A stretch of 64,000 bases of DNA from Eggerthellales bacterium. Lineage in GTDB: Bacteria; Actinomycetota; Coriobacteriia; Coriobacteriales; Eggerthellaceae. The stretch spans positions 62,001 through 126,000 of the forward strand of contig JAQXVU010000052.1 in assembly GCA_029225085.1 (NCBI GenBank), written 5' to 3'. A model generated the notes under the pieces. The model saw only the letters and a list, made by a program, of their open reading frames with translations, had not been told where the DNA came from and searched no databases. A program made the position numbers and the translations under genes. Of this stretch, positions 1 to 64,000 are shown piece by piece; positions within the stretch are counted from its first letter, which is position 1, and every line of letters starts with the position of its first letter.

Positions 1-53
1 GCCTTAGCGTGGCTAGAACCATCGAATGCTACGACGATGTTGCCGAATACCAT
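1..53 (-). CDS. universal stress protein (UspA family), N-terminal fragment
   Basis: Only the first 17 codons lie in the window; the gene runs off the left edge. The visible N-terminus reads MVFGNIVVAFDGSSHAK, which matches the first beta strand and nucleotide-binding start of UspA proteins (consensus ILVAVDGSxxA). The ATG at 53-51 is preceded by a purine-rich ribosome site (GGGAAGAAGG) at normal spacing. UspA proteins are cytoplasmic, often ATP-binding, stress-survival factors. The rest of the domain cannot be judged. Confidence 0.72.
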   Translation of the reverse strand, partial: MVFGNIVVAFDGSSHAK

Positions 54-77
54 ACGTACCTTCTTCCCTTATGACTC

Positions 78-98
78 AGACGACCTGCACTGTCGTCT
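78..98 (-). other. hairpin in the uspA-like 5' leader
   Basis: AGACGAC and GTCGTCT form a perfect 7-bp stem with a 7-nt loop, about 25 nt upstream of the stress-protein start. It has no T-run, so it is not a terminator. It could stabilise the mRNA or affect translation; the function is unknown. Confidence 0.35.
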
Positions 99-137
99 CC
101 TTTGCATGTCTATACCATAGCACAACGGCGAATGAGC

Positions 138-163
138 AAAACCCCTGAACAGAGGGGGTTTTT
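138..163. terminator. bidirectional intrinsic terminator-like hairpin
   Basis: The arms ACCCCT and AGGGGG enclose a short loop and are flanked by AAAA on the left and TTTTT on the right, so it can work on both strands. The 54-398 stretch contains this hairpin, the leader hairpin and the terminator at 329-360. I see no credible gene in it. Confidence 0.55.
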
Positions 164-328
164 CATGAATGAAACTCATAGAGCGGCCGCTATTATCTCC
201 CTATTTTTTGGCCTTCAAGCACCAGAAGTTGTAGTAAGGCGCAACGATGAAACACGGTCACGACATCGACACGCCAAAAGCCCGAAGAAAGATGAAGAGA
301 GCCGGACGCAGAGCCAGCAGGCGCAGGC

Positions 329-360
329 AAAAGAAGGCCCCCGCAACGCAGGGGCCTTCC
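329..360 (-). terminator. intrinsic terminator after the CPBP protease gene
   Basis: On the minus strand GAAGGCCCC pairs with GGGGCCTTC and is followed by TTCTTTT, about 40 nt downstream of the stop codon at 399. Confidence 0.75.
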
Positions 361-398
361 ACCTGAAGCTAATCGCAAGAAGAAAAATGCCAGGGAAC

Positions 399-1163
399 CT
401 ACTTCACCGTCGTCATATCCGTGAGAATGGTCCGAGGCTGCTCGCCGCCATAGTAATCGTCGAGTTCTACCGCCAGACGACGCTCCCTGCTGGTGACGTA
501 CACGTTGTACAGGAAGTGAGCGAGCAGACAAACCAGCACGCTCCCCCACCACAGGTAGATCCAGGCAAGAACGATGCCCAAGGTCACCGTGGTGATGATG
601 GAGTACTTGTTGCGGTACTGCCCATGCACGAACCAGAACGCAAGGGCGGACACTACACTGGCGATAAGGGCCGCAGGGGTGCTTACCAGGCCGAACACGC
701 CCAGAATGGCCAGGAACAACGGGATCAGGGTACCGCGGAACAGCAGCTCCTCGAAGAAGTTGGTGAAGAGCATGGCAGGATACAGCTTCTTGCCATCGAG
801 AGCTATCAGCTCACCTGTCAGACCCTGGCGAATCTCGAGGATGTCGGCATCGTAGCTCTTCAGGTTCTTAGAGAGCTCTAGGTCGAGACAGCAATACACC
901 GCCAGCAAAACGCCTGGGCCCACCAAGAAGCCCCACCAACCCGTGGTAAGCAGATCATCAGGGAGCATGCCATCTGCGAAGAAGGACAGCCACCCGAAGG
1001 AGATCAGGGAGTCGAACAGGCTGGCACCCTGCTGCACCATCACCAGGAAGAAGGCGATGATGGCAGCCACCGCACCCAGCATGATGCCGGAGACCAGGGT
1101 ATTGGTGAGCAGCAGCTTCTGCTCCCCCTTCGAAAGGGCCTTGTGCTTATCTTCGAACCGCAT
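399..1163 (-). CDS. CPBP family intramembrane metalloprotease
   Basis: A 254-residue hydrophobic protein of the CAAX-protease/bacteriocin-processing (Abi, CPBP) family. The family motifs are visible: EELLFR near residue 138 (glutamate pair plus arginine), FVHG near 177 and HFLYN near 218; these supply the metal and catalytic residues. Several membrane segments are evident, starting with one near residues 20-45. The ATG is only 2 nt after the stop of the upstream M42 peptidase gene and has a GGAG ribosome site, so the pair is translationally coupled. The natural substrate is unknown: family members process prenylated or peptide substrates or mediate bacteriocin immunity. Confidence 0.82.
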   Translation of the reverse strand: MRFEDKHKALSKGEQKLLLTNTLVSGIMLGAVAAIIAFFLVMVQQGASLFDSLISFGWLSFFADGMLPDDLLTTGWWGFLVGPGVLLAVYCCLDLELSKNLKSYDADILEIRQGLTGELIALDGKKLYPAMLFTNFFEELLFRGTLIPLFLAILGVFGLVSTPAALIASVVSALAFWFVHGQYRNKYSIITTVTLGIVLAWIYLWWGSVLVCLLAHFLYNVYVTSRERRLAVELDDYYGGEQPRTILTDMTTVK

Positions 1164-1165
1164 GC

Positions 1166-2233
1166 CTACACTCCGGGGACAAAGCTCACGTCCTCATCGA
1201 GGTCGAGAGCGAAGCGGGTCAGCAGACGAATCGTGTCCTCAGCGTCCTGCAGGCAGATGACCTCGTTAGGTGTGTGCATATAGCGCAGGGGAATAGAGAC
1301 CAGGCCGCAGGGGATGCCGCCACGCTGCATCTGAATGGCTCGAGCGTCGGTGCCCGTAGGACCTGGCTCCGCCTCGATCTGATAGGAGATGCCCTCAGCC
1401 TCTGCGGCTGCCACCAGACGAGAGAACACCACTGGGTTGATGTTGGGACCGCGGGCGATGACAGGGCCCTGACCGCAGGTGAAGCTGCCGTGCTTGGTCT
1501 TGTCGATGCCAGGATAATCCGTGGCATGGGTCACGTCGAAAGCCAGAGCCACATCGGGGGCGATGCCATAGGCACTGGTCTCACCACCGCGGGTGCCGAT
1601 CTCCTCCTGCACGGTAGCGGCGGCGATGAAATCGCCGGAAGCGCCGCCAGCAGCAGCGATCTCTTCCATAACCCTAGTGGCAATGTAGACGCCGATCTTG
1701 TCGTCGAAGGCGCGAGACACCGCCATACCCTCGCCGAACTCCTCGAAGCACACGCCGAAGGTGATCTGGTCGCCAACGCGCACCAGCTCCTGAACCTTCT
1801 CGCCGGGCATGCCCAAGTCGATGACCAGCTCGTCGATAGGCGTCACCTTGCTGCGATCATCAGCCTTAATGAGGTGAATGGGCTTACGACCCACCACACC
1901 GCGCAGGGTGCCAGATTCCGTATGCACATCTACCCGAAGGCCGGGAAGGATAGCGGCATCCACGCCGCCAACGGAGGTGACATACAGATAGCCCTCAGGA
2001 GTGATGTAGGTTACCATGAGGCCGATCTCGTCCATATGGGCAGCCAACATGAGGGAAGGGCCCTCCCCTTTGCCTGCCAGCTTTGCATGCACCGAGCCCA
2101 TGGTGTTGGTCTGCACCTCGTCAGCGACCTCGCCCATGCGCTCGCGCACCAGCGTGGCCACAGGCACCTCCCAACCGGTGGGAGATGGGGTCTCGAGCAA
2201 AGACTGCAAGTACTCCTTATCCTCAGTCTTCAT
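1166..2233 (-). CDS. M42 family metallopeptidase (glutamyl/deblocking aminopeptidase type)
   Basis: Cytosolic dinuclear-metal aminopeptidase of about 355 residues. The visible metal and catalytic signature of M42 is complete: AAHMDEIG near residue 66, AFDDKIG near 178, the catalytic EE in VQEEIGTRG near 212, AFDVTHA, and HTPNEV near 320. The start was set at the ATG at 2233, because AAGGAG lies 7 nt before it. An in-frame ATG 21 nt further upstream would put this ribosome site inside the coding sequence. M42 enzymes form dodecameric peptide-trimming shells. The gene is followed with a 2-nt gap by the CPBP protease gene. The exact peptide preference cannot be read from sequence. Confidence 0.9.
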   Translation of the reverse strand: MKTEDKEYLQSLLETPSPTGWEVPVATLVRERMGEVADEVQTNTMGSVHAKLAGKGEGPSLMLAAHMDEIGLMVTYITPEGYLYVTSVGGVDAAILPGLRVDVHTESGTLRGVVGRKPIHLIKADDRSKVTPIDELVIDLGMPGEKVQELVRVGDQITFGVCFEEFGEGMAVSRAFDDKIGVYIATRVMEEIAAAGGASGDFIAAATVQEEIGTRGGETSAYGIAPDVALAFDVTHATDYPGIDKTKHGSFTCGQGPVIARGPNINPVVFSRLVAAAEAEGISYQIEAEPGPTGTDARAIQMQRGGIPCGLVSIPLRYMHTPNEVICLQDAEDTIRLLTRFALDLDEDVSFVPGV

Positions 2234-2260
2234 ACGCGTTCTCCTTATCTTCATGTGGAA

Positions 2261-2283
2261 GGACCCAGGCGTTCGCCTGGGCC
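2261..2283 (-). terminator. hairpin, probable weak terminator after the zinc-ribbon gene
   Basis: CCCAGGCG-TT-CGCCTGGG gives a perfect 8-bp stem in the 90-nt gap between two minus-strand genes. The following T content is poor (TCCTTCC), so termination may be partial. Confidence 0.5.
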
Positions 2284-2323
2284 ATCCCCTTGTTACGCAC
2301 TATCGTTTGGCAGTCCGATTATC

Positions 2324-3871
2324 CTACAAGGCAAGCGCCAGCATGATCACGATGAGGGCCAGCAGGACAAAAGCGGCCACCAGAAGCTTCCCTCGCAGAT
2401 CGGTGTCCCGCAGGGAGTCAGCATGGGACTTGGCGGAATTCAACCGCTCCTGCAAACGGGCGATCTCCTCATCCTCTGCGGCCATGCCCTCACGCAGCTC
2501 TTCGAGGCGCTCGGGATGGTCATGCACATCCTGAGCCACATCGAGCTCCTCAGTAGCGGCACGCACCAGCTCCTCCTGGTCGGAGATGGCCTGGTTCACC
2601 CCGTCGACAGAGGCGACGATATCGTCAACCTCCTTGCGCAGAGGCCCCTGTTGCTTCTGAAAGGACTCGCGCTGCTCCCGCAGGTCTCGCTTCACGGCCT
2701 CGAACTCGTGGTTCAGGGGCTCAAGCTGAGACTGCAGCGCGGAAAGCTCGCCCTGGGCCTTGTCGATCTGGGACTTCAGATCCTCCATCTCGTCACGCAT
2801 GGGCTCGAGGCGAATCTGAATGGCCGCCATCTCGCCAGCGATAACGTTGCCGGCCTTCAGCTTCTCAGAGGCGGACATGTTCTTAGACGACAGCTTATCG
2901 AGCTCCGCCTCATAGCCAACCAGTCGCTCCCTATCCGAAGACATCTGGTCCTCGAGGCTCTTCAGGGCTCCCTGAGCGGCATCGACCTTGCTTTGGGCAA
3001 CGTCTATGAGGTCCTGCATGCCGTCGACCTTGGCCTTCATAGCCTCGTACTGCTCTTCGAAGGGCTTCAGCAGACGACCCTGAATGGCCTGCAGCTCTTC
3101 GAGCTTGCCACGGGCAACCTGCAGCTTCTCGAGGGTGGAGGCCATAGAGGCGTTCAGGCGACCGATCTCGGTTTGCGCGTCATCGACGATGCGGCCCTGC
3201 TCCTGCAGGATGCTGTCGTAGCGACCAAGGATGTCCTGCCGGCGGGAGAGCTCCATGGCAAGACGCTCCCGCGTCGCCTGGTGGTCGCTGATCTCAGCCC
3301 GCAGCTGCTCGGCAAGGTTCTTGGCCTCCTGGCGCTCCTTCATGGCCGAGAAGCCCTCTTTCGCCCAGGCAACGCCTTGGGATACCCCCTGGTTCAGGGA
3401 GGGGCGATCAGACCCCTCGGAGCCAGCAGCGATCGCATCTTCGGCGCTGGCAGCACCCGTATCTTCGGAGCCGGCGGCGCTCGTACTCTCAGAACCCACG
3501 GCGCCCTCTTGCTTGCCGCCTGCGCCGTCAGAGCCAGCGGCGGTCTTCCGCTCGTCAGCCACATCCCCGAACTCCGGACCATTCACCCGAGCGGCGCCCA
3601 TGCCCTCGGCATCCGCTTCCGCAGAACTTGCTGCGCCCTCATCCTCGGCATCCGCTTCCCCAGAACCCGCGGCGCCCTTATCCTCGGAGTCCGCTTCCAC
3701 AGGACTCGCGGCGCCCATGCTCTCAGAGTCCGCTTCCGCAGAACTTGCGGCGCCCCCCCGCTTCTCTCCCTGGTCAGCCGAAGGAAGAGGCACGGAGGAA
3801 ATCTCCTGACCACATGCGGGGCAAACAGCCTCGCCCTCTTCTACGACCTCATTGCAGGAAGGACAAATCAT
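2324..3871 (-). CDS. zinc-ribbon, coiled-coil, tail-anchored protein of unknown function
   Basis: A 515-residue protein with clear architecture but no family I can name. Residues 1-25 form a zinc ribbon with two CxxC pairs (CPSC and CPAC). Residues 30-160 are acidic, Ala/Gly/Ser-rich and contain four 13-residue repeats. Residues 190-490 are a long heptad-like coiled coil rich in Glu, Gln, Leu and Arg. The last 22 residues are a hydrophobic anchor ending in LALAL at the very C-terminus, which suggests a tail-anchored membrane protein with a cytosolic body. Its neighbours (an M42 peptidase downstream, an unrelated dehydratase operon upstream) give no functional clue. It may be a membrane-tethered scaffold; that is inference. 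Confidence 0.8.
   Translation of the reverse strand: MICPSCNEVVEEGEAVCPACGQEISSVPLPSADQGEKRGGAASSAEADSESMGAASPVEADSEDKGAAGSGEADAEDEGAASSAEADAEGMGAARVNGPEFGDVADERKTAAGSDGAGGKQEGAVGSESTSAAGSEDTGAASAEDAIAAGSEGSDRPSLNQGVSQGVAWAKEGFSAMKERQEAKNLAEQLRAEISDHQATRERLAMELSRRQDILGRYDSILQEQGRIVDDAQTEIGRLNASMASTLEKLQVARGKLEELQAIQGRLLKPFEEQYEAMKAKVDGMQDLIDVAQSKVDAAQGALKSLEDQMSSDRERLVGYEAELDKLSSKNMSASEKLKAGNVIAGEMAAIQIRLEPMRDEMEDLKSQIDKAQGELSALQSQLEPLNHEFEAVKRDLREQRESFQKQQGPLRKEVDDIVASVDGVNQAISDQEELVRAATEELDVAQDVHDHPERLEELREGMAAEDEEIARLQERLNSAKSHADSLRDTDLRGKLLVAAFVLLALIVIMLALAL
3590..3745 (-). repeat. four tandem 39-bp in-frame repeats (13-residue unit)
   Basis: Residues 43-55, 56-68, 69-81 and 82-94 of the zinc-ribbon protein are four copies of a unit like SSAEADSESMGAA. 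They share EAD(S/A)E and GAA and keep exact 13-residue spacing. The array is in frame, so gain or loss of units would change linker length without breaking the gene. Confidence 0.75.
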
Positions 3872-3932
3872 GGCGCACCTTTCTCACAGAGCAACGTCCG
3901 ACAACGTTTTAGCAGAATCCCATTGTACGCAC

Positions 3933-3968
3933 GAAAAAGGGGGATGGCGCCGAATCGGGCCATCCCCC
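3933..3968 (-). terminator. intrinsic terminator of the 2-hydroxyacyl-CoA dehydratase operon
   Basis: On the minus strand GGGGGATGGC pairs with GCCATCCCCC and is followed by TTTTTC, about 40 nt after the last stop codon of the operon. Confidence 0.88.
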
Positions 3969-4010
3969 AGAAGGTTTCACAAACCGCTAACCTGCTTGCA
4001 GGTTTGCAAC

Positions 4011-5234
4011 CTACTTCCTGGCTTCCATAACTTCAACCAGGCCCTGAACGCGGGTCTCGTACTGGGCCTTGCTGAAGACGCGAGGATCAGCCTGATCGCC
4101 ATCGAACATGGTGTAAGGAATATCGTGTTCGGCGGCCAGCTGGCGCTCGGTCTCGAACATGATGCCCACCCAGGGCTTGCAGCTGCGCATGGTATTGCAC
4201 AGGATGCCGTCGCACTGATACTTGCCCAGCATCTTGTTCCTGCGCTGCAGCGCCATGTCGATGCCCTGCACGTTATTGGTGCTGGCGTAGGCGCGGCACA
4301 AGGAATCGAGGTCATCGAACTGGGCGGTGTACTCGTCGGTGTACACGCTGGCCACGGTGTTCACACCCATGCCGGACAGGGTCTTAGAGGTGTAGCTCAG
4401 GTAGGGCCAGCAGGTGATGCCGTCATAGAGGATGCGGTACTTCTCCTCGCCCTTGAAGCGGCTCTCACCGGAATCGATGAGCTCCTGCAGCTCGGAGATG
4501 TACTTCTTCAGGATCACCGTCGACTCCTTGCGGCCGCGGGCGATGATCATGAGGGCCATGAGGTTGTAGCCGTCGAAGCCGTTCACCGGGGCAGGATTGG
4601 TGGAACCAATGATGTCGAGGGCCTGCTGGAAGAGGCGGGCGTTCTCGCTGCTGGTGGCCAGCACCTCGTGGAACTTCTCGTAGTCGAAGGCGGTGCCGGT
4701 GAGCTCCTCGAACTGGCAGATAACCTCCTGCAGCTGCTCCTTCATATAGGAGATCTTATGCTCCTGGAAGTCCGCATCGGTGTTGTAGGGGATGTCGAAG
4801 AGGATGAAGGGGATGTCGAGCTCCTTGGCAAGGTTCTCGTACCACTTCACCACCGTGGTGCAGATGTTGTTGGCAACGCAGAGGAAGTCGGGCTTGGGGA
4901 CATCGAGGCCAAAGCCGAAGTCCTCGTCCCTATGCAGGAAGCCCATGCTGATGCGGGCATAGCTGCACAGGTCGGCGGAGTAGCCCAAAGACTCGGCCTT
5001 ATCGCAGAACTGCACGGCGCCCTTCTTAGCGGCCACGGCAGCTGCATGGTTCTCGGGATACATGAGCTTCAGGCCGAAGGTCTCGCAGATCTCCTTGGGG
5101 AAGTTGGAAGTAGACCAGCCGATGAGCTGACCGGCCTCCTTGGCGTCCCTGACCTCCTGATAGATGCTGGCGGTGAACTCCTTCAGCATCTCACGGCTGG
5201 TGCGCTCGTCGATGGGGGTTTCAATCTCAGTCAT
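4011..5234 (-). CDS. 2-hydroxyacyl-CoA dehydratase, alpha (HgdA/FldB-type) subunit
   Basis: A 407-residue subunit of the 2-hydroxyglutaryl-CoA dehydratase D-component family (HgdA/HgdB, FldB/FldC, BcrB/BcrC). The heterodimer carries [4Fe-4S] clusters and removes water from (R)-2-hydroxyacyl-CoA through a ketyl radical. Family features seen: the N-terminal GWSTSNFPKEI segment, the early cysteine in SADLCSYARI, the FDIPYN segment, and a late cysteine in DGILCNTMRSCKPW. The length fits the larger FldB-like subunit. It is the last gene of a three-gene operon with its activator and partner subunit, and ends before a strong terminator. No CoA-transferase is adjacent, so the substrate (phenyllactate, 2-hydroxyisocaproate, 2-hydroxyglutarate or another) cannot be fixed. 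Confidence 0.88.
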   Translation of the reverse strand: MTEIETPIDERTSREMLKEFTASIYQEVRDAKEAGQLIGWSTSNFPKEICETFGLKLMYPENHAAAVAAKKGAVQFCDKAESLGYSADLCSYARISMGFLHRDEDFGFGLDVPKPDFLCVANNICTTVVKWYENLAKELDIPFILFDIPYNTDADFQEHKISYMKEQLQEVICQFEELTGTAFDYEKFHEVLATSSENARLFQQALDIIGSTNPAPVNGFDGYNLMALMIIARGRKESTVILKKYISELQELIDSGESRFKGEEKYRILYDGITCWPYLSYTSKTLSGMGVNTVASVYTDEYTAQFDDLDSLCRAYASTNNVQGIDMALQRRNKMLGKYQCDGILCNTMRSCKPWVGIMFETERQLAAEHDIPYTMFDGDQADPRVFSKAQYETRVQGLVEVMEARK

Positions 5235-5243
5235 CGTTTCCTC

Positions 5244-6374
5244 CTACAGCATCTCCGCGAAGGCCTGAATGCGCGTAGCAGCCTGCTCATCGACATGGCC
5301 CTGGGTCTCAGATTCAAGGTACAGAGCAGGCAGACCCGCCTTGGCGAATTCGTCCTTCAGAACGGGATAGTCGAACTCCTCTTCCTCGCAGAACTTGATG
5401 ATGCTGATGAGCACGCCCTGAGCGCCACGCTCCTTGGCCTTCTGAATCAGCAGCTCGCCGCGGAGCTTCTTCTCGTCATACAGCACCGAGCAACCTTGCA
5501 TGCCCTGCCAGATATCGGCCAGAGCCAGGAAGGGGTCGAGAACCCGAGGAGCGTCGGTCTCGTAGGGCTTCGACCAGCCAGCCACGTCATCGCCGACGAT
5601 GGCGATGTTCTGGGCTTCCAGGGCGGAGAGCAACTCCTCGGAATCGATGAGGAGGCTGGTAGCCACCAGCTTGATGCCCTTAAAGTCATAGGCAGGACGA
5701 GCTTCCACCAGACTGAGAAGCTCGGACACCAGCGCCGCATGCACCTCGCGAGGCATGACGCGAGCGGCCTTGTACACCCAATGGCGACGGGTAGGAGTGA
5801 AGATATCCAGATGGGCAGGAGCAACCTCGTCGAAGCGACGCATGAGGGCGCGGTGCTCGTTGGCAAGCTGAATCTCCTTGTGCAGATCCCTATCGAGGAT
5901 GCGGGTGCCGGAGATCTTCTCGAGCTCGTGCTGCACGTGATGCAGCTCGGCGGCATAGTAGCGACGGGCAGGATCGCCACTGCGCTTCACAGGCTGCACG
6001 AAGGAGATGACGGGCATGTCGGGCTTGGCGTACTTCCAATCCTCTTCAAGGTTGCGCAGGCCATCGCAGGTGGTGGGAATGATGATGCCGGAGAGGAAGT
6101 CGTAATCCCCCTTCAGGCCAAGCTCCATCAGCGTGAGCAAAATGCTGCAGTAGAACACGGGGTAATACTTGTGAGCCTCAGAAGGGGTCACGTCGCCGCC
6201 CCAAAGCTCTACGGGGTACATGCCGGCAGCGCGTACCAGCTCCTTGGGAACGAAGTACGGAGCCAGACCGATGACCTTCTTGTCGTCGGTGTTGTACCGC
6301 TGAATGGCCCGAACGGGATGCTCGGACGCCTCCTGCATCTCACTGAGTATGGCCTCTATGCGTTCCATAGGCAC
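5244..6374 (-). CDS. 2-hydroxyacyl-CoA dehydratase, beta (HgdB/FldC-type) subunit
   Basis: A 376-residue partner subunit of the same HgdB-like superfamily; size and position match FldC/HgdB. Visible family segments are VIGLAPYFVPKELVRAAG (N-terminal fold entry), YYPVFYCSI with an early cysteine, IIPTTCDGLRN with a second cysteine and FVQPVKR; these cysteines are candidate cluster ligands. A GTG at 6374 or an ATG at 6368 could start the protein, both directly after the activator stop. The 2-nt gap upstream and 9-nt gap downstream show a tightly coupled operon. The complex would be cytosolic and oxygen-sensitive. Substrate unknown. Confidence 0.88.
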   Translation of the reverse strand: MPMERIEAILSEMQEASEHPVRAIQRYNTDDKKVIGLAPYFVPKELVRAAGMYPVELWGGDVTPSEAHKYYPVFYCSILLTLMELGLKGDYDFLSGIIIPTTCDGLRNLEEDWKYAKPDMPVISFVQPVKRSGDPARRYYAAELHHVQHELEKISGTRILDRDLHKEIQLANEHRALMRRFDEVAPAHLDIFTPTRRHWVYKAARVMPREVHAALVSELLSLVEARPAYDFKGIKLVATSLLIDSEELLSALEAQNIAIVGDDVAGWSKPYETDAPRVLDPFLALADIWQGMQGCSVLYDEKKLRGELLIQKAKERGAQGVLISIIKFCEEEEFDYPVLKDEFAKAGLPALYLESETQGHVDEQAATRIQAFAEML

Positions 6375-6376
6375 AC

Positions 6377-7165
6377 CTATCCTCTCTGCTTGCCTACGAC
6401 CGAACGGTATCCATGAAGAGCCGCGCCGAGGGCTCCCATTAGTTGCGTGTTGTCGGGGACCGCCACCTCCGTGCCCAGCACGTCCTGCAGGGCCCGAATG
6501 ATGCCGGCGTTCTGAGCCACGCCGCCGCTCATGGCCACCTGAGGCTGAACGCCCAAGCGACGAGCCAAGCCAGCGGTGCGATGGGCCACGGAGTTGTGAA
6601 TGCCCGCGATGATGTTGCAGATGTCCTCCCCGTTGGAAAGGTGGGAGATGACCTCACTCTCGGCGAAGACCGTGCAGGTAGAGCTGATCTCGACCGGGGC
6701 GGTTGCCTGGGCATCGAGAGTGCCCAGGGAATCGGTGGTGGTCTCGAGCACCCGCGCCATAACGTCAAGGAAGCGCCCGGTTCCCGCCGCACACTTCTCG
6801 TTCATGACGAAGTTGTCGAGCATGCCGGATTCAGACAGGTGCATGACCTTCACGTCCTGACCGCCGATGTCTATGAGGGTGCGGGTTCCCGGCAGGGCGA
6901 AGTGCACGCCCAGAGCATGGCAACTGAGCTCGCTGACCTGCTTGTCAGCGTCGTCGAACCGCAAGCGACCATAGCCGGTCGCCACCGTGAAGGCAATGTC
7001 GTCCCAGCCAATGCCCAGCTGGGAGAAGACGTCTTCCACCGCGCGAGGGGCGCCTGACGTGCCGGCGCCGAAGCCGATGACGGAGCTAGCCGCAATGTCC
7101 TGGCCATCCGAAAGCACCACGGCCTTCGTGGCCGCCGAGCCAATGTCGATGCCCATGGTATACAT
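6377..7165 (-). CDS. 2-hydroxyacyl-CoA dehydratase activator (HgdC/FldI-type ATPase)
   Basis: A 262-residue BadF/BadG/BcrA/BcrD family ATPase with the ASKHA fold. It starts TMGIDIGSAATKAVVLSDG (phosphate-binding loop 1) and has DIGGQDVK (loop 2). The two conserved cysteines occur as NEKCAAGTGRF and SSTCTVFAESEV. In HgdC, one [4Fe-4S] cluster is held between two monomers by these cysteines, and ATP hydrolysis drives low-potential electron transfer to the dehydratase. The first ATG is chosen because GAGG lies 7 nt upstream. It is the promoter-proximal gene of the dehydratase operon. Confidence 0.92.
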   Translation of the reverse strand: MYTMGIDIGSAATKAVVLSDGQDIAASSVIGFGAGTSGAPRAVEDVFSQLGIGWDDIAFTVATGYGRLRFDDADKQVSELSCHALGVHFALPGTRTLIDIGGQDVKVMHLSESGMLDNFVMNEKCAAGTGRFLDVMARVLETTTDSLGTLDAQATAPVEISSTCTVFAESEVISHLSNGEDICNIIAGIHNSVAHRTAGLARRLGVQPQVAMSGGVAQNAGIIRALQDVLGTEVAVPDNTQLMGALGAALHGYRSVVGKQRG

Positions 7166-7219
7166 GCAGCTACCTCGCTTTCCGAAGGCCCTGAACCAAG
7201 GGCCCGAAACACTATTTAT

Positions 7220-7277
7220 TCAATGCTACCATTGATACCCCAGGTGTCCTATTATTCGTATCAATGAATATCATTCA
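7220..7277. promoter_or_regulatory. cluster of CATTGA/TCAATG half-sites in a divergent promoter region
   Basis: The 124-bp gap between the activator gene (minus) and the MBL hydrolase (plus) holds TCAATGCTACCATTGA (7220-7235), a palindrome with 6-bp arms. CATTGATAC (7230-7238) is repeated inverted as GTATCAATG (7258-7266), and TGAAT-ATC-ATTCA lies at 7265-7277. Such spacing fits a dimeric or multimeric regulator controlling one or both divergent units. The regulator is not identified. Confidence 0.5.
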
Positions 7278-7289
7278 CCGAATGAAACG

Positions 7290-8375
7290 ATGAGGACCAT
7301 GTCTAAGGGAAACGTCTACGAACAGGTTGTCACCAGGAGCCTGCAGGTGCTGCACGAGGACCTGCCCGGCATCTTCCACAGCACCTACCAGTTCGACAAC
7401 TTCTACTTTACCAATGAGCTCGACCTCTTCGCCATCACCGACCCCGAAAAGGGCGCTCTCATCCCCGACTGCGGCGACCCGCGCCTAGTGGGCACCGAGC
7501 ATCTTGATAGGATTGTCTCTGACCTGGGAATATCCTGGGACAAGATGGCCGTCTACATCACCCACTTCCACGACGACCACGACGGCAACGTGCCCTACGC
7601 CCTGAGCAAGGGGGCCAAGGCCATCTACGTGGGACCCTACGTGCCCTATCGCCAGGAAGATATGGAAGAATGGCTGGTGACCTGCGGCGCTGCCGAACGA
7701 GATGACCAGGGCATCCGCGGCGAGACCGCCTATCTCATGGGCAGCCTGCCACCTGACGCCGACTACCTGGCCCATGCCACCGTGCTGCAAGAGGGCCAAA
7801 AGCTCACCTACGGCGACTACACCTTCCAGGTGCTGAAGACCCCCGGTCACACCGGAGACCACACCTGCCTCATCGACCATGACCACGGCCTGCTCTTCGC
7901 CGGCGACCATCTCCTCGACTCCGCTCCTGGCCTCATGTCCTACTACCGCGACGAGCATCTGCTGAACCGCTGGCTGCAAAACGTGCTGTATCTGAAGACC
8001 TGCAACCTGCAGCGCGTGTTCATGTGCCACGCCGACTCCTTCTGCGGCACTGAGGAGATCAACGCCTTCCTGCAGTCCCAGATAGACAAGTACGACAAGC
8101 CCATCGCCAAGCTGGCAAATCTTATGGAATCTCTCGCTGAGAAGCCTCTGAGCGCCTACACCATTGCCGATCGCTACTACGCCAGGCTTCCCAAGGGCCT
8201 CGCCGCAGAACCCGACAACATCCGCGGCCGCAGGGTGAGCATCATCTTCTGCTATCTGGAATTCCTCACCGAGCAGGGCTTCCTCACCCGCATCGACGAT
8301 CAGGGCGTGTACCGATACTGCATGCAGAAGGGGAGCACCTTAGTCCTCCCCTCTCAACTGACCTTAGAGTCCTAG
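7290..8375 (+). CDS. MBL-fold metallo-hydrolase with C-terminal helical domain
   Basis: A 361-residue metallo-beta-lactamase-fold enzyme of the glyoxalase II-like branch. The metal motif THFHDDHDGN (HxHxDH) lies near residue 90, followed by TPGHTGDH near 185 and FAGDH near 205. The C-terminal third (from about residue 275) looks like a small helical or winged-helix domain, as in LACTB2-type proteins. Start choice is uncertain: ATG 7290 lacks a good ribosome site, and ATG 7299 has GAGG too close. The gene is divergent from the dehydratase operon, so it might hydrolyse a thioester or be co-regulated with it; that link is inference from position only. Confidence 0.85.
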   Translation: MRTMSKGNVYEQVVTRSLQVLHEDLPGIFHSTYQFDNFYFTNELDLFAITDPEKGALIPDCGDPRLVGTEHLDRIVSDLGISWDKMAVYITHFHDDHDGNVPYALSKGAKAIYVGPYVPYRQEDMEEWLVTCGAAERDDQGIRGETAYLMGSLPPDADYLAHATVLQEGQKLTYGDYTFQVLKTPGHTGDHTCLIDHDHGLLFAGDHLLDSAPGLMSYYRDEHLLNRWLQNVLYLKTCNLQRVFMCHADSFCGTEEINAFLQSQIDKYDKPIAKLANLMESLAEKPLSAYTIADRYYARLPKGLAAEPDNIRGRRVSIIFCYLEFLTEQGFLTRIDDQGVYRYCMQKGSTLVLPSQLTLES

Positions 8376-8421
8376 ACCAAGTATCCCGACCTCGGCTAAC
8401 TAACCTCGACGCCATACAGCA

Positions 8422-8460
8422 GCGGGCCTGCGCAAACGCGCAGGCCCGCTCTTTCGTTTT
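8422..8460 (+). terminator. intrinsic terminator between the MBL hydrolase and trpA (convergent)
   Basis: A 12-bp perfect stem, GCGGGCCTGCGC paired with its complement, with an AAAC loop, is followed on the plus strand by TCTTTCGTTTT. It terminates the MBL gene and may also stop the trp transcript from the other side. Confidence 0.88.
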
Positions 8461-8481
8461 CCTTTGTCTCAGCCTCAGCGT

Positions 8482-9264
8482 CTAGGCCTTTCGCACCGCT
8501 TCCACCAGGGACTTGGCGAAGGCTCCCACCTCAGGAGCGGCCTTTTCACCGTGCTCTTCCACAATGCGAACGATGGCGGAGCCCACGATAGCGCCATCCG
8601 CCAGGCCAGCCATCTTGCCAGCCTGCTCGGGGTTGGAGATGCCGAAGCCAATGGCCACCGGCGTGTCGGTGACCTCGCGGATCTTCTCGATGATGGAGCC
8701 CAGATCCGTGGTGATCTCGGAACGGGTTCCGGTAACGCCCAAGGAGCTCACCAGGTAGATGAAGCCCTGAGCCTCGGCGGCGATCATGGCGATGCGGTCC
8801 TCGGAGGTTGGGGCGACCATCGAGATGAGATCGATGCCCTCAGAAGCCAGGATGGGAGCGAACTCCTCCTTCTCCTCGTAGGGCACGTCAGGCAGGATGA
8901 GGCCGCAGATGCCGGCGTCGGCGGCGTTCTTGGCGAAGCGCTCGATGCCGTAGTGGTACACCACGTTGCCGTAGGTCATGAACACCAGCGGCGTGTCGAT
9001 CTCAGCGGACAGCTCCTTGGCCATGGCGAAGATCTTGTCGGTATCTACGCCACCGGACAGCGCCCTGAGGTTGGCGCCCTGAATGACGGGACCCTCTGCC
9101 GTGGGATCAGAGAAGGGAATGCCCAGCTCGATGATGGAGGCGCCGGCGTCAGAGAGGGCGTGCACGATCTCCTTGGTGGTTTCTAGCGTAGGGTCACCGC
9201 AGGTGACGAAGGGAATGAAGGCCTTGCCCTTGGCGAAGGCGGCAGCGATGCGGGGGTTACTCAT
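8482..9264 (-). CDS. trpA: tryptophan synthase alpha subunit
   Basis: Cleaves indole-3-glycerol phosphate to indole and glyceraldehyde-3-phosphate; indole is channelled to TrpB. The 260-residue length is normal for a TIM-barrel TrpA. The signature FVTCGDP near residue 20 and ELGIPFSDP near 45 carry the catalytic Glu and the family aspartate. LPDVPYEE and GFGISNPEQ (phosphate site) follow. The start ATG overlaps the end of trpB by 8 nt (ATGAGTAA), which implies translational coupling and balanced alpha/beta subunit output. It is the last gene of trpEGDCFBA. Confidence 0.97.
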
Positions 9265-10441
9265 TGATATCCTCTCCTCTATAGCGAGCCATGGCCACGC
9301 AGTCCTTATCGCCGCGGCCGGACAGGGTGATGACCATGATCTGGTCCTTGCTCAGGGTTGGCGCGATCTTCATGGCGTGAGCCACCGCATGAGCGCTCTC
9401 GATGGCGGGAATGATGCCCTCGGTGCGGCTCAGGTACTCGAAGGCGCATACGGCCTCCTCATCGGTGACGGGCACGTATTGAGCGCGGCCGATATCATGC
9501 AACCAAGCGTGCTCAGGGCCGATGCCGGGATAGTCAAGGCCGGCGGAGATGGAGTACACCGGGGCGATCTGGCCGAACTCGTCCTGGCAGAAGTAGCTCT
9601 TCATGCCGTGGAAGATGCCCAGGGAACCGGTGTTGATGGTAGCAGCGGTCTCGAAGGTGTCGATGCCGCGACCGGCAGCCTCGCAGCCGATGAGCTTGGT
9701 GTCCTCGTGCTCGATAAAGGGGTAGAAGGTGCCGATGGCATTAGAGCCGCCGCCGACGCAAGCCAGCACGTAGTCAGGATAGCGACCCTCGGCTTCCATG
9801 CACTGATCGATGATCTCGTTGCCGATGACGCTCTGGAAGTCGCGAACAATCTCGGGGAAGGGATGGGGACCCATGCAGGAGCCCAGCAGATAGTGGGTGT
9901 CCTCGATGCGGTTGGTCCACTCGCGCATGCACTCGCTGACCGCGTCTTTCAGGGTGCCAGTACCAGAGGAGACACCGTGCACCTCGGTGCCCATGAGGCG
10001 CATGCGGTACACGTTCAGAGCCTGGCGTTCCATATCCTCGACGCCCATATACACATGACATTCCATGTTCAGAAGAGCAGCCACCGTCGCCGTGGCCACG
10101 CCATGCTGGCCAGCGCCGGTCTCAGCGATGAGGCGGGTCTTGCCCATCTTCTTGGCCAGCAGAGCCTGACCCAGGGCATTGTTGATCTTATGGGCGCCGG
10201 TGTGGTTCAGATCCTCGCGTTTCAGGTAGATCTTCGCACCGCCCAGGTCCTTGGTCATGCGCTCGGCGTAGTACAGCAGAGAGGGCCTGTTTGCGTAATT
10301 GTCGAGCAGGTCCTTCAGCTCCGCCTTGAACTGAGGGTCGTCCTTGAACTTGTTGTAGGCTTCCTCGAGCTCTATGACGGCGTTCATAAGGGTCTCGGGG
10401 ATGTACTGACCCCCGTGTACGCCGAATCTTCCGTTACTCAT
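9257..10441 (-). CDS. trpB: tryptophan synthase beta subunit
   Basis: PLP enzyme that joins indole and serine to make tryptophan. The 394-residue length and sequence fit TrpB1. The PLP lysine is in [14 protein letters not shown] near residue 84, followed by the glycine-rich GGGSNA phosphate loop and the [12 protein letters not shown] segment typical of the COMM-domain region. The coding start overlaps trpF by 8 nt with the same ATGAGTAA arrangement seen at the trpB/trpA junction. It acts in the cytoplasm in an alpha2-beta2 complex with TrpA. Confidence 0.97.
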
Positions 10442-11093
10442 GGTTGTTCTCCTTATCGTTCACGCAGCTTCGCACTGCTTCCGCTGCCTTCGCAATCTTG
10501 TCCTCGTCCTTCAATCCGTCAGTTTCCAAACCGCTGCTCATATCCACCGCCCAGGGATGCAGCTCCCTGATGGCCTCGGCCACGTTGTCTGGGCTCAGAC
10601 CGCCGGCCAACATGAAGGGGCGGCCGACCTCCCCCACCAGCGACCAGTCGAACCTCTGCCCCGTGCCCCAGCCGTTGTCGAGGAGGATCATATCCGCATG
10701 GCTGCGACGGGCTCGCTGCATATCCTCAGGGGTGCGAATCTTGAAGGCCTGGATGATCAGGGAGGGACATGCCTCGTCCCGCACCGCGTCTACGAATTCA
10801 TCGTCCTCGTCACCATGTAGCTGCACCGTGGTGATGACCCCGCCCTGGCACATCTGCACGATGGTGGAAAGGGGCTCGTTCACGAACACCCCCACCGGGA
10901 AGATGTCCTCGGACAGAAGACCCGCCAGGTACTCCGCATCCCGCAAAGACAGGTTGCGGCTGCTCTTGGGCACGTTAATGATGAAGCCGCAGAACAGGGG
11001 CCTGGCCTCATTCACCGCGTAGATGTCCTTCTCGCGGGTCATGCCACAGAACTTCATGAAGGGGCCGGGCTGATTCAGGGGGTTAGCGATCAT
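10434..11093 (-). CDS. trpF: phosphoribosylanthranilate isomerase
   Basis: Catalyses the Amadori rearrangement of N-(5-phosphoribosyl)anthranilate in tryptophan synthesis. The motif KFCGMTR near residue 14 carries the catalytic cysteine, VQLHGDE follows, and LLDN with a downstream aspartate fits the general acid region. At 219 residues it is slightly longer than usual because of about 10 extra N-terminal residues. The start ATG overlaps the trpC stop by 4 nt (ATGA), which supports the annotated start. TrpF is a separate gene here, not fused to TrpC. Confidence 0.95.
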
Positions 11094-11923
11094 CGCGTCC
11101 GCCCTCCTCGCTGCGCCGCCTCCTTAAAGGAAGCCAGGGTAGCAACCTTATCCTCGCTGCGCATGAGGGCCTCCCCCACCAAGGCTGCCTGAGCGCCCAT
11201 GGCTGCAATGGCCTCCACGTCCTCAGGACCCGCCACGCCGCTTTCCGCCACGTACACCACATCAGGAGGAATCAGGTCTACCAGCCTGCCGGCATTGCCC
11301 AAGTCGACGGAGAAGTCCTTCAGGTTGCGGTTGTTCACGCCCAGGATGCGAGCACCTGCGGCGAGAGCGCGGCGCACTTCCTCGGCATCGTGAGCCTCAT
11401 ACAGAACGCTGAGACCCAGACTCTCCGCCAGAGCGCCGTACTCTGCCAGCTCCTCGTCGGTGAGAATGGCGCAGATCAGCAGCACGGCCGACGCGCCCAG
11501 AACCTTGGCCTGGTAGATCATGCGCGGGCACACCACGAAGTCCTTGCGCAGAACGGGAGTGCTGACCTCTGCGGCAATCGTGGCCAGGTACTCATCGGCG
11601 CCCAAGAACCAGAAGGGCTCCGTCAGACAGGAGATGGCCGAAGCGCCCGCCGCCTCGTAGTCCTTGGCGATCTGCAGGTAGGGGAACTCCTCGGCGATGA
11701 CGCCCTTCGACGGGGACGCCTTCTTCACCTCGCAGATGAAGGAGAACTCGGGCGCCCGCAGAGCCGCCTCGAAGGGGAAGGTGAAGGCTCCCCCACCGGC
11801 CTGCAGCTCCTCATCAGCCAAAGCCCGCGCCTGCTCAGCCAGAGCCTCCGTAGGAAGAACGGCCTCCTCGTCAGCCATGCGCTGGCGGGTGCGATCGGCG
11901 ATCTGATCGAGAATGGTGGTCAT
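11090..11923 (-). CDS. trpC: indole-3-glycerol phosphate synthase
   Basis: Closes the indole ring in tryptophan synthesis. A 277-residue TIM barrel with the signature FICEVKKASPSKGVI (catalytic lysine and substrate-phosphate contacts), LRKDFVV with another catalytic lysine, ILGVNNRNL, and VAESGV near the C-terminus. The gene starts 2 nt after trpD stops, and its own stop overlaps the trpF start. It belongs to the seven-gene trp operon. Confidence 0.96.
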   Translation of the reverse strand: MTTILDQIADRTRQRMADEEAVLPTEALAEQARALADEELQAGGGAFTFPFEAALRAPEFSFICEVKKASPSKGVIAEEFPYLQIAKDYEAAGASAISCLTEPFWFLGADEYLATIAAEVSTPVLRKDFVVCPRMIYQAKVLGASAVLLICAILTDEELAEYGALAESLGLSVLYEAHDAEEVRRALAAGARILGVNNRNLKDFSVDLGNAGRLVDLIPPDVVYVAESGVAGPEDVEAIAAMGAQAALVGEALMRSEDKVATLASFKEAAQRGGRTR

Positions 11924-11925
11924 GA

Positions 11926-12948
11926 TTACTCCTGGCCGGAAAGGGCGATGTAGGTCTTCAGAGTGGTCAGAGCCGCACCGGAATCGAGCAGCTCGGTGGC
12001 CTTTGCCAGGCCATCGGCCAGAGACTCGGCCTTGCCGCCGATGTACAGGCCGGCTGCCGCGTTCATGAGCACAGTATCCCGCTTGGGGCCGGTGATAGAG
12101 CCATCCAGGATGCCCAGGGTGATCTGAGCGTTCTCCTCAGGGGTGCCGCCCTTCAGGTCAGCCTTGGTGCAACGTAGCAGGCCCAGGTCCTCGGGCTTCA
12201 TCGTGTAGCTCTCGAACTTGTCGCCGTGGAACTCGCACACCAGGGTATCGCAGCAGGTAGAGAGTTCATCGAGCACTTCCACACCATGTACCACCATGCC
12301 ATCGGTAACGCCCAGCTGCACCAGAACCTTGGCGATGGGCTCTACCAGGGAAGCATCGTAGACGCCCAGCACGAACTTGGTGGCGCCAGCAGGGTTGGTA
12401 AGGGGGCCCAGGATGTTGAAGACGGTGCGAATGCCCAGCTCGTGGCGGATGGGGCCCACATACTTCATGGCAGGGTGGAAGGCCTGGGCGAAGCAGAAGC
12501 AGAAGTTCACCTTGTCTAAGAGCTCCACGCACTTCTCAGGGGACTGGGAGATGGTGACGCCCAGGGCCTCCTGCACGTCAGCGGTGCCGGAGCTGCTAGA
12601 TGCAGCGCGGTTGCCGTGCTTGGCCACCTTCACGCCTCCTGCAGCAATGATCATGGCAGCGGTGGTAGAGATGTTGAAGGTGCCGGCCTTGTCGCCGCCG
12701 GTTCCCACGATCTCGAACACGGGCTCGGAATAGGTGACCTGCTTGGCCTGATCCCGCATGGCGGCGGCGCATCCGGCAATCTCGTCGATGGTCTCAGCCT
12801 TCGTGCTCTTGGTGGAAAGGGCCGCCAGGAATGCAGCGGTCTGCACCTGGGTGGTCTGTCCTTCCATGATCTCCTGAATGACCTGATAGGCCTCGTCGTA
12901 GGTCAGGTCCTGCTTGTCGACGATCTTGTAAATCGCTTCCTGAATCAT
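11926..12948 (-). CDS. trpD: anthranilate phosphoribosyltransferase
   Basis: Transfers phosphoribosyl from PRPP to anthranilate. The PRPP loop [14 protein letters not shown] is near residue 80, with [15 protein letters not shown] and the GxxNPA region further on. The chosen start (ATG 12948) has AGGAAG at proper spacing and gives the usual N-terminus [12 protein letters not shown] further in-frame ATG at 12993 abuts the trpG stop and would add 15 atypical residues. TrpG is encoded separately just upstream. Confidence 0.96.
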
Positions 12949-12993
12949 TGCTCTTCCTTTCATTGCCCTGGGGGCTTCCCCCGCAGGATTCAT

Positions 12994-13581
12994 CTACATT
13001 GCGTTGAATTCCATAAATGCCGTGACGAAGTTCTTCAGCATGGTCCTCCCCTCTGGCGTCATGATGCTCTCCGGATGAAACTGCACCCCGAAGGTGGGAT
13101 GAGAGATGTGCTGTACGGCCATGATCTCGCCTAAGTCAGTCTGAGCGGTGACCTTCAGCTGAGCAGGCAAGGTGGAAGGGTCGCCTGCCAGGGAATGGTA
13201 ACGGGCCACCTGCACGGGATTGGCCAGCCCGGCGAACAGGGGGCAGGTGGTATCTACCTGCACCAGGGAGCTCTTGCCGTGCATGAGCTCGGAAGCGTAG
13301 GTCACCGTGCCGCCGAAGGCCTGGAAGATAGACTGATGGCCCAGGCACACGCCCAGGATGGGGATCTCCCCCGACAGCTGGCGGACGGCCTCGACGCAGA
13401 TGCCGGCATCCTCGGGACGGCCGGGACCTGGGGAGATGATGATGGCCTCAGGGGCCAGCTCCCTGATCTCGGCGACGGTCATATCGTCGTTGCGAATGAC
13501 CTTGATGTCGGGATACACCTCTCCCACCAGCTGAAACAGGTTATAGGAGAAGGAATCGTAGTTATCTATGAGCAGGATCAT
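12994..13581 (-). CDS. trpG: anthranilate synthase component II (glutamine amidotransferase)
   Basis: Supplies ammonia from glutamine to TrpE. A class I amidotransferase of 195 residues: LLIDNYDSFSYNL at the N-terminus, the oxyanion SPGPGRP, the catalytic cysteine in LGVCLGHQ near residue 79, and the His/Glu pair in FHPES near 170. The start overlaps the trpE stop by 4 nt (ATGA), so TrpE and TrpG are coupled in equal amounts. It might also serve folate synthesis (PabA role), since no pabA is visible; that is only a possibility. Confidence 0.95.
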   Translation of the reverse strand: MILLIDNYDSFSYNLFQLVGEVYPDIKVIRNDDMTVAEIRELAPEAIIISPGPGRPEDAGICVEAVRQLSGEIPILGVCLGHQSIFQAFGGTVTYASELMHGKSSLVQVDTTCPLFAGLANPVQVARYHSLAGDPSTLPAQLKVTAQTDLGEIMAVQHISHPTFGVQFHPESIMTPEGRTMLKNFVTAFMEFNAM

Positions 13582-15065
13582 CGCAGACCTCCCTCTGCCC
13601 TCTTCAGAGCCTCAACCACAGCGCGAGCCTTGTTCTGGCACTCCAGGAACTCATTTTCGGGCACGCTGTCGGCCACGATGCCGGCACCGGACTGCACGCA
13701 GACCACGCCGTTCTTCTTGTAGGCCAAGCGGATGGCGATGCAGGTATCAAGGTTGCCGCTGAAGTCGAGGTAGCCGATGGCGCCGCCGTAGATGCCGCGC
13801 TTAGAGCCTTCCAGCTCCTGAATGATCTGACAGGCGCGAAGCTTAGGTGCGCCGGACAGAGTGCCCGCAGGCAGAATGGAATCGATGGCGTCTACCCCGT
13901 CCTTGTCATCGGCGATGGTGGCCCGCACCGTAGAGCCGATGTGCATGACGCGGCTGAAGCGCAGGATGTCCAGGTAGCTCTGCACCTGTACGCTGCCGAT
14001 CTTGGCGATGCGGCCCAAATCGTTGCGGCCCAAATCTACCAGCATGTTGTGCTCGGCCAGCTCCTTCTCGTCGGCCAGAAGCTCCGCCTCGAGAGCGGCA
14101 TCCTCTTCAGGGGTGGCGCCGCGAGGACGGGTGCCTGCCAGAGGATAGGTGTACAGGGTCCCGGCATCGAGCTTCGCCAAGGTCTCGGGGCTGGCACCGG
14201 CGATTTCCACATCATCAGAGGTGAAGTAGAACATGTAGGGAGATGGGTTCTCGGAGCGCAGCACTCGATAGGTGTCGAAGAGGCTACCTGTTGCCTGCAC
14301 CTCACGAGGGTTGGAAAGCACCACCTGGAAGATATCGCCCTCGTAAATGTGCTGCTTGGCGGTCTGCACCATTTGGCCGTAGCGCTCGGCATCGAAGCGG
14401 GGGGTGGGCTCACCCTGCATGGCGAGGGGCTCGAACTGATAGCGCTCTCCCTTGCGCAGGAGCTCTTCCATTTCGTTCAGGGAAGCCTCGGCAGCCTCGG
14501 CGGAAGCCTGCAGGTCGTCGGTGCGAACACCGGCGATGAGGATGATCTTCTGACGGTAGTGATCGAAGACCACCAGCTTGTCGAAGAGCATGAGGTCCAT
14601 ATCGAGGAAGTCCCCGTGACCCAGATCATCACGGCGCAGGGTAGGCTCGGCGTACTTAATATAGTCATAACTGAAGTAGCCCACCAAACCACCGGTGAAG
14701 GTGGGGAACCCCTCTAACTGAGGACTGCGGTTGTCGGCGATGACCTGGCGCAGGAACTCGCCGGGATGATCGACGGTCATGCGCTGCTCCGCCGCTTCCT
14801 GGCCCTCTACCCCCGTGCGCACCCGCAGCTCGCCATTGGCGCAGGTGATTTCCATGGCAGGATCAAAGCCCAGGAACGTGTAGCGCCCCCAATGAGCGGA
14901 CTCCTCGGCGCTTTCCAGCATGAAGCAGTGATGGCTTGCCCCACGCAGAGCGCGCATGGCCTCTACCGGGGTGATGAAATCGGCCAGCAGCTCCCGCTTC
15001 ACGGGAATGCGCTTGTAGGGGCCAGAGGAAGCGATAGCCTGGAGCTCGCTTACGGAGAACTCCAT
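13578..15065 (-). CDS. trpE: anthranilate synthase component I
   Basis: Converts chorismate plus ammonia to anthranilate, the committed tryptophan step. A 495-residue protein with chorismate-binding landmarks IAGASPETL, GTRPRGATPEED, ELLADEKELAEHNMLVD and LSGAPK. The start at 15065 was chosen for its strong AAAGGTGG ribosome site; the longer frame upstream runs into the T-box terminator. First gene of the trp operon, and its transcription is controlled by the T-box leader. TrpE enzymes are commonly feedback-inhibited by tryptophan; I did not verify the inhibitor-site residues. Confidence 0.96.
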   Translation of the reverse strand: MEFSVSELQAIASSGPYKRIPVKRELLADFITPVEAMRALRGASHHCFMLESAEESAHWGRYTFLGFDPAMEITCANGELRVRTGVEGQEAAEQRMTVDHPGEFLRQVIADNRSPQLEGFPTFTGGLVGYFSYDYIKYAEPTLRRDDLGHGDFLDMDLMLFDKLVVFDHYRQKIILIAGVRTDDLQASAEAAEASLNEMEELLRKGERYQFEPLAMQGEPTPRFDAERYGQMVQTAKQHIYEGDIFQVVLSNPREVQATGSLFDTYRVLRSENPSPYMFYFTSDDVEIAGASPETLAKLDAGTLYTYPLAGTRPRGATPEEDAALEAELLADEKELAEHNMLVDLGRNDLGRIAKIGSVQVQSYLDILRFSRVMHIGSTVRATIADDKDGVDAIDSILPAGTLSGAPKLRACQIIQELEGSKRGIYGGAIGYLDFSGNLDTCIAIRLAYKKNGVVCVQSGAGIVADSVPENEFLECQNKARAVVEALKRAEGGLR

Positions 15066-15361
15066 GAGACCCACCTTTCTTTCCGGGCAAAAACAAAAGC
15101 CCGCCCTTGCCAATACGGTCAAGGACGGGCTGAAAGCTCGCGGTACCACCTTGATTCACGATTACTCGTGCACTCACGAAGCGCAAACACGCCTCTGGCA
15201 ACTAACGTATGCCCACACGTCGCATCCTACTTGCTCAGCGTTCAGTGCGCCCTCAGCGGCCCAAATCATCGAACTGCCTACGACCTGGATCTCAGCACCC
15301 CAAGCTCTCTGTACGCGCTCGTTCGCGACACTTCCGCTTCAACGGTTTGGTTGGTTTAACG
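15066..15361 (-). ncRNA. T-box riboswitch leader of the trp operon (tRNA-Trp sensing)
   Basis: The minus-strand leader of about 295 nt has the hallmarks of a T-box. AGAGAGC followed by a GGGGTGCTGAG-type distal loop lies in Stem I. The T-box sequence AAGGTGGTACCGCG is at 15152-15139 and is immediately followed by an intrinsic terminator. A TGG (Trp) triplet at 15263-15261 lies in the right part of Stem I and is a candidate specifier. Uncharged tRNA-Trp would stabilise the antiterminator and allow trpE transcription. The class is well established; the specifier position is my inference. Confidence 0.9.
15088..15131 (-). terminator. regulated terminator of the trp T-box leader
   Basis: AGCCCGTCCTTGACC pairs imperfectly with GGCAAGGGCGGGCT and is followed by TTTTGTTTTT on the minus strand, between the T-box sequence and the trpE ribosome site. 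It competes with the antiterminator. Confidence 0.88.
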
Positions 15362-15367
15362 TGACTT

Positions 15368-15395
15368 ATTATGACCCCTGAAATTCCCGATGCAA
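15368..15395 (-). promoter_or_regulatory. trp operon promoter
   Basis: On the minus strand, -35 TTGCAT (15395-15390) and -10 CATAAT (15373-15368) are separated by 16 nt, placing the transcription start near 15361, just before the T-box. The ilvD T-box promoter has the same -35 and spacing. Confidence 0.65.
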
Positions 15396-15692
15396 GGACT
15401 TTTTTCGTGAAACGAATTGGAAACAGAGAGCGGCGCACTTTAGCCGGCAAAAGGAGCAGATGCCACCACCTCCTTCCAACCGCGGCGGCCAGCGGCGGCT
15501 TCGACAACGCTCAGCCATCTCTCGTTGCAGCCCGCCAAATGCTCAGCCAGTCGCCCTTTCGCCCCTAGGGCAAGTGCTCTACAATCAGCCCTCGTGCGCG
15601 CTGCCCGCACATAGTTCGCGCAGGACCGCGAAACACGATTCGCCCACAGGCACAAGGCCCAAACCAAAATCCCCCAGAAGGAAGGAAACGCG
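15396..15692. other. intergenic region upstream of the MATE gene
   Basis: About 300 bp between the trp promoter and the MATE start. Open frames cross it but lack ribosome sites and protein-like composition. I see only the AAGGAAGG ribosome site (about 15677-15684) serving the TTG start at 15693. Confidence 0.4.
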
Positions 15693-17048
15693 TTGAGCAA
15701 GCAAGTAGACATGTCGGCTCACTTCACCGGTAAGCAGCTGCTGGCCTTTTGCGCACCTTCCATCCTCATGATGATCCTGACCTCTATCTACACCGTGGTA
15801 GACGGATTCTTCGTGTCGAACTTCGCGGGAAAGACAGCCTTCGCCGCTGTGAACTTCATCATGCCCATCATCATGCTTCTGAGCTCCGTGGGCTTCATGG
15901 TGGGCACGGGCGGAAGCGCCATCATCTCCGCCACCCGCGGCGCTGGCAAGCCCAAGCTGGCGAACGAGTACTTCAGCCTGCTGGTATACGCCACCATCGT
16001 AACGGGCATCCTCATGACCGTCATCGGCATCGTCACTGCCCGCCCCCTCTGCGCCCTCATGGGAGCAACCGAGCAGCTCCTCGACGACTGCGTGCTCTAC
16101 GGTAGCCTGGTGTACCTATCCCTCACCGGCTTCGTGCTGCAATGCGCCTTCCAGAGCTTTCTGGTGGCAGCGGGAAAGCCCAAGGTGGGCCTGTATGTCA
16201 TCATCGCAGCCAGCCTCACCAACATCGTCCTCGATTTCGTGCTGGTCGGCTTCATGGGCATGGGCCTTGTTGGCGCCGCCCTCGCCACCAACTGCAGCGA
16301 ATACGTGGGCGGCCTCGCTCCCCTGATCTACTTCGCCCGCAAAAACGGCAGCTTCTTCAAGCTGGGCAAAGCCCCTTTCAGGGGAAAGGTGCTGCTGCGC
16401 ACCGCCATCAACGGCTCTTCCGAGATGGCCAACAACGTCTCCGCCTCCGTGGTGAACATGGCCTACAACATCGTGTTGCTGAACATTCTGGGAGAAAACG
16501 GCGTAGCGGCCTATGGCGTGATCATGTACGTGTTCCTGATCTTTGCCGCCGTGTTCACCGGCTACAACATGGGCTTCAGCCCCCTTCTCAGCTTCCAGTA
16601 CGGCGCCAAGAACAAAACTGAGATGGGGCATCTCACAAGAACCAGTTTGAAGATCACCGCCCTGTTCAGTATCGCCATGCTGGCGCTCGCCCAAGTGCTT
16701 GCCTATCCGTTGGCCCTCATGTTCTGCAGCTACGATGCCGAGCTCTGCGCCCTCACCGAGCACGCCTTCCGCCTTTTCTACATCGGCATCCTCATGTTCG
16801 GCTTCAACATCTTCGGCTCGGCCTTCTTCACCGCTCTCGAAAACGGCAAGATTTCGGCGCTCCTGAGCTTCGCCCGCACCTTGGTGCTAGAGACCGGCTT
16901 CGTCTTCCTGCTGCCCGCACTCTTCGGCGTAGAGGGCATCTGGTTCGCCTTCCTGGCAGCAGAATCCGTCGCCGTCATCGCCACCTTTGCCTTCATCGTG
17001 GGCCTCGAACCTCGCTATGGCTATGGAAAGCTTCTTCCACGAAAATAA
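15693..17048 (+). CDS. MATE family efflux transporter
   Basis: A 451-residue inner-membrane protein with about 12 hydrophobic segments and the MATE pattern of two homologous halves (segments starting KQLLAFCAPSILMM and KVLLRTAINGSSEM). It resembles the NorM/DinF/MepA superfamily that exports cationic drugs or metabolites by Na+ or H+ antiport. The start is TTG at 15693, preceded by AAGGAAGG at ideal spacing; no ATG fits as well. It stands alone with its own terminator, divergent from the trp operon. The substrate cannot be predicted. Confidence 0.9.
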   Translation: MSKQVDMSAHFTGKQLLAFCAPSILMMILTSIYTVVDGFFVSNFAGKTAFAAVNFIMPIIMLLSSVGFMVGTGGSAIISATRGAGKPKLANEYFSLLVYATIVTGILMTVIGIVTARPLCALMGATEQLLDDCVLYGSLVYLSLTGFVLQCAFQSFLVAAGKPKVGLYVIIAASLTNIVLDFVLVGFMGMGLVGAALATNCSEYVGGLAPLIYFARKNGSFFKLGKAPFRGKVLLRTAINGSSEMANNVSASVVNMAYNIVLLNILGENGVAAYGVIMYVFLIFAAVFTGYNMGFSPLLSFQYGAKNKTEMGHLTRTSLKITALFSIAMLALAQVLAYPLALMFCSYDAELCALTEHAFRLFYIGILMFGFNIFGSAFFTALENGKISALLSFARTLVLETGFVFLLPALFGVEGIWFAFLAAESVAVIATFAFIVGLEPRYGYGKLLPRK

Positions 17049-17052
17049 GAAT

Positions 17053-17078
17053 ACACCCAGTTCACTATGGGTGTTTTC
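17053..17078 (+). terminator. intrinsic terminator of the MATE gene
   Basis: ACACCCA and TGGGTGT form a 7-bp stem with an 8-nt loop and are followed by TTTTCTA, directly after the stop codon. Confidence 0.78.
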
Positions 17079-17120
17079 TATCGGTTCCCCCTACAAATCA
17101 TGAGGATTTATCGAATTAAG

Positions 17121-17135
17121 TATACAGACTGTTTA
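17121..17135. promoter_or_regulatory. candidate operator upstream of the activase-like fusion gene
   Basis: TATACAGACTGTTTA is a 15-bp near-palindrome centred on ACAG-A-CTGT, about 50 bp before the GTG start in an AT-rich stretch. The size and symmetry suit a TetR-type dimer, and a TetR gene is the second cistron. The pairing of the two is inference. Confidence 0.4.
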
Positions 17136-17184
17136 ATTTAGAATTTCACTTGTCTAACCTATCTGAAAACACGATAGAGAAACG

Positions 17185-20100
17185 GTGATTCCCATACTTA
17201 ATTCTGACGCACAGCGCATTACCATCGGCATCGACGTAGGATCCACCACCACGAAAACGGTGGTGCTAAACCCCGAAGACGAATCGGTCCTCTTCTCGAG
17301 CTACCGCAGGCACCATGCCAAGCAGGCTTCCAGCGTGCGAGAGATCTTGCAGGAGATTAAGAGCACCTTCCCCAACGCCGACGCAGAGGCGATCATAACC
17401 GGCTCAGGCGGACTCCCCATCTCCGAGGCCTTAGGGCTGCCCTTTGCCCAAGAAGTCATTTCCAGCTCCCTGGCCATTCAGCGCATCTGCCCTGAAGCTC
17501 GCACCGCCATCGAACTCGGCGGCCAGGACGCCAAGATGATCTTCCTAGCCCAAGATGAGCAGGGAGAGGTGACCGTGTCCGACATGCGCATGAACGGAAG
17601 CTGCGCAGGCGGAACTGGTGCCTTCATCGATGAGATCGCCAGCCTGTTGCACATCCCCGTCACCGAGTTCGACGACTTGGCCAGCAAGGGAACCACCGTC
17701 TACGACATCTCCGGTCGCTGCGGCGTGTACGCCAAGACCGACATTCAGCCCCTCATGAACAGGGGCGCAAAGAGCGAGGACATCGCCCTGTCCTCCCTGC
17801 ATGCCTTGGTGAAGCAGACTATCGGCGGCTTGGCTCAGGGTCTGGCTATCGAACCCCCTGTGGTGTTCCTCGGCGGCCCCCTCACCTTCAACCCCACTCT
17901 GGTGAAGGCCTTCGCAACCCGCCTGAATCTCGCCGAAGGCCAGGTTATCGCCCCTGAAAATGCTGAATGCGCCGTGGCCTACGGCGCTGCGCTGGCCCGC
18001 ACCGAGCTCTTCGGCGCAAAAGATTGCCACCTTAACCCCGACAAGCTAGAAGCCGCTCTCTACGACCTAGAGCATCCCACCCATGATGACTCCCAGAGCA
18101 AGGGCTTCTTCGCATCCGACGAGGAGCTGCAGGCCTTCAAAGCACGTCACGCCCTTCCTAAGAAACCCGTCCGCCCCACCTCCCCCGACCAAGTGCCAGG
18201 CGGCGTCGTGTCCGCATATCTGGGCATAGACTCCGGTTCCACCACCACAAAGTTCGTCCTGCTCGCAGAGAACGGTCAGCTCCTCGATCACTTCTACGCC
18301 ACCAACGAAGGCGACCCCCTGGTCGTTGCCAAGAACGCCCTCCTGGCCATGTACGAAGACTATCGGAAGGCGGGCCTGCAACTGAACATCTTGGGCGTAG
18401 GCACCACTGGCTACGGCGAGCAGCTCTTCGCAGCGGCCTTGCATGCCGACACCCATGTCATCGAGACCGTGGCCCACGCACGCGCCGTCATGCGCTACAT
18501 CCCCGACGCCTCCTTCATTCTGGATATCGGCGGTCAGGACATGAAAGCCATGTGGCTCGAAGAGGGCATCATCACCAACATCCTGGTGAACGAAGCCTGC
18601 TCCTCCGGTTGCGGCAGCTTCCTGCAGACCTTCGCCCAGAGCCTGAACATCCGCGTTCAGGATATCGCCGAGCTGGCTTTTGCCAGCAAGAGCCCCGCCA
18701 ATCTGGGCAGCCGCTGCACGGTGTTCATGAATTCGAACATCGTCACCGAGCAGAAGAACGGCAAGACCCCGGCGGACATCATGGCGGGTCTCTGCAAATC
18801 GATCATTCTGAACGTGTTCACCAAGGTCATCCGAAACACCAAGATCTCTGACTTGGGCGACCACATCGTAGTGCAAGGCGGCACCTTCCTCAACGACGCC
18901 GTTGTGGCCGCTTTCGAAGAATACGTGGGCAAGCAGGTCATTCGCGCGCCCTATCCTGAGCTCATGGGTGCTATCGGCGCCGCCATCGTGACCCAGGAGG
19001 CCATGCAAGAGAGGAAGAATGAAAACCCTGCAGCGACCTCTTCCTTCGTGGGATTCCCCTACCTGCAGACCTTCACCTACTCCCAGCAGGCGGACCTTAT
19101 CTGCCCCTTCTGCACCAACCACTGCAACCGCACGGCGGTCACCTTCCCCGACGGCAGCAGCTGGGTGACCGGCAACCGCTGTGCCAAGGGCGAGATTATG
19201 GGCGACCCTAAGGACCAAGCCACCAGGGAGAGGCTCCGCGCCTCCCAAGACGCCCGCTCCCAGGTACCCAACATGTTCGAAGAGCGCGAGAAGCTCCTGT
19301 TCAAAGAGTATCCCGTCTCCCCCGTTCTCCCCGAGCAGGGAGCGACCATCGGCCTGCCCCGCGTGCTCCTGAACTGGGAGGCCGCACCCTTCTTCACCAC
19401 CTTCTTCAGGGCCCTGGGCTTCAAGGTCATCTTCAGCTCGCCCAGCACCAGGCCCCAGTACGAAAGTGGCCTGCAAGCTGTGTCCTCCGACACCGTCTGC
19501 TTCCCCGCCAAGCTGGTGCACGGCCACATCCGCGATCTTGCGAAGAAGAAGCCCGACTACATCTTCATGCCCTCCATCACTACCGTGAAGTCAGAGAACA
19601 CCGAGGAATCCAGCTTCTCTATGTGCGCCGTGGTGAAGGGCTATCCCATGGTCATTCGCAACAGCGACAACCCTGACCAGCAGTTCGGCGTCCCCTTCCT
19701 GAACCCCCTCTTCCACTGGTACACCGATGAGGACCGAGACAAGCAGCTCACCGGCTACATGAAGAAGGTCTTCAACATCGGTGCCGAGAGCACCCGACAA
19801 GCCATCGCTCAGGCCGATGCCGCTCAGACTGCCTTTGCCGATGCCCTCGAGGCCCGCGGTCGCCAGATTATGGACAAGGTGGAAGCCGAGGGACGCTACG
19901 CTGTCGTGCTTGCATCCCGCCCCTATCAGAACGACCCCCTGGTGAATCACGACCTGCCCAACTACTTTATCGATCAGGGCATTCCCGTGCTCACCGTCGA
20001 TTCCGTCCCTGGCTTCAAGGAAGTTGACCTCTCTCACAGCCTCATCGACATCGCCAACAACTTCCACGCTCGCATGCTATCCTGCGCCATTCTGGCCGCC

Positions 20101-21603
20101 GAGAACCCCCATCTGGAATACGCCCAGATTGTCTCCTTCGGCTGCGGTCATGACGCCTACCTCTCCGACGAGATCGTTCGCATCATGAAGACCATCTCGG
20201 GCAAGGCGCCGTTGGTGCTGAAAGTCGATGAAAGCGATGTCCCTGGCCCCCTGCGCATCCGCGTTCGCTCCTTCATCGAAACGGTGAACATGCGCCGAGC
20301 CGCCAACCCCACCCTAAACATCCACCCCCTACCCGACCCCTTCCCCCAGAAGTTCGAGAAGCGGGACAAGGAAATCCGCACGGTGCTGGTACCCAACACC
20401 TCCCATGCCTTCAGCATGCTCATGGCCGCTGCCTTCAAGAGCCAGGGTCTGAATACCGTTTCGCTGCCTGTCGGCAGAGATCGCGCTGCCGAGCTGGGCA
20501 AGAAGTACGTGCACAACGACATCTGCTTCCCCTGCCAGGTGGTCATCGGAGAGCTTCTCGAAGCGCTGGAAAGCGGCGAGTACGACCCTGACACTGTAGC
20601 GGTCTGCATGGGCAAGTACGTCGGCGACTGCCGTCTGACCCATTACACCGCCCTGCTGAGGAAGGCCCTCGACGATGCCGGCTTCACTCAGGTTCCCATC
20701 CTCACCAACGACGATGTCGACCGTCACAATGTGCATCCCGGCTTCAAGATGAACTTGCTTACCGCCGCTCGCATCGCCTTCGGCCTGCCCATGATCGACG
20801 CCCTTGAAGAGCTGCTGCGCAAGATGCGCCCCTATGAGGTGGTTAAAGACAGCACCCAGAAGGCCTTCGACAAGGCCCTAGAACTCACCATGAAGGGCAT
20901 GGAGAAATCCGGCATCTCCGGCGCACGAAAGGGCTTCATGAAGGCCATCGACATCATGAAGGGCGTGAAGTACGACCGCAGCAAGCCCAAGCCCACGGTG
21001 CTCATCGTAGGCGAGTACCTGCTGAACTTCCACCAAGGTGCAAACCACGACATCGAGGCCTACCTCGAGGATCATGGTATGGAAGTCATCGAGGCGAAGA
21101 TGACCGACGTTATCAGAAAGTCCTACTTCTACAAGAATCGCCAGAACAGGGAGTACAAGCTGAACAAGAGCCTGTCAGAGCGAGCCCTCTTCGAGGTCGA
21201 GGACAACATCTTCAACCTCGCGCACTCCCTCACCGACAGCATTGCAACCCGCCACCCTCTGTACGAGCCCGCAACCCGCATGCAGGACCTGGTAGAGGAC
21301 TCCGACCCCATCATCCACCATACCTTCGATGCCGGCGAGGGCGTACTCATCCCCGGTGAGATATTGCACCACGCCAAGCACGGGTGCCGGGCCTTCGTCA
21401 TCCTGCAGCCCTTCGGCTGCTTGCCCAACCACATCGTCGGTCGCGGCATCACCAAGAAACTCAAGGAGCTGCATCCCGATTCCCAGATTCTCTGTCTGGA
21501 CTTCGACCCCGATGCGCCCCTAGCCAATATCGAGAACAGATTGCAGATGCTCATCCTGAACAGCTTGCGCGCACAAGGAAGGACCGCCCATGGCCAGGCC
21601 TAA
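17185..21603 (+). CDS. giant 2-hydroxyacyl-CoA dehydratase activase-like fusion protein
   Basis: A 1472-residue protein with two BadF/BcrA-type ASKHA ATPase domains in tandem. The first has IGIDVGSTTTKT near residue 12, ELGGQDAK near 112, NGSCAGGTGAF near 137 and SGRCGVYAKTD near 177. The second has LGIDSGSTTTKF near 346, DIGGQDMK near 447, NEACSSGCGSF near 470 and GSRCTVFMNSN near 508. A cysteine-rich CPFCTNHCN follows near 640. Then come a DUF2229-like region (VCFPAKLVHGHI) and HgdB-like C-terminal segments (FGCGHDAYLSDEI, ICFPCQVV). The family is known as acyl-CoA dehydratase activase-related protein; its substrate is not established. It starts at GTG with a weak ribosome site. The last 14 nt overlap the TetR gene. 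Confidence 0.88.
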   Translation: MIPILNSDAQRITIGIDVGSTTTKTVVLNPEDESVLFSSYRRHHAKQASSVREILQEIKSTFPNADAEAIITGSGGLPISEALGLPFAQEVISSSLAIQRICPEARTAIELGGQDAKMIFLAQDEQGEVTVSDMRMNGSCAGGTGAFIDEIASLLHIPVTEFDDLASKGTTVYDISGRCGVYAKTDIQPLMNRGAKSEDIALSSLHALVKQTIGGLAQGLAIEPPVVFLGGPLTFNPTLVKAFATRLNLAEGQVIAPENAECAVAYGAALARTELFGAKDCHLNPDKLEAALYDLEHPTHDDSQSKGFFASDEELQAFKARHALPKKPVRPTSPDQVPGGVVSAYLGIDSGSTTTKFVLLAENGQLLDHFYATNEGDPLVVAKNALLAMYEDYRKAGLQLNILGVGTTGYGEQLFAAALHADTHVIETVAHARAVMRYIPDASFILDIGGQDMKAMWLEEGIITNILVNEACSSGCGSFLQTFAQSLNIRVQDIAELAFASKSPANLGSRCTVFMNSNIVTEQKNGKTPADIMAGLCKSIILNVFTKVIRNTKISDLGDHIVVQGGTFLNDAVVAAFEEYVGKQVIRAPYPELMGAIGAAIVTQEAMQERKNENPAATSSFVGFPYLQTFTYSQQADLICPFCTNHCNRTAVTFPDGSSWVTGNRCAKGEIMGDPKDQATRERLRASQDARSQVPNMFEEREKLLFKEYPVSPVLPEQGATIGLPRVLLNWEAAPFFTTFFRALGFKVIFSSPSTRPQYESGLQAVSSDTVCFPAKLVHGHIRDLAKKKPDYIFMPSITTVKSENTEESSFSMCAVVKGYPMVIRNSDNPDQQFGVPFLNPLFHWYTDEDRDKQLTGYMKKVFNIGAESTRQAIAQADAAQTAFADALEARGRQIMDKVEAEGRYAVVLASRPYQNDPLVNHDLPNYFIDQGIPVLTVDSVPGFKEVDLSHSLIDIANNFHARMLSCAILAAENPHLEYAQIVSFGCGHDAYLSDEIVRIMKTISGKAPLVLKVDESDVPGPLRIRVRSFIETVNMRRAANPTLNIHPLPDPFPQKFEKRDKEIRTVLVPNTSHAFSMLMAAAFKSQGLNTVSLPVGRDRAAELGKKYVHNDICFPCQVVIGELLEALESGEYDPDTVAVCMGKYVGDCRLTHYTALLRKALDDAGFTQVPILTNDDVDRHNVHPGFKMNLLTAARIAFGLPMIDALEELLRKMRPYEVVKDSTQKAFDKALELTMKGMEKSGISGARKGFMKAIDIMKGVKYDRSKPKPTVLIVGEYLLNFHQGANHDIEAYLEDHGMEVIEAKMTDVIRKSYFYKNRQNREYKLNKSLSERALFEVEDNIFNLAHSLTDSIATRHPLYEPATRMQDLVEDSDPIIHHTFDAGEGVLIPGEILHHAKHGCRAFVILQPFGCLPNHIVGRGITKKLKELHPDSQILCLDFDPDAPLANIENRLQMLILNSLRAQGRTAHGQA

Positions 21604-22228
21604 GAAGAACTCCGGAACCGTCGAGGCAAAGCAGCGCATCTCCGATGCCTACTGGAAGCTCCTCGAGACGAATCGCTACGATCAGATCACCGTCGGCATG
21701 GTGGTGGAAGAGGCCAAGTGCAACCGCGGCACCTTCTACTACCATTACGAGAACCTCGAAGACCTGGTAGACAAAATGCTCGAGCAGTGCATCCTTTCTG
21801 ACAACGCACTGTCCGACACGATTTTGGCGCTCCTCTCTAACATAAACCTGCGCCAAACCCTGACCATGAACAAAGAGCGGTTCTCCCATATCGCCCTCAT
21901 GATCAGACAGGGCGGCATGGAGAAGGTGTACGTGAAGTTCAGGGAACTCACCTTGCGCATGTGGACGGAGTTCCTCTGCGAGCCCGGTGAGAAGCTGAAG
22001 CCAGAAGCTCAGATGATCATCGAGTTCTTCGCAAACGGCGCCGCTGGCGTCTGCTCCCATCTAGAAAACGAGCGTTACGAGCTAGATGTAGATGAGGCAT
22101 TGAAGAGTCGCTTCCTGATTGATGCGCCCCGCTTCTGCCTGCAAGAGGTATGCCAGGCACAAGGCGTTGGTAAGGAAGAGATCCTGCGCAAGGCCCTGGC
22201 CATGAAAGCTTGCCTAGACAGAAACTGA
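21590..22228 (+). CDS. TetR/AcrR family transcriptional regulator
   Basis: A 212-residue regulator. The N-terminal 60 residues form a TetR helix-turn-helix (AYWKLLETNRYDQITVGMVV then GTFYYHYENLEDLVDKM), where YYHY is the typical recognition-helix end. The remaining residues form a helical ligand domain of unknown specificity. The start overlaps the end of the activase-like fusion gene by 14 nt and has GGAAGG 7 nt upstream, so the two proteins are co-translated. It probably controls its own operon through the palindrome at 17121-17135; that is inference. Confidence 0.9.
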   Translation: MARPKKNSGTVEAKQRISDAYWKLLETNRYDQITVGMVVEEAKCNRGTFYYHYENLEDLVDKMLEQCILSDNALSDTILALLSNINLRQTLTMNKERFSHIALMIRQGGMEKVYVKFRELTLRMWTEFLCEPGEKLKPEAQMIIEFFANGAAGVCSHLENERYELDVDEALKSRFLIDAPRFCLQEVCQAQGVGKEEILRKALAMKACLDRN

Positions 22229-22263
22229 GCCTCAATCTTTCGTCAAATCGTTTCACAGCATGC

Positions 22264-22293
22264 AGAAGGCCTCGCCACATGGCGGGGCCTTCT
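22264..22293 (+). terminator. intrinsic terminator of the activase/TetR operon
   Basis: AGAAGGCC-TCGCC and GGCG-GGGCCTTCT form a stem with one unpaired base and an ACAT loop, 35 nt after the TetR stop. The following tract (ATATGTGTT) is weak. Confidence 0.65.
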
Positions 22294-22334
22294 ATATGTG
22301 TTGGTATGGGCAATATCCCATAGCACCCAAGTAC

Positions 22335-22363
22335 AAAAAAGAAGGCCCGCAATGCGGGCCTTC
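22335..22363 (-). terminator. intrinsic terminator of the hydrogenase operon
   Basis: On the minus strand GAAGGCCCGC-ATT-GCGGGCCTTC is a perfect 10-bp stem followed by TTTTTTG, 22 nt after the cytochrome b subunit stop. Confidence 0.9.
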
Positions 22364-22384
22364 TTCAAGCTTTGGGGAAGAATC

Positions 22385-23056
22385 CTAGTGCTTCTTCTCG
22401 ACGTGCTTCAGTACGTCGTACTCAGCGCCTGGGGTCTCCTTACGCAGGAACATGAGCTTCAGGCAAGCGACACCCTCCATGCAGCACAGGTAAATGTGGA
22501 TGAGCATGAAGATCAGGAATACGAACATGCCGAAGTAGTGAACGATGCGCAGGGACATGAGACCGCCGCAGAAGCCGATCAGCCACTGGTTGAAGGGCAG
22601 GCCTGCAGTGGGCTCCCACAGAGCGGTGCCCGTCCAGAACATGAGGAGGATCAGGAAGAACACGGCAATGTAGGCCAGCTTCTGAGGAACACCGTACTTT
22701 GCAGCGATGGGGTGCTCCTTCTTCAGGAAGAAGTAGTACTTCAGCCAGGGGATCAGCTGGTGCTTGTTGTCAGCCTGAGGCAGCCAAACCTTGTAGTCCT
22801 TCACCGTGATGCGGGTGCCCAGGGTTGGTGCGGACTCCAGAACAAATGCCAGGATCACACGAACGATGGCGTTGATGACCAGAATGAAACCACAGAGGAT
22901 GTGTGGTCCACGCATAACGCCCTCAGCAACAGGCAGGCTTGGGAAGTGAATCATGAAGCCGGTGAGGATCAAGATGATCATGCAGACGAGATTCACATAG
23001 TGGGTGATGACGAAAGGCAGTGGATGAGCCTCTTTATAGTGTGCGAGATGTGCCAT
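22385..23056 (-). CDS. hyaC: [NiFe] hydrogenase cytochrome b subunit
   Basis: A 223-residue membrane protein of the Ni/Fe-hydrogenase b-type cytochrome family. At least four hydrophobic spans are visible (for example NLVCMIILILTGFMI and KLAYIAVFFLILLMFW). Histidines in HPLPFVITHYVNL, PHILCGF, RIVHYFGMF and LIHIYLCC are at positions suited to two heme b groups. It would take electrons from the periplasm-facing hydrogenase dimer to the quinone pool. The start follows the large-subunit stop directly. Third gene of the hyaA-hyaB-hyaC operon. Confidence 0.88.
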   Translation of the reverse strand: MAHLAHYKEAHPLPFVITHYVNLVCMIILILTGFMIHFPSLPVAEGVMRGPHILCGFILVINAIVRVILAFVLESAPTLGTRITVKDYKVWLPQADNKHQLIPWLKYYFFLKKEHPIAAKYGVPQKLAYIAVFFLILLMFWTGTALWEPTAGLPFNQWLIGFCGGLMSLRIVHYFGMFVFLIFMLIHIYLCCMEGVACLKLMFLRKETPGAEYDVLKHVEKKH

Positions 23057-24706
23057 TTATTTCACCCCCCAAGGGTTCAGAACAGTGTTGAAGGAACGAC
23101 CGGTCTTAGGCTCGGTGACATGAACTGCGCAAGCAGTGCATGGGTCGAAGCTGTGAGCAGTACGCAAAACATTGATTGGCTTGTCGAGGGTCTCAACAGG
23201 GCAGCCGATGAAGGCCTGCTCCATAGGACCATGCTTGCCGAACTCGTTGATAGGAGCGATGTTCCAGGTGGTAGGAATGATGATCTGGTAACCAGTGATC
23301 TTTCCGTTAACCACGTGCTCGGTGTGGTAGAGAGCGCCACGAGGTGCCTCCCAGAAGCCGGTGCCGTCACCGGTGGTCTGGTTAGCGGAGCGGAAGTACT
23401 CAGAGTCGCCGCCCTTAACAGCCTCGATGAGCTCAGCAACCCACTCAACCATGAGGTCGGCGATGTAGCCAGCCTCAACGTTGCGGCCAGCGATGCGACC
23501 CAGGGTGGAGTTCAGCAGGCTGAACTTACCAGGAGCGCCCAGACCCTTCAGGACGGAATCAACGCCCTCCTTGATAGGCTTAACGCCGTGCAGGTAAGCG
23601 GAGAGAACACGAGCCAGAGGACCAGCCTCAAGAGGCTCGCCGTCGTAATGAGGAGCCTTGCACCAGGTGTAGCGATCGTTCACGTCGTAGTCGGTGAACA
23701 GAGGCTTGGTCTCGCCCTCGAGTGGGTTCAGAGTGCCCTCGCCCTCGTACCAGGAGTGACCAACGTACTCCATGATCTTGCTCTCGTCGACCTCCTCGTA
23801 GGTGAGCTTGTCCAGATCGACAATGCCGGAAGGCAGGTAGCGATCAGACATCTCGAAGGAAGGACGATCGAAAACGCCCCATGCAGCGTACTTGCAGTCG
23901 TTGCCACCGAACTTCAAAGCATCGGTGTAGTAAGGAGCGATTGCCATGGTGTCTGGCAGGATGGTTGCGTGGATCCAGTCACGCAGCTCGTTTACCAGAG
24001 CCCACAGGTCGTCGAGCTTCTCCTCGGTGGGAACCCACATGGTGCCACCAACAGTGGAGGTCATGATGTGAGGCATCTTGCCACCAATGAGGCCGGAGAT
24101 CTCAGAGGCCTTAGCCTGCATGGTGAGAGCCTCCAGGTAGTGGGCGGTGCAGATCAGATCGAGCTCTGCAGGCAGCTTGTAAGCCTCGCCCTTGTCGGCA
24201 TCGAACCAGTTACCGGAGAAGATGGAGAGCTGACCGTTAGCAGCGAACTTGGACAGACGCTTCTTCAGGGCAGCGAAGTCGGTGTTGGTAGAGGTGCCGG
24301 CAGCCTCTGCCAGATCCTGAGCGTCCTTTGCGGAAGCCTTCAGACCGTTCAGAGGGTTCACGAAGTCGAGAGCAGCCAGGTTGTAGAACCACAGGATGTG
24401 GCTGTGCAGGAACTGAGCGCCCTCGATGATGTTACGGATGATACGGGCATTGTTGGAAATGGTGATTCCGTAGGCCTTCTCACCTGCGATAGATGCAGCA
24501 TGGCAGTGGGAAACAGGGCAAACACCGCAGATGCGCTGCACGATCATGGCAGCATCCTCTGGGGTGCGATCCTGCACTACCAGCTCCATTCCGCGGAAAG
24601 AACCGCCGGAAACCCAGGCATTGGTAACAACGCCGTCCTCTACCTCCAGCTCAGCGCGGAGGTGACCCTCAATACGAGTAATTGGGTCAATTACGGTACG
24701 AGTCAT
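23057..24706 (-). CDS. hyaB: [NiFe] hydrogenase large (catalytic) subunit
   Basis: A 549-residue catalytic subunit of a group 1 membrane-bound uptake hydrogenase. The nickel ligands are present in the N-terminal RICGVCPVSH near residue 58 and the C-terminal DPCTACAVH, and a 20-residue extension after the terminal histidine should be removed by a maturation protease on nickel insertion. The N-terminus VIDPITRIEGHLRAE is the family signature. It lies 3 nt after hyaA. No maturation genes (hyp or the protease) are in the window, so they must be elsewhere if the enzyme is active. Confidence 0.95.
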   Translation of the reverse strand: MTRTVIDPITRIEGHLRAELEVEDGVVTNAWVSGGSFRGMELVVQDRTPEDAAMIVQRICGVCPVSHCHAASIAGEKAYGITISNNARIIRNIIEGAQFLHSHILWFYNLAALDFVNPLNGLKASAKDAQDLAEAAGTSTNTDFAALKKRLSKFAANGQLSIFSGNWFDADKGEAYKLPAELDLICTAHYLEALTMQAKASEISGLIGGKMPHIMTSTVGGTMWVPTEEKLDDLWALVNELRDWIHATILPDTMAIAPYYTDALKFGGNDCKYAAWGVFDRPSFEMSDRYLPSGIVDLDKLTYEEVDESKIMEYVGHSWYEGEGTLNPLEGETKPLFTDYDVNDRYTWCKAPHYDGEPLEAGPLARVLSAYLHGVKPIKEGVDSVLKGLGAPGKFSLLNSTLGRIAGRNVEAGYIADLMVEWVAELIEAVKGGDSEYFRSANQTTGDGTGFWEAPRGALYHTEHVVNGKITGYQIIIPTTWNIAPINEFGKHGPMEQAFIGCPVETLDKPINVLRTAHSFDPCTACAVHVTEPKTGRSFNTVLNPWGVK

Positions 24707-24709
24707 CTG

Positions 24710-25948
24710 TTACTTGCCTCCCTTCTTCTTCTCGAGAGCCTCCTTGATGTCAGCCTCGTCGTAAACGCCGATGGACTGCTCAGGATGCTTCAGATCCCAC
24801 TCGCGAACGAGCTCGGTCTTGCGGCTCTCGCCGATGCGGCCCATAGCCTTCATACCGAAGCCGTGAACAACCAGGGCTGCAGCAACAAGGCCGGTGAGGC
24901 CCCAAGCGATGACGTCAGGCTGAATGGTCCAGCTGCCGATGCGCAGATCGCGGTTGCGCTTGAAGAATGGGGTGTTGACCTCGACCCAGTTGTCACCAGG
25001 ATTCATAGGATCTGCCTCGCAGCAGCCGATGCAAGGAGCACCGGACTCAACGCACCAGGAGCGACGATGGTTGTAGCGAACGACACCGCAGTTTGCACGG
25101 GTCTGAGGACCACGGCAACCCAGAGGATACAGGCAGTAACCCTTTGCCTCCTCCTCGGAGCCGAACTGATACACGAACTCGCCGTTCTCGAAGTGACCGC
25201 GACGCTGGCAGTTATCGTGAATGGTCTGGTTGAAGATGACAGCAGGCTTGTTGTCTGCGTTCAGCTCAGGCAGAACACCCATGAGAACAACGTCAACCAG
25301 AACTGCTACCAGCCACTCAGGGTTGGGAGGGCAGCCAGGGATATTGATGACAGGGGTCTCGATGCCGTTGTCGCGCAGGTACTTCTGGCAGCCTACGGCG
25401 TCAGAAGCGTTAGGATAAGCAGCAGTCCAACCACCGTTCACAGCGCAGGAGCCCAGGGCTACCACAGCGTTAGCGTGCTCAGCGGTCTCACGGAAGGAAT
25501 CGATACCGGTCTCGCCAGCGATGCGCAGAGCATTGCCGTCGAAGGCACGGGACAGAGAACCTTCGTATACGAGGATGTAGTTGCCAGCCTCGATGGTCTG
25601 CTTCCTGGCCTCTTCCATAGAATAGCCAGCTGCTGCAGAAAGGGTCTCGCAGTAGTTCAGAGAGATGAGCTCGAGAACCACAGTAGCGGGATCTGGCTCG
25701 TCAATCTGTGCGAAAGCCTCAGTACAACCGGTACAAGAAGCGCCCTCCATCCAGATCACTGGATACAGGTTGCCCTCGGTTGCACCAATCACGGATGCCT
25801 CGAGAGCGTCTGCAACCTGAGCAACCGTCAGCTGGGAAAGACCAGCAGCGGCAGCAACGGCACCGCAGAGCTTCATGAAGCTACGACGCGATACACCGCG
25901 AGACTCCAGGATGGAATCGAACGTCGCGGCATTTGCTTCGTTTACCAT
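24710..25948 (-). CDS. hyaA: [NiFe] hydrogenase small subunit, Tat-exported
   Basis: A 412-residue electron-transfer subunit carrying iron-sulfur clusters. It opens with a twin-arginine signal (SRRSFMK near residue 20 followed by a hydrophobic alanine-rich stretch). Cluster ligands appear in EGASCTGCTEAF, GSCAVNGGW and IPGCPPNPEW, with further cysteines around RGPQTRANCG and APCIGCCEAD. A C-terminal hydrophobic segment (AWGLTGLVAAALVVHGFG) anchors it to the membrane. A strong AAGGAGG ribosome site precedes the ATG. First gene of the operon; the HyaAB dimer is exported together through Tat. Confidence 0.95.
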   Translation of the reverse strand: MVNEANAATFDSILESRGVSRRSFMKLCGAVAAAAGLSQLTVAQVADALEASVIGATEGNLYPVIWMEGASCTGCTEAFAQIDEPDPATVVLELISLNYCETLSAAAGYSMEEARKQTIEAGNYILVYEGSLSRAFDGNALRIAGETGIDSFRETAEHANAVVALGSCAVNGGWTAAYPNASDAVGCQKYLRDNGIETPVINIPGCPPNPEWLVAVLVDVVLMGVLPELNADNKPAVIFNQTIHDNCQRRGHFENGEFVYQFGSEEEAKGYCLYPLGCRGPQTRANCGVVRYNHRRSWCVESGAPCIGCCEADPMNPGDNWVEVNTPFFKRNRDLRIGSWTIQPDVIAWGLTGLVAAALVVHGFGMKAMGRIGESRKTELVREWDLKHPEQSIGVYDEADIKEALEKKKGGK

Positions 25949-26374
25949 GTGTGCACCTCCTTGGGTGTCTCAAAAGAACTTGACGTTGGCTAAGATTCTT
26001 CCCCAATGCAGTCTCAGCCGCGACTAATAGTAAGCCCAAAAGGCGGTTTTTCTGGCAGGTGGACAAATAATGTTACAAGGCCATTTTCACGTAACATTTA
26101 CAGCCTCTTCACAAAACCTTCAAAGAGCAAAAACCACCCATTAACATCTAAGTGTGTAACAATTCGCTGCAAGTTTTGGAAAAGAATTACCGCTCGCCAA
26201 TCGGTCGTTTTCCATGAGATACACAGTTCTATAACTCTGTCCGTTTTATGCCATCTTCCAAATTACAAACCGCACAAGCTCCGACATGACCGGAATAGTT
26301 GACAAAGAACCACGTAACATCTCCCCTCTCGCCTAACGAACCACTATGATTAGCACCGAGAAAAAGGAGAGAAC
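25949..26374. other. 426-bp divergent intergenic region between hyaA and pheA
   Basis: An AT-rich non-coding stretch with the inverted repeat at 26069-26098 and a further GTAACAT half-site at 26314-26320. A perfect TTGACA lies at 26299-26304 without a clear -10 at normal spacing, and a TATGAT hexamer at 26345-26350 lies shortly before pheA. No gene is supported. Confidence 0.5.
26069..26098. promoter_or_regulatory. inverted repeat AATGTTAC-N14-GTAACATT, candidate operator
   Basis: Perfect 8-bp arms (26069-26076 and 26091-26098) separated by 14 nt in the hyaA/pheA divergent region. ACGTAACAT is repeated as a direct copy at 26312-26320. The same GTTAC-N-GTAAC geometry occurs in the degV promoter at 35457-35493. 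This suggests a shared dimeric regulator. Confidence 0.55.
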
Positions 26375-27214
26375 ATGACTGCAACCATCGCCTATCTAGG
26401 ACCAAAGGGAACCTATACCGAGAAAGCTGCCGCCACCTTCGGCGAGCGCCTCGGCACGGACTACACCCTGGTTCCCCACGTAAGCTTCCCCGATATCTTC
26501 GACAGCGTATCCTCGGGAGCCTGCGAGTATGGCGTGGTAGGCATGGAGAACTCCATCGAAGGTCCCGTAACCGTCACCCTCGACACCTTCGCCAGCCGCA
26601 CCGGCTTCACCATCCTCGGCGAGCAGATTCTCGACATCAACCATTGCCTGGTGGCCCATCCCGATGCCGTCCTGTCCGAGATAACCACCGTCGCCTCACA
26701 CAGACAGGGAATCGCCCAGTGCCGCGACTATCTGAGGAGGAACTTCCCCGACGCGAAGCAGATCACCACGTCATCGACGGCAGAGGCCGCACGCATGGTC
26801 ATGATGAACAAGTCCCTCGCCGGCATCGCCAACGCGGGAGCCGCAAGCCTCTACGGCGCGAAGGTCATTGAGGAGGGCATCCAGGACCACGATGCCGACC
26901 AGACCAGCTTCGCGCTGATCGCTCGGGCGGACCACCCCGCCGTATTCACCGGCACTAACTACAAGACCTCCCTGGCCCTGTTTCTGAAGGCTAACCAGGC
27001 AGGCGCCCTCATGAGCATCCTGTCCGAGTTCGCCTTCGCCAACATCAACCTCACCAAGATTCAGTCCCGCCCCACCAAGGAGGCCCTGGGCACCTACATG
27101 TTCTTCATCGACGTAGAGGGTTCGGTGGAAGACGAGGCTATGCGCATCGCCCTGGAATGCCTGAAGCTGAAACTGCGCGAGGTTCGCATCCTGGGCTCCT
27201 ACCCCATCAGCTAA
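26375..27214 (+). CDS. pheA: prephenate dehydratase
   Basis: Converts prephenate to phenylpyruvate in phenylalanine synthesis. A 279-residue monofunctional PDT: YLGPKGTYTEKAA at the N-terminus, GVVGMENSIEGPV, and the catalytic-region motif DQTSFALI near residue 178. A C-terminal ACT domain (from about 195) contains NLTKIQSRPTKE, equivalent to the phenylalanine-binding ESRP motif, so feedback inhibition is expected. There is no chorismate mutase domain. AAAAAGGAG precedes the ATG. It stands alone before a strong terminator. Confidence 0.95.
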   Translation: MTATIAYLGPKGTYTEKAAATFGERLGTDYTLVPHVSFPDIFDSVSSGACEYGVVGMENSIEGPVTVTLDTFASRTGFTILGEQILDINHCLVAHPDAVLSEITTVASHRQGIAQCRDYLRRNFPDAKQITTSSTAEAARMVMMNKSLAGIANAGAASLYGAKVIEEGIQDHDADQTSFALIARADHPAVFTGTNYKTSLALFLKANQAGALMSILSEFAFANINLTKIQSRPTKEALGTYMFFIDVEGSVEDEAMRIALECLKLKLREVRILGSYPIS

Positions 27215-27240
27215 GCTACCAGAGACAAAACGCACAAACG

Positions 27241-27284
27241 CGAGGGGGCGGCTCCAGGACATCCTGGAGCCACCCCTCGGTTTT
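27241..27284 (+). terminator. intrinsic terminator of pheA
   Basis: A long stem (CGAGGGG...GGCTCCAGGA pairing with TCCTGGAGCC...CCCCTCG, with small bulges) is followed by GTTTT, 26 nt after the stop codon. Confidence 0.88.
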
Positions 27285-27393
27285 CACCCGAAATCGAATA
27301 CGCTTTTAATCTGCTAGCCCGTGCCGAGCATTGAGTGATAGGGCCCGGACCGGAGCCGACCCGCCGCGGTTCTCGGCAGGCTATCGCAACCAG

Positions 27394-27975
27394 CTAGAAG
27401 AACAAATGCTCGACGAGGATCTTCAAACCGATGAGGATGAGCACCACGCCGCCGGCAATGGTGGAAGGGCGCTCGTACTTCGAGCCGAACTTGTTGCCGA
27501 TTGCCACGCCGGCAAAGCTGATAATGGCGGTGACCACACCGATGATGGTCACGGCAACCACCACGTTCACCTTCAGAAACGCAAAGGTGATGCCCACGGC
27601 AAGGGCATCGATGGAAGTGGCGATGGCCAGCATGAAGAGCTCGGGGATATCGAGCTTCTCGGAGTCCTTGCAGGTCTCGCAGGACTCTTCCTCTTCCCCA
27701 TCGCCGCGTATGCCATCCCACAGCATCTTGCCGCCAATGAACGCCAGAAGGATGAAGGCCACCCAATGGTCGACGGGCTCGATGAAGCTCTGCAGCTGCG
27801 CTCCCAGGAACCAGCCAATGGCGGGCATGAGAGCCTGAAAACCGCCGAAGAACAGGGCGATGACGAAAGCGTGAACGTAGTTCACCTTCTTCATGCCCAG
27901 ACCCTTGCAGACCGACACCGCAAAGGCATCCATGGCGAGGCTCACGCCAAGCAGCACCAATTCAACAAAACCCAT
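27394..27975 (-). CDS. mntP: manganese efflux pump MntP
   Basis: A 193-residue, six-span membrane protein of the MntP (formerly DUF204/YebN) family that exports Mn2+. The two internal repeats are clear, each with the conserved aspartate motif: SLAMDAFAVSV near residue 13 and ATSIDALAVGI near 118. A cytosolic acidic loop with two cysteines (EEEESCETCKD) joins the halves. GAGAGG precedes the ATG. A 7-bp hairpin lies next to the ribosome site and may matter for control. It follows the MutY-like gene in the same direction. Confidence 0.92.
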   Translation of the reverse strand: MGFVELVLLGVSLAMDAFAVSVCKGLGMKKVNYVHAFVIALFFGGFQALMPAIGWFLGAQLQSFIEPVDHWVAFILLAFIGGKMLWDGIRGDGEEEESCETCKDSEKLDIPELFMLAIATSIDALAVGITFAFLKVNVVVAVTIIGVVTAIISFAGVAIGNKFGSKYERPSTIAGGVVLILIGLKILVEHLFF

Positions 27976-27992
27976 GATTCAACCTCTCACGT

Positions 27993-28010
27993 AGCCTCAC
28001 CCCTGAGGCT
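27993..28010 (-). promoter_or_regulatory. hairpin beside the mntP ribosome binding site
   Basis: AGCCTCA-GGGG-TGAGGCT is a perfect 7-bp stem only about 5 nt upstream of the GAGAGG ribosome site. Further upstream a GC hairpin followed by TTTTT (minus strand, around 28023-28040) could be a terminator. The known Mn riboswitch core (yybP-ykoY) is not recognisable. Confidence 0.35.
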
Positions 28011-28105
28011 CGCTCTCCTCGAAAAACCGGGGCGCCCCCCGCAGAAGCAGAAGTGCACCCCTTTCATGTACCTATACAAATCTCCCCGTAAGGAAGCACC
28101 AGCAG

Positions 28106-28972
28106 CTACGAATAATATCTGCCCTCTTTGCAGGTAAAGAAGCCCTCTTTAACCAGGTCAGCAAGAATCCCCTGCATCTCCCCTTCGGGAACCTCGGGCC
28201 TCTTGCAGGAGGCCTCCTCCCAGTTCAAGGCCCGCAGTAGCTCGTCAGCGGTTTGCCCTGGGTCGTCAAGAACCTGACGCAGCAAGAAAGCCCGCTTCTG
28301 CCTGCGAGAGCCCTCGAAGGCAGATTGCCGCGCATAGGTCTTGCTCTGACGGTTCAGGTTTCCCACCGTCGCCTTCAGATGGGCGCCATAGTCGAGCAGG
28401 GCGTAATACCAATCCGTAACCTTCTGCTCGGGACAGGTCTGCTGAAGAATGTCAGCTAGCACCTTGTCGGAAACCTTTTCCTGGTCGGGAAAGAACTCGT
28501 AGATGAGCACGGTGCGCACGTTGGTCTCTAAATACACCCCAGGCTCACCGAAGGCGAAGGCCCGAACACCTGCCGCCGTTGCCGGCCCAATGCCGGGCAA
28601 GGACACCAGTTCCTCATAGGATCGAGGCAACGTACCACCATATTCTGCAGAGCACTGCTCGGCGCAACGCTTCAAAGCCAGGGCCCGTCTGTTGTAGCCA
28701 AGGCCCTGCCATGATTCCAGCACTGCGCCAGTAGAGGTGGCCGCCAGGGCATCGATGGTGGGAAAGCGGCGCAGGAACTCCGGCCAGAACCGCAGCACCC
28801 GTGAAACCTGGGTCTGCTGCAGCATGACCTCGCTCACCAGCACCTCATAGGGATCGGGGATATGGCGCCAAGGAAGGTCGCGATACAGCTCCTCGCCCTT
28901 CTTCCAGACGGTAGAGACAAAAGTCTCCCGCTGGAAGTCGGTCAGAGGAAACAGTGGCGCCTTATCTGCCAT
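28106..28972 (-). CDS. MutY-like HhH-GPD DNA glycosylase lacking the iron-sulfur motif
   Basis: A 288-residue base-excision repair protein. MutY landmarks are present: LPWR, SEVMLQQTQV (with the catalytic glutamate), GLGYNRRALAL, and the helix-hairpin-helix LPGIGPATAAG. The usual DGNV motif reads ETNVRTVL, and the C-x6-C-x2-C-x5-C cluster expected after LLDYGAH is absent. It is also shorter than MutY (about 350) and lacks the C-terminal 8-oxoG-recognition domain. It is therefore a cluster-less relative; adenine specificity is plausible but not proven. Its ATG overlaps the upstream stop (TAATG), so it is coupled to the AAA-like gene. Confidence 0.82.
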   Translation of the reverse strand: MADKAPLFPLTDFQRETFVSTVWKKGEELYRDLPWRHIPDPYEVLVSEVMLQQTQVSRVLRFWPEFLRRFPTIDALAATSTGAVLESWQGLGYNRRALALKRCAEQCSAEYGGTLPRSYEELVSLPGIGPATAAGVRAFAFGEPGVYLETNVRTVLIYEFFPDQEKVSDKVLADILQQTCPEQKVTDWYYALLDYGAHLKATVGNLNRQSKTYARQSAFEGSRRQKRAFLLRQVLDDPGQTADELLRALNWEEASCKRPEVPEGEMQGILADLVKEGFFTCKEGRYYS

Positions 28973-30537
28973 TACGCTTCCTGCTCCCCCAGGTCGCCCA
29001 AGCTGGCCTCCAGGTCATCGATATCGCCCTTGAAGCGCTCGATCACCGCATCTTCCAGCTGCTTGTACTCCGCCGAGGCCAAGGGCTGGAAAGCGGCCAG
29101 CTTCTCGTACATCTCATCAGGGCGTACCATGCGAACCTCGCGATGGGCCAGACCATCCTTATAGGCTTGTTCCACCGCCTCGCGGGCCGCGTAGAAAATG
29201 TCATAGCGAGACAGACCGAAGGACAGGCGCACCAGCGTGTCCTTATCGAGGTCAGCCAAAGAAGGATGCTTCTCGAAGAGATGATCCCAGATCTGCAGGC
29301 GATCCGCTTCGCCGGGCAAAGGGATGTCGAAGGGCTCTACCGGGGAAAGCAGGTCGAGGATGAATTCATCGAGAATGCCGTCGGTAGAAGCCGAAGCCAG
29401 CACCGTCACGTTGGGGTTGTCCACCGCAGAGCGAATGAGGGTCACCGCGCGACGAACGCCATTGGATATCTGAGCGGACATGAAGTCGCCCATATCGTCG
29501 ATGGCGGACTCGGTAAAGGGAGCTCCCCAAAGATCGACATCTTCCAAAATGAGAACGCCGGCATCGATGGTGCCTGCAAAGCCCACGTTGCCCTTAGTGC
29601 GGAAATCGGGGGAAGCCAGCACGCAGAGAATGGGCAGGCCCTGAGCGTTCTCGTCCATGTACATGCGCACCGTGGGAGCCTTCATCTCTACGGCAGCAGC
29701 CAGCATGAGCCTGGTTGCGTCCTCCCTGATGACGGAGCGGAACAGCAGCGTGCCGAAAGAAGGCAGGGAGCTGATGCCGTGAGCCTTGTTAAGCTCGTCG
29801 ACGAAGGAGCGGAAGGACTCGTCAGAGAACATGCCGAAGCCCATAGACTTCAGACGCACGATCTGCTCATCGTAGCCCGCCAGGTCGGCAAAGCCTTTAG
29901 ACCCCGCAACGACGGCGTCCTTCTCGGCAGCGTTTCCCTGGGCCTGGGAGGCACGAGCCGCCAGCTTATCCTGCACCTCGCGAGCCAGCGCCTCTACGAA
30001 GGGAGGAAGGCCCGACTCGGGGGACTCGGCAAGAAGAAGGCCGTCAGGAGTGGGCTCGTCGGGTTCGATGATGACATCTTCAGGTTCGGGAATGCGCACG
30101 TCAACGCCCAGGTTGCCGGAGACATCGGCATCCATGAGCTCAGAAATAGCGCTGACTTCCTCTTCGGACATGCCCATGGTCTTCAGCTGGCTGAGGGCCA
30201 GAGACTGCAGCTGGCCTGCGCAGGTATCGAGCTCGTGCTGGGTCAGATAGGTCTGCAGCAGGTCGAGAACGTGCTCGGCCATGCTCCTGTCTCCCAGCTC
30301 TATAGAGAGCATCCAAGCGCACTTCAGGCCCTCTACCACAGGGTGATCCGAGGGAGGGACGGGCATATCGACGTCGTTCACCGCCCGCTCGAAAGCCAGC
30401 AGGTACAGCAGCAAAGCCTCTTGCAGTTTTCCTGCCTCGTGGGCATCAACCGCCCTTTCAAGATAATCGGCATATTCGCCCGCAGGGGCGTCCCCATCGC
30501 AGGAGGCGTTCTTGTTCTTATCGTCTTCTTCGAGCAC
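28972..30537 (-). CDS. degenerate AAA+ domain protein without Walker A
   Basis: About 521 residues. The N-terminal third is helical and repeat-like with an acidic linker. The C-terminal half aligns with an FtsH/CDC48-type AAA module: AGYDEQIVRLK, then GTLLFRSVIREDATRLML where GPPGTGKT is expected. Next come VLILEDVDLW (Walker B-like), NPNVTVLASAS (sensor 1) and the IPLPGEADRLQIWDHL lid start. The phosphate loop is therefore lost, and it is probably not an ATPase. The start is GTG 30537, with AGGAGG 6 nt upstream; a more upstream ATG would place this site inside the gene. It is translationally coupled to the MutY-like glycosylase. Function unknown. Confidence 0.75.
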   Translation of the reverse strand: MLEEDDKNKNASCDGDAPAGEYADYLERAVDAHEAGKLQEALLLYLLAFERAVNDVDMPVPPSDHPVVEGLKCAWMLSIELGDRSMAEHVLDLLQTYLTQHELDTCAGQLQSLALSQLKTMGMSEEEVSAISELMDADVSGNLGVDVRIPEPEDVIIEPDEPTPDGLLLAESPESGLPPFVEALAREVQDKLAARASQAQGNAAEKDAVVAGSKGFADLAGYDEQIVRLKSMGFGMFSDESFRSFVDELNKAHGISSLPSFGTLLFRSVIREDATRLMLAAAVEMKAPTVRMYMDENAQGLPILCVLASPDFRTKGNVGFAGTIDAGVLILEDVDLWGAPFTESAIDDMGDFMSAQISNGVRRAVTLIRSAVDNPNVTVLASASTDGILDEFILDLLSPVEPFDIPLPGEADRLQIWDHLFEKHPSLADLDKDTLVRLSFGLSRYDIFYAAREAVEQAYKDGLAHREVRMVRPDEMYEKLAAFQPLASAEYKQLEDAVIERFKGDIDDLEASLGDLGEQEA

Positions 30538-30582
30538 TGAGAACCTCCTTTTCGGTACTTCAGGCATATACGGTAACCGCCC

Positions 30583-30599
30583 AATGCTTCGAAAGCATT
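30583..30599. promoter_or_regulatory. 17-bp palindrome upstream of the degenerate AAA+ gene
   Basis: AATGCTTCGAAAGCATT has 7-bp arms around CGA and sits about 50 bp before the GTG start, near a possible TATATG -10. It is the right size for a dimer-binding operator. Confidence 0.4.
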
Positions 30600-30647
30600 A
30601 CGCGGAAGGAATCAGAGGGAATAGGCAAGTATAACGGAGGAAAGGAC

Positions 30648-31412
30648 CTAGAACTCCATGACATCCCAGCCCTCACGCTTAGCGGTGCGAGAAAGGGACG
30701 TATCGGGATTCACGCATACGGGATGCTCGGCCAAAGCCAAGAGAGGCCTATCGGAATAATGGTCGCTGTAAGCGTAGCGGACCTCCCAGTTGCCCTCGCC
30801 GAAGCGCTCATTGGCATAGGCTTCGAAGCTGGCAACCTTCTGGTCGCCTTCAACCGGCAGACCGTCTACCTCATTGGTGTAGTTGCCCTGGTCGTCTACC
30901 TTCATGCGGGTAGAGATCTGGTCATGCACGGGATGACGCTGCATCATCCTCAGCAGCATGGGCTCAAAGGTCGCAGACACCACGATGACGAAGCAGCCCT
31001 CATCGCGATGCTTGCGAATGAGCGCATCCATCTCGGGGCGGAAAAGCTTCTCGATGTTGCTGTCGTAGAAATCGCCCAGATACTGGTCTACCTGCTCCTT
31101 GGGCTTTCCTACGAAGGGTCGGAACACCTGCTGGCGCACCCAGCTCTCATTCTGGGGAAGGTGCAGCTTGTAGGCGGCGCCCCAGAAGAGCATGCGACCG
31201 ATCACATCAGGACGCAGCTTGCCGGTCTTGGCCAGATGGGCCGTCAGACGCAGAGGAGAGCGACCATCTATGCAAGTACGGTCGAAGTCGAAGACAGCGA
31301 TGGGAACCTTGCCCTGAGGCACGAAGCCATCGGCGCAAGATTCCTTGGCCTGACGCGCTTTTGCCTTCGCTCCTTCAACCACTACGTATTCTTTGTTCTT
31401 CTCGAATTTCAT
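30648..31412 (-). CDS. HAD-IB family phosphatase (SerB-like)
   Basis: A 254-residue haloacid-dehalogenase phosphohydrolase. Motif I is AVFDFDRTCIDG (DxDxT), motif II VVSATFEP, motif III lysine in EGDQKV, and motif IV YSDHYSDRPLL (SDxxxD). This matches the HAD-IB phosphoserine phosphatase-like branch (SerB/CicA). The start at ATG 31412 leaves out about 22 cysteine-rich upstream residues that lack a ribosome site. With serA elsewhere in the window, a role in serine synthesis is possible, but many HAD-IB proteins act on phospholipid or other phosphates. Confidence 0.82.
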   Translation of the reverse strand: MKFEKNKEYVVVEGAKAKARQAKESCADGFVPQGKVPIAVFDFDRTCIDGRSPLRLTAHLAKTGKLRPDVIGRMLFWGAAYKLHLPQNESWVRQQVFRPFVGKPKEQVDQYLGDFYDSNIEKLFRPEMDALIRKHRDEGCFVIVVSATFEPMLLRMMQRHPVHDQISTRMKVDDQGNYTNEVDGLPVEGDQKVASFEAYANERFGEGNWEVRYAYSDHYSDRPLLALAEHPVCVNPDTSLSRTAKREGWDVMEF

Positions 31413-31621
31413 GCACTCCATCCTACCACAGAATACTGAGGGCACATAAACCGCACAGCATGAGCAAATAGCGTTCAAATTCCCTCAGGCAAACATTTTG
31501 CAAGACCCCGAAAAGATGTTGACGCGGCAACTTGCAAGCGCGGAATCGCAAAGGCGCAGTCCGCCCGCAGAGCGAGAGCCGCCCCAAACCAAGAGCTCGC
31601 TCCCCTTCCATAGCGCCCCGA

Positions 31622-31652
31622 AACGAAAAGGAGCCTCCCGAAGGAGGCTCCC
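31622..31652 (-). terminator. intrinsic terminator of ilvE
   Basis: On the minus strand GGAGCCTCC-TTCG-GGAGGCTCC is a perfect 9-bp stem with a UUCG-type loop and is followed by TTTTCGTTT, just after the ilvE stop. No gene is seen in 31413-31621. Confidence 0.92.
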
Positions 31653-31674
31653 AACGATGCGCTTTCAGCGAGGA

Positions 31675-32712
31675 TTAGAGGATCTTCACAACCCAGCCCT
31701 CGGGGCCCTCGACCTTACCGGACTGAATCTCGGTGAGGGTAGAACGAAGCTTGTGCATAACGGGACCGGAGGTCTCTGCGCCATCAGGGAAGGTGACGTC
31801 GATGCCCTCAGCCTCGATGTGGCCAACAGGAGAGATGACAGCTGCGGTGCCGCACATGCCGCACTCAACGAAGTCGCCGTCGAGGATCTCCTGGAACTTC
31901 ACGGGACGCTCGATGACATTCATGCCCAGGATGTCGCGGGCAACGACCACCAGGGAGCGACGAGTGATGGAAGGCAGGATGGAATTGGTGAAGGACTGAG
32001 GAACGACCAGGTTGCCATCCTTGTCGACCAGCAGGATGTTAGCGCCGCCGGTCTCCTCGACATAGGTGCGGGTCATGGAGTCGAGGTACAGGTTCTCAGC
32101 GTAGCCAGCAGCGTGAGCCTTCTCGCCGGGATACAGGCTCATGGCGTAGTTCAGACCAGCCTTGATGTTGCCGGTGCCGTGGGGAGCTGCGCGATCGTAG
32201 TCAGCTACGGTGATGGTCACTGCGGTGTCGCCGCCCTTAAAGTAAGGGCCAACAGGGGTAACAAGGATGCGGAACTGATACTCGTCAGCGGGCTTTACAC
32301 CGATGACGTCGCCAGTTGCGAACATGTAGGGGCGAACGTAGAGGGTTGCACCGGAACCGAAAGGAGGAACCCAAGCGGCGTTTGCGGTGACAACTTCCTT
32401 TACGGCCTCGACGAACTTGTCCTGAGGGAACTCAGGCATGCAAAGGCGAGCAGCGGAATCAGCCATGCGCTGTGCGTTCAGATCAGGACGGAAGCAGACA
32501 ATGTCGCCGGACTCGGTGGTGTATGCCTTCAGACCCTCGAAGATGGTCTGAGCATAGTGCAGAACACCAGCGCACTCGCTCATCTGCAGGGAATGATCGG
32601 TGGTCAGACCGCCTTCCTCCCATGCACCGTTCTTGTAGTTGCAGACATAGCTGTAGTCGGTCTTCATGTAGGAGAAGGGCAGACTTCCCCAATCGAGATC
32701 CTTCTTTTCCAC
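31675..32712 (-). CDS. ilvE: branched-chain amino acid aminotransferase
   Basis: Class IV (fold IV) PLP enzyme of 345 residues that transfers amino groups between glutamate and the keto acids of Leu, Ile and Val. Seen: TIFEGLKAY, RPYMFATG, the PLP lysine in GTGNIKAGLNYA, VEETGGANI, and the phosphate-binding SILPSITRRS. The start is the GTG at 32712, with GAGGAG 9 nt upstream. This gives the standard N-terminus EKKDLDWGSL; longer versions add unrelated residues. It stands alone with a terminator, away from the ilv cluster at 46-52 kb, so it is separately regulated. Confidence 0.95.
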   Translation of the reverse strand: MEKKDLDWGSLPFSYMKTDYSYVCNYKNGAWEEGGLTTDHSLQMSECAGVLHYAQTIFEGLKAYTTESGDIVCFRPDLNAQRMADSAARLCMPEFPQDKFVEAVKEVVTANAAWVPPFGSGATLYVRPYMFATGDVIGVKPADEYQFRILVTPVGPYFKGGDTAVTITVADYDRAAPHGTGNIKAGLNYAMSLYPGEKAHAAGYAENLYLDSMTRTYVEETGGANILLVDKDGNLVVPQSFTNSILPSITRRSLVVVARDILGMNVIERPVKFQEILDGDFVECGMCGTAAVISPVGHIEAEGIDVTFPDGAETSGPVMHKLRSTLTEIQSGKVEGPEGWVVKIL

Positions 32713-32970
32713 AAGTATCATCTCCTCTAGTGTGCTACATCGTTTCATTGTTCTATTCATACAACAAACGGGGGCCTTGTGGCCGAATTTTTTTCGCAAT
32801 GGTTGCACATACAGTGTTTTCAGCATACCACCGCCAAATGTCTTCCAAATTGCCCAGGGAAACCTTCAACAAAGATGAAACAAGAAGCTGCAAGGCAGGT
32901 CGTAAGCTACCCTCTGGGCGAAAGAGGAGTAGACTGAACGAGCAATACATCACCTAGCAGAAGAAGACCC

Positions 32971-33909
32971 GTGAACAGCTTCATCATATGCATCAACGCC
33001 GTGCTGCCCATGTTCTTGCTCATGGCCCTCGGCTATCTCGCGCAGCGCTGCCACCTCATCACCAAGGCCACGGTCCTGAAGATGAACAAGGTGGTCTTCG
33101 CCGTGTTCCTGCCCATCATGATCTTCAACAACCTCTACGTCTCGGACTTCGCCAGCTCCGTGCGCCCCGGCCTCATGGCCTACACCGCCGCAGCCATCCT
33201 GGTGGTCTACGCCGTGAGCACCCTGCTGGTAAGCGTCTTCGTCTCAGAGCGGAGCAAGCAGGGTGTCATGGTACAGGGACTGTTCAGATCTAACTACATG
33301 ATGATCGGCCTGGCCCTGGCGGCGAACTTCCTCGATGCTTCGGGTATGGGTTGCGTCAGCGTCCTCATGGTGGTGGTGATCCCCATCTACAACATCCTGG
33401 CGGTCATCACCCTGGCCTCCCACAACGGCGAGAAGATCTCCTGGGGACGCACCCTGCTGGACATCGTGAAGAACCCCCTCATCATCGGCACGGTGCTGGG
33501 CATGGTCTTCGTGGGACTGGGCATTAAGCTCCCCACACCCCTCGAGTCGGTCATCAGTCAAATCGGTCAGGCCGCAACCCCTCTGGTGCTGTTCCTCTTG
33601 GGAGCCTTCTTCCGCTTCTCGAGCCTTCCCAGCTACGCCCGAGATCTGTTCTGGGTATGCTTGGGACGCCTGGTTGTCGTTCCGGGCCTGGCTCTTGCAG
33701 GCGGCATCGCCTTGGGCTTCGGCAATGTGGAACTGGTCACCCTGGTAGCCATCTTCGGCTCCGCTACCGCCACCGCCTCCTTCCCCATGGCTCAGCAAAT
33801 GGGCGGAGACGCAGAGCTCGCTGGAAACATCGTGGTGGCAACCAGTGCCCTGTGTTCCTTCACCTTGTTCGGCTGGTGCTTCATGCTCATGAGCATGGGG
33901 CTCATCTAG
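32971..33909 (+). CDS. AEC family transporter (auxin efflux carrier-like)
   Basis: A 312-residue, about ten-span membrane protein. It shows the AEC halves: an N-terminal NAVLPMFLLMALGYLAQR and the pore-region pattern NPLIIGTVLGMVFVGLGI in the second half. Bacterial members include malonate and malate/organic-acid carriers, so an organic acid is the likely substrate. It starts at GTG 32971 with a weak purine tract upstream. It is divergent from ilvE and is followed by a hotdog thioesterase 127 bp downstream. A second AEC carrier lies at 57675-58625. Confidence 0.85.
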   Translation: MNSFIICINAVLPMFLLMALGYLAQRCHLITKATVLKMNKVVFAVFLPIMIFNNLYVSDFASSVRPGLMAYTAAAILVVYAVSTLLVSVFVSERSKQGVMVQGLFRSNYMMIGLALAANFLDASGMGCVSVLMVVVIPIYNILAVITLASHNGEKISWGRTLLDIVKNPLIIGTVLGMVFVGLGIKLPTPLESVISQIGQAATPLVLFLLGAFFRFSSLPSYARDLFWVCLGRLVVVPGLALAGGIALGFGNVELVTLVAIFGSATATASFPMAQQMGGDAELAGNIVVATSALCSFTLFGWCFMLMSMGLI

Positions 33910-34036
33910 CGGCCCACGCAGCAGTCGCCTATATGGCAACCAACCGCATATGAAAGCCGTCCCACGCAGAAAGCGTACCCCCGCCACCCAATGCGGCAGC
34001 AACCGCGCATGCTTAAACGATTTCAAAGGAGCAACC

Positions 34037-34525
34037 ATGCGAACCATCAACCCTGAGCACCTCGAGGCCGTGAAGCGTCTTTTGGCCGAAACCCCCTACT
34101 ACTCCCTTTTAGACATGAAGGTAGAGGAGATGGGTCCCGGCACCTGCACAATCTCGGTGAACATCTCCGACAAGCACAAGAATTCCTACGGCGGGTTCTG
34201 CGGCGGCGCCTACGCCTCCCTCCTAGACATGGGCGCCTACTACGCCCTGTACTGCCTCCTCGACGAAGACCAGGGCTACACCACCCTCGACATGAGCACC
34301 CACTTCCTGAAGGCGGTCTCCGAGGGCACGGTGTACTGCAAGGGCACGGTGCTGCGTCAGGGAAAGACCATCTGCCTCTGCGAGTCCCGAGTCTATGACG
34401 CCGAGGAGCACCTGCTGGCAGAATGCACCGCCAAGATGTTCGTCTCCCCCACCGTGCAGCCTATGAGCGCCTCGGTGAGCTTCCTAGAGCCCGGTACGGT
34501 GCTCCCTCCCAAGTTCCTAGACTAA
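34037..34525 (+). CDS. PaaI-family hotdog-fold thioesterase
   Basis: A 162-residue hotdog protein of the PaaI/YdiI type, which hydrolyses acyl- or aroyl-CoA thioesters. The core signature reads NSYGGFCGGAYASLLDMGA, where family members usually have HGGxxxxLxD; the catalytic aspartate is kept but the histidine position is not. The C-terminal strand region is normal. The start at 34037 has AAAGGAG at ideal spacing. It may serve the CoA metabolism of the 2-hydroxyacyl-CoA genes, but nothing in the sequence proves it. Confidence 0.8.
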   Translation: MRTINPEHLEAVKRLLAETPYYSLLDMKVEEMGPGTCTISVNISDKHKNSYGGFCGGAYASLLDMGAYYALYCLLDEDQGYTTLDMSTHFLKAVSEGTVYCKGTVLRQGKTICLCESRVYDAEEHLLAECTAKMFVSPTVQPMSASVSFLEPGTVLPPKFLD

Positions 34526-34561
34526 GCGCTCTGCGAATAGACGCCGTCCGTCCGCAAAGCA

Positions 34562-35425
34562 CTATCCGCGGGCGAAGAACGCGATGATCAGGGAGCCAGG
34601 GCCGGCGTGGGTGCCAATAGTGGTGCCCATCGAAGAAACAGGAACCTCCCCCTCGTAGCCCTCGAACACCTGTGGGCACGCAGCCAGGAAGGCCTGCACC
34701 TGGCCGTCGGTAAGGCCACCATAGGACAAGCCGAAGGGCAAAGAGTAATCGATGCCACCAGCTTCTTCCACATATTTGGCCAGCGCCTTGTAACCGCCCT
34801 TCATGCCGCGGGCGGTGCCATGCATGCCCAGAACACCCTCGCTGATGTTAATGAGGGGCTTCACGGACAGCAGACCGCCAATAGCCGCCACCGCAGGAGA
34901 AATGCGACCACCCTTCTTCAGGTTCTCCATGGTGTCGAGGAGGGCCAAGAACTTCATCTCGCGACGCTTCACCTGCAGCACGTCATAGATCTCCTTGGCG
35001 CTCTTGCCCTCATCGCGCATAGAGATGGCAAGGCGAATCAGCAGCTCCTCGCCAACCGACACGGACTCGGAATCTACCAGGAACACGCGGCTGCGCTCCT
35101 CATCGCTGAGCTGGTCGGCGGCAATCTGAGAGCTCTGGAAGGTACCCGACAGCGCGGAGGCGATAGAGATGGAAACCACCTCATCGCCACGGTCGAGAGC
35201 CTCGCGGAAGGCCTGCTCGAAGGCTACGGGAGTCACCTGGCCGGTCTTGGGGATCTCACCGGTCTCGGCAAGCTTCTGGAAGAACTCTCGATGACCGAGA
35301 GTGATGCCGTCTACATACTCGGCATCGGAAAACAGGACCTTCAGGGGCAAGAAGGTCAGACCCAGCTGGTCAGCCCTCTCCTTGGTGATATCACAAGACG
35401 AATCGACAACGATCTGCACAGCCAC
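34562..35425 (-). CDS. DegV family fatty-acid-binding protein
   Basis: A 287-residue DegV protein (FakB-like fold). The N-terminus IVVDSSCDITKE, the central SGTFQSSQIAA motif (acyl-chain carboxylate contact) and GGYKALAKYVEE are family features. FakB proteins hold fatty acids for phosphorylation by FakA; no fakA kinase is visible nearby. Start is GTG 35425 with AAAGGAG at 7 nt. The promoter carries a perfect 11-bp inverted repeat, so expression is probably regulated. Confidence 0.9.
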   Translation of the reverse strand: MAVQIVVDSSCDITKERADQLGLTFLPLKVLFSDAEYVDGITLGHREFFQKLAETGEIPKTGQVTPVAFEQAFREALDRGDEVVSISIASALSGTFQSSQIAADQLSDEERSRVFLVDSESVSVGEELLIRLAISMRDEGKSAKEIYDVLQVKRREMKFLALLDTMENLKKGGRISPAVAAIGGLLSVKPLINISEGVLGMHGTARGMKGGYKALAKYVEEAGGIDYSLPFGLSYGGLTDGQVQAFLAACPQVFEGYEGEVPVSSMGTTIGTHAGPGSLIIAFFARG

Positions 35426-35456
35426 GACGGCGCTCCTTTATCTAGACAGCGTTTGA

Positions 35457-35493
35457 ATTTACGTTACGAAATAGAATACTCTGTAACGTAAAT
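35457..35493. promoter_or_regulatory. 11-bp perfect inverted repeat in the degV promoter
   Basis: ATTTACGTTAC (35457-35467) and GTAACGTAAAT (35483-35493) are separated by 15 nt that include a TATTCT-type -10 on the minus strand. An operator over the core promoter is likely. The inner GTTAC...GTAAC matches the hyaA/pheA site. Confidence 0.65.
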
Positions 35494-35601
35494 ACGCATA
35501 CAAAAGGTCGCAGTATTTCCACAACCGGAAACAGAACCGAAGACGAGCAAAAAAAAGAAGTAATGGCGCCAAGCCGAAGCGGGGATCCGCTTTTGGGCAT
35601 G

Positions 35602-35627
35602 AAAAAAGCTGCCCGAAGGCAGCTTTT
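35602..35627 (-). terminator. intrinsic terminator of the tRNA-Asp gene
   Basis: On the minus strand AAGCTGCC-TTCG-GGCAGCTT is followed by TTTT, 12 nt after the tRNA 3' end. Confidence 0.9.
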
Positions 35628-35638
35628 CAAATTCAAAC

Positions 35639-35715
<77 letters not shown>

Positions 35716-35731
35716 GTTTGCAGCAACGAGA

Positions 35732-35760
35732 ATATTACAGGACATGCCTGGTAGACGCAA
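35732..35760 (-). promoter_or_regulatory. tRNA-Asp promoter with A/T-rich UP-like element
   Basis: -35 TTGCGT (35760-35755) and -10 TAATAT (35737-35732) are spaced 17 nt, with the start about 10 nt before the tRNA. The A/T palindrome AACTTTTTTTAAAAAGTT at 35761-35778 directly upstream resembles an UP element and may also end the upstream gene. Confidence 0.7.
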
Positions 35761-35821
35761 CAACTTTTTTTAAAAAGTTTTGCACCCGCCAACGCTTCCG
35801 CCAAATCGCGACGGCTCTCCC

Positions 35822-36955
35822 CTATCGAAGCTTACCCAGGGCAGCACCCATAAGGGTCTCTACCGCCTTGCCGGAAGCCTTGGCAACCTTGTCGCCATCG
35901 AGGCCGTTATCGACGAACACCTGCACGATGCCCTTGGCGATGGGCAGAGCGCGGGTAGCGAAGGCCTCGGCAGCAGAGAGCACGTTGTCCTTCACCTCGT
36001 TCAGGTCAGAAGGCAGAGGGAGCTGGCGCTTGCCGGAGGCGATCTCCTTCGTCAGGGTGACGCCCTTGTCGAGCAGGGCCTTCACATCGCCGTTGCCCTC
36101 AAAGTACTCGATGAAGGTGTAGCCCAAGGCCAACGTACCGCCATAGCCAATGCCAGCCTTGGTAAGGGATCCCAGAGCGGGAATGAGAGCCACCAGCTGA
36201 CGGGCAATGCCGCGGAACATGAAGCCGCTGCCAGCTACCGCGATGAGCTCCTTCGCCCGAGACTTGTCGATCTGCTGGCCATAGGCTGCGGCGATCTGCA
36301 GCACCATCTTCGCCTCGTTCAGGGTCATAAGGGGCATATCGGCACCAGGGATGAAGGCGACCAGGCCGATGCCGCCATTCTGCATGGCAGTAGCCTTCAC
36401 CGACTCCGTTGCCAGGGCCTTGCGGAAGAAGGGGAAAGCGTTGGCAAAGGCCAAGCGCTTGTCAGGGTACACATAGGACAGCCACTGCCCCATGGCGTAG
36501 GCCAGAGAGCTCTGCTCGGCCTCGCCGAAGGGCTGGGGCTCATCGGTGGCGGAAACCTTATCAGGGGACACGGCGCTCACCAGATCCGCCTCGTCGATGG
36601 CAAGATCGGACATGCCGGCGATCTTCTGCAGCAGATTCGGGCACAGGGTCACCACCATAGTAGGGAACCCGTCGTCGAGAAGCTGATGGTACAGGGAAGC
36701 GGAGAAGGAGGTGGGGCCAGCCACCACGATGCACAAATCCGCCTTCTTGTCAGGCGCGGGAAGCTTCGAAGAGAAGGTGTCGACGAAAACCTTGGCACCT
36801 TCCTCCTCGGAGGAGAAAACGTTGCACACCATCTCGCGAAGGGCGACATCAGCCGCTTCTTCCATGAAGATATGCATGCGGAAGGAAGCCTTGCGGGACT
36901 TCTCCGTCTCCTCGATAGCGGAAAGAACTGATGAAACGTCTACGGGGATCTTCAT
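35822..36955 (-). CDS. DUF697-like protein with a degenerate N-terminal nucleotide-binding half
   Basis: A 377-residue protein. The C-terminal half contains a YcjF/DUF697-type segment: AAAYGQQIDKSRAKEL, FRGIARQLVALIPALG and GGTLALGYTFIEYF, two hydrophobic helices typical of that domain, which suggests membrane association. In the DUF697 family an Era-like GTPase often precedes this domain. Here the first half has ADLCIVVAGPTSFSASLY and VVTLCPNLL, which look like strands of a G domain, but no GxxxxGK[ST] loop is present. It has a good AAAAGGAG ribosome site. Function unknown. Confidence 0.7.
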   Translation of the reverse strand: MKIPVDVSSVLSAIEETEKSRKASFRMHIFMEEAADVALREMVCNVFSSEEEGAKVFVDTFSSKLPAPDKKADLCIVVAGPTSFSASLYHQLLDDGFPTMVVTLCPNLLQKIAGMSDLAIDEADLVSAVSPDKVSATDEPQPFGEAEQSSLAYAMGQWLSYVYPDKRLAFANAFPFFRKALATESVKATAMQNGGIGLVAFIPGADMPLMTLNEAKMVLQIAAAYGQQIDKSRAKELIAVAGSGFMFRGIARQLVALIPALGSLTKAGIGYGGTLALGYTFIEYFEGNGDVKALLDKGVTLTKEIASGKRQLPLPSDLNEVKDNVLSAAEAFATRALPIAKGIVQVFVDNGLDGDKVAKASGKAVETLMGAALGKLR

Positions 36956-36988
36956 GGGATAGCTCCTTTTCAGAAAGCCAAATACAGG

Positions 36989-38176
36989 CTAGTGACGTCC
37001 ATTATGCGCCCAAACCGAGAGAATCAGGCCCAGACAGACGAAGTTCACCAACATCATAGAGGTTCCGTAGCTCACAAAGGGCAAAGGAATACCCGTGATG
37101 GGCATAAGGCCGCAATCCATGCCGATGTTCTCGAGGACTTGGAAGATCCACATGCCGCAGATGCAAACCACTACCACGGTGCCGAAGAGGTCGTTGCTGT
37201 TCTTGGCGATAGAGAAGCCGTTGAACACTAGAGAGGTATAGAGGCCCAGCAGCACCAAAGCGCCTACGAAGCCGAACTGCTCGGCAAGCACGCAGAACAC
37301 GAAGTCCGTGGCGGATTCAGGCAAGTAGCCCAGAGTAGACTGGGTGGCGTTCAGGAAGCCCTTGCCGAAGAGGCCGCCGGAGCCAATGGCGATCTTAGCT
37401 TGCTGCAGATTGTAGCCATCGCCTGCCAGATCGTAGCTGGGGTCGAGAAACACCAGAAGACGGCTGCGCTGATACTCCTTCAGCAGCACATCGCTGCCCG
37501 TCATCTCATCGAGAATGGGGTCGAGAGTGAACAAGGCTATGATGCCGCCGGCAATGACCGCTAGGGTTATGAGTATGTACTTGGCCCGAGCGCCACCGAT
37601 GATGAGGGCCACGCCGCCAATGAACAGGTAGACCAAGCCCGTGCCCAAGTCGGGCTGGGTGAGAATGCACACGAAGGGAACGGCCATGATGAGCAGGGCC
37701 TTCAGGTACTCGTCCGCCCTGTTCAGATTTCCGCCATAGCGGGATACCACGCAAGCCGCCAAGAGGATGACGGAAACCTTGGCGAACTCACCGGGCTGGA
37801 AGCTTAAGGGGCCCAGCTTGAACCAGGAGCGCGCACCGTTCACTTCCAGACCCACCACCGGCAAAGCCGGCAAGAAGATGAGCACCACGTTCACGATGAG
37901 GAAGAACATGACGTAATCGGACATCTGGTGGTAGTCGATCTTCCAGAAGATGAGCATGAGGAAGATGCCCAGAACAACGCCCATGGCCTGTTTGGGGAAA
38001 CTGTAGTTCGCGTTTCCGTAGGTCGCGGAGAACGACACGATGAGGCCGTAAACAACAAGGACCACGGCGGTGATCAGGAAAGGAAGGTGCACCTTCAGGC
38101 CCGCCTTAGGGGACACCGTACGGGTGCTTTTAGCCCCGGGGGTGCGCAATGAGGATATGGTCTGCATCTCCGCCAT
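36989..38176 (-). CDS. rodA: rod shape-determining glycosyltransferase RodA
   Basis: A 395-residue SEDS-family peptidoglycan polymerase with about ten membrane spans. Family motifs: NGARSWFKLGPLSFQPGEFAK, the LTQPDLGTG segment with the conserved aspartate, GYNLQQAKIAIGSGGLFGKG, LPESATDFVFCVLAEQFG and PFVSYGTS near the end. Its place directly after mreBCD and a PBP2 gene identifies it as RodA rather than FtsW. The start ATG 38176 has AGGTGAT just upstream; a longer frame adds a charged stretch without a ribosome site. RodA makes glycan strands that PBP2 cross-links during cell elongation. Confidence 0.93.
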   Translation of the reverse strand: MAEMQTISSLRTPGAKSTRTVSPKAGLKVHLPFLITAVVLVVYGLIVSFSATYGNANYSFPKQAMGVVLGIFLMLIFWKIDYHQMSDYVMFFLIVNVVLIFLPALPVVGLEVNGARSWFKLGPLSFQPGEFAKVSVILLAACVVSRYGGNLNRADEYLKALLIMAVPFVCILTQPDLGTGLVYLFIGGVALIIGGARAKYILITLAVIAGGIIALFTLDPILDEMTGSDVLLKEYQRSRLLVFLDPSYDLAGDGYNLQQAKIAIGSGGLFGKGFLNATQSTLGYLPESATDFVFCVLAEQFGFVGALVLLGLYTSLVFNGFSIAKNSNDLFGTVVVVCICGMWIFQVLENIGMDCGLMPITGIPLPFVSYGTSMMLVNFVCLGLILSVWAHNGRH

Positions 38177-38212
38177 GTGATCACCTGCCTTTCTTCTGCC
38201 GTCTTTCCGTCT

Positions 38213-38229
38213 GCGGAGCATTGCTCCGC
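38213..38229. other. hairpin between mrdA and rodA
   Basis: GCGGAGC-ATT-GCTCCGC is a perfect palindrome in the 119-nt gap. Without a T-run it is unlikely to terminate; it may act in mRNA processing or stability. Confidence 0.4.
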
Positions 38230-38295
38230 GCTGTCGTCTTTTTATCCGTCGAGCCGCTTTGCCCTATCTGTCAGTGCCGCTTGCCACAACCATCG

Positions 38296-40401
38296 TTAGT
38301 CCTGACGGGCGGTAGAGGTCTTTCCGCCCTTGCCCTTCTCGTACTTCGACGAGACGAAGGACACGTTTCTCTTCAGCTTGCCGTTGCCGGACTTGATGCA
38401 CGCGTTCATGACCTTGGCAGCCACGGGCGCCGCGGAGCTCGAGCCGCCTACGCCTTCCTCGATAATGCAGGCCACCACGTACTTGGGGTCGTCATAGGGG
38501 GCATAGCACGCGAACCAACCATGGTCCGCCTTGTCAGTGAACTCGGCAGTACCGGTCTTGCCCGCCGCATCTACCGAGGGGAAGAGCTTCGCTATCTCGG
38601 CGTTGTCGGTCACCACGCCGCGCAAGGCCTCTCGCACAGTCTTCAGATGATCCTCGCTCACTTGCAGATCCTGCCAGGAGCTCTCAGCGGAAACCACCAT
38701 CTCCTTATTGGAGTTGCGAACCTCCTTCAGAAGACGAGGCTTCATGAGCTTTCCGGTGGCAATGCCGCCATAGGCCACCGCCACCTGCATAGGCGTCACC
38801 AGCACATAGCCCTGGCCAATGGACATGTTGGACATATCGCCAGGCTGCCACGCCGCCTCTTCAGGGGCATCGGCGTAATACTCGGCCTTCCAAGAGGGAG
38901 TGGGGATACGGCCAACCGCTTCCCCGGAAATATCGATGCCCGTCTCGGACTCGAAACCAAACTGCTTCACGTAGTCCTGAATGGCGGTTTCAGAGACCTT
39001 GTTGGAATTGTAGAACTCCTTAGCCACCTCGTAGAAGGCGGTGTCGCAGGAGTTCACGATGGCCCCATAGAAGTCGAGGGTGCCATGGCCTGCTTCCAAC
39101 CAGCATTTCTGGGGATACTCCTCGCCGAAGCCTGTCCAGGTGCCCGTGCACTTCCAACTGCTTCCCTTGGTGATGAAGCCGTTGTCGAGGCCGGCCATGC
39201 CCACGAAGGGCTTAAAGGTGGAAGCCGGCGGATAGGTTCCCGCCAGCGCGCGATTCATGAGGGGATAGTAGCTGTCGTCGGTGTTGAAGGAATCCCACAC
39301 ATCCTGGGAGATGCCGCCCACGAAGGTGCCAGGCAGATAGGTGGGATAGTTTGCCAAGGCCAAGATCTCACCGGTGGTGCAATCCATGGCAACCACGCTG
39401 CCAGCTGCGCCAACTGAGGCGATCTGGTCATGCAGGGCCTCATCGGCTACACACTGCACCGTGGCATCAATGGTCAGATACAGGTCGGAACCGCGGGATG
39501 GGTCGGTCTCGCTGACCACGTCCTTCACGTTGCCCGCGGAGTCTACCACCAGCGTGCGCACACCGTGATCGCCTGCAAGGAGGTCATCGTAGGCGAGCTC
39601 GACACCGCTCTGACCCACGATGTCGCCAGACTGCACGGTTCGTCCCTCGTATTCCCTGTTCAGCTGATCGTCGGTGATGGTTCCCACATAGCCAATCGCA
39701 TGAGCTGCCAAAGCACCGTAGGGATAATTGCGCTGAGTGCGGGAATCGACGCTGACGCCGGGGAAAGCATCAGAATGCTCCACGATGAAGGAGACGTTGC
39801 GCAGAGAGGCCTCGGTCTCGATGGCGCGCTGGCTCTGAGCGCCGCCAGAGGAGTCCTCGATGCGCTGCACCAAGATGTTGAAGGGGATGCCCAGAAGGGC
39901 CGAGAGACGAGCCACGGTGTCATGGTCGTCGGCAACGCTGGGGTCGGCCAGAACCGTCAGCGACGTCCTGTTGTTCACCATGGCGAAGCCGTTGCGGTCA
40001 TAGATGATGCCACGCGGCGCAGGGGTGTAGACCGTGGTGTACAGGTTGTTCTGCGCGTCGCTGCGATAGGAGCTGCCCTCGAGAATCTGCAGGCTCCAGA
40101 GCTTCACTGCCAAGGTGCCGAAAACGCCGCCCGCCAGAAGGGACATGGCCAGAAACCTGCTCTTCAGGCCATCGGACATGCGTCCCGACGAACCGCGGGG
40201 AGACGAGGTGGTGGGAGCGTCCTTCGACAGCATGCCGCTGCCCTTGCTTGCGCTGACCACCGTGTTGATAGATCGAACGCTGGCATGGGCGGCCAACGTA
40301 GGGCCCTCCCCTTTCCTTCCAGCGCGAATGCGGAAGAACACCACCAAGGCAATGGCAATAAGAGCCAGGGTGGCTATGACGGCGATAATGGCTTCAAGCA
40401 T
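38296..40401 (-). CDS. mrdA: penicillin-binding protein 2 (elongasome transpeptidase) with extra N-terminal span
   Basis: A 701-residue class B PBP. The transpeptidase motifs are STFK (near residue 394), SCD (near 450) and KTGT (near 614); the dimerisation region contains PAPRGIIYDRNG. An N-terminal extension carries a first hydrophobic span (residues 4-23) and a Ser/Arg-rich cytosolic linker. The usual PBP2 anchor follows at about residues 84-108. The positive-inside rule fits N-out, loop-in, catalytic domain out. The ATG at 40401 has AGGTGG overlapping the mreD stop, supporting the long form. It cross-links peptidoglycan with RodA in the Mre complex. Confidence 0.93.
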   Translation of the reverse strand: MLEAIIAVIATLALIAIALVVFFRIRAGRKGEGPTLAAHASVRSINTVVSASKGSGMLSKDAPTTSSPRGSSGRMSDGLKSRFLAMSLLAGGVFGTLAVKLWSLQILEGSSYRSDAQNNLYTTVYTPAPRGIIYDRNGFAMVNNRTSLTVLADPSVADDHDTVARLSALLGIPFNILVQRIEDSSGGAQSQRAIETEASLRNVSFIVEHSDAFPGVSVDSRTQRNYPYGALAAHAIGYVGTITDDQLNREYEGRTVQSGDIVGQSGVELAYDDLLAGDHGVRTLVVDSAGNVKDVVSETDPSRGSDLYLTIDATVQCVADEALHDQIASVGAAGSVVAMDCTTGEILALANYPTYLPGTFVGGISQDVWDSFNTDDSYYPLMNRALAGTYPPASTFKPFVGMAGLDNGFITKGSSWKCTGTWTGFGEEYPQKCWLEAGHGTLDFYGAIVNSCDTAFYEVAKEFYNSNKVSETAIQDYVKQFGFESETGIDISGEAVGRIPTPSWKAEYYADAPEEAAWQPGDMSNMSIGQGYVLVTPMQVAVAYGGIATGKLMKPRLLKEVRNSNKEMVVSAESSWQDLQVSEDHLKTVREALRGVVTDNAEIAKLFPSVDAAGKTGTAEFTDKADHGWFACYAPYDDPKYVVACIIEEGVGGSSSAAPVAAKVMNACIKSGNGKLKRNVSFVSSKYEKGKGGKTSTARQD

Positions 40402-40412
40402 CGGCGAGCCAC

Positions 40413-40937
40413 CTAGAACCGCAGGTTGGGCATGGTGGAAATGGTGGGGCCGCTATGATGGGCGCCCAAAATCTTGTTGCCCACCACGAACCAGATGATC
40501 GACAAAAGGGCATCGTACACAGCGCAGGGAAGCGTGTAGAAGACGAGGCCCGCAGGAAGCTGCAGGAGTCCGGCACCGGAAAGGAAGAAGGAGTACGCCA
40601 ACAGAACCAGCAGGGAGAAACCTGCCAAGATAGCGAAGGCGGAAACCGGATTGTCGCTGCCGATGGCCTCGGCGACAAAGCGCATGAAGAACGAGGAAAG
40701 AAGGAGGCACAGGGCCATGGTGCCCACGACGCCCGAGCCCATGAGGTCGGACAGCATTCCCATGACGAAGGCGAGGACGTAATGGTTCTGCAGCGGCCTG
40801 ATGAGGCACACCACGAGCACGAAGCTCACCAGGAAGTCCGGCATGACGCCCATGATCTGAATGTTAGGGGCGATGATCAGCTGCAAGGCAACCGCCACAA
40901 GGGCCATGATGCCAATGAGCTTGGAGTCTTGTTCCAC
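40413..40937 (-). CDS. mreD: rod shape-determining protein MreD
   Basis: A 174-residue polytopic membrane protein with about five spans, between mreC and mrdA. MreD sequences diverge widely; the call rests on length, hydrophobicity, the PDFLVSFVLVVCLIRP and GMLSDLMGSGVVGTMAL segments typical of the family, and gene order. It links MreC and PBP2/RodA in the elongasome. Its stop codon overlaps the ribosome site of mrdA, so the two are translationally coupled. Confidence 0.88.
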   Translation of the reverse strand: MEQDSKLIGIMALVAVALQLIIAPNIQIMGVMPDFLVSFVLVVCLIRPLQNHYVLAFVMGMLSDLMGSGVVGTMALCLLLSSFFMRFVAEAIGSDNPVSAFAILAGFSLLVLLAYSFFLSGAGLLQLPAGLVFYTLPCAVYDALLSIIWFVVGNKILGAHHSGPTISTMPNLRF

Positions 40938-40949
40938 GATATCGCCTCC

Positions 40950-41828
40950 TTATCCCTGATTGCTCGAGGTATCGTCATCTGATTTACCTGCGTCATTGGA
41001 AAAGACCACCATGACCTCTTCCATAACTTGGGCAGCATCATTGGGAGCCACCACAATGGTGCGCTCAGTGGTGTCAGCACCCTGATCGACGCGAACAACC
41101 GTGCCAACCATGAGGCCCGCATAGTAGCTTCCTCCCAAACCGGAGGTCACCACCACGTCGCCGACCTTCACCGACACATCGGAGCTGACATCCTCGAGGT
41201 ACAGCAAGCCCTCGAGGCTACCGCGAACCACGCCCTGAGCGCGGCTCGATTGAATCTTCACCGCAGCACCGCTATTAGGGTCCTGCAGCAGACGAACATC
41301 GCAGGAATAGGAGCTCACTCGCTGAACCTGACCGACCACGCCGGAGCTTCCCATTACGGGCATGCCTGCCTCAATGCCGTCGGCAGAGCCCTTGTCGAGG
41401 GTGATCATCCTGTTCCACGCATCAGTAGACTGACCGATGACACGGCAGGTCAGAGTGTCGAGGCTATAGGTATCCTTGATCTTCTGCAGCTCCTCGAGGC
41501 GCTGGGCTTCCTGTCGGTACTCCTCGAGGTTAGAGACCATCTCGCGCAGTTCCTGGTTCTGCTTCTTCAGCTCGGAGATGGTGTCTGCGTCGGCGCCGAT
41601 ATCATCGACGCTGCTCATGATGCCGTTGCCCAAGGAGCCAACCGCAGAGCCGGCCATCTTCAGAGGAGAGACCAAGCCGGAAACGGTGCGCTGCATGCTG
41701 TGAAGGCCGCCGTCCTCCCCCTCGTTGGAGTACAAGGACATGCAGCCGATGGATACCACCAGAAATACAATCAGCAGCACATGGCTGCCGATTGCAGGAC
41801 CTTTATTTTTAGAACCGAACTGGGCCAT
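40950..41828 (-). CDS. mreC: rod shape-determining protein MreC
   Basis: A 292-residue bitopic membrane protein. One N-terminal span (HVLLIVFLVVSIGCMSLY) is followed by a coiled coil (ISELKKQNQELREMVSNLE) and the two beta-barrel domains of MreC (SGVVGQVQRVSSYSCDVRLL and KVGDVVVTSGLGG). It acts outside the cytoplasm, organising PBP2. It follows mreB by only 3 nt and precedes mreD by 12 nt. The C-terminal tail is Asp/Ser-rich and presumably disordered. Confidence 0.94.
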   Translation of the reverse strand: MAQFGSKNKGPAIGSHVLLIVFLVVSIGCMSLYSNEGEDGGLHSMQRTVSGLVSPLKMAGSAVGSLGNGIMSSVDDIGADADTISELKKQNQELREMVSNLEEYRQEAQRLEELQKIKDTYSLDTLTCRVIGQSTDAWNRMITLDKGSADGIEAGMPVMGSSGVVGQVQRVSSYSCDVRLLQDPNSGAAVKIQSSRAQGVVRGSLEGLLYLEDVSSDVSVKVGDVVVTSGLGGSYYAGLMVGTVVRVDQGADTTERTIVVAPNDAAQVMEEVMVVFSNDAGKSDDDTSSNQG

Positions 41829-41831
41829 ACA

Positions 41832-42893
41832 CTACTTAGAACGCATGGTGGTCTGACGCAAGGTGGTGGGAGACTCCAGCACCTTCAGGCAGCCCATGAC
41901 CACGTTGGTCAGAGCGGTCTCGGACACCCATACGGGAATCTCGAGCTCCTGAGTCAGATAACGGTCGAGACCGGAAAGCAGTCCGCCACCGCCCGTGAGG
42001 AGGATACCGTTCTTGATGATGTCGGAGGCCAAGTCAGGATTGGTCTTCTTGAAGGTCTCCTTGATGTTCAGCACCATCTCATCGATGGTGGGCTGCAGAG
42101 CCCTGCGCACATCCTCGGACTGCACAGTTACCTCGCGAGGCTGCTCATCTACCACGTCCTGGCCGGAAATGACCATATCGCGCTCGCGGCCATCTTCAAA
42201 GGGAAGAATGGAGCCGATCTTGATCTTGATGACCTCGGCGGTGCGCTCACCGATCTTGATGCCCAGCAGGTCACGCAGGTACAGAGCAATGGCCTCATCC
42301 ATGCGGTTGCCAGCAACGCGCAGAGAGGAAGAGGTCACGATACCGCCCAAGGACACAACGGCCACCTCGGTGGTACCGCCACCGATATCGATGACCATAG
42401 AGCCGGTGGGCTCGGTAACGGGCAGGTCGGCGCCCATTGCCGCTGCCATGGGCTCTTCGATCAGATAGGCCTGACGAGCGCCAGCCTGAATGGTTGCCTC
42501 GAACACGGCGCGTTTCTCGACGGAAGTTGCGCCGCAGGGAATGCACACCACGATACGGGGCTTGGGCTGCCAGGGATACTTGCGCTGAACGGCCTTGTTG
42601 ATGAAGGCCGCGATCATAGCTTCGGTTACGTCGTAATCGGCGATGACGCCGTCATGCAGAGGATGCTCAGCGGAGAACGCATCTGGAGTGTGGTTGATCA
42701 TGTTCTTCGCTTCGCGACCAACTGCCAGAACCCTCGTCGTGCTCTTTTCGATAGCAACAACGGAGGGCTCGTTGATGACGATGCCCTCGCCAGATACGGC
42801 GACCAGCGTATTGGCGGTGCCAAGGTCGATGGCCATATCGTAGGATGCGCCGAATCCACCCAGGTTGAAGTTGAAGTTATCTAAAAAAGACAT
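41832..42893 (-). CDS. mreB: cell shape-determining actin homologue MreB
   Basis: A 353-residue bacterial actin that forms membrane-bound filaments guiding cell-wall synthesis. Phosphate 1 motif IDLGTANTLV near residue 22, phosphate 2 VIDIGGGTTEVAV near 167, and the adenosine motif LLTGGGGLL near 295 are intact. AAAGGATA precedes the ATG, and a promoter with TAGAAT lies 35 bp upstream. First gene of the mreBCD-mrdA-rodA operon; its presence predicts rod-like or short-rod cells. Confidence 0.97.
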   Translation of the reverse strand: MSFLDNFNFNLGGFGASYDMAIDLGTANTLVAVSGEGIVINEPSVVAIEKSTTRVLAVGREAKNMINHTPDAFSAEHPLHDGVIADYDVTEAMIAAFINKAVQRKYPWQPKPRIVVCIPCGATSVEKRAVFEATIQAGARQAYLIEEPMAAAMGADLPVTEPTGSMVIDIGGGTTEVAVVSLGGIVTSSSLRVAGNRMDEAIALYLRDLLGIKIGERTAEVIKIKIGSILPFEDGRERDMVISGQDVVDEQPREVTVQSEDVRRALQPTIDEMVLNIKETFKKTNPDLASDIIKNGILLTGGGGLLSGLDRYLTQELEIPVWVSETALTNVVMGCLKVLESPTTLRQTTMRSK

Positions 42894-42928
42894 AGTTATC
42901 CTTTAAATTGCCTAGTATGCAGCGACCC

Positions 42929-42937
42929 ATTCTATCA
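42929..42937 (-). promoter_or_regulatory. extended -10 promoter of the mre operon
   Basis: On the minus strand TGATAGAAT (42937-42929) forms an extended -10 (TGn before TAGAAT), about 36 nt before the mreB start. No good -35 hexamer is evident; the leuA terminator lies immediately upstream. Confidence 0.55.
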
Positions 42938-42946
42938 CAGCGCATA

Positions 42947-42987
42947 CAAACAAAACCGACGCTCCGTGAAATTCACAGGAGCGTCGG
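42947..42987 (-). terminator. intrinsic terminator of the ilv-serA-leuA cluster
   Basis: CCGACGCTCC GTGAA / TTCAC GGAGCGTCGG pair with one bulged base to form a 15-bp stem, followed on the minus strand by TTTTGTTTG. It separates leuA from the mre promoter. Confidence 0.93.
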
Positions 42988-43034
42988 ATTCAGACAATGG
43001 CTCTGAACTGCAAGGAGGCTACCCTATCGCAGGA

Positions 43035-44567
43035 TTAGCGCTCCTTAGAGGTGGCAGCGCGCAGCAGCCTGTTAAGGGCGTGCAGGTAAGCCTTGGTGGA
43101 AGAGACGATGATGTCGGAGTCAGCACCGCGACCGGTGAAGACCTCGCCGTCAGCGTCGGTAACGCGGATGGAAACCTCGCCAAGGGCGTCGATACCGCGG
43201 GTTACGCTCTGAACGGCGAACTCGGTCAGGTCGTTCTCGACGTCGACGATCTGGTTCACAGCCTTGTATACGGCATCAACAGGGCCGGTGCCCACGGAGC
43301 AGGCAACGTGCTCTACGCCGTTAGCGTCGAGCAGGGTGACGGTTGCAGTGGGGATCAGAGGATCGCCGCAGGAGATCTGCACGGATTTCAGGGTATACAG
43401 GGCCTCCTGGCCACGGCTGTCCTCGCCCACCAGGGACTCCAGGTCCTCGTCGTAGACCTCCTTCTTCTTATCGGCAAGAAGCAGGAACTTGTCGTACATG
43501 CGGTCGAGGTCAGCGCCCTCGAAGTGATAGCCCAGCAGGTCGAGGCGCATCTTCAGAGCGGCACGGCCGGAACGGGCGGACAGCACGATCTCGGACTTGC
43601 CAGCGCCAACCTCTGCAGGATCGATGATCTCGTAGGTGGAGCGCTCCTTGATAACGCCATCCTGATGGATGCCGGAGGAGTGAGCGAAGGCGTTGGCGCC
43701 AACGATAGACTTGTTAGGAGCAACCACAAAGCCGGTGATGTTGGAAACCAGGCGGGAAGCCCTCATGATCTCCTTGGTGTTGATGTCGGTGTAAGCGTCG
43801 AGCTCCTCACCGTGCATCTTGATGCCCATGACGACCTCTTCGAGAGCGGTGTTACCAGCGCGCTCACCCAGGCCATTAATGGTGCACTCGAGCTGGGTAG
43901 CGCCATTGGCAACGCCAGCCAGGGACAGTGCGGTAGCCATGCCCAGGTCGTTGTGGCAGTGAACGGAAACGGTGACGTTCTCGATGCCGCGAACGTGCTC
44001 CATCAGGTACTTGATGCGACGGCCGTACTCGTCAGGCAGAGAGTAGCCGGTGGTGTCTGGGATGTTCACGACGGTAGCGCCGGCCTCGATGACGGCCTGC
44101 ACCACCTTTGCCAGGAACTCGTATTCGGAGCGGCCGGCGTCCTCGCAGTAGAACTGCACGTCGCTGGTGTAACGCTTAGCGTACTTAACGGCGTCGACGG
44201 CACGCTCGAGGCACTGCTCCTCGGTGATGCGCAGCTTGTCCCTCATGTGGCTAGGGGAAACGCCGATACCGGTCTGAATACGAGGATACTTTGCGACCTT
44301 CAGGCACTCGCCTGCGGAGTCGATGTCCTTGTGGACTGCGCGGGTGAGGCCCACGACGGTAGCGTTGTCGCCAACCTCGCGAGCGATGGCCTGTACGCTG
44401 GCGAAGTCGCCGGGAGAGGACACTGGGAAGCCAGCCTCAATGACGTCGACGTTCAGGCGAAGAAGCTGACGGGTGATCTCCAACTTCTCGGCGGTGTTCA
44501 TAGATGCGCCGGGCGACTGCTCGCCATCGCGCAAAGTGGTGTCGAAGATCTGAATCTTACGCGCCAT
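43035..44567 (-). CDS. leuA: 2-isopropylmalate synthase
   Basis: Condenses acetyl-CoA and 2-ketoisovalerate, the first leucine step. A 510-residue LeuA of the bacterial long type. [13 protein letters not shown] near residue 8 (metal and substrate residues) leads to EAGFPVSS and HCHNDLGMA (metal histidines). [13 protein letters not shown] and the C-terminal regulatory domain follow (from about 390, ending [20 protein letters not shown]). AAAGGGG precedes the ATG. Last gene of the cluster. The following leucine genes (leuB, leuC, leuD) are not in the window. Confidence 0.95.
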
Positions 44568-44658
44568 GTGCGTACCCCTTTCATTCTCATCATGTCAGCG
44601 CCCGAAAGCGCCCTATCTTGCTAATTCAGTCGTTCACCGACAATTTCTGCCAGCGAGA

Positions 44659-46236
44659 TTACAGTTTAATATACCAAAGGTTCTTTGGGTTGATTTTTGC
44701 CCGAAGCTCCTGAAGTACTTGAGCAGGAACATCCTGCTGCACGTTCATGTACACCAAGGCCATGTCGCTGAAGGCCTTCTTGGCAATCTGCATGGTGTTA
44801 ATAGAGACGCCCGCGTTGCCCAGCACCGTGCCGATGATGCCCATGCGGCCAGGACCGTCTACGTACTCGAAGATCAGCGTGCGACCCGTCGCATCAATCT
44901 GGGTGCGATAGCCCAGCAATTCCACAATACGAGGCTGTTGATCGTCGCCGGAGACCGTGCAGGAAACCGTGAGACCGTCAGCGTTCACGCTCACCTTCGA
45001 GCTGTACTCGTCGGACTCCCCCACCAGGAACGTCTGCAGATCGACGCCGTGACGACGAGCCACGGAGAAAGCGTCAGCTGGGGTGACGCGCTTGTTGCCA
45101 CGATAGGACAGCATGCCGTCCATAACGCCGGCAGCCAGAACATCCAGATCCTTATCGGCCAGGGTGCCCGCCGCAGTGAGCTTCAGCTTCGCAGGGAGCT
45201 CGCCTCGCATCTGCAGGGCCATAGAGCCCAGAATCTGACAAGCGGGGATGTACGAAGTTGCGGTATCAACTACGTCGTCGGCAGAAGCCACGATGTTCAG
45301 AGCCGTGGGAACCAAAGAGCCGGACAGGCCCAGATACACGTACTCGGCAATCTGCACACCGGCCCTGTTCAGGGCCTCCTTGGTGGAAGCGCCCAGATGA
45401 GGGGTGAGAGTTGCCTGATCGAACTCGTGCAGGGGGCTGTCGGAAACGGGCTCGGACATCCACATGTCAACGCCAACTGCGGCGATCTTGCCAGCCGCCA
45501 CGAAGTCGGACAGGGACTTGATGTCGTACACGCCGGCGCATGCTGCGTTCAGAAGGATGACGCCATCCTTCATCTTCGAGAACTCCTCGGGGCCGAACAT
45601 GCCCTGGGTCTCGGGGGTCTTGGGCATGTGCACGGTGATGAAGTCGGCGATGGGAAGGATGTCATCGATGGAATCGTAGAGCCTGACACCGATCTGCTCT
45701 GCGCGGTCTGCGGCGCAGTAGGGGTCGTAGGCCACGATGTCCATGCCGAAGGCACGGGCGCGCTCTGCAACCAGACGGCCCACGCGGCCCAAACCGCAAA
45801 TAGCCAAGGTCTTCTGGTACAGCTCAGTGCCCACGAAGTCGTTGCGACGCCACTCCCCCGCCTTCATAGACTTATCAGCAGCGGCGATATTGCGAGCGCA
45901 GGCCAGCAGAAGGGCCATGGTGTGCTCGGCAGCTGACACGATGTTGGAGGTAGGTGCGTTGCATACGATGACGCCTCGCTCGGTGGCGGCGGCGATATCG
46001 ATGTTGTCGACGGTGACGCCGGCCCTGCCCACGACCTTCAGGTTCTTACCCGCATCGAGCAGCTCCGCGTCGACCTTCGTCGCGCTGCGAACCACCAATG
46101 CGTCGTACTCTCCGATGATGTCGATGAGCTGGTCGCGAGAAAGGCCGAGCCTCACATCCACGGCGAGGCCCCGCTCACGCAGGGCCTCGACACCAGCATC
46201 GGCAATCTTTTCACTAACAAGCACTTTGTTGCTCAT
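44659..46236 (-). CDS. serA: D-3-phosphoglycerate dehydrogenase-like protein with altered active site
   Basis: A 525-residue long-form SerA: N-terminal substrate domain, Rossmann NAD domain (CGLGRVGRLVAE near residue 152), intervening domain, and C-terminal ACT domain from about 450 (EYVDGPGRMGIIGTVLGNAG), a likely serine-sensing site. RNDFVGTELY and the catalytic HLGAST histidine are present, as is the Glu in SEPVSDSP. The segment normally reading N-C-A-R-G-G is NAACAGVYD, so the substrate-binding arginine is cysteine 233 (codon 45540-45538). It lies between ilvC and leuA in one direction. SerA is the best name, but the substrate may differ. Confidence 0.85.
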   Translation of the reverse strand: MSNKVLVSEKIADAGVEALRERGLAVDVRLGLSRDQLIDIIGEYDALVVRSATKVDAELLDAGKNLKVVGRAGVTVDNIDIAAATERGVIVCNAPTSNIVSAAEHTMALLLACARNIAAADKSMKAGEWRRNDFVGTELYQKTLAICGLGRVGRLVAERARAFGMDIVAYDPYCAADRAEQIGVRLYDSIDDILPIADFITVHMPKTPETQGMFGPEEFSKMKDGVILLNAACAGVYDIKSLSDFVAAGKIAAVGVDMWMSEPVSDSPLHEFDQATLTPHLGASTKEALNRAGVQIAEYVYLGLSGSLVPTALNIVASADDVVDTATSYIPACQILGSMALQMRGELPAKLKLTAAGTLADKDLDVLAAGVMDGMLSYRGNKRVTPADAFSVARRHGVDLQTFLVGESDEYSSKVSVNADGLTVSCTVSGDDQQPRIVELLGYRTQIDATGRTLIFEYVDGPGRMGIIGTVLGNAGVSINTMQIAKKAFSDMALVYMNVQQDVPAQVLQELRAKINPKNLWYIKL

Positions 46237-46272
46237 TGCCTCTGCTCCTATATTTCCGTCAGGAAGTAACTG

Positions 46273-47268
46273 CTATTTCTTGATCCAGGTGAACATAGAG
46301 CGGATCTTCTTGCCGGTCTGCTCGATGAGCAGGTTGTCGCAAGCCTCACGCTGCTCCAGGAGCCACTTGTGGTCGTTGTTGCAGTCCTCAACGAACTCCT
46401 TGGCGAACTCGCCGTTCTGAATGCGCTCGAGGATGAGCTTCATGGCAGCACGGGACTCGTCGTTGATGACCTTAGGACCAGCGTAGTACTCGCCGTACTC
46501 AGCGGTGTTGGAGATGGAGTAGTTCATGAAGCTGATGCCGGACTCGTACATGAGGTCGACGATCATCTTCAGCTCGTGATACACCTCGAAGTAAGCCAGC
46601 TCTGGTGGGTAACCGCCCTCTACCAGAGTGTCGAAGCCAGCCTTAACCAGCTCTACGCAGCCGCCGCAGAGAACAGCCTGCTCGCCGAAGAGGTCCTCCT
46701 CGGTCTCCTGAGCGAAGGTGCCCAGCATGATGCCGGTACGAGCACCGCCAACGCCCCAAGCATAGGACTTAGCGGTATCCCAAGCATGACCGGAAGCGTC
46801 CTGATGCACGCAGATCAGATCGGGAACACCGGAGCCCTCGGTGAACTGACGACGAACGATGTGACCAGGGCCCTTAGGAGCGCACATGATGACGTCGACG
46901 TCTGCAGGAGGAACGATGTAGCCGTAGTGAATGTTGAAGCCATGAGCGAATGCCAGGGTATCTCCAGCGTTCAGGTTAGGAGCAATGAACTCCTCGTATA
47001 CAGCTGGCTGCTTCTCGTCTGGAACGAGAATCATGATCAGATCTGCCTCCTTAGCAGCCTGATCCATGGTGGTGACCTTCAGACCAGCTTCCTCAGCCTT
47101 AGCCCAGGAAGAGGAACCCTCGCGAAGACCAACGCGAACGTCGCAGCCGGAATCCTTCAGGTTCAGTGCGTGAGCGTGACCCTGAGAGCCGTAGCCGATG
47201 ATGGCGATCTTCTTGCTCTGGATGATTGATGGGTCAACATCCTTCTCATATACGATTTCGATAGCCAT
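46273..47268 (-). CDS. ilvC: ketol-acid reductoisomerase
   Basis: Isomerises and reduces acetolactate or acetohydroxybutyrate in valine/isoleucine synthesis. A class I enzyme of 331 residues: [15 protein letters not shown] near residue 24, REGSSSW (an NADPH-type phosphate loop), [13 protein letters not shown], the metal-binding region [24 protein letters not shown] (split in two parts) and [21 protein letters not shown] precedes the ATG. It has its own promoter (47340-47368) between ilvN and ilvC, so it can be expressed apart from the ilvD leader. Confidence 0.97.
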
Positions 47269-47339
47269 GTTGTTTTTCTCCTTTTCTCATGACTCTTATA
47301 CGCATAGTACTGGGGACTTCCGCCTCTGCTCCCCACAAC

Positions 47340-47368
47340 GGTATAGCAGAAGTAAAAGTCCGTGTCAG
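47340..47368 (-). promoter_or_regulatory. internal ilvC promoter
   Basis: -35 CTGACA (47368-47363) and -10 TATACC (47345-47340) are spaced exactly 17 nt with TGC before the -10 (extended). Transcription would begin about 47333, giving a 65-nt leader. Confidence 0.7.
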
Positions 47369-47390
47369 CGGTAAACCCAGTTGGTAAAAC

Positions 47391-47885
47391 CTAGTTATCA
47401 GTGGCCTTCATGCTGCGAGGCATGGCGATGGTGCCGGTGCGGGTGAGCTCCTTGATACCGTAGCCGCGCAAGAGGTTCAGGATACCGCGAAGCTTGTTCT
47501 CGGTGCCAGTGACCTCGATGGTGATGGAGTTCTTGCCCACATCGACGATCTTGGCGCGGAACACCGTAGCGATCTCGATGACCTCATTGCGGCGCTCGGG
47601 AGCGGCGGCAACCTTAATGAGCACCAGCTCGCGGTTAACCACGGACTCATCGGTGAGGTCGGTGATCTTGTGCACGCTCACCAGCTTATGCAGCTGCTTG
47701 GTGATCTGCTCGTAGGCCACCTCGTCAGCCTCGATGACCGCCGTCAGACGAGAGAGGCTCTCATCCTCGGTCTGGCCAACGGACAGGGATTCGATATTGA
47801 AGCCCCGGCGGGAGATCAGACCGGTGACGCGGCTCAGCACGCCCGGCTTGTTCTCTACCAGAGCGGAAAGAATGTGCTTGCTCAT
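47391..47885 (-). CDS. ilvN: acetolactate synthase small (regulatory) subunit
   Basis: A 164-residue regulatory subunit (IlvN/IlvH type) that binds valine and stimulates IlvB. The N-terminal ACT domain contains LVENKPGVLSRVTGLISRRGFNIESLSVG. A second domain (RELVLIKVAAAPERRNEVIEI, then GIKELTRTG) completes the long-type small subunit. It starts 3 nt after the ilvB stop. Valine feedback control of the holoenzyme is expected. Confidence 0.96.
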   Translation of the reverse strand: MSKHILSALVENKPGVLSRVTGLISRRGFNIESLSVGQTEDESLSRLTAVIEADEVAYEQITKQLHKLVSVHKITDLTDESVVNRELVLIKVAAAPERRNEVIEIATVFRAKIVDVGKNSITIEVTGTENKLRGILNLLRGYGIKELTRTGTIAMPRSMKATDN

Positions 47886-47888
47886 TGC

Positions 47889-49748
47889 TTACTCCTTCCC
47901 TCCGGTGAGCATCTCGGAGATATCTCCCACGCTCACTGCTCCGATAATGTCGTCGATGGCAGCGCCAGGAGCCACCATGGGGAATACGTTCTCCGCAGGG
48001 CAGATGCGCATATCCAGCAGGGCGGGACCCTCGGCAGCCAAAAGGCGCTTCAGGGCACCTTCCAGCTCATTGGGGTCGCGAACCCCCTCGGCCTGCCAGT
48101 AATAGGCCTCGGCCAGCTTCACGAAATCGGGGTTCTCATCGAGGATGGTGTTAGAGAACCTGTTGTCGTAGAAGAGGTTCTGCCACTGATGCACCATGCC
48201 CAGGGTGCGGTTGTCCATGAGCAGGACCTTCACGTTGAAGCCGTTGATGGCGCAGGTGGCCATCTCCTGAGCGCACATCTGGAAGGAGCCATCGCCGGAG
48301 ATGCACACCACCGTCTTCTCAGGGAAGGCCGCAGCGGCACCCATGGCGGCAGGAAGGCCGAAGCCCATGGTGCCGGCACCACCAGAGGACAGGAAGGTGC
48401 GGGACAGCTCGCGGTGAATGTGCTGAGCGGCCCACATCTGATGCTGGCCTACGTCGGTGACTACGATAGACTCCATCGGATCGAGCATGTCGGACAGCAG
48501 CTCAAGGGAGCCCTCAGGGGAGATCCAGCGAACGCCGTTCTTCTCGCAGGGGTTGCCGCAGATGCCGCAGCCAGCGTCGAACTCAGAGGTCAGGCCTGGG
48601 TTGTAAAAGGGGTGAGCCTCCTTCCAGGCGAAGATGGTGTCGAGCCACTCCTGGTAAGCGGGCTTCAGGCCCTGCTTCTTGGCCTCGGCCACCAGGTTGG
48701 CCATGATGCCCTTGGCGTCGCCAACGATGGGCACGTCTACCGCACGGTTCTTAGAAATCTCCGCAGGGTCAACATCGATGTGAATGACCTTGGCGTTAGG
48801 GGCGAAGGAATCGATCTTGCCGGTAACGCGATCGGAGAAGCGAGCGCCCACCGCGATGAGCAGGTCGCACTCGGTCATGGTGTAGTTGGCGTACATAGAG
48901 CCATGCATGCCCACAGGACCCAGGTTCATGGGGTTCGAGCAAGGAATGGCGCCCTTGGCCATAAGGGTGGTGACCACGGGGACCTGCATCATGTCCACGA
49001 ACTCCAGGAGTTCCTGGGTTGCATCAGCAGCGATGCAGCCACCGCCTACGTACAGCAGGGGCTTCTTGGCCTGCTTCAGCAGGGACACGGCCTGACGGAC
49101 CTGCTTGGCGTTGCCCTTCACCGTAGGACGATAGGAGGCCATCTCCGTAGAGTCGGGGTAATGGAACTCGATGTCGGCGGTGAAGATATCCGAAGGGATA
49201 TCGATGAGCACCGGGCCGGGACGACCGGTAGAGGCAATGTAGAAGGCCTCGCGAACGGTGCGGGTCAGATCCTCAGGATCCTGCAGCAGGTAGCTGTGCT
49301 TCACGATGGGCATGGTGATGCCCACGATGTCTACCTCCTGGAAGGCATCGGTGCCGATGGCGCGACGAGGCACCTGGCCGGTAATGACCACCATGGGGAT
49401 GCTGTCGGCATAGGCAGTGGCGATGCCGGTGACCGTGTTGGTGGCACCAGGGCCAGAGGTCACGATGACCACGCCAGGCTTGCCGGTGGCACGGGCATAG
49501 CCGTCAGCAGCATGGGTTGCACCCTGCTCGTGACGGGTAAGCACGTGCTTCAAAATCTTAGAGTCATACAGGGCGTCATAAATCTTGATGGCCTGTCCTC
49601 CCGGATAGCCGAAGATCATCTCTACGCCCTCAGCCTCGAGGGATGCGATGAGGGCCTGAGCGCCAGTCATCACCTTTCCCTCTTTTTCGGTATGGCTACC
49701 GTACTTGGGCATACCCTTCTCAGGCATGACGGTTTCCTTTCCACTCAT
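47889..49748 (-). CDS. ilvB: acetolactate synthase large (catalytic) subunit
   Basis: Thiamine-diphosphate enzyme making acetolactate and acetohydroxybutyrate, with FAD. A 619-residue protein. FGYPGGQAIKIYDAL and the catalytic glutamate in LTRHEQGATHAADGYAR are near the N-terminus, and SGPGATNTVTGIATAY and the ThDP motif GDGSFQMCAQEMATCAING follow. Two starts are possible: ATG 49748, which overlaps the ilvD stop as TAATG, or ATG 49670 (MTGAQAL) preceded by AAAGGTG; the shorter one matches the family length better. Confidence 0.96.
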   Translation of the reverse strand: MSGKETVMPEKGMPKYGSHTEKEGKVMTGAQALIASLEAEGVEMIFGYPGGQAIKIYDALYDSKILKHVLTRHEQGATHAADGYARATGKPGVVIVTSGPGATNTVTGIATAYADSIPMVVITGQVPRRAIGTDAFQEVDIVGITMPIVKHSYLLQDPEDLTRTVREAFYIASTGRPGPVLIDIPSDIFTADIEFHYPDSTEMASYRPTVKGNAKQVRQAVSLLKQAKKPLLYVGGGCIAADATQELLEFVDMMQVPVVTTLMAKGAIPCSNPMNLGPVGMHGSMYANYTMTECDLLIAVGARFSDRVTGKIDSFAPNAKVIHIDVDPAEISKNRAVDVPIVGDAKGIMANLVAEAKKQGLKPAYQEWLDTIFAWKEAHPFYNPGLTSEFDAGCGICGNPCEKNGVRWISPEGSLELLSDMLDPMESIVVTDVGQHQMWAAQHIHRELSRTFLSSGGAGTMGFGLPAAMGAAAAFPEKTVVCISGDGSFQMCAQEMATCAINGFNVKVLLMDNRTLGMVHQWQNLFYDNRFSNTILDENPDFVKLAEAYYWQAEGVRDPNELEGALKRLLAAEGPALLDMRICPAENVFPMVAPGAAIDDIIGAVSVGDISEMLTGGKE

Positions 49749-51406
49749 TATCCGAAGTACGCCCCCTCATCAGCGCTGGAAACCAGCTTTGCGTAGCGGG
49801 CGAGAACGCCGGTCTTGTGCTTGGGCTCAGGGGCAGTCCAGGCGGCGCGACGAGCAGCCAGGGTCTCGTCGTCTACTGCCAGCTCCAGCAGGCCCTTGTC
49901 GATGTCGATGTTAATGATGTCGCCTTCCTGTACCAGAGCGATAGGACCGCCAGCAGCTGCCTCAGGGGAAACGTGACCGATAGCAGGACCCTTGGTGGCG
50001 CCGGAGAAGCGACCGTCGGTGATCAGGGCAACGCTCTTATCGAGGCCCATGCCGCAGATAGCAGAGGTAGGAGTCAGCATCTCGCGCATGCCGGGACCGC
50101 CAGCGGGACCCTCATAGCGAATAACGATGACATCGCCAGGGTTGATCTTGCCGCCGAAGATGGCGTCGCAAGCCTCTTCCTCGGACTCGAAGACGCGGGC
50201 GGGACCGGAGTGCTGACGCATCTCGGCGGAAACAGCGCTCTGCTTCACGACGCCGCAGTGAGGAGCCAGGTTGCCCTGCAGAACCTTCAGGCCGCCATTG
50301 GGGCTGTAGGCGTTCTCGACGGTGTGAACGACCTCGCCGTCGACAGGACCCTGAGCAGCCATCCAGTCGGCCAGAGGGCCGTGAACGGTCATGCAGTCGG
50401 TGTCGATGATGCCGTGACGTGCCAGCTCGCCCATGATGGCGCCAACGCCGCCCACCGCGTTCAGATCCTCGATGTGCAGGGAGCCTGCAGGGGCGATGCG
50501 GGTGATGTTGGGGGTCTTAGCGCAAACGTCATCCCAGTCCTGCATAGAGACAGGGCAACCAGCAGCGCGGGAGATGGCGGTCAGGTGCAGCATGGTGTTG
50601 GTGGAACCACCGAAGGCCATATCGACGGCCATGCCGTTGCGGATAGACTTCTCGTTGATGATGTCGAGAGCGGTAATGTTCTTGTTCAGCATGTCCATTA
50701 CCGCCATGCCTGCATGCTTGGCCAAGCGAACGCGCTCGGAGTACACAGCGGGAACGGTGCCGTTACCAGGAAGGGCGATGCCCAGAGCCTCGGACAGGCA
50801 GCAGATGGAGTTAGCGGTGAACATGCCGGAGCAGCTACCGCAAGTGGGGCAAGCGGTGTTCTCGAGGAACTTCAGCTCCTCCTCGGTCATGGTGCCGGCG
50901 GTAACCTGGCCCACGGCGTCGAAGAGGGAGTTCAGGTCGGTCTGGTTGCCGCACTTGTCGTGACCAGCCAGCATAGGGCCGCCGGAAACAAGCACGGTGG
51001 GAAGGTTCAGACGGCAAGCTGCCAGCAACATGCCGGGAACAACCTTGTCGCAGGAAGGGATCAGCACCAGAGCATCGAAGCCATGGCCCTGAACAGCGCA
51101 CTCTACGCTGTCAGCGATGACCTCACGGCTGGTAAGGGAGTAGTGCATGCCCTCATGGTTCATGGCGATGCCGTCGCAGACGCCGATGGTGGTCATCTGG
51201 AAGGGAGTGCCTCCCGCCATGCGAACGCCGGCCTTAACCGCGTCGGCAATGGTCTGCAGATGAATGTGACCGGGGATAACCTCGTTGCCAGAGGAGATAA
51301 CGGCAACGAAGGGGCGCTCCATCTCCTCATCGGTGAGACCGTCAGCCTTCAGCAGGCTGCGGTGAGGCGCACGGGCCAAACCCGTCTTGATCGAATCGCT
51401 TCTCAC
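49748..51406 (-). CDS. ilvD: dihydroxy-acid dehydratase
   Basis: Dehydrates dihydroxyisovalerate and dihydroxymethylvalerate, the step before transamination by IlvE. A 552-residue protein of the IlvD/Edd family with iron-sulfur cysteines in [10 protein letters not shown] and [13 protein letters not shown]. The C-terminal substrate-binding part has [11 protein letters not shown] and [14 protein letters not shown]. The start is GTG 51406 with AGGAAG 6 nt upstream. The apparent longer frame runs through the leader terminator. First gene of the cluster, under the T-box-like leader at 51407-51720. Confidence 0.96.
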
Positions 51407-51720
51407 GTTTCGCTTCCTTTCCTTACGGAACCAGCGACTTCGGAAACAACCCCCTAAAAAAGAAAAACCCGAAGCAAGAAGCCCCGGGACCATCTAAGGG
51501 AGCGAGAAAACGCTCGACTGTTAACGGTTGTCACCGGTTCGGCCTACTTGCCTGCTGGTCTTCCGAAGATCGTCCGGTTCCCATTGCATGCGTTCATCCA
51601 AACTGCTCGGAGGCTTGTTTCTGAATCTTCCCCCGCAGGCTTCCAGAACCGCCTGCTTGCTTGAAGAGGGCCAGACCCTTACTTTTCCTCGTCATCGCAT
51701 TTGTTGGTAGTGATGTCGTG
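51407..51720 (-). ncRNA. T-box leader of the ilvD-B-N-C-serA-leuA cluster (variant core)
   Basis: On the minus strand the roughly 314-nt leader has a GATGACGAGGAAAAGTA start typical of Stem I and a GCAGGCGG...GCCTGC distal hairpin. Just before the terminator it has AGATGGTCCCGGGGC, aligned with the T-box core TGGTACCGCG. UGGU would pair with the ACCA end of tRNA. One core base differs (C for A). The specifier is not resolved; Ile, Val or Leu is expected from the genes. No Ile/Val/Leu-rich leader peptide is seen. Confidence 0.65.
51456..51488 (-). terminator. regulated terminator of the ilvD leader
   Basis: CCCGGGGC-TTCTT-GCTTCGGG (two G-T pairs) is followed by TTTTTCTTTTTT on the minus strand. 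Its 5' arm overlaps the T-box-like core, as expected for antitermination. Confidence 0.85.
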
Positions 51721-51726
51721 TTCGCT

Positions 51727-51754
51727 AGTATACTCGCCTGCTCTTTCAATGCAA
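51727..51754 (-). promoter_or_regulatory. ilvD cluster promoter
   Basis: -35 TTGCAT (51754-51749) and -10 TATACT (51732-51727) are spaced 16 nt, placing the start near 51720, just before the T-box Stem I. The -35 and spacing are the same as at the trp T-box promoter. Confidence 0.7.
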
Positions 51755-51756
51755 CA

Positions 51757-51797
51757 GAGAAAAAGAAAAACGGCGCCCATCCTTTCGGACGGACGCC
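51757..51797 (-). terminator. intrinsic terminator after the D-2-hydroxyacid dehydrogenase gene
   Basis: GGCGTCCGTCC-GAAA-GGATGGGCGCC (11 bp with two wobble pairs) is followed by GTTTTTCTTTTT on the minus strand, about 130 nt after the stop. It sits immediately upstream of the ilvD -35 hexamer. The stretch 51798-51928 holds no gene. Confidence 0.82.
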
Positions 51798-51928
51798 ATA
51801 AGACAAGGTGGAAGATGATGCTGCAGCCACAAGCAGTCAGGCAGACCACGGCAACTGAAGCCCACCTAAAACAGGCAGGCAACAGCTCGTTCAAGCCCCA
51901 GCCGCCGCCAGCCCCATGAAGACCGGGG

Positions 51929-52876
51929 CTACACCAGATTGATGGGGGCACCGGCCAGATAAGCGGCTACGTTGTCAGCCACGATGACCGCGCGCTTGTA
52001 CATGGCCTCGTTGGAAGCGAAGGCCACATGAGGGGTGGCCACCACGTTCTTAGCGGAAAGCAGTGGGTGATCGGTGGCGATAGGAGGCTCGGTCTCGAAG
52101 ACGTCGATGCCCGCGCCGGCGATGCGGCCCTCGTTCAGAGCGTCGGCAAGGGCGGCGGAGTCTACCACAGGACCACGAGCGCAGTTGATGAGCACCGCAG
52201 TGGGCTTCATGAGAGCAATGCGCTCCGCATTAATGAGGCCGGTGGTCTCAGGAGTCTGGGGAACATGCAGGGAGATCACGTCGCAGGCGCTCATGAGCTC
52301 CTCGATGGTGTCGACGAAGGTGACATCGGGCAAGTCCTTCTTCGTGCGGCTATAGGCCAGAACCTTGCAGCCGAAGGCATTGGCGATGCGGGCAACGCGG
52401 CTTCCGATGGCGCCAGCGCCCACGATGCCGAAGGTCTTGCCTTCCAGCTCAGGGCCTACCAGGCCGGCCTTGGTGCCGCCGCAGCGAACGGCCTTGTCGC
52501 AAGCGACGATGTTGCGATACACCGCCAGCAGAAGGCCGAAGGTCAGATCGGCAACAGCCACTGTGGAATAGCCAGCGCAGTTAGACACGGTGATGCCGTG
52601 CTCGCGGCAATAGGCCATATCCACATGGTCATAGCCAGTGAATGCCACGCAGATGTACTTCAGATTGGGGCACTCCTGCATGACGGCAGCAGAGTACTTG
52701 ATGTTGGAAACGACGACGATGTCAGCGTCCTTGCTGCGCTCGATGAGGGATGCCTCGTCCTCCTTGCGATCGGGATAGGTCACCAGCTCTACATCGAAAT
52801 CCCCTACCGCGTCCCCAATGAGGCCGCGAAGCTGCTCGTCAGAGATGCCCAAAGGCTCTACCACGGAAATCTTCAA
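51929..52876 (-). CDS. D-2-hydroxyacid dehydrogenase (NAD-dependent)
   Basis: A 315-residue D-isomer 2-hydroxyacid dehydrogenase, of the glycerate/hydroxypyruvate and 2-hydroxyisocaproate dehydrogenase type. The NAD loop GIVGAGAIGSRVARIA, the substrate arginine in LINCARGPVVD, the Glu in DVFETEP and the catalytic histidine in TPHVAFAS are all present. The start is TTG 52876, with AGGAG 6 nt upstream. It could make (R)-2-hydroxyacids for the 2-hydroxyacyl-CoA dehydratase encoded at 4-7 kb, but the two are 45 kb apart and the substrate is not known. Confidence 0.87.
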   Translation of the reverse strand: MKISVVEPLGISDEQLRGLIGDAVGDFDVELVTYPDRKEDEASLIERSKDADIVVVSNIKYSAAVMQECPNLKYICVAFTGYDHVDMAYCREHGITVSNCAGYSTVAVADLTFGLLLAVYRNIVACDKAVRCGGTKAGLVGPELEGKTFGIVGAGAIGSRVARIANAFGCKVLAYSRTKKDLPDVTFVDTIEELMSACDVISLHVPQTPETTGLINAERIALMKPTAVLINCARGPVVDSAALADALNEGRIAGAGIDVFETEPPIATDHPLLSAKNVVATPHVAFASNEAMYKRAVIVADNVAAYLAGAPINLV

Positions 52877-52988
52877 AGTACGCTCCTAACGTCGTCGTCG
52901 GCATTAGTGAACAAGAATAGGGCAACCCCCACCCTGCCCCGCCTGGCTTCCCGCCAGCGGCGCAGTATGGGGGCAAGAGTCCCGCATC

Positions 52989-53516
52989 CTAGAACGAGCC
53001 GCGATGCACCTTTTCCCAATGAAGGTCCTCAGGGCAACGGGGCTCAGGGTGCTTTGCAGGGTGGCCCACCGACAGCATAGCCAGAAGCTGCAGCCCTTCA
53101 GGAGCCCCCAGAACGCGGGACACGTAGGCACCGGTGGTCTCGTCGTCGGAGGCGTCACGACCTCGGCACTGAATCCAGCAGGCTCCCAGACCAAGAGCAT
53201 CGGCTTCGAGCCACATGGCCGTCATGGCGATAGAGCAATCCTCTACCCAGGTGTCTGCCACCTCGGGATCGCCGAACACGGCGATGGCGGCAGAAGCGGA
53301 GGCCAACATGCGGGCAGAGCCGGTTTGCCTGGCCTCGGAAAGAGTCTTCAGCGTCTCGTCATCGGTCACCACCACAAACTCACGGGGCTGCTTGCCATGA
53401 CCCGTAGGGGCAGTGAGACCCGCCTGCAAAATCAGGTTCAGGCACTCCTCGCTGACTGTCTCATCGATATAGGCTCGCACCGCACGACGGCTCAACAGCG
53501 CATCGATCATTTCCAT
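52989..53516 (-). CDS. nitroreductase family protein
   Basis: A 175-residue FMN-dependent nitroreductase-fold protein. RRAVRAY near residue 10 binds FMN phosphate, APTGHGKQPREFVVV is the FMN-contact segment, and ALGLGACWIQ is the family helix. It is of the short type that often works as a dimeric NAD(P)H oxidoreductase. A C-terminal CPEDLHWEKVH tail resembles the NfrA-like subgroup found in anaerobes. The ATG at 53516 has AAAGGAG 7 nt upstream. Physiological substrate unknown. Confidence 0.85.
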   Translation of the reverse strand: MEMIDALLSRRAVRAYIDETVSEECLNLILQAGLTAPTGHGKQPREFVVVTDDETLKTLSEARQTGSARMLASASAAIAVFGDPEVADTWVEDCSIAMTAMWLEADALGLGACWIQCRGRDASDDETTGAYVSRVLGAPEGLQLLAMLSVGHPAKHPEPRCPEDLHWEKVHRGSF

Positions 53517-53570
53517 ATCCTGTCTCCTTTCAAAGACGTATCGCCCCCGCACCTGTCGGGGGCAACGCGA

Positions 53571-54443
53571 TTACGCGCGCTTATGTTTGCGCAGCTCCCA
53601 GAAGGCCACGGCACTGGCGGCGGCCACGTTCAGGGAATCGACCTCGTGTTCCATGGGGATCATCACCGTATGGTCACAGGCTTCGATGGTGGAAGCCCGC
53701 AGGCCCTCCCCTTCGGTACCCAGCACCACCGCCAGCTTGCCGGCGGCGGTCAAAGCAGGGTCATCGAGAGAGATGGAATCCTCTTCTAGAGCCATAGCCA
53801 CCGTAGTGAAGCCAGCTTCCTTTAACTGGGGAAGGCAACCCGCAGCCCAGTCATCGGCGCCGTCGATGCGCGTCCAGGGAACCTGGAACACCGTGCCCAT
53901 AGAGACACGGGAAGCGCGACGATACAGAGGGTCGTGGCACCGGGGCGTGACCAGAACGGCATCGACCCCCAACGCCGCAGCGCTGCGGAAGATGGCGCCC
54001 ATGTTGGTGTAGTTGGTGACGTCTTCGAGTATGGCCACCAAGGAAGCGGAGGCGCAGAGATCTCGCACCGACGGAAGCGGCAGGCGCTCGAAGCAGGCCA
54101 GAGCGCCGCGAGTCTCCCGATAGCCGGTGAGGGAAACGAAGTCCTCATGGGAGACGACCAGTACGGGGACGGAGGGGCCATCGCTGAGCACCTGCTGAAT
54201 GAGGGGCATCTCATGGCTCAGCCACTTCTCCTCTAAAAACAGGGAGACCAGCGGGTAGCCTCCCGCCAGCGCACGGCTGATGACGTTACGAGACTCGGCG
54301 ATGAACAGACCGGAGGCATAGGCCTCGTACCCGCCCAGCTTATCGCCGCTGCGAGAGGTATAGCACTCCTTCAGCTGGGCATCGGTCATGCCCGAATACA
54401 CCTTCAGGCGCTTGTCAGCGCATCCCACTCGCTCTATGGCCAC
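53571..54443 (-). CDS. TrmH/SpoU family RNA methyltransferase (SPOUT)
   Basis: A 291-residue 2'-O-methyltransferase for tRNA or rRNA using SAM. SpoU motifs: ILEDVTNYTNMGAIFRSAA (motif 1, with an N/R pair), VLGTEGEGL (motif 2) and MEHEVDSLNVAAASAVAFWE (motif 3, trefoil knot). The N-terminal part is an RNA-binding-like domain. The likely start is the GTG at 54443, with a GGAGGAG tract just upstream; the longer frame adds a Gly/Arg/Pro-rich stretch with no ribosome site. The exact RNA target cannot be assigned. Confidence 0.87.
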   Translation of the reverse strand: MAIERVGCADKRLKVYSGMTDAQLKECYTSRSGDKLGGYEAYASGLFIAESRNVISRALAGGYPLVSLFLEEKWLSHEMPLIQQVLSDGPSVPVLVVSHEDFVSLTGYRETRGALACFERLPLPSVRDLCASASLVAILEDVTNYTNMGAIFRSAAALGVDAVLVTPRCHDPLYRRASRVSMGTVFQVPWTRIDGADDWAAGCLPQLKEAGFTTVAMALEEDSISLDDPALTAAGKLAVVLGTEGEGLRASTIEACDHTVMIPMEHEVDSLNVAAASAVAFWELRKHKRA

Positions 54444-54817
54444 CTGCTCCTCCTCCGCCTTTCGCCTTGCGTAAACCGGCGCTGCGCCAAAACGCCACGG
54501 GCCCCGCGCATGCCAAGCCCCATGAGGCCCGACTTCGCCCAGGCCCAAAGCAGCATGCGCGCCGCACCTAGGGGTATCGTCTCGGGTCATTATAAAGCTA
54601 AGGCCCTCTCCCCTATCGGGGAAAGGGCCTCAACGCATTGGGGGGCTAAGTAATAGAGGAGAGTGTGGCCCCCTCCTAGCCGGTGCAAACGTTAACAGCG
54701 CGAATGCCGCGCCCATGCCACTGCCGAGAACCGCCTGTCACCAACTTGCTGAAGATAGAATCCCGCAAAACTGGTATCCAATAAATAGCCAGTTCAATTA
54801 TTTTTTTGGAGGTCAGT
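54444..54817. other. 374-bp divergent region between the RNA methyltransferase and the MocR gene
   Basis: It holds a 13-bp imperfect hairpin at 54601-54630 (AGGCCCTCTCCCC and GGGGAAAGGGCCT) and the inverted repeat AACTGG-N14-CCAGTT at 54769-54794 just before the MocR start. No gene is supported. Confidence 0.45.
54769..54794. promoter_or_regulatory. inverted repeat AACTGG-N14-CCAGTT, candidate MocR operator
   Basis: Perfect 6-bp arms 24 bp before the MocR start; the left arm runs into CTGGTAT. MocR regulators bind sites next to their own gene, so this is a natural candidate; the match to a known MocR site is not proven. Confidence 0.45.
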
Positions 54818-56218
54818 TTGATTACCCTGCAGCTCGACCGCACTTCAGGAGGCAAGCCCCTCTACACCCAGATCTACGAGCAGATACGAGAGCTTATCGT
54901 GCAGGGCATCATCTCCCCCGGGGAGCGCCTGCCCTCGAAGAAGAAGCTCTCCGAGCATCTGAAGGTCAGCGTGAAGACCATTGAGAACGCCTACTTCCAG
55001 CTGGCGTTAGAGGGATACGTGCAGTCGAAGGAGAAGGTGGGCTACTTCGCCAACGACATCACCGGCTTCTACACCGAGGCACGCTCAGAGCGTCCCAGCT
55101 ACACCAACCGCTTTCAGGAAGACCACTATCGCCTCGACATTCGCGCCAACAAAACGCCTACGGACATGTTTCCCCTGTCCGTCTGGGCCCGCATCGCCCG
55201 TGAGGTCATGGCCGACGAGGGCCGCAGCCTCCTAGAGACCGTCCCCTTCAACGGCATCCCCGAGCTGCGCATCGCCATCGCCGAGTACCTGTACGGTTTC
55301 AGAGGCATGAAGGTCTCCCCCGACCAGATCGTCATCGGCTCAGGTACTGAGTACCTGTACCAGCGTCTGGCTCGCCTCCTAGGCGAGGATTGCGTCTTCG
55401 GCATGGAAGACCCAGGCTACACCCACACCAAGAGGATCCTGGCGAACAGCAAGGTTCCCTACCGCTGCATCCCCACCGACTGGGAGGGCATGCGCTCAGA
55501 CGCCCTGACCGCCAGCGACTGCACCGTCGCCCACGTCTCCCCCATGCATCACTTCCCCTTGGGCACCACCATGCCAGTGCAACGACGAGTGCAGCTGCTG
55601 ACCTGGGTGAACCAAAAGCCGGGGCGCTACCTCATCGAGGACGACTACAACTCCGAGTACCTGTACCAGGGAAATCCCGTCCCCACCCTCTACAGCCTCG
55701 ACGTGCGCCAGAAGGTCATCTACATCAACACCTTCTCGAAGACCCTGGCCCCCTCCCTGCGCCTGGCCTACATGGTGCTCCCCGACGAGCTCATGGACCG
55801 TTACGTAGAGACCACCACCTTCTACTCCTGCACCGTGGCAAGCTCGCTGCAGCACCAGCTGGCCCGTTTCATCTCCGAGGGCCACTTCGAGCGGCACATC
55901 CATCGCGTCAGGCAGCACAACCTGAAGCAGCGCGAGCTGGTGGCAGACAAGCTGGAAGCCTCCCCTCTGGCCAGGTCCGCGCAACTGCTGAACTCCCCCT
56001 CGGGAACCCATTTCCTGCTGCGCCTTGCCACCGATACGCCCGATCAGGATATCTACCAGGCCCTTTTAGAAAAGGGTATTCTCTCTACCTTCGTCTCCCA
56101 CTACTGCGAACAGCCCACCAATCGCTTCGACCACCTGCTCATCATGAATTACTCCAGCATCGATGCCGAAGGGATCGACCTGCTGTTCAATGAGCTGCAA
56201 GCCGTCCTGCAAAGCTAG
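54818..56218 (+). CDS. MocR-type transcriptional regulator (GntR winged helix fused to a fold-I aminotransferase)
   Basis: A 466-residue regulator. The N-terminal GntR winged helix (IYEQIRELIVQGIISPGERL and LKVSVKTIENAYFQL) is joined to a class I aminotransferase-like domain. The PLP lysine lies in NTFSKTLAPSLRLAY, and EDDYNSEY precedes it. MocR proteins sense PLP or an amino-acid adduct (examples PdxR, GabR, TauR). The start is TTG 54818, with GGAGG 5 nt upstream. The neighbouring genes do not reveal the target; no PLP-synthesis or GABA gene is seen here. Confidence 0.9.
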   Translation: MITLQLDRTSGGKPLYTQIYEQIRELIVQGIISPGERLPSKKKLSEHLKVSVKTIENAYFQLALEGYVQSKEKVGYFANDITGFYTEARSERPSYTNRFQEDHYRLDIRANKTPTDMFPLSVWARIAREVMADEGRSLLETVPFNGIPELRIAIAEYLYGFRGMKVSPDQIVIGSGTEYLYQRLARLLGEDCVFGMEDPGYTHTKRILANSKVPYRCIPTDWEGMRSDALTASDCTVAHVSPMHHFPLGTTMPVQRRVQLLTWVNQKPGRYLIEDDYNSEYLYQGNPVPTLYSLDVRQKVIYINTFSKTLAPSLRLAYMVLPDELMDRYVETTTFYSCTVASSLQHQLARFISEGHFERHIHRVRQHNLKQRELVADKLEASPLARSAQLLNSPSGTHFLLRLATDTPDQDIYQALLEKGILSTFVSHYCEQPTNRFDHLLIMNYSSIDAEGIDLLFNELQAVLQS

Positions 56219-56236
56219 CAGGCGCCGCCCTACACG

Positions 56237-56283
56237 CAAAAAGCCCCTCGGTCACCTTCCACATGCGAAGGCGGCCGAGGGGC
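56237..56283 (-). terminator. intrinsic terminator of the cyclophilin genes
   Basis: On the minus strand GCCCCTCGG and CCGAGGGGC enclose a second stem (GCCTTC/GAAGG) and are followed by TTTTTGCG, about 50 nt after the last stop. Confidence 0.85.
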
Positions 56284-56331
56284 CGAATGCTCATAGCGAA
56301 GCCGATGCGCCCTTACCAGGGCGACCTGTGC

Positions 56332-56853
56332 CTACAGAGTCTCAGGCTCAGGGTACTCAACGCCGAAGGTGTCGACGGTGACCTTCTTCATGCGCTGGTC
56401 CTCGAAGGGCTTGTCCTGGAAGTTGCGCTGAGCGGACACGATCTTGTCGGCCACTTCCATACCCTCAGTGACCTTGCCGAAAGCTGCATAGGCGCCATCC
56501 AGATGAGGAGCGTCGGCAACCATGATGAAGAACTGGGAACCGGCGGAGTTTGGCATCATAGAGCGAGCCATAGAGAGAACGCCGCGGGTGTGAACCAGAT
56601 CGTTTGCGAAGCCGTTCTGGGAGAACTCGCCGCGGATGGAATAGCCAGGGCCGCCAACGCCGATGCCCTGAGGATCGCCGCCCTGAATCATGAAGCCAGG
56701 GATAACGCGATGGAAGATCACGCCGTCATAGAAGCCCTTGTTCACCAGGGAGATGAAGTTGTTCACGGTGTTGGGGGCAACCTCGGGATAGAGCTCGGCC
56801 TTGATGATGCCGTCGTCTTCCATCTCGATGGTAACTACTGGGTTCTGTGCCAT
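56332..56853 (-). CDS. peptidylprolyl isomerase, cyclophilin type (paralogue A)
   Basis: A 173-residue single-domain cyclophilin accelerating cis-trans isomerisation at proline. Catalytic-site residues are in FHRVIPGFMIQGGDP, with GSQFFIMV and HLDGAYAAFGKV. The start at 56853 has AAAGGAG 8 nt upstream. It lies about 60 bp downstream of a second cyclophilin gene in the same direction; both end in KK(V/I)TVDTFGVEYP, so they arose by tandem duplication. No signal peptide is visible, so it is cytosolic. Confidence 0.93.
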   Translation of the reverse strand: MAQNPVVTIEMEDDGIIKAELYPEVAPNTVNNFISLVNKGFYDGVIFHRVIPGFMIQGGDPQGIGVGGPGYSIRGEFSQNGFANDLVHTRGVLSMARSMMPNSAGSQFFIMVADAPHLDGAYAAFGKVTEGMEVADKIVSAQRNFQDKPFEDQRMKKVTVDTFGVEYPEPETL

Positions 56854-56914
56854 GTCGCACGCTCCTTTTCCTTGTAAACCCATGCTGGGTACTTACTGCT
56901 TAGTGCCAATGTCC

Positions 56915-57601
56915 TTAGAAGACGATAGCGGGCTTAGTGCGCTCCTTCTTCCTGAAGAACTCCCGGAACTTGTTGATCTTCTCGGGCTGAGGATACTCAA
57001 CGCCGAAGGTGTCGACGGTGATCTTCTTGATCACGCGAGGCTCAAGAGGGCGCTCGGTCTCAGGGTCGGTCTCGTCGGCGCCGATCTCGGCCAGGACATC
57101 GAGACCTTCGATGATGCGACCGAAGGAGGCATAGAAGCCGTTCAAGGGGTAGGTCTTCTTGGGATCGTCGAGGCAGATGAAGAACTGACTCGAAGCGGTG
57201 TCGGCCTTTTCCTGACGGGCCATAGAGATGACGCCGAACTCGTGCTTCAGGCCGTTGATGTGGGAATTCGCGGAGAATTCACCGCGGATGGTGTAGCCAG
57301 CGCCGCCACGACCGGTTCCGTCAGGGCAGCCGCCCTGAATCATGAAGCCAGGAACCACGCGATGGAAGATGGTGCCATCGTAGAAGCCGCTGTTAGCAAG
57401 GGCGATGAAGTTGTTCACGGTGTTGGGAGCAACCTCGGGATAGAGCTTGCCGCTCATGACCCTGCCGTCTTCCATCTCGATGTAGACGGATGGGTTGCGA
57501 ACGTACTTCTTCTTCTCTTTGTCGTTCTTCTTAGCCACGGGAGCAGACCTTTCCCTCTCTCGGGAAACCTGCCATTTCTTACGTTTCCCGCGAACACTCA
57601 T
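56915..57601 (-). CDS. peptidylprolyl isomerase, cyclophilin type (paralogue B)
   Basis: A 228-residue cyclophilin with the same core as its neighbour (FHRVVPGFMIQGGCP, SSQFFICLD, YASFGRIIEG), plus a basic N-terminal extension rich in Lys and Arg and a basic C-terminal tail (FREFFRKKERTKP). The start at ATG 57601 has AAAAGG 5 nt upstream; a later GTG at 57538 also has a purine site. The basic extension may bind nucleic acid or membrane, which is inference. First gene of the pair. Confidence 0.92.
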   Translation of the reverse strand: MSVRGKRKKWQVSRERERSAPVAKKNDKEKKKYVRNPSVYIEMEDGRVMSGKLYPEVAPNTVNNFIALANSGFYDGTIFHRVVPGFMIQGGCPDGTGRGGAGYTIRGEFSANSHINGLKHEFGVISMARQEKADTASSQFFICLDDPKKTYPLNGFYASFGRIIEGLDVLAEIGADETDPETERPLEPRVIKKITVDTFGVEYPQPEKINKFREFFRKKERTKPAIVF

Positions 57602-57674
57602 TATCGCCTTTTCGGGCAAGTTGTGGAACACCCCACAGGAAAAGAACGAATGAGGGAGAAAGGGCTTGGGCTCG

Positions 57675-58625
57675 CTAAATGAGGACCGCTGCCACCGTGG
57701 GGATGGTGCCCAAGGAGAACACAGTGCTCAGGAAGGTTCCCTGGGTCATGGTCTTCAGGTTGCCACCGAAATCGATGCACATCATGGTGCCGCTAGAAGC
57801 AGCGGGCATGGCGGCGCAGATGGTGATGACGCCCAGCAGCAGGTGATCGGTGATGAAGAAGCTGAAGACGAAGTACACCGCGAAGGGGATCACCAGCAGG
57901 CGGAACAGCGTTGCCACATAGGGACGAGCATTGGTGAACATCTCCTTCAGGGGCATCTTGCCAATGGAAGAGCCCACGATGAGCATGGCACCGGGAACGC
58001 AGAGCTGGCCTGCGAACTCGAAGGTCTGGCCGATGACGCCAGAGTCGGTGACGTGACCCATGATCAGGGCCAGAGCTGCAAAGCAGCTGATCATGCAGGG
58101 GCTCATCATAGCCTTACCCAGACCGATCAGCGTCTCCTTTGTCGAGGCCTTCTTCTCCCCCTTCTCCCTCATAGAGAGCATGAGGACGCCGGCAGACCAG
58201 GTGAAGAAGGTGGCGGGAATGTTGAAGACGGCGCCGTACAGCACGGCCTCAGGGCCGAAGATGCAGTTCAGAACAGGGAAGCCGATGAATCCCACGTTGC
58301 CGAAGACCATGAGGTATTCCAGCGTGCCACGGGTCTTGGCATCAGTGCGCAGCACATTGGCCACGATGATGGCCACGAAGATGACAAAGATATAGCAAGC
58401 GGTTCCCCACATAAGGATCTCGCAGATGGTGTGGGTGCTGGGGAGGTCGGAGGAGCTGAGAACGGAGGAGATAATCATGGCGGGCATTGCCACGTTAATC
58501 ACCAGGAAGGACAGCTTCCCATCGAACTCGTCGTTCATGACCCCCTTTCGCCTCATGGCGAAGCCGATGCCGACGAGGGTGAAGAGGATGATCATCTGGG
58601 AGGCAGTGGTGTAGAACGTGGTCAT
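57675..58625 (-). CDS. AEC family transporter (second copy)
   Basis: A 316-residue membrane carrier with about ten spans. The N-terminal ILFTLVGIGFAMRRKGVM and central GNVGFIGFPVLNCIFGPEA segments mark the auxin-efflux-carrier family, usually organic-acid transporters in bacteria. It differs in sequence from the copy at 32971-33909. The ribosome site is weak. A near-perfect inverted repeat lies about 120 bp upstream. Confidence 0.85.
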   Translation of the reverse strand: MTTFYTTASQMIILFTLVGIGFAMRRKGVMNDEFDGKLSFLVINVAMPAMIISSVLSSSDLPSTHTICEILMWGTACYIFVIFVAIIVANVLRTDAKTRGTLEYLMVFGNVGFIGFPVLNCIFGPEAVLYGAVFNIPATFFTWSAGVLMLSMREKGEKKASTKETLIGLGKAMMSPCMISCFAALALIMGHVTDSGVIGQTFEFAGQLCVPGAMLIVGSSIGKMPLKEMFTNARPYVATLFRLLVIPFAVYFVFSFFITDHLLLGVITICAAMPAASSGTMMCIDFGGNLKTMTQGTFLSTVFSLGTIPTVAAVLI

Positions 58626-58744
58626 TGGTGCGAGGCAACTCTTTTCTCATGCTCGGGTACAGTGCGCTTGTGCCCATTGAACATAAAAGGCCGCCGCGCT
58701 TCCTTCAACCGATATGGAGGGAAAACCGCGCTTTTTAGAACGAT

Positions 58745-58776
58745 TCTATGAATTCACCTCTGCGAGATTCCATAGA
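58745..58776. promoter_or_regulatory. inverted repeat upstream of the second AEC gene
   Basis: TCTATGAAT (58745-58753) and ATTCCATAGA (58767-58776) are complementary apart from one extra base and lie in an AT-rich gap. Candidate operator for the AEC carrier. The gap 58626-58812 has no gene. Confidence 0.4.
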
Positions 58777-58812
58777 TTCAAAACATATTCCCAGGTCAGA
58801 ATAGGTATAGAG

Positions 58813-59670
58813 CTACGAAGCGAGCTGCGTTAGGACGCCTTCCATAAGCACGGAGAAACGATCCTGGGCTTGCAGACCAGACTCGGCCACCTCCTGGCTG
58901 CTGGGGTTTCCTCCTGCCACGCCACAGGCCATGTTGCTGATAAGGGAGATGCCCAGCACCTCCATGCTCACATGGCGAGCGGCAATGACCTCCTCGGCAA
59001 CGCTCATGGCCACGGTATCCGCGCCCAAGATGCCCAGAGCGCGTATCTCCGCTGGCGTTTCATAGCTGGGACCGGAAAGAGCGGCATACACGCCCTCTTG
59101 TAAAACGACCCCCGCGTCTTTAGCGCGTTCGGCCCGAGCCGCCCGTCGGGCCAAGTCCGCCAGGCGAGGACTGAAGGCCTGGTTCATGGGAACGAAGCGA
59201 TTTGCCAGTTCATTGGGCTCGTCGCCTTGCAAAGGGTTACGGCCGGTGAGGTTCATCTGATCGGTCATGAGGCAGAAGTCCCCCACGCCAAAGGAAGGAT
59301 TGATGGCACCCGCCGCATTAGTGGTCACCAGGATCTTCGCCCCTACCCCATGGGCCGCCCAAACCGGAAGGGCTACCTGAGCCGAGGCATAGCCCTCATA
59401 GCCATGAAACCGCCCCTGCATTGCGAGAACGCGTCGCTTGGTACCAGGCACTCGTCCCCATACGAAACGGCTCAGATGCCCCTCGGCGCTGCAGGTGCCC
59501 AACCCGGGGACCAGATCGTAGGAAAGGTACGTGGGGTCTTCCAGGCAGTCACCGAAGAAGTTCAGACCGCTGCCCAAGATAAGGAGGCACAGGGGCTCCT
59601 CACCACAGGTGAGCTTTTCGAGGGATGCGGCCACCTGAGCGATGTCTTGACGCAAAGACGTCTGATGCAT
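58813..59670 (-). CDS. purine nucleoside phosphorylase
   Basis: A 285-residue trimeric-type PNP (family of inosine/guanosine phosphorylase). LILGSGLN near residue 30, QGRFHGYEG (phosphate and ribose contacts), TNAAGAIN, the SGPSYETPAEIR motif near 200 and GADTVAMS follow the family order. It splits purine nucleosides with phosphate to base and ribose-1-phosphate for salvage. AGGAG 5 nt upstream fixes the ATG. It follows prmC by 8 nt and is probably co-transcribed with it. Confidence 0.93.
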   Translation of the reverse strand: MHQTSLRQDIAQVAASLEKLTCGEEPLCLLILGSGLNFFGDCLEDPTYLSYDLVPGLGTCSAEGHLSRFVWGRVPGTKRRVLAMQGRFHGYEGYASAQVALPVWAAHGVGAKILVTTNAAGAINPSFGVGDFCLMTDQMNLTGRNPLQGDEPNELANRFVPMNQAFSPRLADLARRAARAERAKDAGVVLQEGVYAALSGPSYETPAEIRALGILGADTVAMSVAEEVIAARHVSMEVLGISLISNMACGVAGGNPSSQEVAESGLQAQDRFSVLMEGVLTQLAS

Positions 59671-59678
59671 GCGCGCTC

Positions 59679-60809
59679 CTATTCCGCGTCCTCTAGGGCA
59701 GCTTCCATCGCGTCTTCGGAGGATGCTTCCACCGCACCCTCGGGGGCCAAAGCCCAGAGAATGCGCGGCCTGCCCGTAAGGTCCTGCTTCACTTCCACCT
59801 GCTGAAAGCCCGCCGCCTTGGCAAGAGCGGCCGCCTCGCGCATGTGGCCCTCGAAGAGCTCTACCACCATGAGGCCACCAGGGCGAAGCGCGGCGCGAGA
59901 GAATTGGAAGAGCCTCCGAGCCACATCAAGGCCATCAGCGCCGCCATCTAACGCCAGCATGGGCTCGAAGTCCTTCACCTCGGGCTGCAAACCAGCGCAC
60001 ACCTCGGTGGGCACGTAGGGCGGATTGCTCACCACCACTTCCACCTTGCCCATGAGCTCAGGAGGAACCTTGCAGCCCATATCGCACTCGATGACCTGCA
60101 CCTTGTCCTGTAACCCAAGCGCCACCACGTTCTCCTCGGTGATTTGGCAGGCCTCAAGGGAGATATCAGTTGCCAGCACCCACACGTTGGCCACCTCATA
60201 GGCAACCGAGCAGGATATGCAGCCGGATCCCGAGCCGATCTCTACCACCACGGGGACATTCGGATCATCCGCGAACTCGGCAGCAGGCTCAGCTGCAGAT
60301 CCCACGGCAGGCTCAGCTGCGGGTTCCGCGGCAGAATCGGCCACGGTGCCCACAGCGGAATGCCCCAAGCTTTCCGCGGCAGGTTCCGCAGCAGGCTCGA
60401 CTGCAGGTTCCACGGCGCCTCCCAAGGGAACCATAGAATGAGCCTTCTCTGGGGCATCGGTATGGTCCTTCAGCCAATCGATGACCTCGCCAGCCAGAAG
60501 CTCCGTCTCAGGACGGGGAATGAGGACGCCGGGACGCACCCTCACGGGGATGAAGCGGAAGGACGTCTCCCCCACGATGTACTGCAGAGGCTCCCCTGCC
60601 CCACGACGGCGCACCGCATCTCGCAGGTAATCCTTCTCCGAAGCAGACAGGGGCTTATCAAAGTTCGCATACAGCTCAATGCGCTCGAGACCTGTAGCGC
60701 CGCAGATGAGCCACTGGGCAGACAGCAGAGGGTTGCTGTCCCCATGTCGCTCTAGGTAGTCCTGGCACCACGCCAGCATGCGCCTGATTGTCCAGATATC
60801 CTCTGCCAT
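59679..60809 (-). CDS. prmC: peptide chain release factor N5-glutamine methyltransferase with a repeat insertion
   Basis: Methylates the GGQ glutamine of release factors RF1/RF2 with SAM. The N-terminal helical domain ends at PRPETELL, the SAM loop is EIGSGSGCISCS, and the catalytic NPPY sits in VVSNPPYVP. At 376 residues it is longer than usual. A stretch of about 48 residues of Glu-Pro-Ala repeats (AEPAAEP type) is inserted between the RF-binding and methyltransferase domains, and an acidic tail ends the protein. prfA, its substrate gene, is immediately upstream, separated by a terminator. Confidence 0.92.
   Translation of the reverse strand: MAEDIWTIRRMLAWCQDYLERHGDSNPLLSAQWLICGATGLERIELYANFDKPLSASEKDYLRDAVRRRGAGEPLQYIVGETSFRFIPVRVRPGVLIPRPETELLAGEVIDWLKDHTDAPEKAHSMVPLGGAVEPAVEPAAEPAAESLGHSAVGTVADSAAEPAAEPAVGSAAEPAAEFADDPNVPVVVEIGSGSGCISCSVAYEVANVWVLATDISLEACQITEENVVALGLQDKVQVIECDMGCKVPPELMGKVEVVVSNPPYVPTEVCAGLQPEVKDFEPMLALDGGADGLDVARRLFQFSRAALRPGGLMVVELFEGHMREAAALAKAAGFQQVEVKQDLTGRPRILWALAPEGAVEASSEDAMEAALEDAE
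60273..60416 (-). repeat. Glu-Pro-Ala low-complexity insertion in prmC
   Basis: About 144 bp encoding degenerate repeats like AEPAAEPA and VGSAAEPA between the two domains of PrmC (about residues 131-179). The frame is kept. Confidence 0.75.
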
Positions 60810-60838
60810 ATCCCCTCGGTCCCCTGTCGTCATCCTAC

Positions 60839-60873
60839 GAAAAGGCTCTCGCAGACATATGCCTGCGAGAGCC
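60839..60873 (-). terminator. intrinsic terminator between prfA and prmC
   Basis: On the minus strand GGCTCTCGCAG and CTGCGAGAGCC form an 11-bp stem followed by TTTTCG, right after the prfA stop. It would separate or attenuate expression of prmC behind prfA. Confidence 0.9.
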
Positions 60874-60893
60874 CAACCATGTACGAGTTGCCC

Positions 60894-61994
60894 TTATTCC
60901 TCGCCAGCAGCAGCCTCGAGCTTCGCGGCCTTATCAGCTGCCTGCAGAGCGGTGATCACGTCATGCAGGTTAGTGCCGCCATTGCCCAGAAGCACGCCGT
61001 TATAGGAGCCGTTGAAGCCGATGCGGTGATCGGTCACGCGATCCTGAGGGGCGTTGTAGGTGCGGATCTTCTCGGAGCGAGCACCAGAGCCAATCTGGCT
61101 ACGACGCTCTGCACCCTCGGCAGCCTGCTGCTCCTCGAGCATCTTCTCGTACAGACGTGCGCGAAGAACGGCCATAGCGGCGATCTTGTTCTGCAGCTGG
61201 GACTTCTGATCCTGGGACTGCACTACCAGGCCGGTGGGGAGATGGGTGATGCGAACAGCAGAGTCGGTGGTGTTAACGCACTGACCGCCAGGGCCGCCTG
61301 CGCGGTACACGTCAATGCGCAGATCCTCGTTCTTGATGTCGACTTCCACCTCATCGGCCTCAGGCAGCACCGCCACCGTAGCCGTAGAGGTCTGAATGCG
61401 TCCCTGGCTCTCGGTCTTGGGAACGCGCTGCACGCGGTGAACGCCGCTCTCGAACTTCATGAAGGAGTACACGCTGTCGCCAAGAACCTTAAAGGACACG
61501 GACTTGAAGCCGCCAGCCTCGGAAGGAGAGGAATCGAGCATCTCGATCTTCCACTTCTGATCGTCGGCGAAGCGCTGGTACATGCGGAACAGGTCGCCTG
61601 CGAAAATAGCGGCCTCGTCACCGCCAGCGGCAGCGCGAATCTCGACGATAATGTCCTTCTCGTCAGCAGGATCAACGGGGATCAGCATGACCTTGATCTC
61701 CTCTTCCAGCGCGGGCATCTCGTCCTCGCAGCGAGAGATCTCCTCCTGAGCAAACTCCTTCATCTCAGGGTCGCCCAGCATCTCCTTGGCCTCAGCCAGG
61801 TCATTGCAGTCCTGCACGTACTGGCGAGCCTTGGCAACCAGAGCACCCTGACGGGAGAACTCCTTTGCCAGCTTCTGATATTCCTTCTGATCGGCGATAA
61901 CTTCGGGGTCGCCCATCTTGGTCTCAAGATCCTCGTAGGCGGCGATGATCTTCTCGAGCTTTTCCTTCATGCTGTTGGAATCTTCTTTAGCCAT
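60894..61994 (-). CDS. prfA: peptide chain release factor 1
   Basis: Recognises UAA and UAG and releases the nascent chain. A 366-residue RF1. The codon-reading P-x-T motif is PKT in [13 protein letters not shown], and the catalytic GGQ lies in [11 protein letters not shown] near residue 237. The N-terminal domain and the C-terminal helix are complete. It precedes prmC, which methylates its GGQ glutamine, with a strong terminator between. Confidence 0.96.
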
Positions 61995-62060
61995 TGCTTC
62001 CTTCTATTCTCATTCCTTTGAATCGGTCGTTTCGGGGCAGGCTTAAACCGCCTGCATACA

Positions 62061-62090
62061 CAAAGCAACCTGGGTACAGTTTGCCCAGGT
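62061..62090 (-). terminator. terminator of thioredoxin gene trxA
   Basis: ACCTGGG and CCCAGGT pair around a 9-nt loop and are followed on the minus strand by TTGCTTTG, about 20 nt after the trxA stop. Confidence 0.7.
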
Positions 62091-62112
62091 CGCGAAAAAG
62101 ACAGTATGGTAC

Positions 62113-62421
62113 CTAAGAGAACAGTGACATGAGAGCCTCTTCGCTCTGCAGTCCCATGAGCTGCTTGGCAACCTCGCCATTGCGATACAGGTTCAGGGTA
62201 GGAACAGCCATGACCTGATAGCGCACTGCCAGATCGGGGCAGGCATCGATATCGACCTTGTAGACCAAGGCCTTGCCGGCAACCTTATCGGCAACGCGGT
62301 CGAGGATGGGGGCAAGCATCTGGCAGGGGCCGCACCAAGTTGCAGAGAAATCTACCAGCACAGGCAGGTCGGCCTTCAGGACCTTCTCTTCAAACTCAGC
62401 GGACGTGATGATCTGCACCAT
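62113..62421 (-). CDS. trxA: thioredoxin
   Basis: A 102-residue thioredoxin with the redox motif ATWCGPCQM near residue 28 and the cis-proline in MAVPTLNLYRNGE. It reduces protein disulphides in the cytoplasm, normally with thioredoxin reductase, which is not in the window. The start is ATG 62421, with AAAGGAG 7 nt upstream; a second in-frame ATG 6 nt upstream lacks spacing. Divergent from engB. Confidence 0.95.
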   Translation of the reverse strand: MVQIITSAEFEEKVLKADLPVLVDFSATWCGPCQMLAPILDRVADKVAGKALVYKVDIDACPDLAVRYQVMAVPTLNLYRNGEVAKQLMGLQSEEALMSLFS

Positions 62422-62589
62422 GAGCACACTCCTTTCACTCGTATATCGCCGATAGTATACCCTATGAAAATTGCCCCGCGCACGAAATCGGCCGCAAGGG
62501 CGGCAATGCAGATTATTTCCAGAGACTCCTGCCTGAAATGGCCTGGTACACTGTTTAGCGCACGCGAGACCACGACGAAAGGACGATAC

Positions 62590-63180
62590 GTGCTGAACCT
62601 TAACTCCGCGCGGTTCCTGGCATCCTACGGAACCGCTTCCCAGCTTCCCGCCTCTACCCTCCCGGAGGTCTCCTTCGTGGGCAGGTCGAACGTGGGAAAG
62701 TCATCTTTGCTGAACAAGCTGCTGAACCGCAAGGCCCTTGCCAAGGTCTCCTCTACCCCAGGCAAGACCACCACCATCAACTTCTTTCAGGTAGACGACT
62801 ACCACTTCGTCGACCTGCCCGGTTACGGCTACGCCAAGGTGCCCAACAAGGACCGCGACCGTTGGGTCGAGCTCATGGACGGCTACTTTAACCAGGACAG
62901 GCGCTTTGCCCTGATCTGCGTGCTGGTAGACATTCGCCATGACCCCTCGAAGCTGGACATCTCGATGGTGGCCACCCTCATTCAGGGACAGTTCCCCTTC
63001 CTCATCGTCCTCACCAAGGCCGACAAGCTCTCCAAGACCCAGCAGCAGAGGCAATGGGCAACCATTCGCAAGCAACTGCACTGCACCCCCGATCAGCCGG
63101 TGATCATCACCTCCTCTGCCAAGGGCACAGGCATCCCCGAACTTCGCAGCGCTATCGAAGCCGCCTGCAAGGAGGCCTAA
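62590..63180 (+). CDS. engB: ribosome biogenesis GTP-binding protein EngB/YsxC
   Basis: A 196-residue Era-like GTPase for 50S subunit assembly. G1 VGRSNVGKSSLLN near residue 30, G2 TPGKTTTINFF, G3 FVDLPGYGYAKV and G4 LTKADKLSK are complete, with G5-like SSAKGTG. The start is GTG 62590, with AAAGGA 6 nt upstream; the longer frame adds a Ser/Arg-rich stretch. A terminator follows after about 80 nt. Confidence 0.95.
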   Translation: MLNLNSARFLASYGTASQLPASTLPEVSFVGRSNVGKSSLLNKLLNRKALAKVSSTPGKTTTINFFQVDDYHFVDLPGYGYAKVPNKDRDRWVELMDGYFNQDRRFALICVLVDIRHDPSKLDISMVATLIQGQFPFLIVLTKADKLSKTQQQRQWATIRKQLHCTPDQPVIITSSAKGTGIPELRSAIEAACKEA

Positions 63181-63257
63181 GCGGATACGCTCAAGAGCTC
63201 ACCCCGCAACCCACCTTGCGCCTGACCAAGCCACACAAAGCGACCAGTCGCAAGCAT

Positions 63258-63288
63258 GAAAAAGCGTCCCCGCAGGGACGCTTTTCTT
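63258..63288. terminator. bidirectional terminator between engB and the zinc-ribbon gene
   Basis: AAAAGCGTCCC and GGGACGCTTTT pair around CGCA and are flanked by A and T runs, so the hairpin serves both the rightward and leftward transcript. Confidence 0.9.
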
Positions 63289-63306
63289 GTATATGTCCGT
63301 CAGATC

Positions 63307-63912
63307 CTAACGCTGCTGACGAGGAGCGGCGCTGCGACGCTCAGCAGAAGGATGCGCGGCCGTACGGCCTGCCTGCTGAGACTGCTGGCCCTGCTGCTGA
63401 GAGGAAGCGGGGCGAGAGGTAACGCGACCCTGCTGAGAGGCAGGGGCAGCGGAACGAGGACGACCGCCACGAGAAGCGGTGGCAACACCGGAAGGAGAAC
63501 CGCAGTAAGGGCACACGGACCAAGCGGGATCGAGAGCACGACCGCAGGTTGGGCACTGGTTCTTCAGACGCTGATGGCAGTTGGGGCACAGCAGGTAGTC
63601 AGCTTCCACAGGGTAACCGCAGTTAGAGCAGTTGCCGTACTGGCCCAGCTGGCGCTGCTTCAGGGCAACTTCCAGCTCCTGCTCATCGCGATCGATCTGC
63701 AGCAGAGGAGGACGAAGCAGCAGGTAGGCGATGACACCCACCAGAGGGATGATGGCCACGACCATCCAGACCATCCAGACAGTGCCGCGGGCGTAGGCGT
63801 CGCGGGCGACCCAGACGATGCTGAGCACGTACAGGGCAATGAGGGCCACAGCCAGGATGATGAGGACACCCTGCATCTCCGCAGACCACATAGAAGAGAG
63901 CAGCTCGCTCAT
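63307..63912 (-). CDS. membrane protein with double zinc ribbon
   Basis: A 201-residue protein. Two N-terminal spans (GVLIILAVALIALYVLSIV and VWMVWMVVAIIPLVGVIAY) precede two zinc ribbons with paired CxxC knuckles: CSNCG and CPNC, then CPTCG and CPYCG. The C-terminal tail is long, Gln/Ser/Arg-rich and probably disordered. GGAAGG precedes the ATG. Such zinc-ribbon membrane proteins are common but functionally uncharacterised. It is upstream of nothing identifiable and shares only the zinc-ribbon theme with the gene at 2324-3871. Confidence 0.75.
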   Translation of the reverse strand: MSELLSSMWSAEMQGVLIILAVALIALYVLSIVWVARDAYARGTVWMVWMVVAIIPLVGVIAYLLLRPPLLQIDRDEQELEVALKQRQLGQYGNCSNCGYPVEADYLLCPNCHQRLKNQCPTCGRALDPAWSVCPYCGSPSGVATASRGGRPRSAAPASQQGRVTSRPASSQQQGQQSQQAGRTAAHPSAERRSAAPRQQR

Positions 63913-63941
63913 GGTTTCTTTCCTTCCGTCGTATGCCGGCT

Positions 63942-64000
63942 CTAGCCGAGCTCGGCAAGCTGGGCGTCGATAAGAGCCAGCTTCTCCTTATCAGCCTCGT
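63942..64000 (-). CDS. C-terminal end of an unidentified gene
   Basis: The last 18 codons visible on the minus strand end in EADKEKLALIDAQLAELG then TAG at 63944-63942. The gene continues beyond the right edge. Too little is present to assign a family; the charged heptad-like end suggests a helix. Confidence 0.5.
   Translation of the reverse strand, partial: EADKEKLALIDAQLAELG

Follow-up and report, generated by a model that had tools for sequence, protein, structure and literature searches.

The window analysed here, a stretch of 64,000 nucleotides of DNA from an Eggerthellales bacterium, contains a gene recognised as serA, for type I 3-phosphoglycerate dehydrogenase (PGDH), in which the arginine that binds the substrate carboxylate is replaced by cysteine. 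The question raised by this locus is whether such a protein can still oxidise 3-phosphoglycerate and, if it cannot, why the cell tolerates the change. The open reading frame carries the segment VILLNAACAGVYDIKSL, and the stretch LLNAACAGVYD lies within its translation. The gene and the regions of its product are as follows.

44659..46236, minus strand: serA, type I 3-phosphoglycerate dehydrogenase, 525 amino acids (open reading frame; TIGR01327, PF02826, PF00389 and PF19304; relative 1YGY)
44659..46236, minus strand: the catalytic, NAD-binding, intervening and ACT-like regions of SerA (profile matches)

The match to TIGR01327 scored 540.1 bits against a cut-off of 454 and extends over residues 4-524, the whole length of the protein. 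PF19304, representing the intervening (ASB-like) region, also scored above its cut-off. The closest relative of solved structure is the M. tuberculosis SerA, PDB 1YGY. The serA frame is open over 525 codons, with a codon-position composition resembling that of the neighbouring genes, and the source genome (G000; 1.93 Mb in 91 contigs) is of high completeness.

When SerA was aligned with 1YGY, the NAARGG of the structure aligned with NAACAG, placing residue 233 at the catalytic arginine of D-2-hydroxyacid dehydrogenases. Codon and alignment both agree with the initial annotation, which had placed Cys233 at codon 45540-45538; the codon reads TGC. The active-site positions below were located by alignment.

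45538..45540, minus strand: Cys233 codon TGC, replacing the catalytic, substrate-carboxylate-binding Arg
45535..45537, minus strand: Ala234 codon GCC, replacing the Gly directly after the catalytic Arg
45370..45372, minus strand: Leu289 codon CTG, replacing the alpha5-helix Gln that stabilises a phosphate-binding Arg (role of the Gln from PMC6303947)
45451..45453, minus strand: Glu262, the catalytic Glu, kept
45397..45399, minus strand: His280, the catalytic acid-base, kept
46087..46089, minus strand: Arg50 of the Arg-Ser phosphate-binding motif, kept
45778..45795, minus strand: NAD-binding glycine motif GLGRVG, kept

The catalytic Arg-Glu-His triad is thus incomplete, with Arg233 changed to Cys and both Glu262 and His280 in place. 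The Arg-Ser phosphate-binding motif containing Arg50 reads VVRSAT, and Arg71, Asn98 and Arg131 are also kept. The ACT domain, like the catalytic Glu and His, had been described at the outset as intact. The two catalytic residues are indeed present. By the TIGR01327 alignment, which covers the region, the ACT domain is intact too, but the Pfam ACT profile (PF01842) scored 19.6 bits there, under its gathering score of 27. The C-terminal part of this SerA also has unusual residues of its own, Gln446 and Ala449. The catalytic arginine binds the keto or hydroxyl oxygen and one carboxylate oxygen of the substrate; no other active-site residue of the 2-hydroxyacid dehydrogenase (2HADH) superfamily is as conserved, and it serves all 2-hydroxyacids, not 3-phosphoglycerate alone (PMC6303947). 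Changing the equivalent arginine of a D-lactate dehydrogenase to alanine sharply lowers activity (PMC4580590).

Conservation of these residues was followed in 97 long SerA sequences from the family (Eggerthellaceae) and its order, 91 of them from the family, and in 104 long SerAs from beyond the family; six order-level sequences sit in both sets, and G000 is the single genome of its genus in the comparison. Arg50, Arg71, Arg233, Gly234, Glu262 and His280 were invariant in all 104 outside sequences, among which no active-site loss of the Arg233, His280 or Arg50 kind was observed. Arginine occupies column 233 in 93 of the 97 family and order sequences (87 of 91 within the family), as against 104/104 outside it, and Gly234 is glycine in 78/97 as against 104/104. 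The arginine is replaced by Cys in G000, Ala in G033, Ser in G161 and Tyr in G091. On a SerA tree from which the active-site columns had been left out, the losses fall on four separate branches, and the sister genome of G000, G153, has Arg233. Since the four replacements share nothing, they point to loss of constraint rather than to one new specificity.

Cys233 is therefore not fixed among orthologues, arginine being present in G153 and 86 other family members. The initial annotation had held that arginine in all close orthologues would mean a sequence error or a strain variant. Arginine was found in nearly all of them, but that conclusion does not follow, given the Gly234Ala and Gln289Leu changes and the three other losses of Arg233. 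There is good support for its broader suggestion that this SerA may be something other than an ordinary phosphoglycerate dehydrogenase.

Gln289 is conserved in 93/97 family and order SerAs. The four deviants (G000, G091, G159 and G160) all lack Arg233 or His280 as well, a co-occurrence with a chance of about 2e-5 if sequences are taken as independent; the sequences are in fact related, and represent three separate lineages. Among the SerAs from outside the family, five of 104 lack Gln289 and keep an intact triad. A change at Gln289 alone therefore does not mean inactivity, and we use it as supporting evidence only.

Other active-site positions were also found altered in the family. His280 is changed to Arg, giving a TPR motif, in all four g66 genomes and in G161, by two changes on the tree; the loci are G157 (L094), G158 (L091), G159 (L100), G160 (L102) and G161 (L110), and the g66 frames are open. 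The phosphate-binding Arg50, otherwise invariant in SERA enzymes, is changed to His in eight g6 genomes (G005 (L024), G060-G064, G066 and G067), by one change; the phosphate motif there is HPNT instead of RSAT, and serC and serA are still adjacent. Glu262 is Asp in the G033 SerA, and Arg131 varies in g65 and in G161.

The genes around serA bear on the suggestion, made when the locus was first described, that its place between ilvC and leuA might mark a branched-chain 2-hydroxyacid as the substrate.

46273..47268, minus strand: ilvC, upstream of serA, in the run ilvD-ilvB-ilvN-ilvC-serA-leuA (open reading frame, context)
43035..44567, minus strand: leuA, downstream of serA (open reading frame, context)
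51929..52876, minus strand: second D-2-hydroxyacid dehydrogenase, with an intact NCARG motif (open reading frame)

The order ilvB-ilvN-ilvC-(serC)-serA-leuA is the usual layout in the family and the order, often with serC directly before serA, and genomes encoding a canonical SerA have it too; in G153, no leuA was found immediately behind serA. As the run is common to genomes with canonical SerA beside serC, gene position gives no hint of a branched-chain substrate, and a branched-chain role read from gene order was rejected. The dissimilarity of the four arginine replacements speaks against the same suggestion. The NCARG motif that the initial annotation had noted in the other dehydrogenase was found in its translation. 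We also considered whether the arginine is lost only once serA has left serC; this is not so, as the Arg-less SerA of G091 adjoins serC. Very long frames on the plus strand of the window (49817-51457, 47670-49796, 41028-42884 and 42966-44624) lie opposite ilvD, ilvB, mreB and leuA; they are probably not genes but a consequence of high third-position G+C.

Outside the window, G000 encodes a second, short PGDH-like enzyme of 382 amino acids (G000:C85:79056-80201). Orthologues are present in most genomes of the family, some with a C-terminal ACT-like part and some without it. Six residues matching those of the long enzyme are invariant in 90/90 genomes: the Arg of VRSA, the Arg of ARAG, the Asn of GANA, the Arg of NFSR, the Asp of TDF and the His of PHLG. 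The loop where the catalytic Glu usually lies is shorter in this protein; activity is known for a type IIIK SerA that lacks this Glu (PMC6303947). The short enzyme occurs in two lengths in different genera (L157, L175), about 385 amino acids with the ACT-like tail and about 305 without. A subtype of about 44% identity, with TTHxGAGT for PHLGAST, is encoded directly beside serC at L166 (G033), L174 (G126) and L237 (G130).

The distribution of serC suggests a connection of both enzymes with the serine pathway. The short gene adjoins serC in eleven genomes. In 29 genomes of the family, serC occurs together with the short gene and no long SerA is encoded; in five, it occurs together with a long SerA and the short gene is absent. 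This is good evidence from gene context that either enzyme can serve the pathway. A vanished serine pathway was rejected as the cause of the arginine loss, serC being present in G000. No SerB match above the TIGR00338 cut-off was found in 138 family genomes, although serC is common among them, and the phosphoserine phosphatase of the family is therefore probably another HAD-type enzyme; the G000 locus noted in this connection is G000:C61:16801-17253.

To ask whether active-site loss tracks redundancy, we combined the family with a sample of the phylum, searched both for the short gene and scored six active-site columns of the long SerA. Where the short gene is present, eight active-site changes were found on a tree length of 17.2 (16/85 sequences), against none on a tree length of 32.0 where it is absent (0/95 sequences). 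If changes were proportional to tree length, the chance of this distribution would be about 2e-4. Within the family, the long SerA is intact in all eight genomes that encode it but have no short gene. A paired phylogenetic test inside the family had too few independent pairs and no power, and the tree-length comparison with the phylum was used instead. The short enzyme was not found outside the order in the sampled genomes of the phylum, and the contrast between presence and absence is mostly one between a single family and the rest of the phylum. Another family-wide cause, such as serine supply in the gut, would fit equally well. Redundancy is therefore the likeliest cause of the active-site losses, though not the sole possible one.

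Taken together, we consider it probable, at roughly 0.6, that the long SerA of G000 is a redundant enzyme, catalytically crippled or nearly so, and backed up by the short PGDH. Its active site would have been eroded by the changes Arg233 to Cys, Gly234 to Ala and Gln289 to Leu. The protein would probably still fold and bind NAD, and its oxidation of 3-phosphoglycerate would be very poor or nil. The short enzyme, judged from gene context, would supply 3-phosphohydroxypyruvate to SerC, and the cell would tolerate the erosion of SerA because it has serC and a short PGDH-like enzyme with intact substrate residues. This backup would have allowed the long SerA of the family to lose catalytic residues repeatedly, with the short one staying invariant. 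The G000 SerA shows no sign of rapid decay: its branch on the tree measures 0.35, against 0.37 for the Arg-bearing sister. A pseudogene was rejected on the same unlengthened branch and the open frame of 525 codons. Several observations count against this explanation. The catalytic Glu262 and His280 and the NAD site are all in place, and the branch is not a long one; the Arg-less long SerA of G091 still adjoins serC; and the short enzyme, whose activity is deduced from gene context, has a shortened loop at the Glu site.

The alternative that comes closest is that SerA still works, perhaps more weakly, as a phosphoglycerate dehydrogenase, with the substrate held by the remaining arginines and the cysteine tolerated. 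In its favour, most of the other substrate-side residues are kept, serC is present and accelerated evolution was not seen. We nevertheless regard this as unlikely, because the arginine does not vary in any of the 104 SerAs from outside the family or of the 90 short enzymes, because Gln289 has gone too, and because mutation of the equivalent arginine strongly cuts activity in a relative (PMC4580590).

A dehydrogenase that has stayed active but acts on a different substrate, such as a branched-chain or another 2-hydroxyacid whose carboxylate is held by other residues, would likewise account for the retention of Glu262, His280 and the NAD motif, for the intact frame with its neighbour-like codon-position composition, and for a rate of evolution no faster than that of the Arg-bearing sister. 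Retention of the phosphate-site residues Arg50, Arg71 and Arg131, however, fits a phosphorylated substrate; the four arginine losses led to four different residues; the ilvC-serA-leuA setting is standard for canonical SerA; and the catalytic arginine serves 2-hydroxyacids of every kind (PMC6303947). This alternative is accordingly a rather improbable one.

Two further possibilities give the long protein a role without catalysis. In the first, which we hold to be doubtful, the long SerA of Eggerthellaceae would repeatedly have become a maintained pseudoenzyme, folded, NAD-binding and serine-sensing, with a regulatory or partner role, while the short PGDH does the chemistry. The second concerns the G000 protein, which would be kept for regulation, either sensing serine through its ACT and intervening regions or forming mixed oligomers with an active enzyme. 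Its C-terminal regions are present. Some support also comes from the g66 genes: pairwise dN/dS among the four genomes, all without the catalytic His, was 0.055 to 0.29, similar to the 0.03 to 0.27 of clades with intact SerA, and the g66 SerA is thus still under purifying selection. (G000 was left out of this calculation, its nearest genome being at 64% identity and synonymous sites near saturation.) Regulation by the G000 SerA is nonetheless quite improbable, as there is no known partner or target, Gln446 and Ala449 are unusual for the C-terminal part, and no link between the long and the short protein emerged from the analysis. Finally, an error of sequencing or assembly, or a variant confined to a single strain, could be entertained for a genus represented by one genome and a CGC to TGC change that is a single transition, and is very hard to credit with three departures (233, 234 and 289) at functionally coupled sites, Arg233 lost in three other lineages, an intact frame and high genome completeness.

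The departure of this SerA from the canonical active site is real and its likely cause, redundancy, would be an ordinary one; its repetition across the family adds to its interest. Four losses of the arginine and two of the catalytic base provide a natural series for the fate of an enzyme once a second enzyme can take over its reaction. The TIGR01327 cut-off is easily passed, and an automatic 'SerA' label is therefore no proof that serine synthesis uses the gene, a point of importance when the metabolism of gut bacteria is modelled. In a search of the open literature, which was not exhaustive, we found no description of a long SerA without this arginine, and nothing relevant on PGDH pseudoenzymes or on serine metabolism in Eggerthella.

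Compared with known systems, the G000 SerA resembles type I 3-phosphoglycerate dehydrogenase (SerA/PHGDH, TIGR01327, 1YGY) in the order and extent of its domains, its catalytic Glu and His, its NAD motif and its phosphate-binding arginines, and differs from it in having Cys for the catalytic Arg, Ala for the next Gly and Leu for the alpha5 Gln. Like the SerA of G153 (64% identity) and those of other Eggerthellaceae, it is of equal length and encoded behind ilvC, in a family where the ilv-serA-leuA run is common. Unlike the SerA of G153 and most Eggerthellaceae, which keep Arg233, it has lost this residue, as G033, G161 and G091 have done separately. Replacement of a triad residue in a recognisable 2-hydroxyacid dehydrogenase has precedents in SERA type IIIK and subfamily X4 (PMC6303947). 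In those proteins it is the His, and the Glu, that is replaced, and type IIIK keeps the Arg, whereas the SerA described here loses the Arg and keeps both His and Glu.
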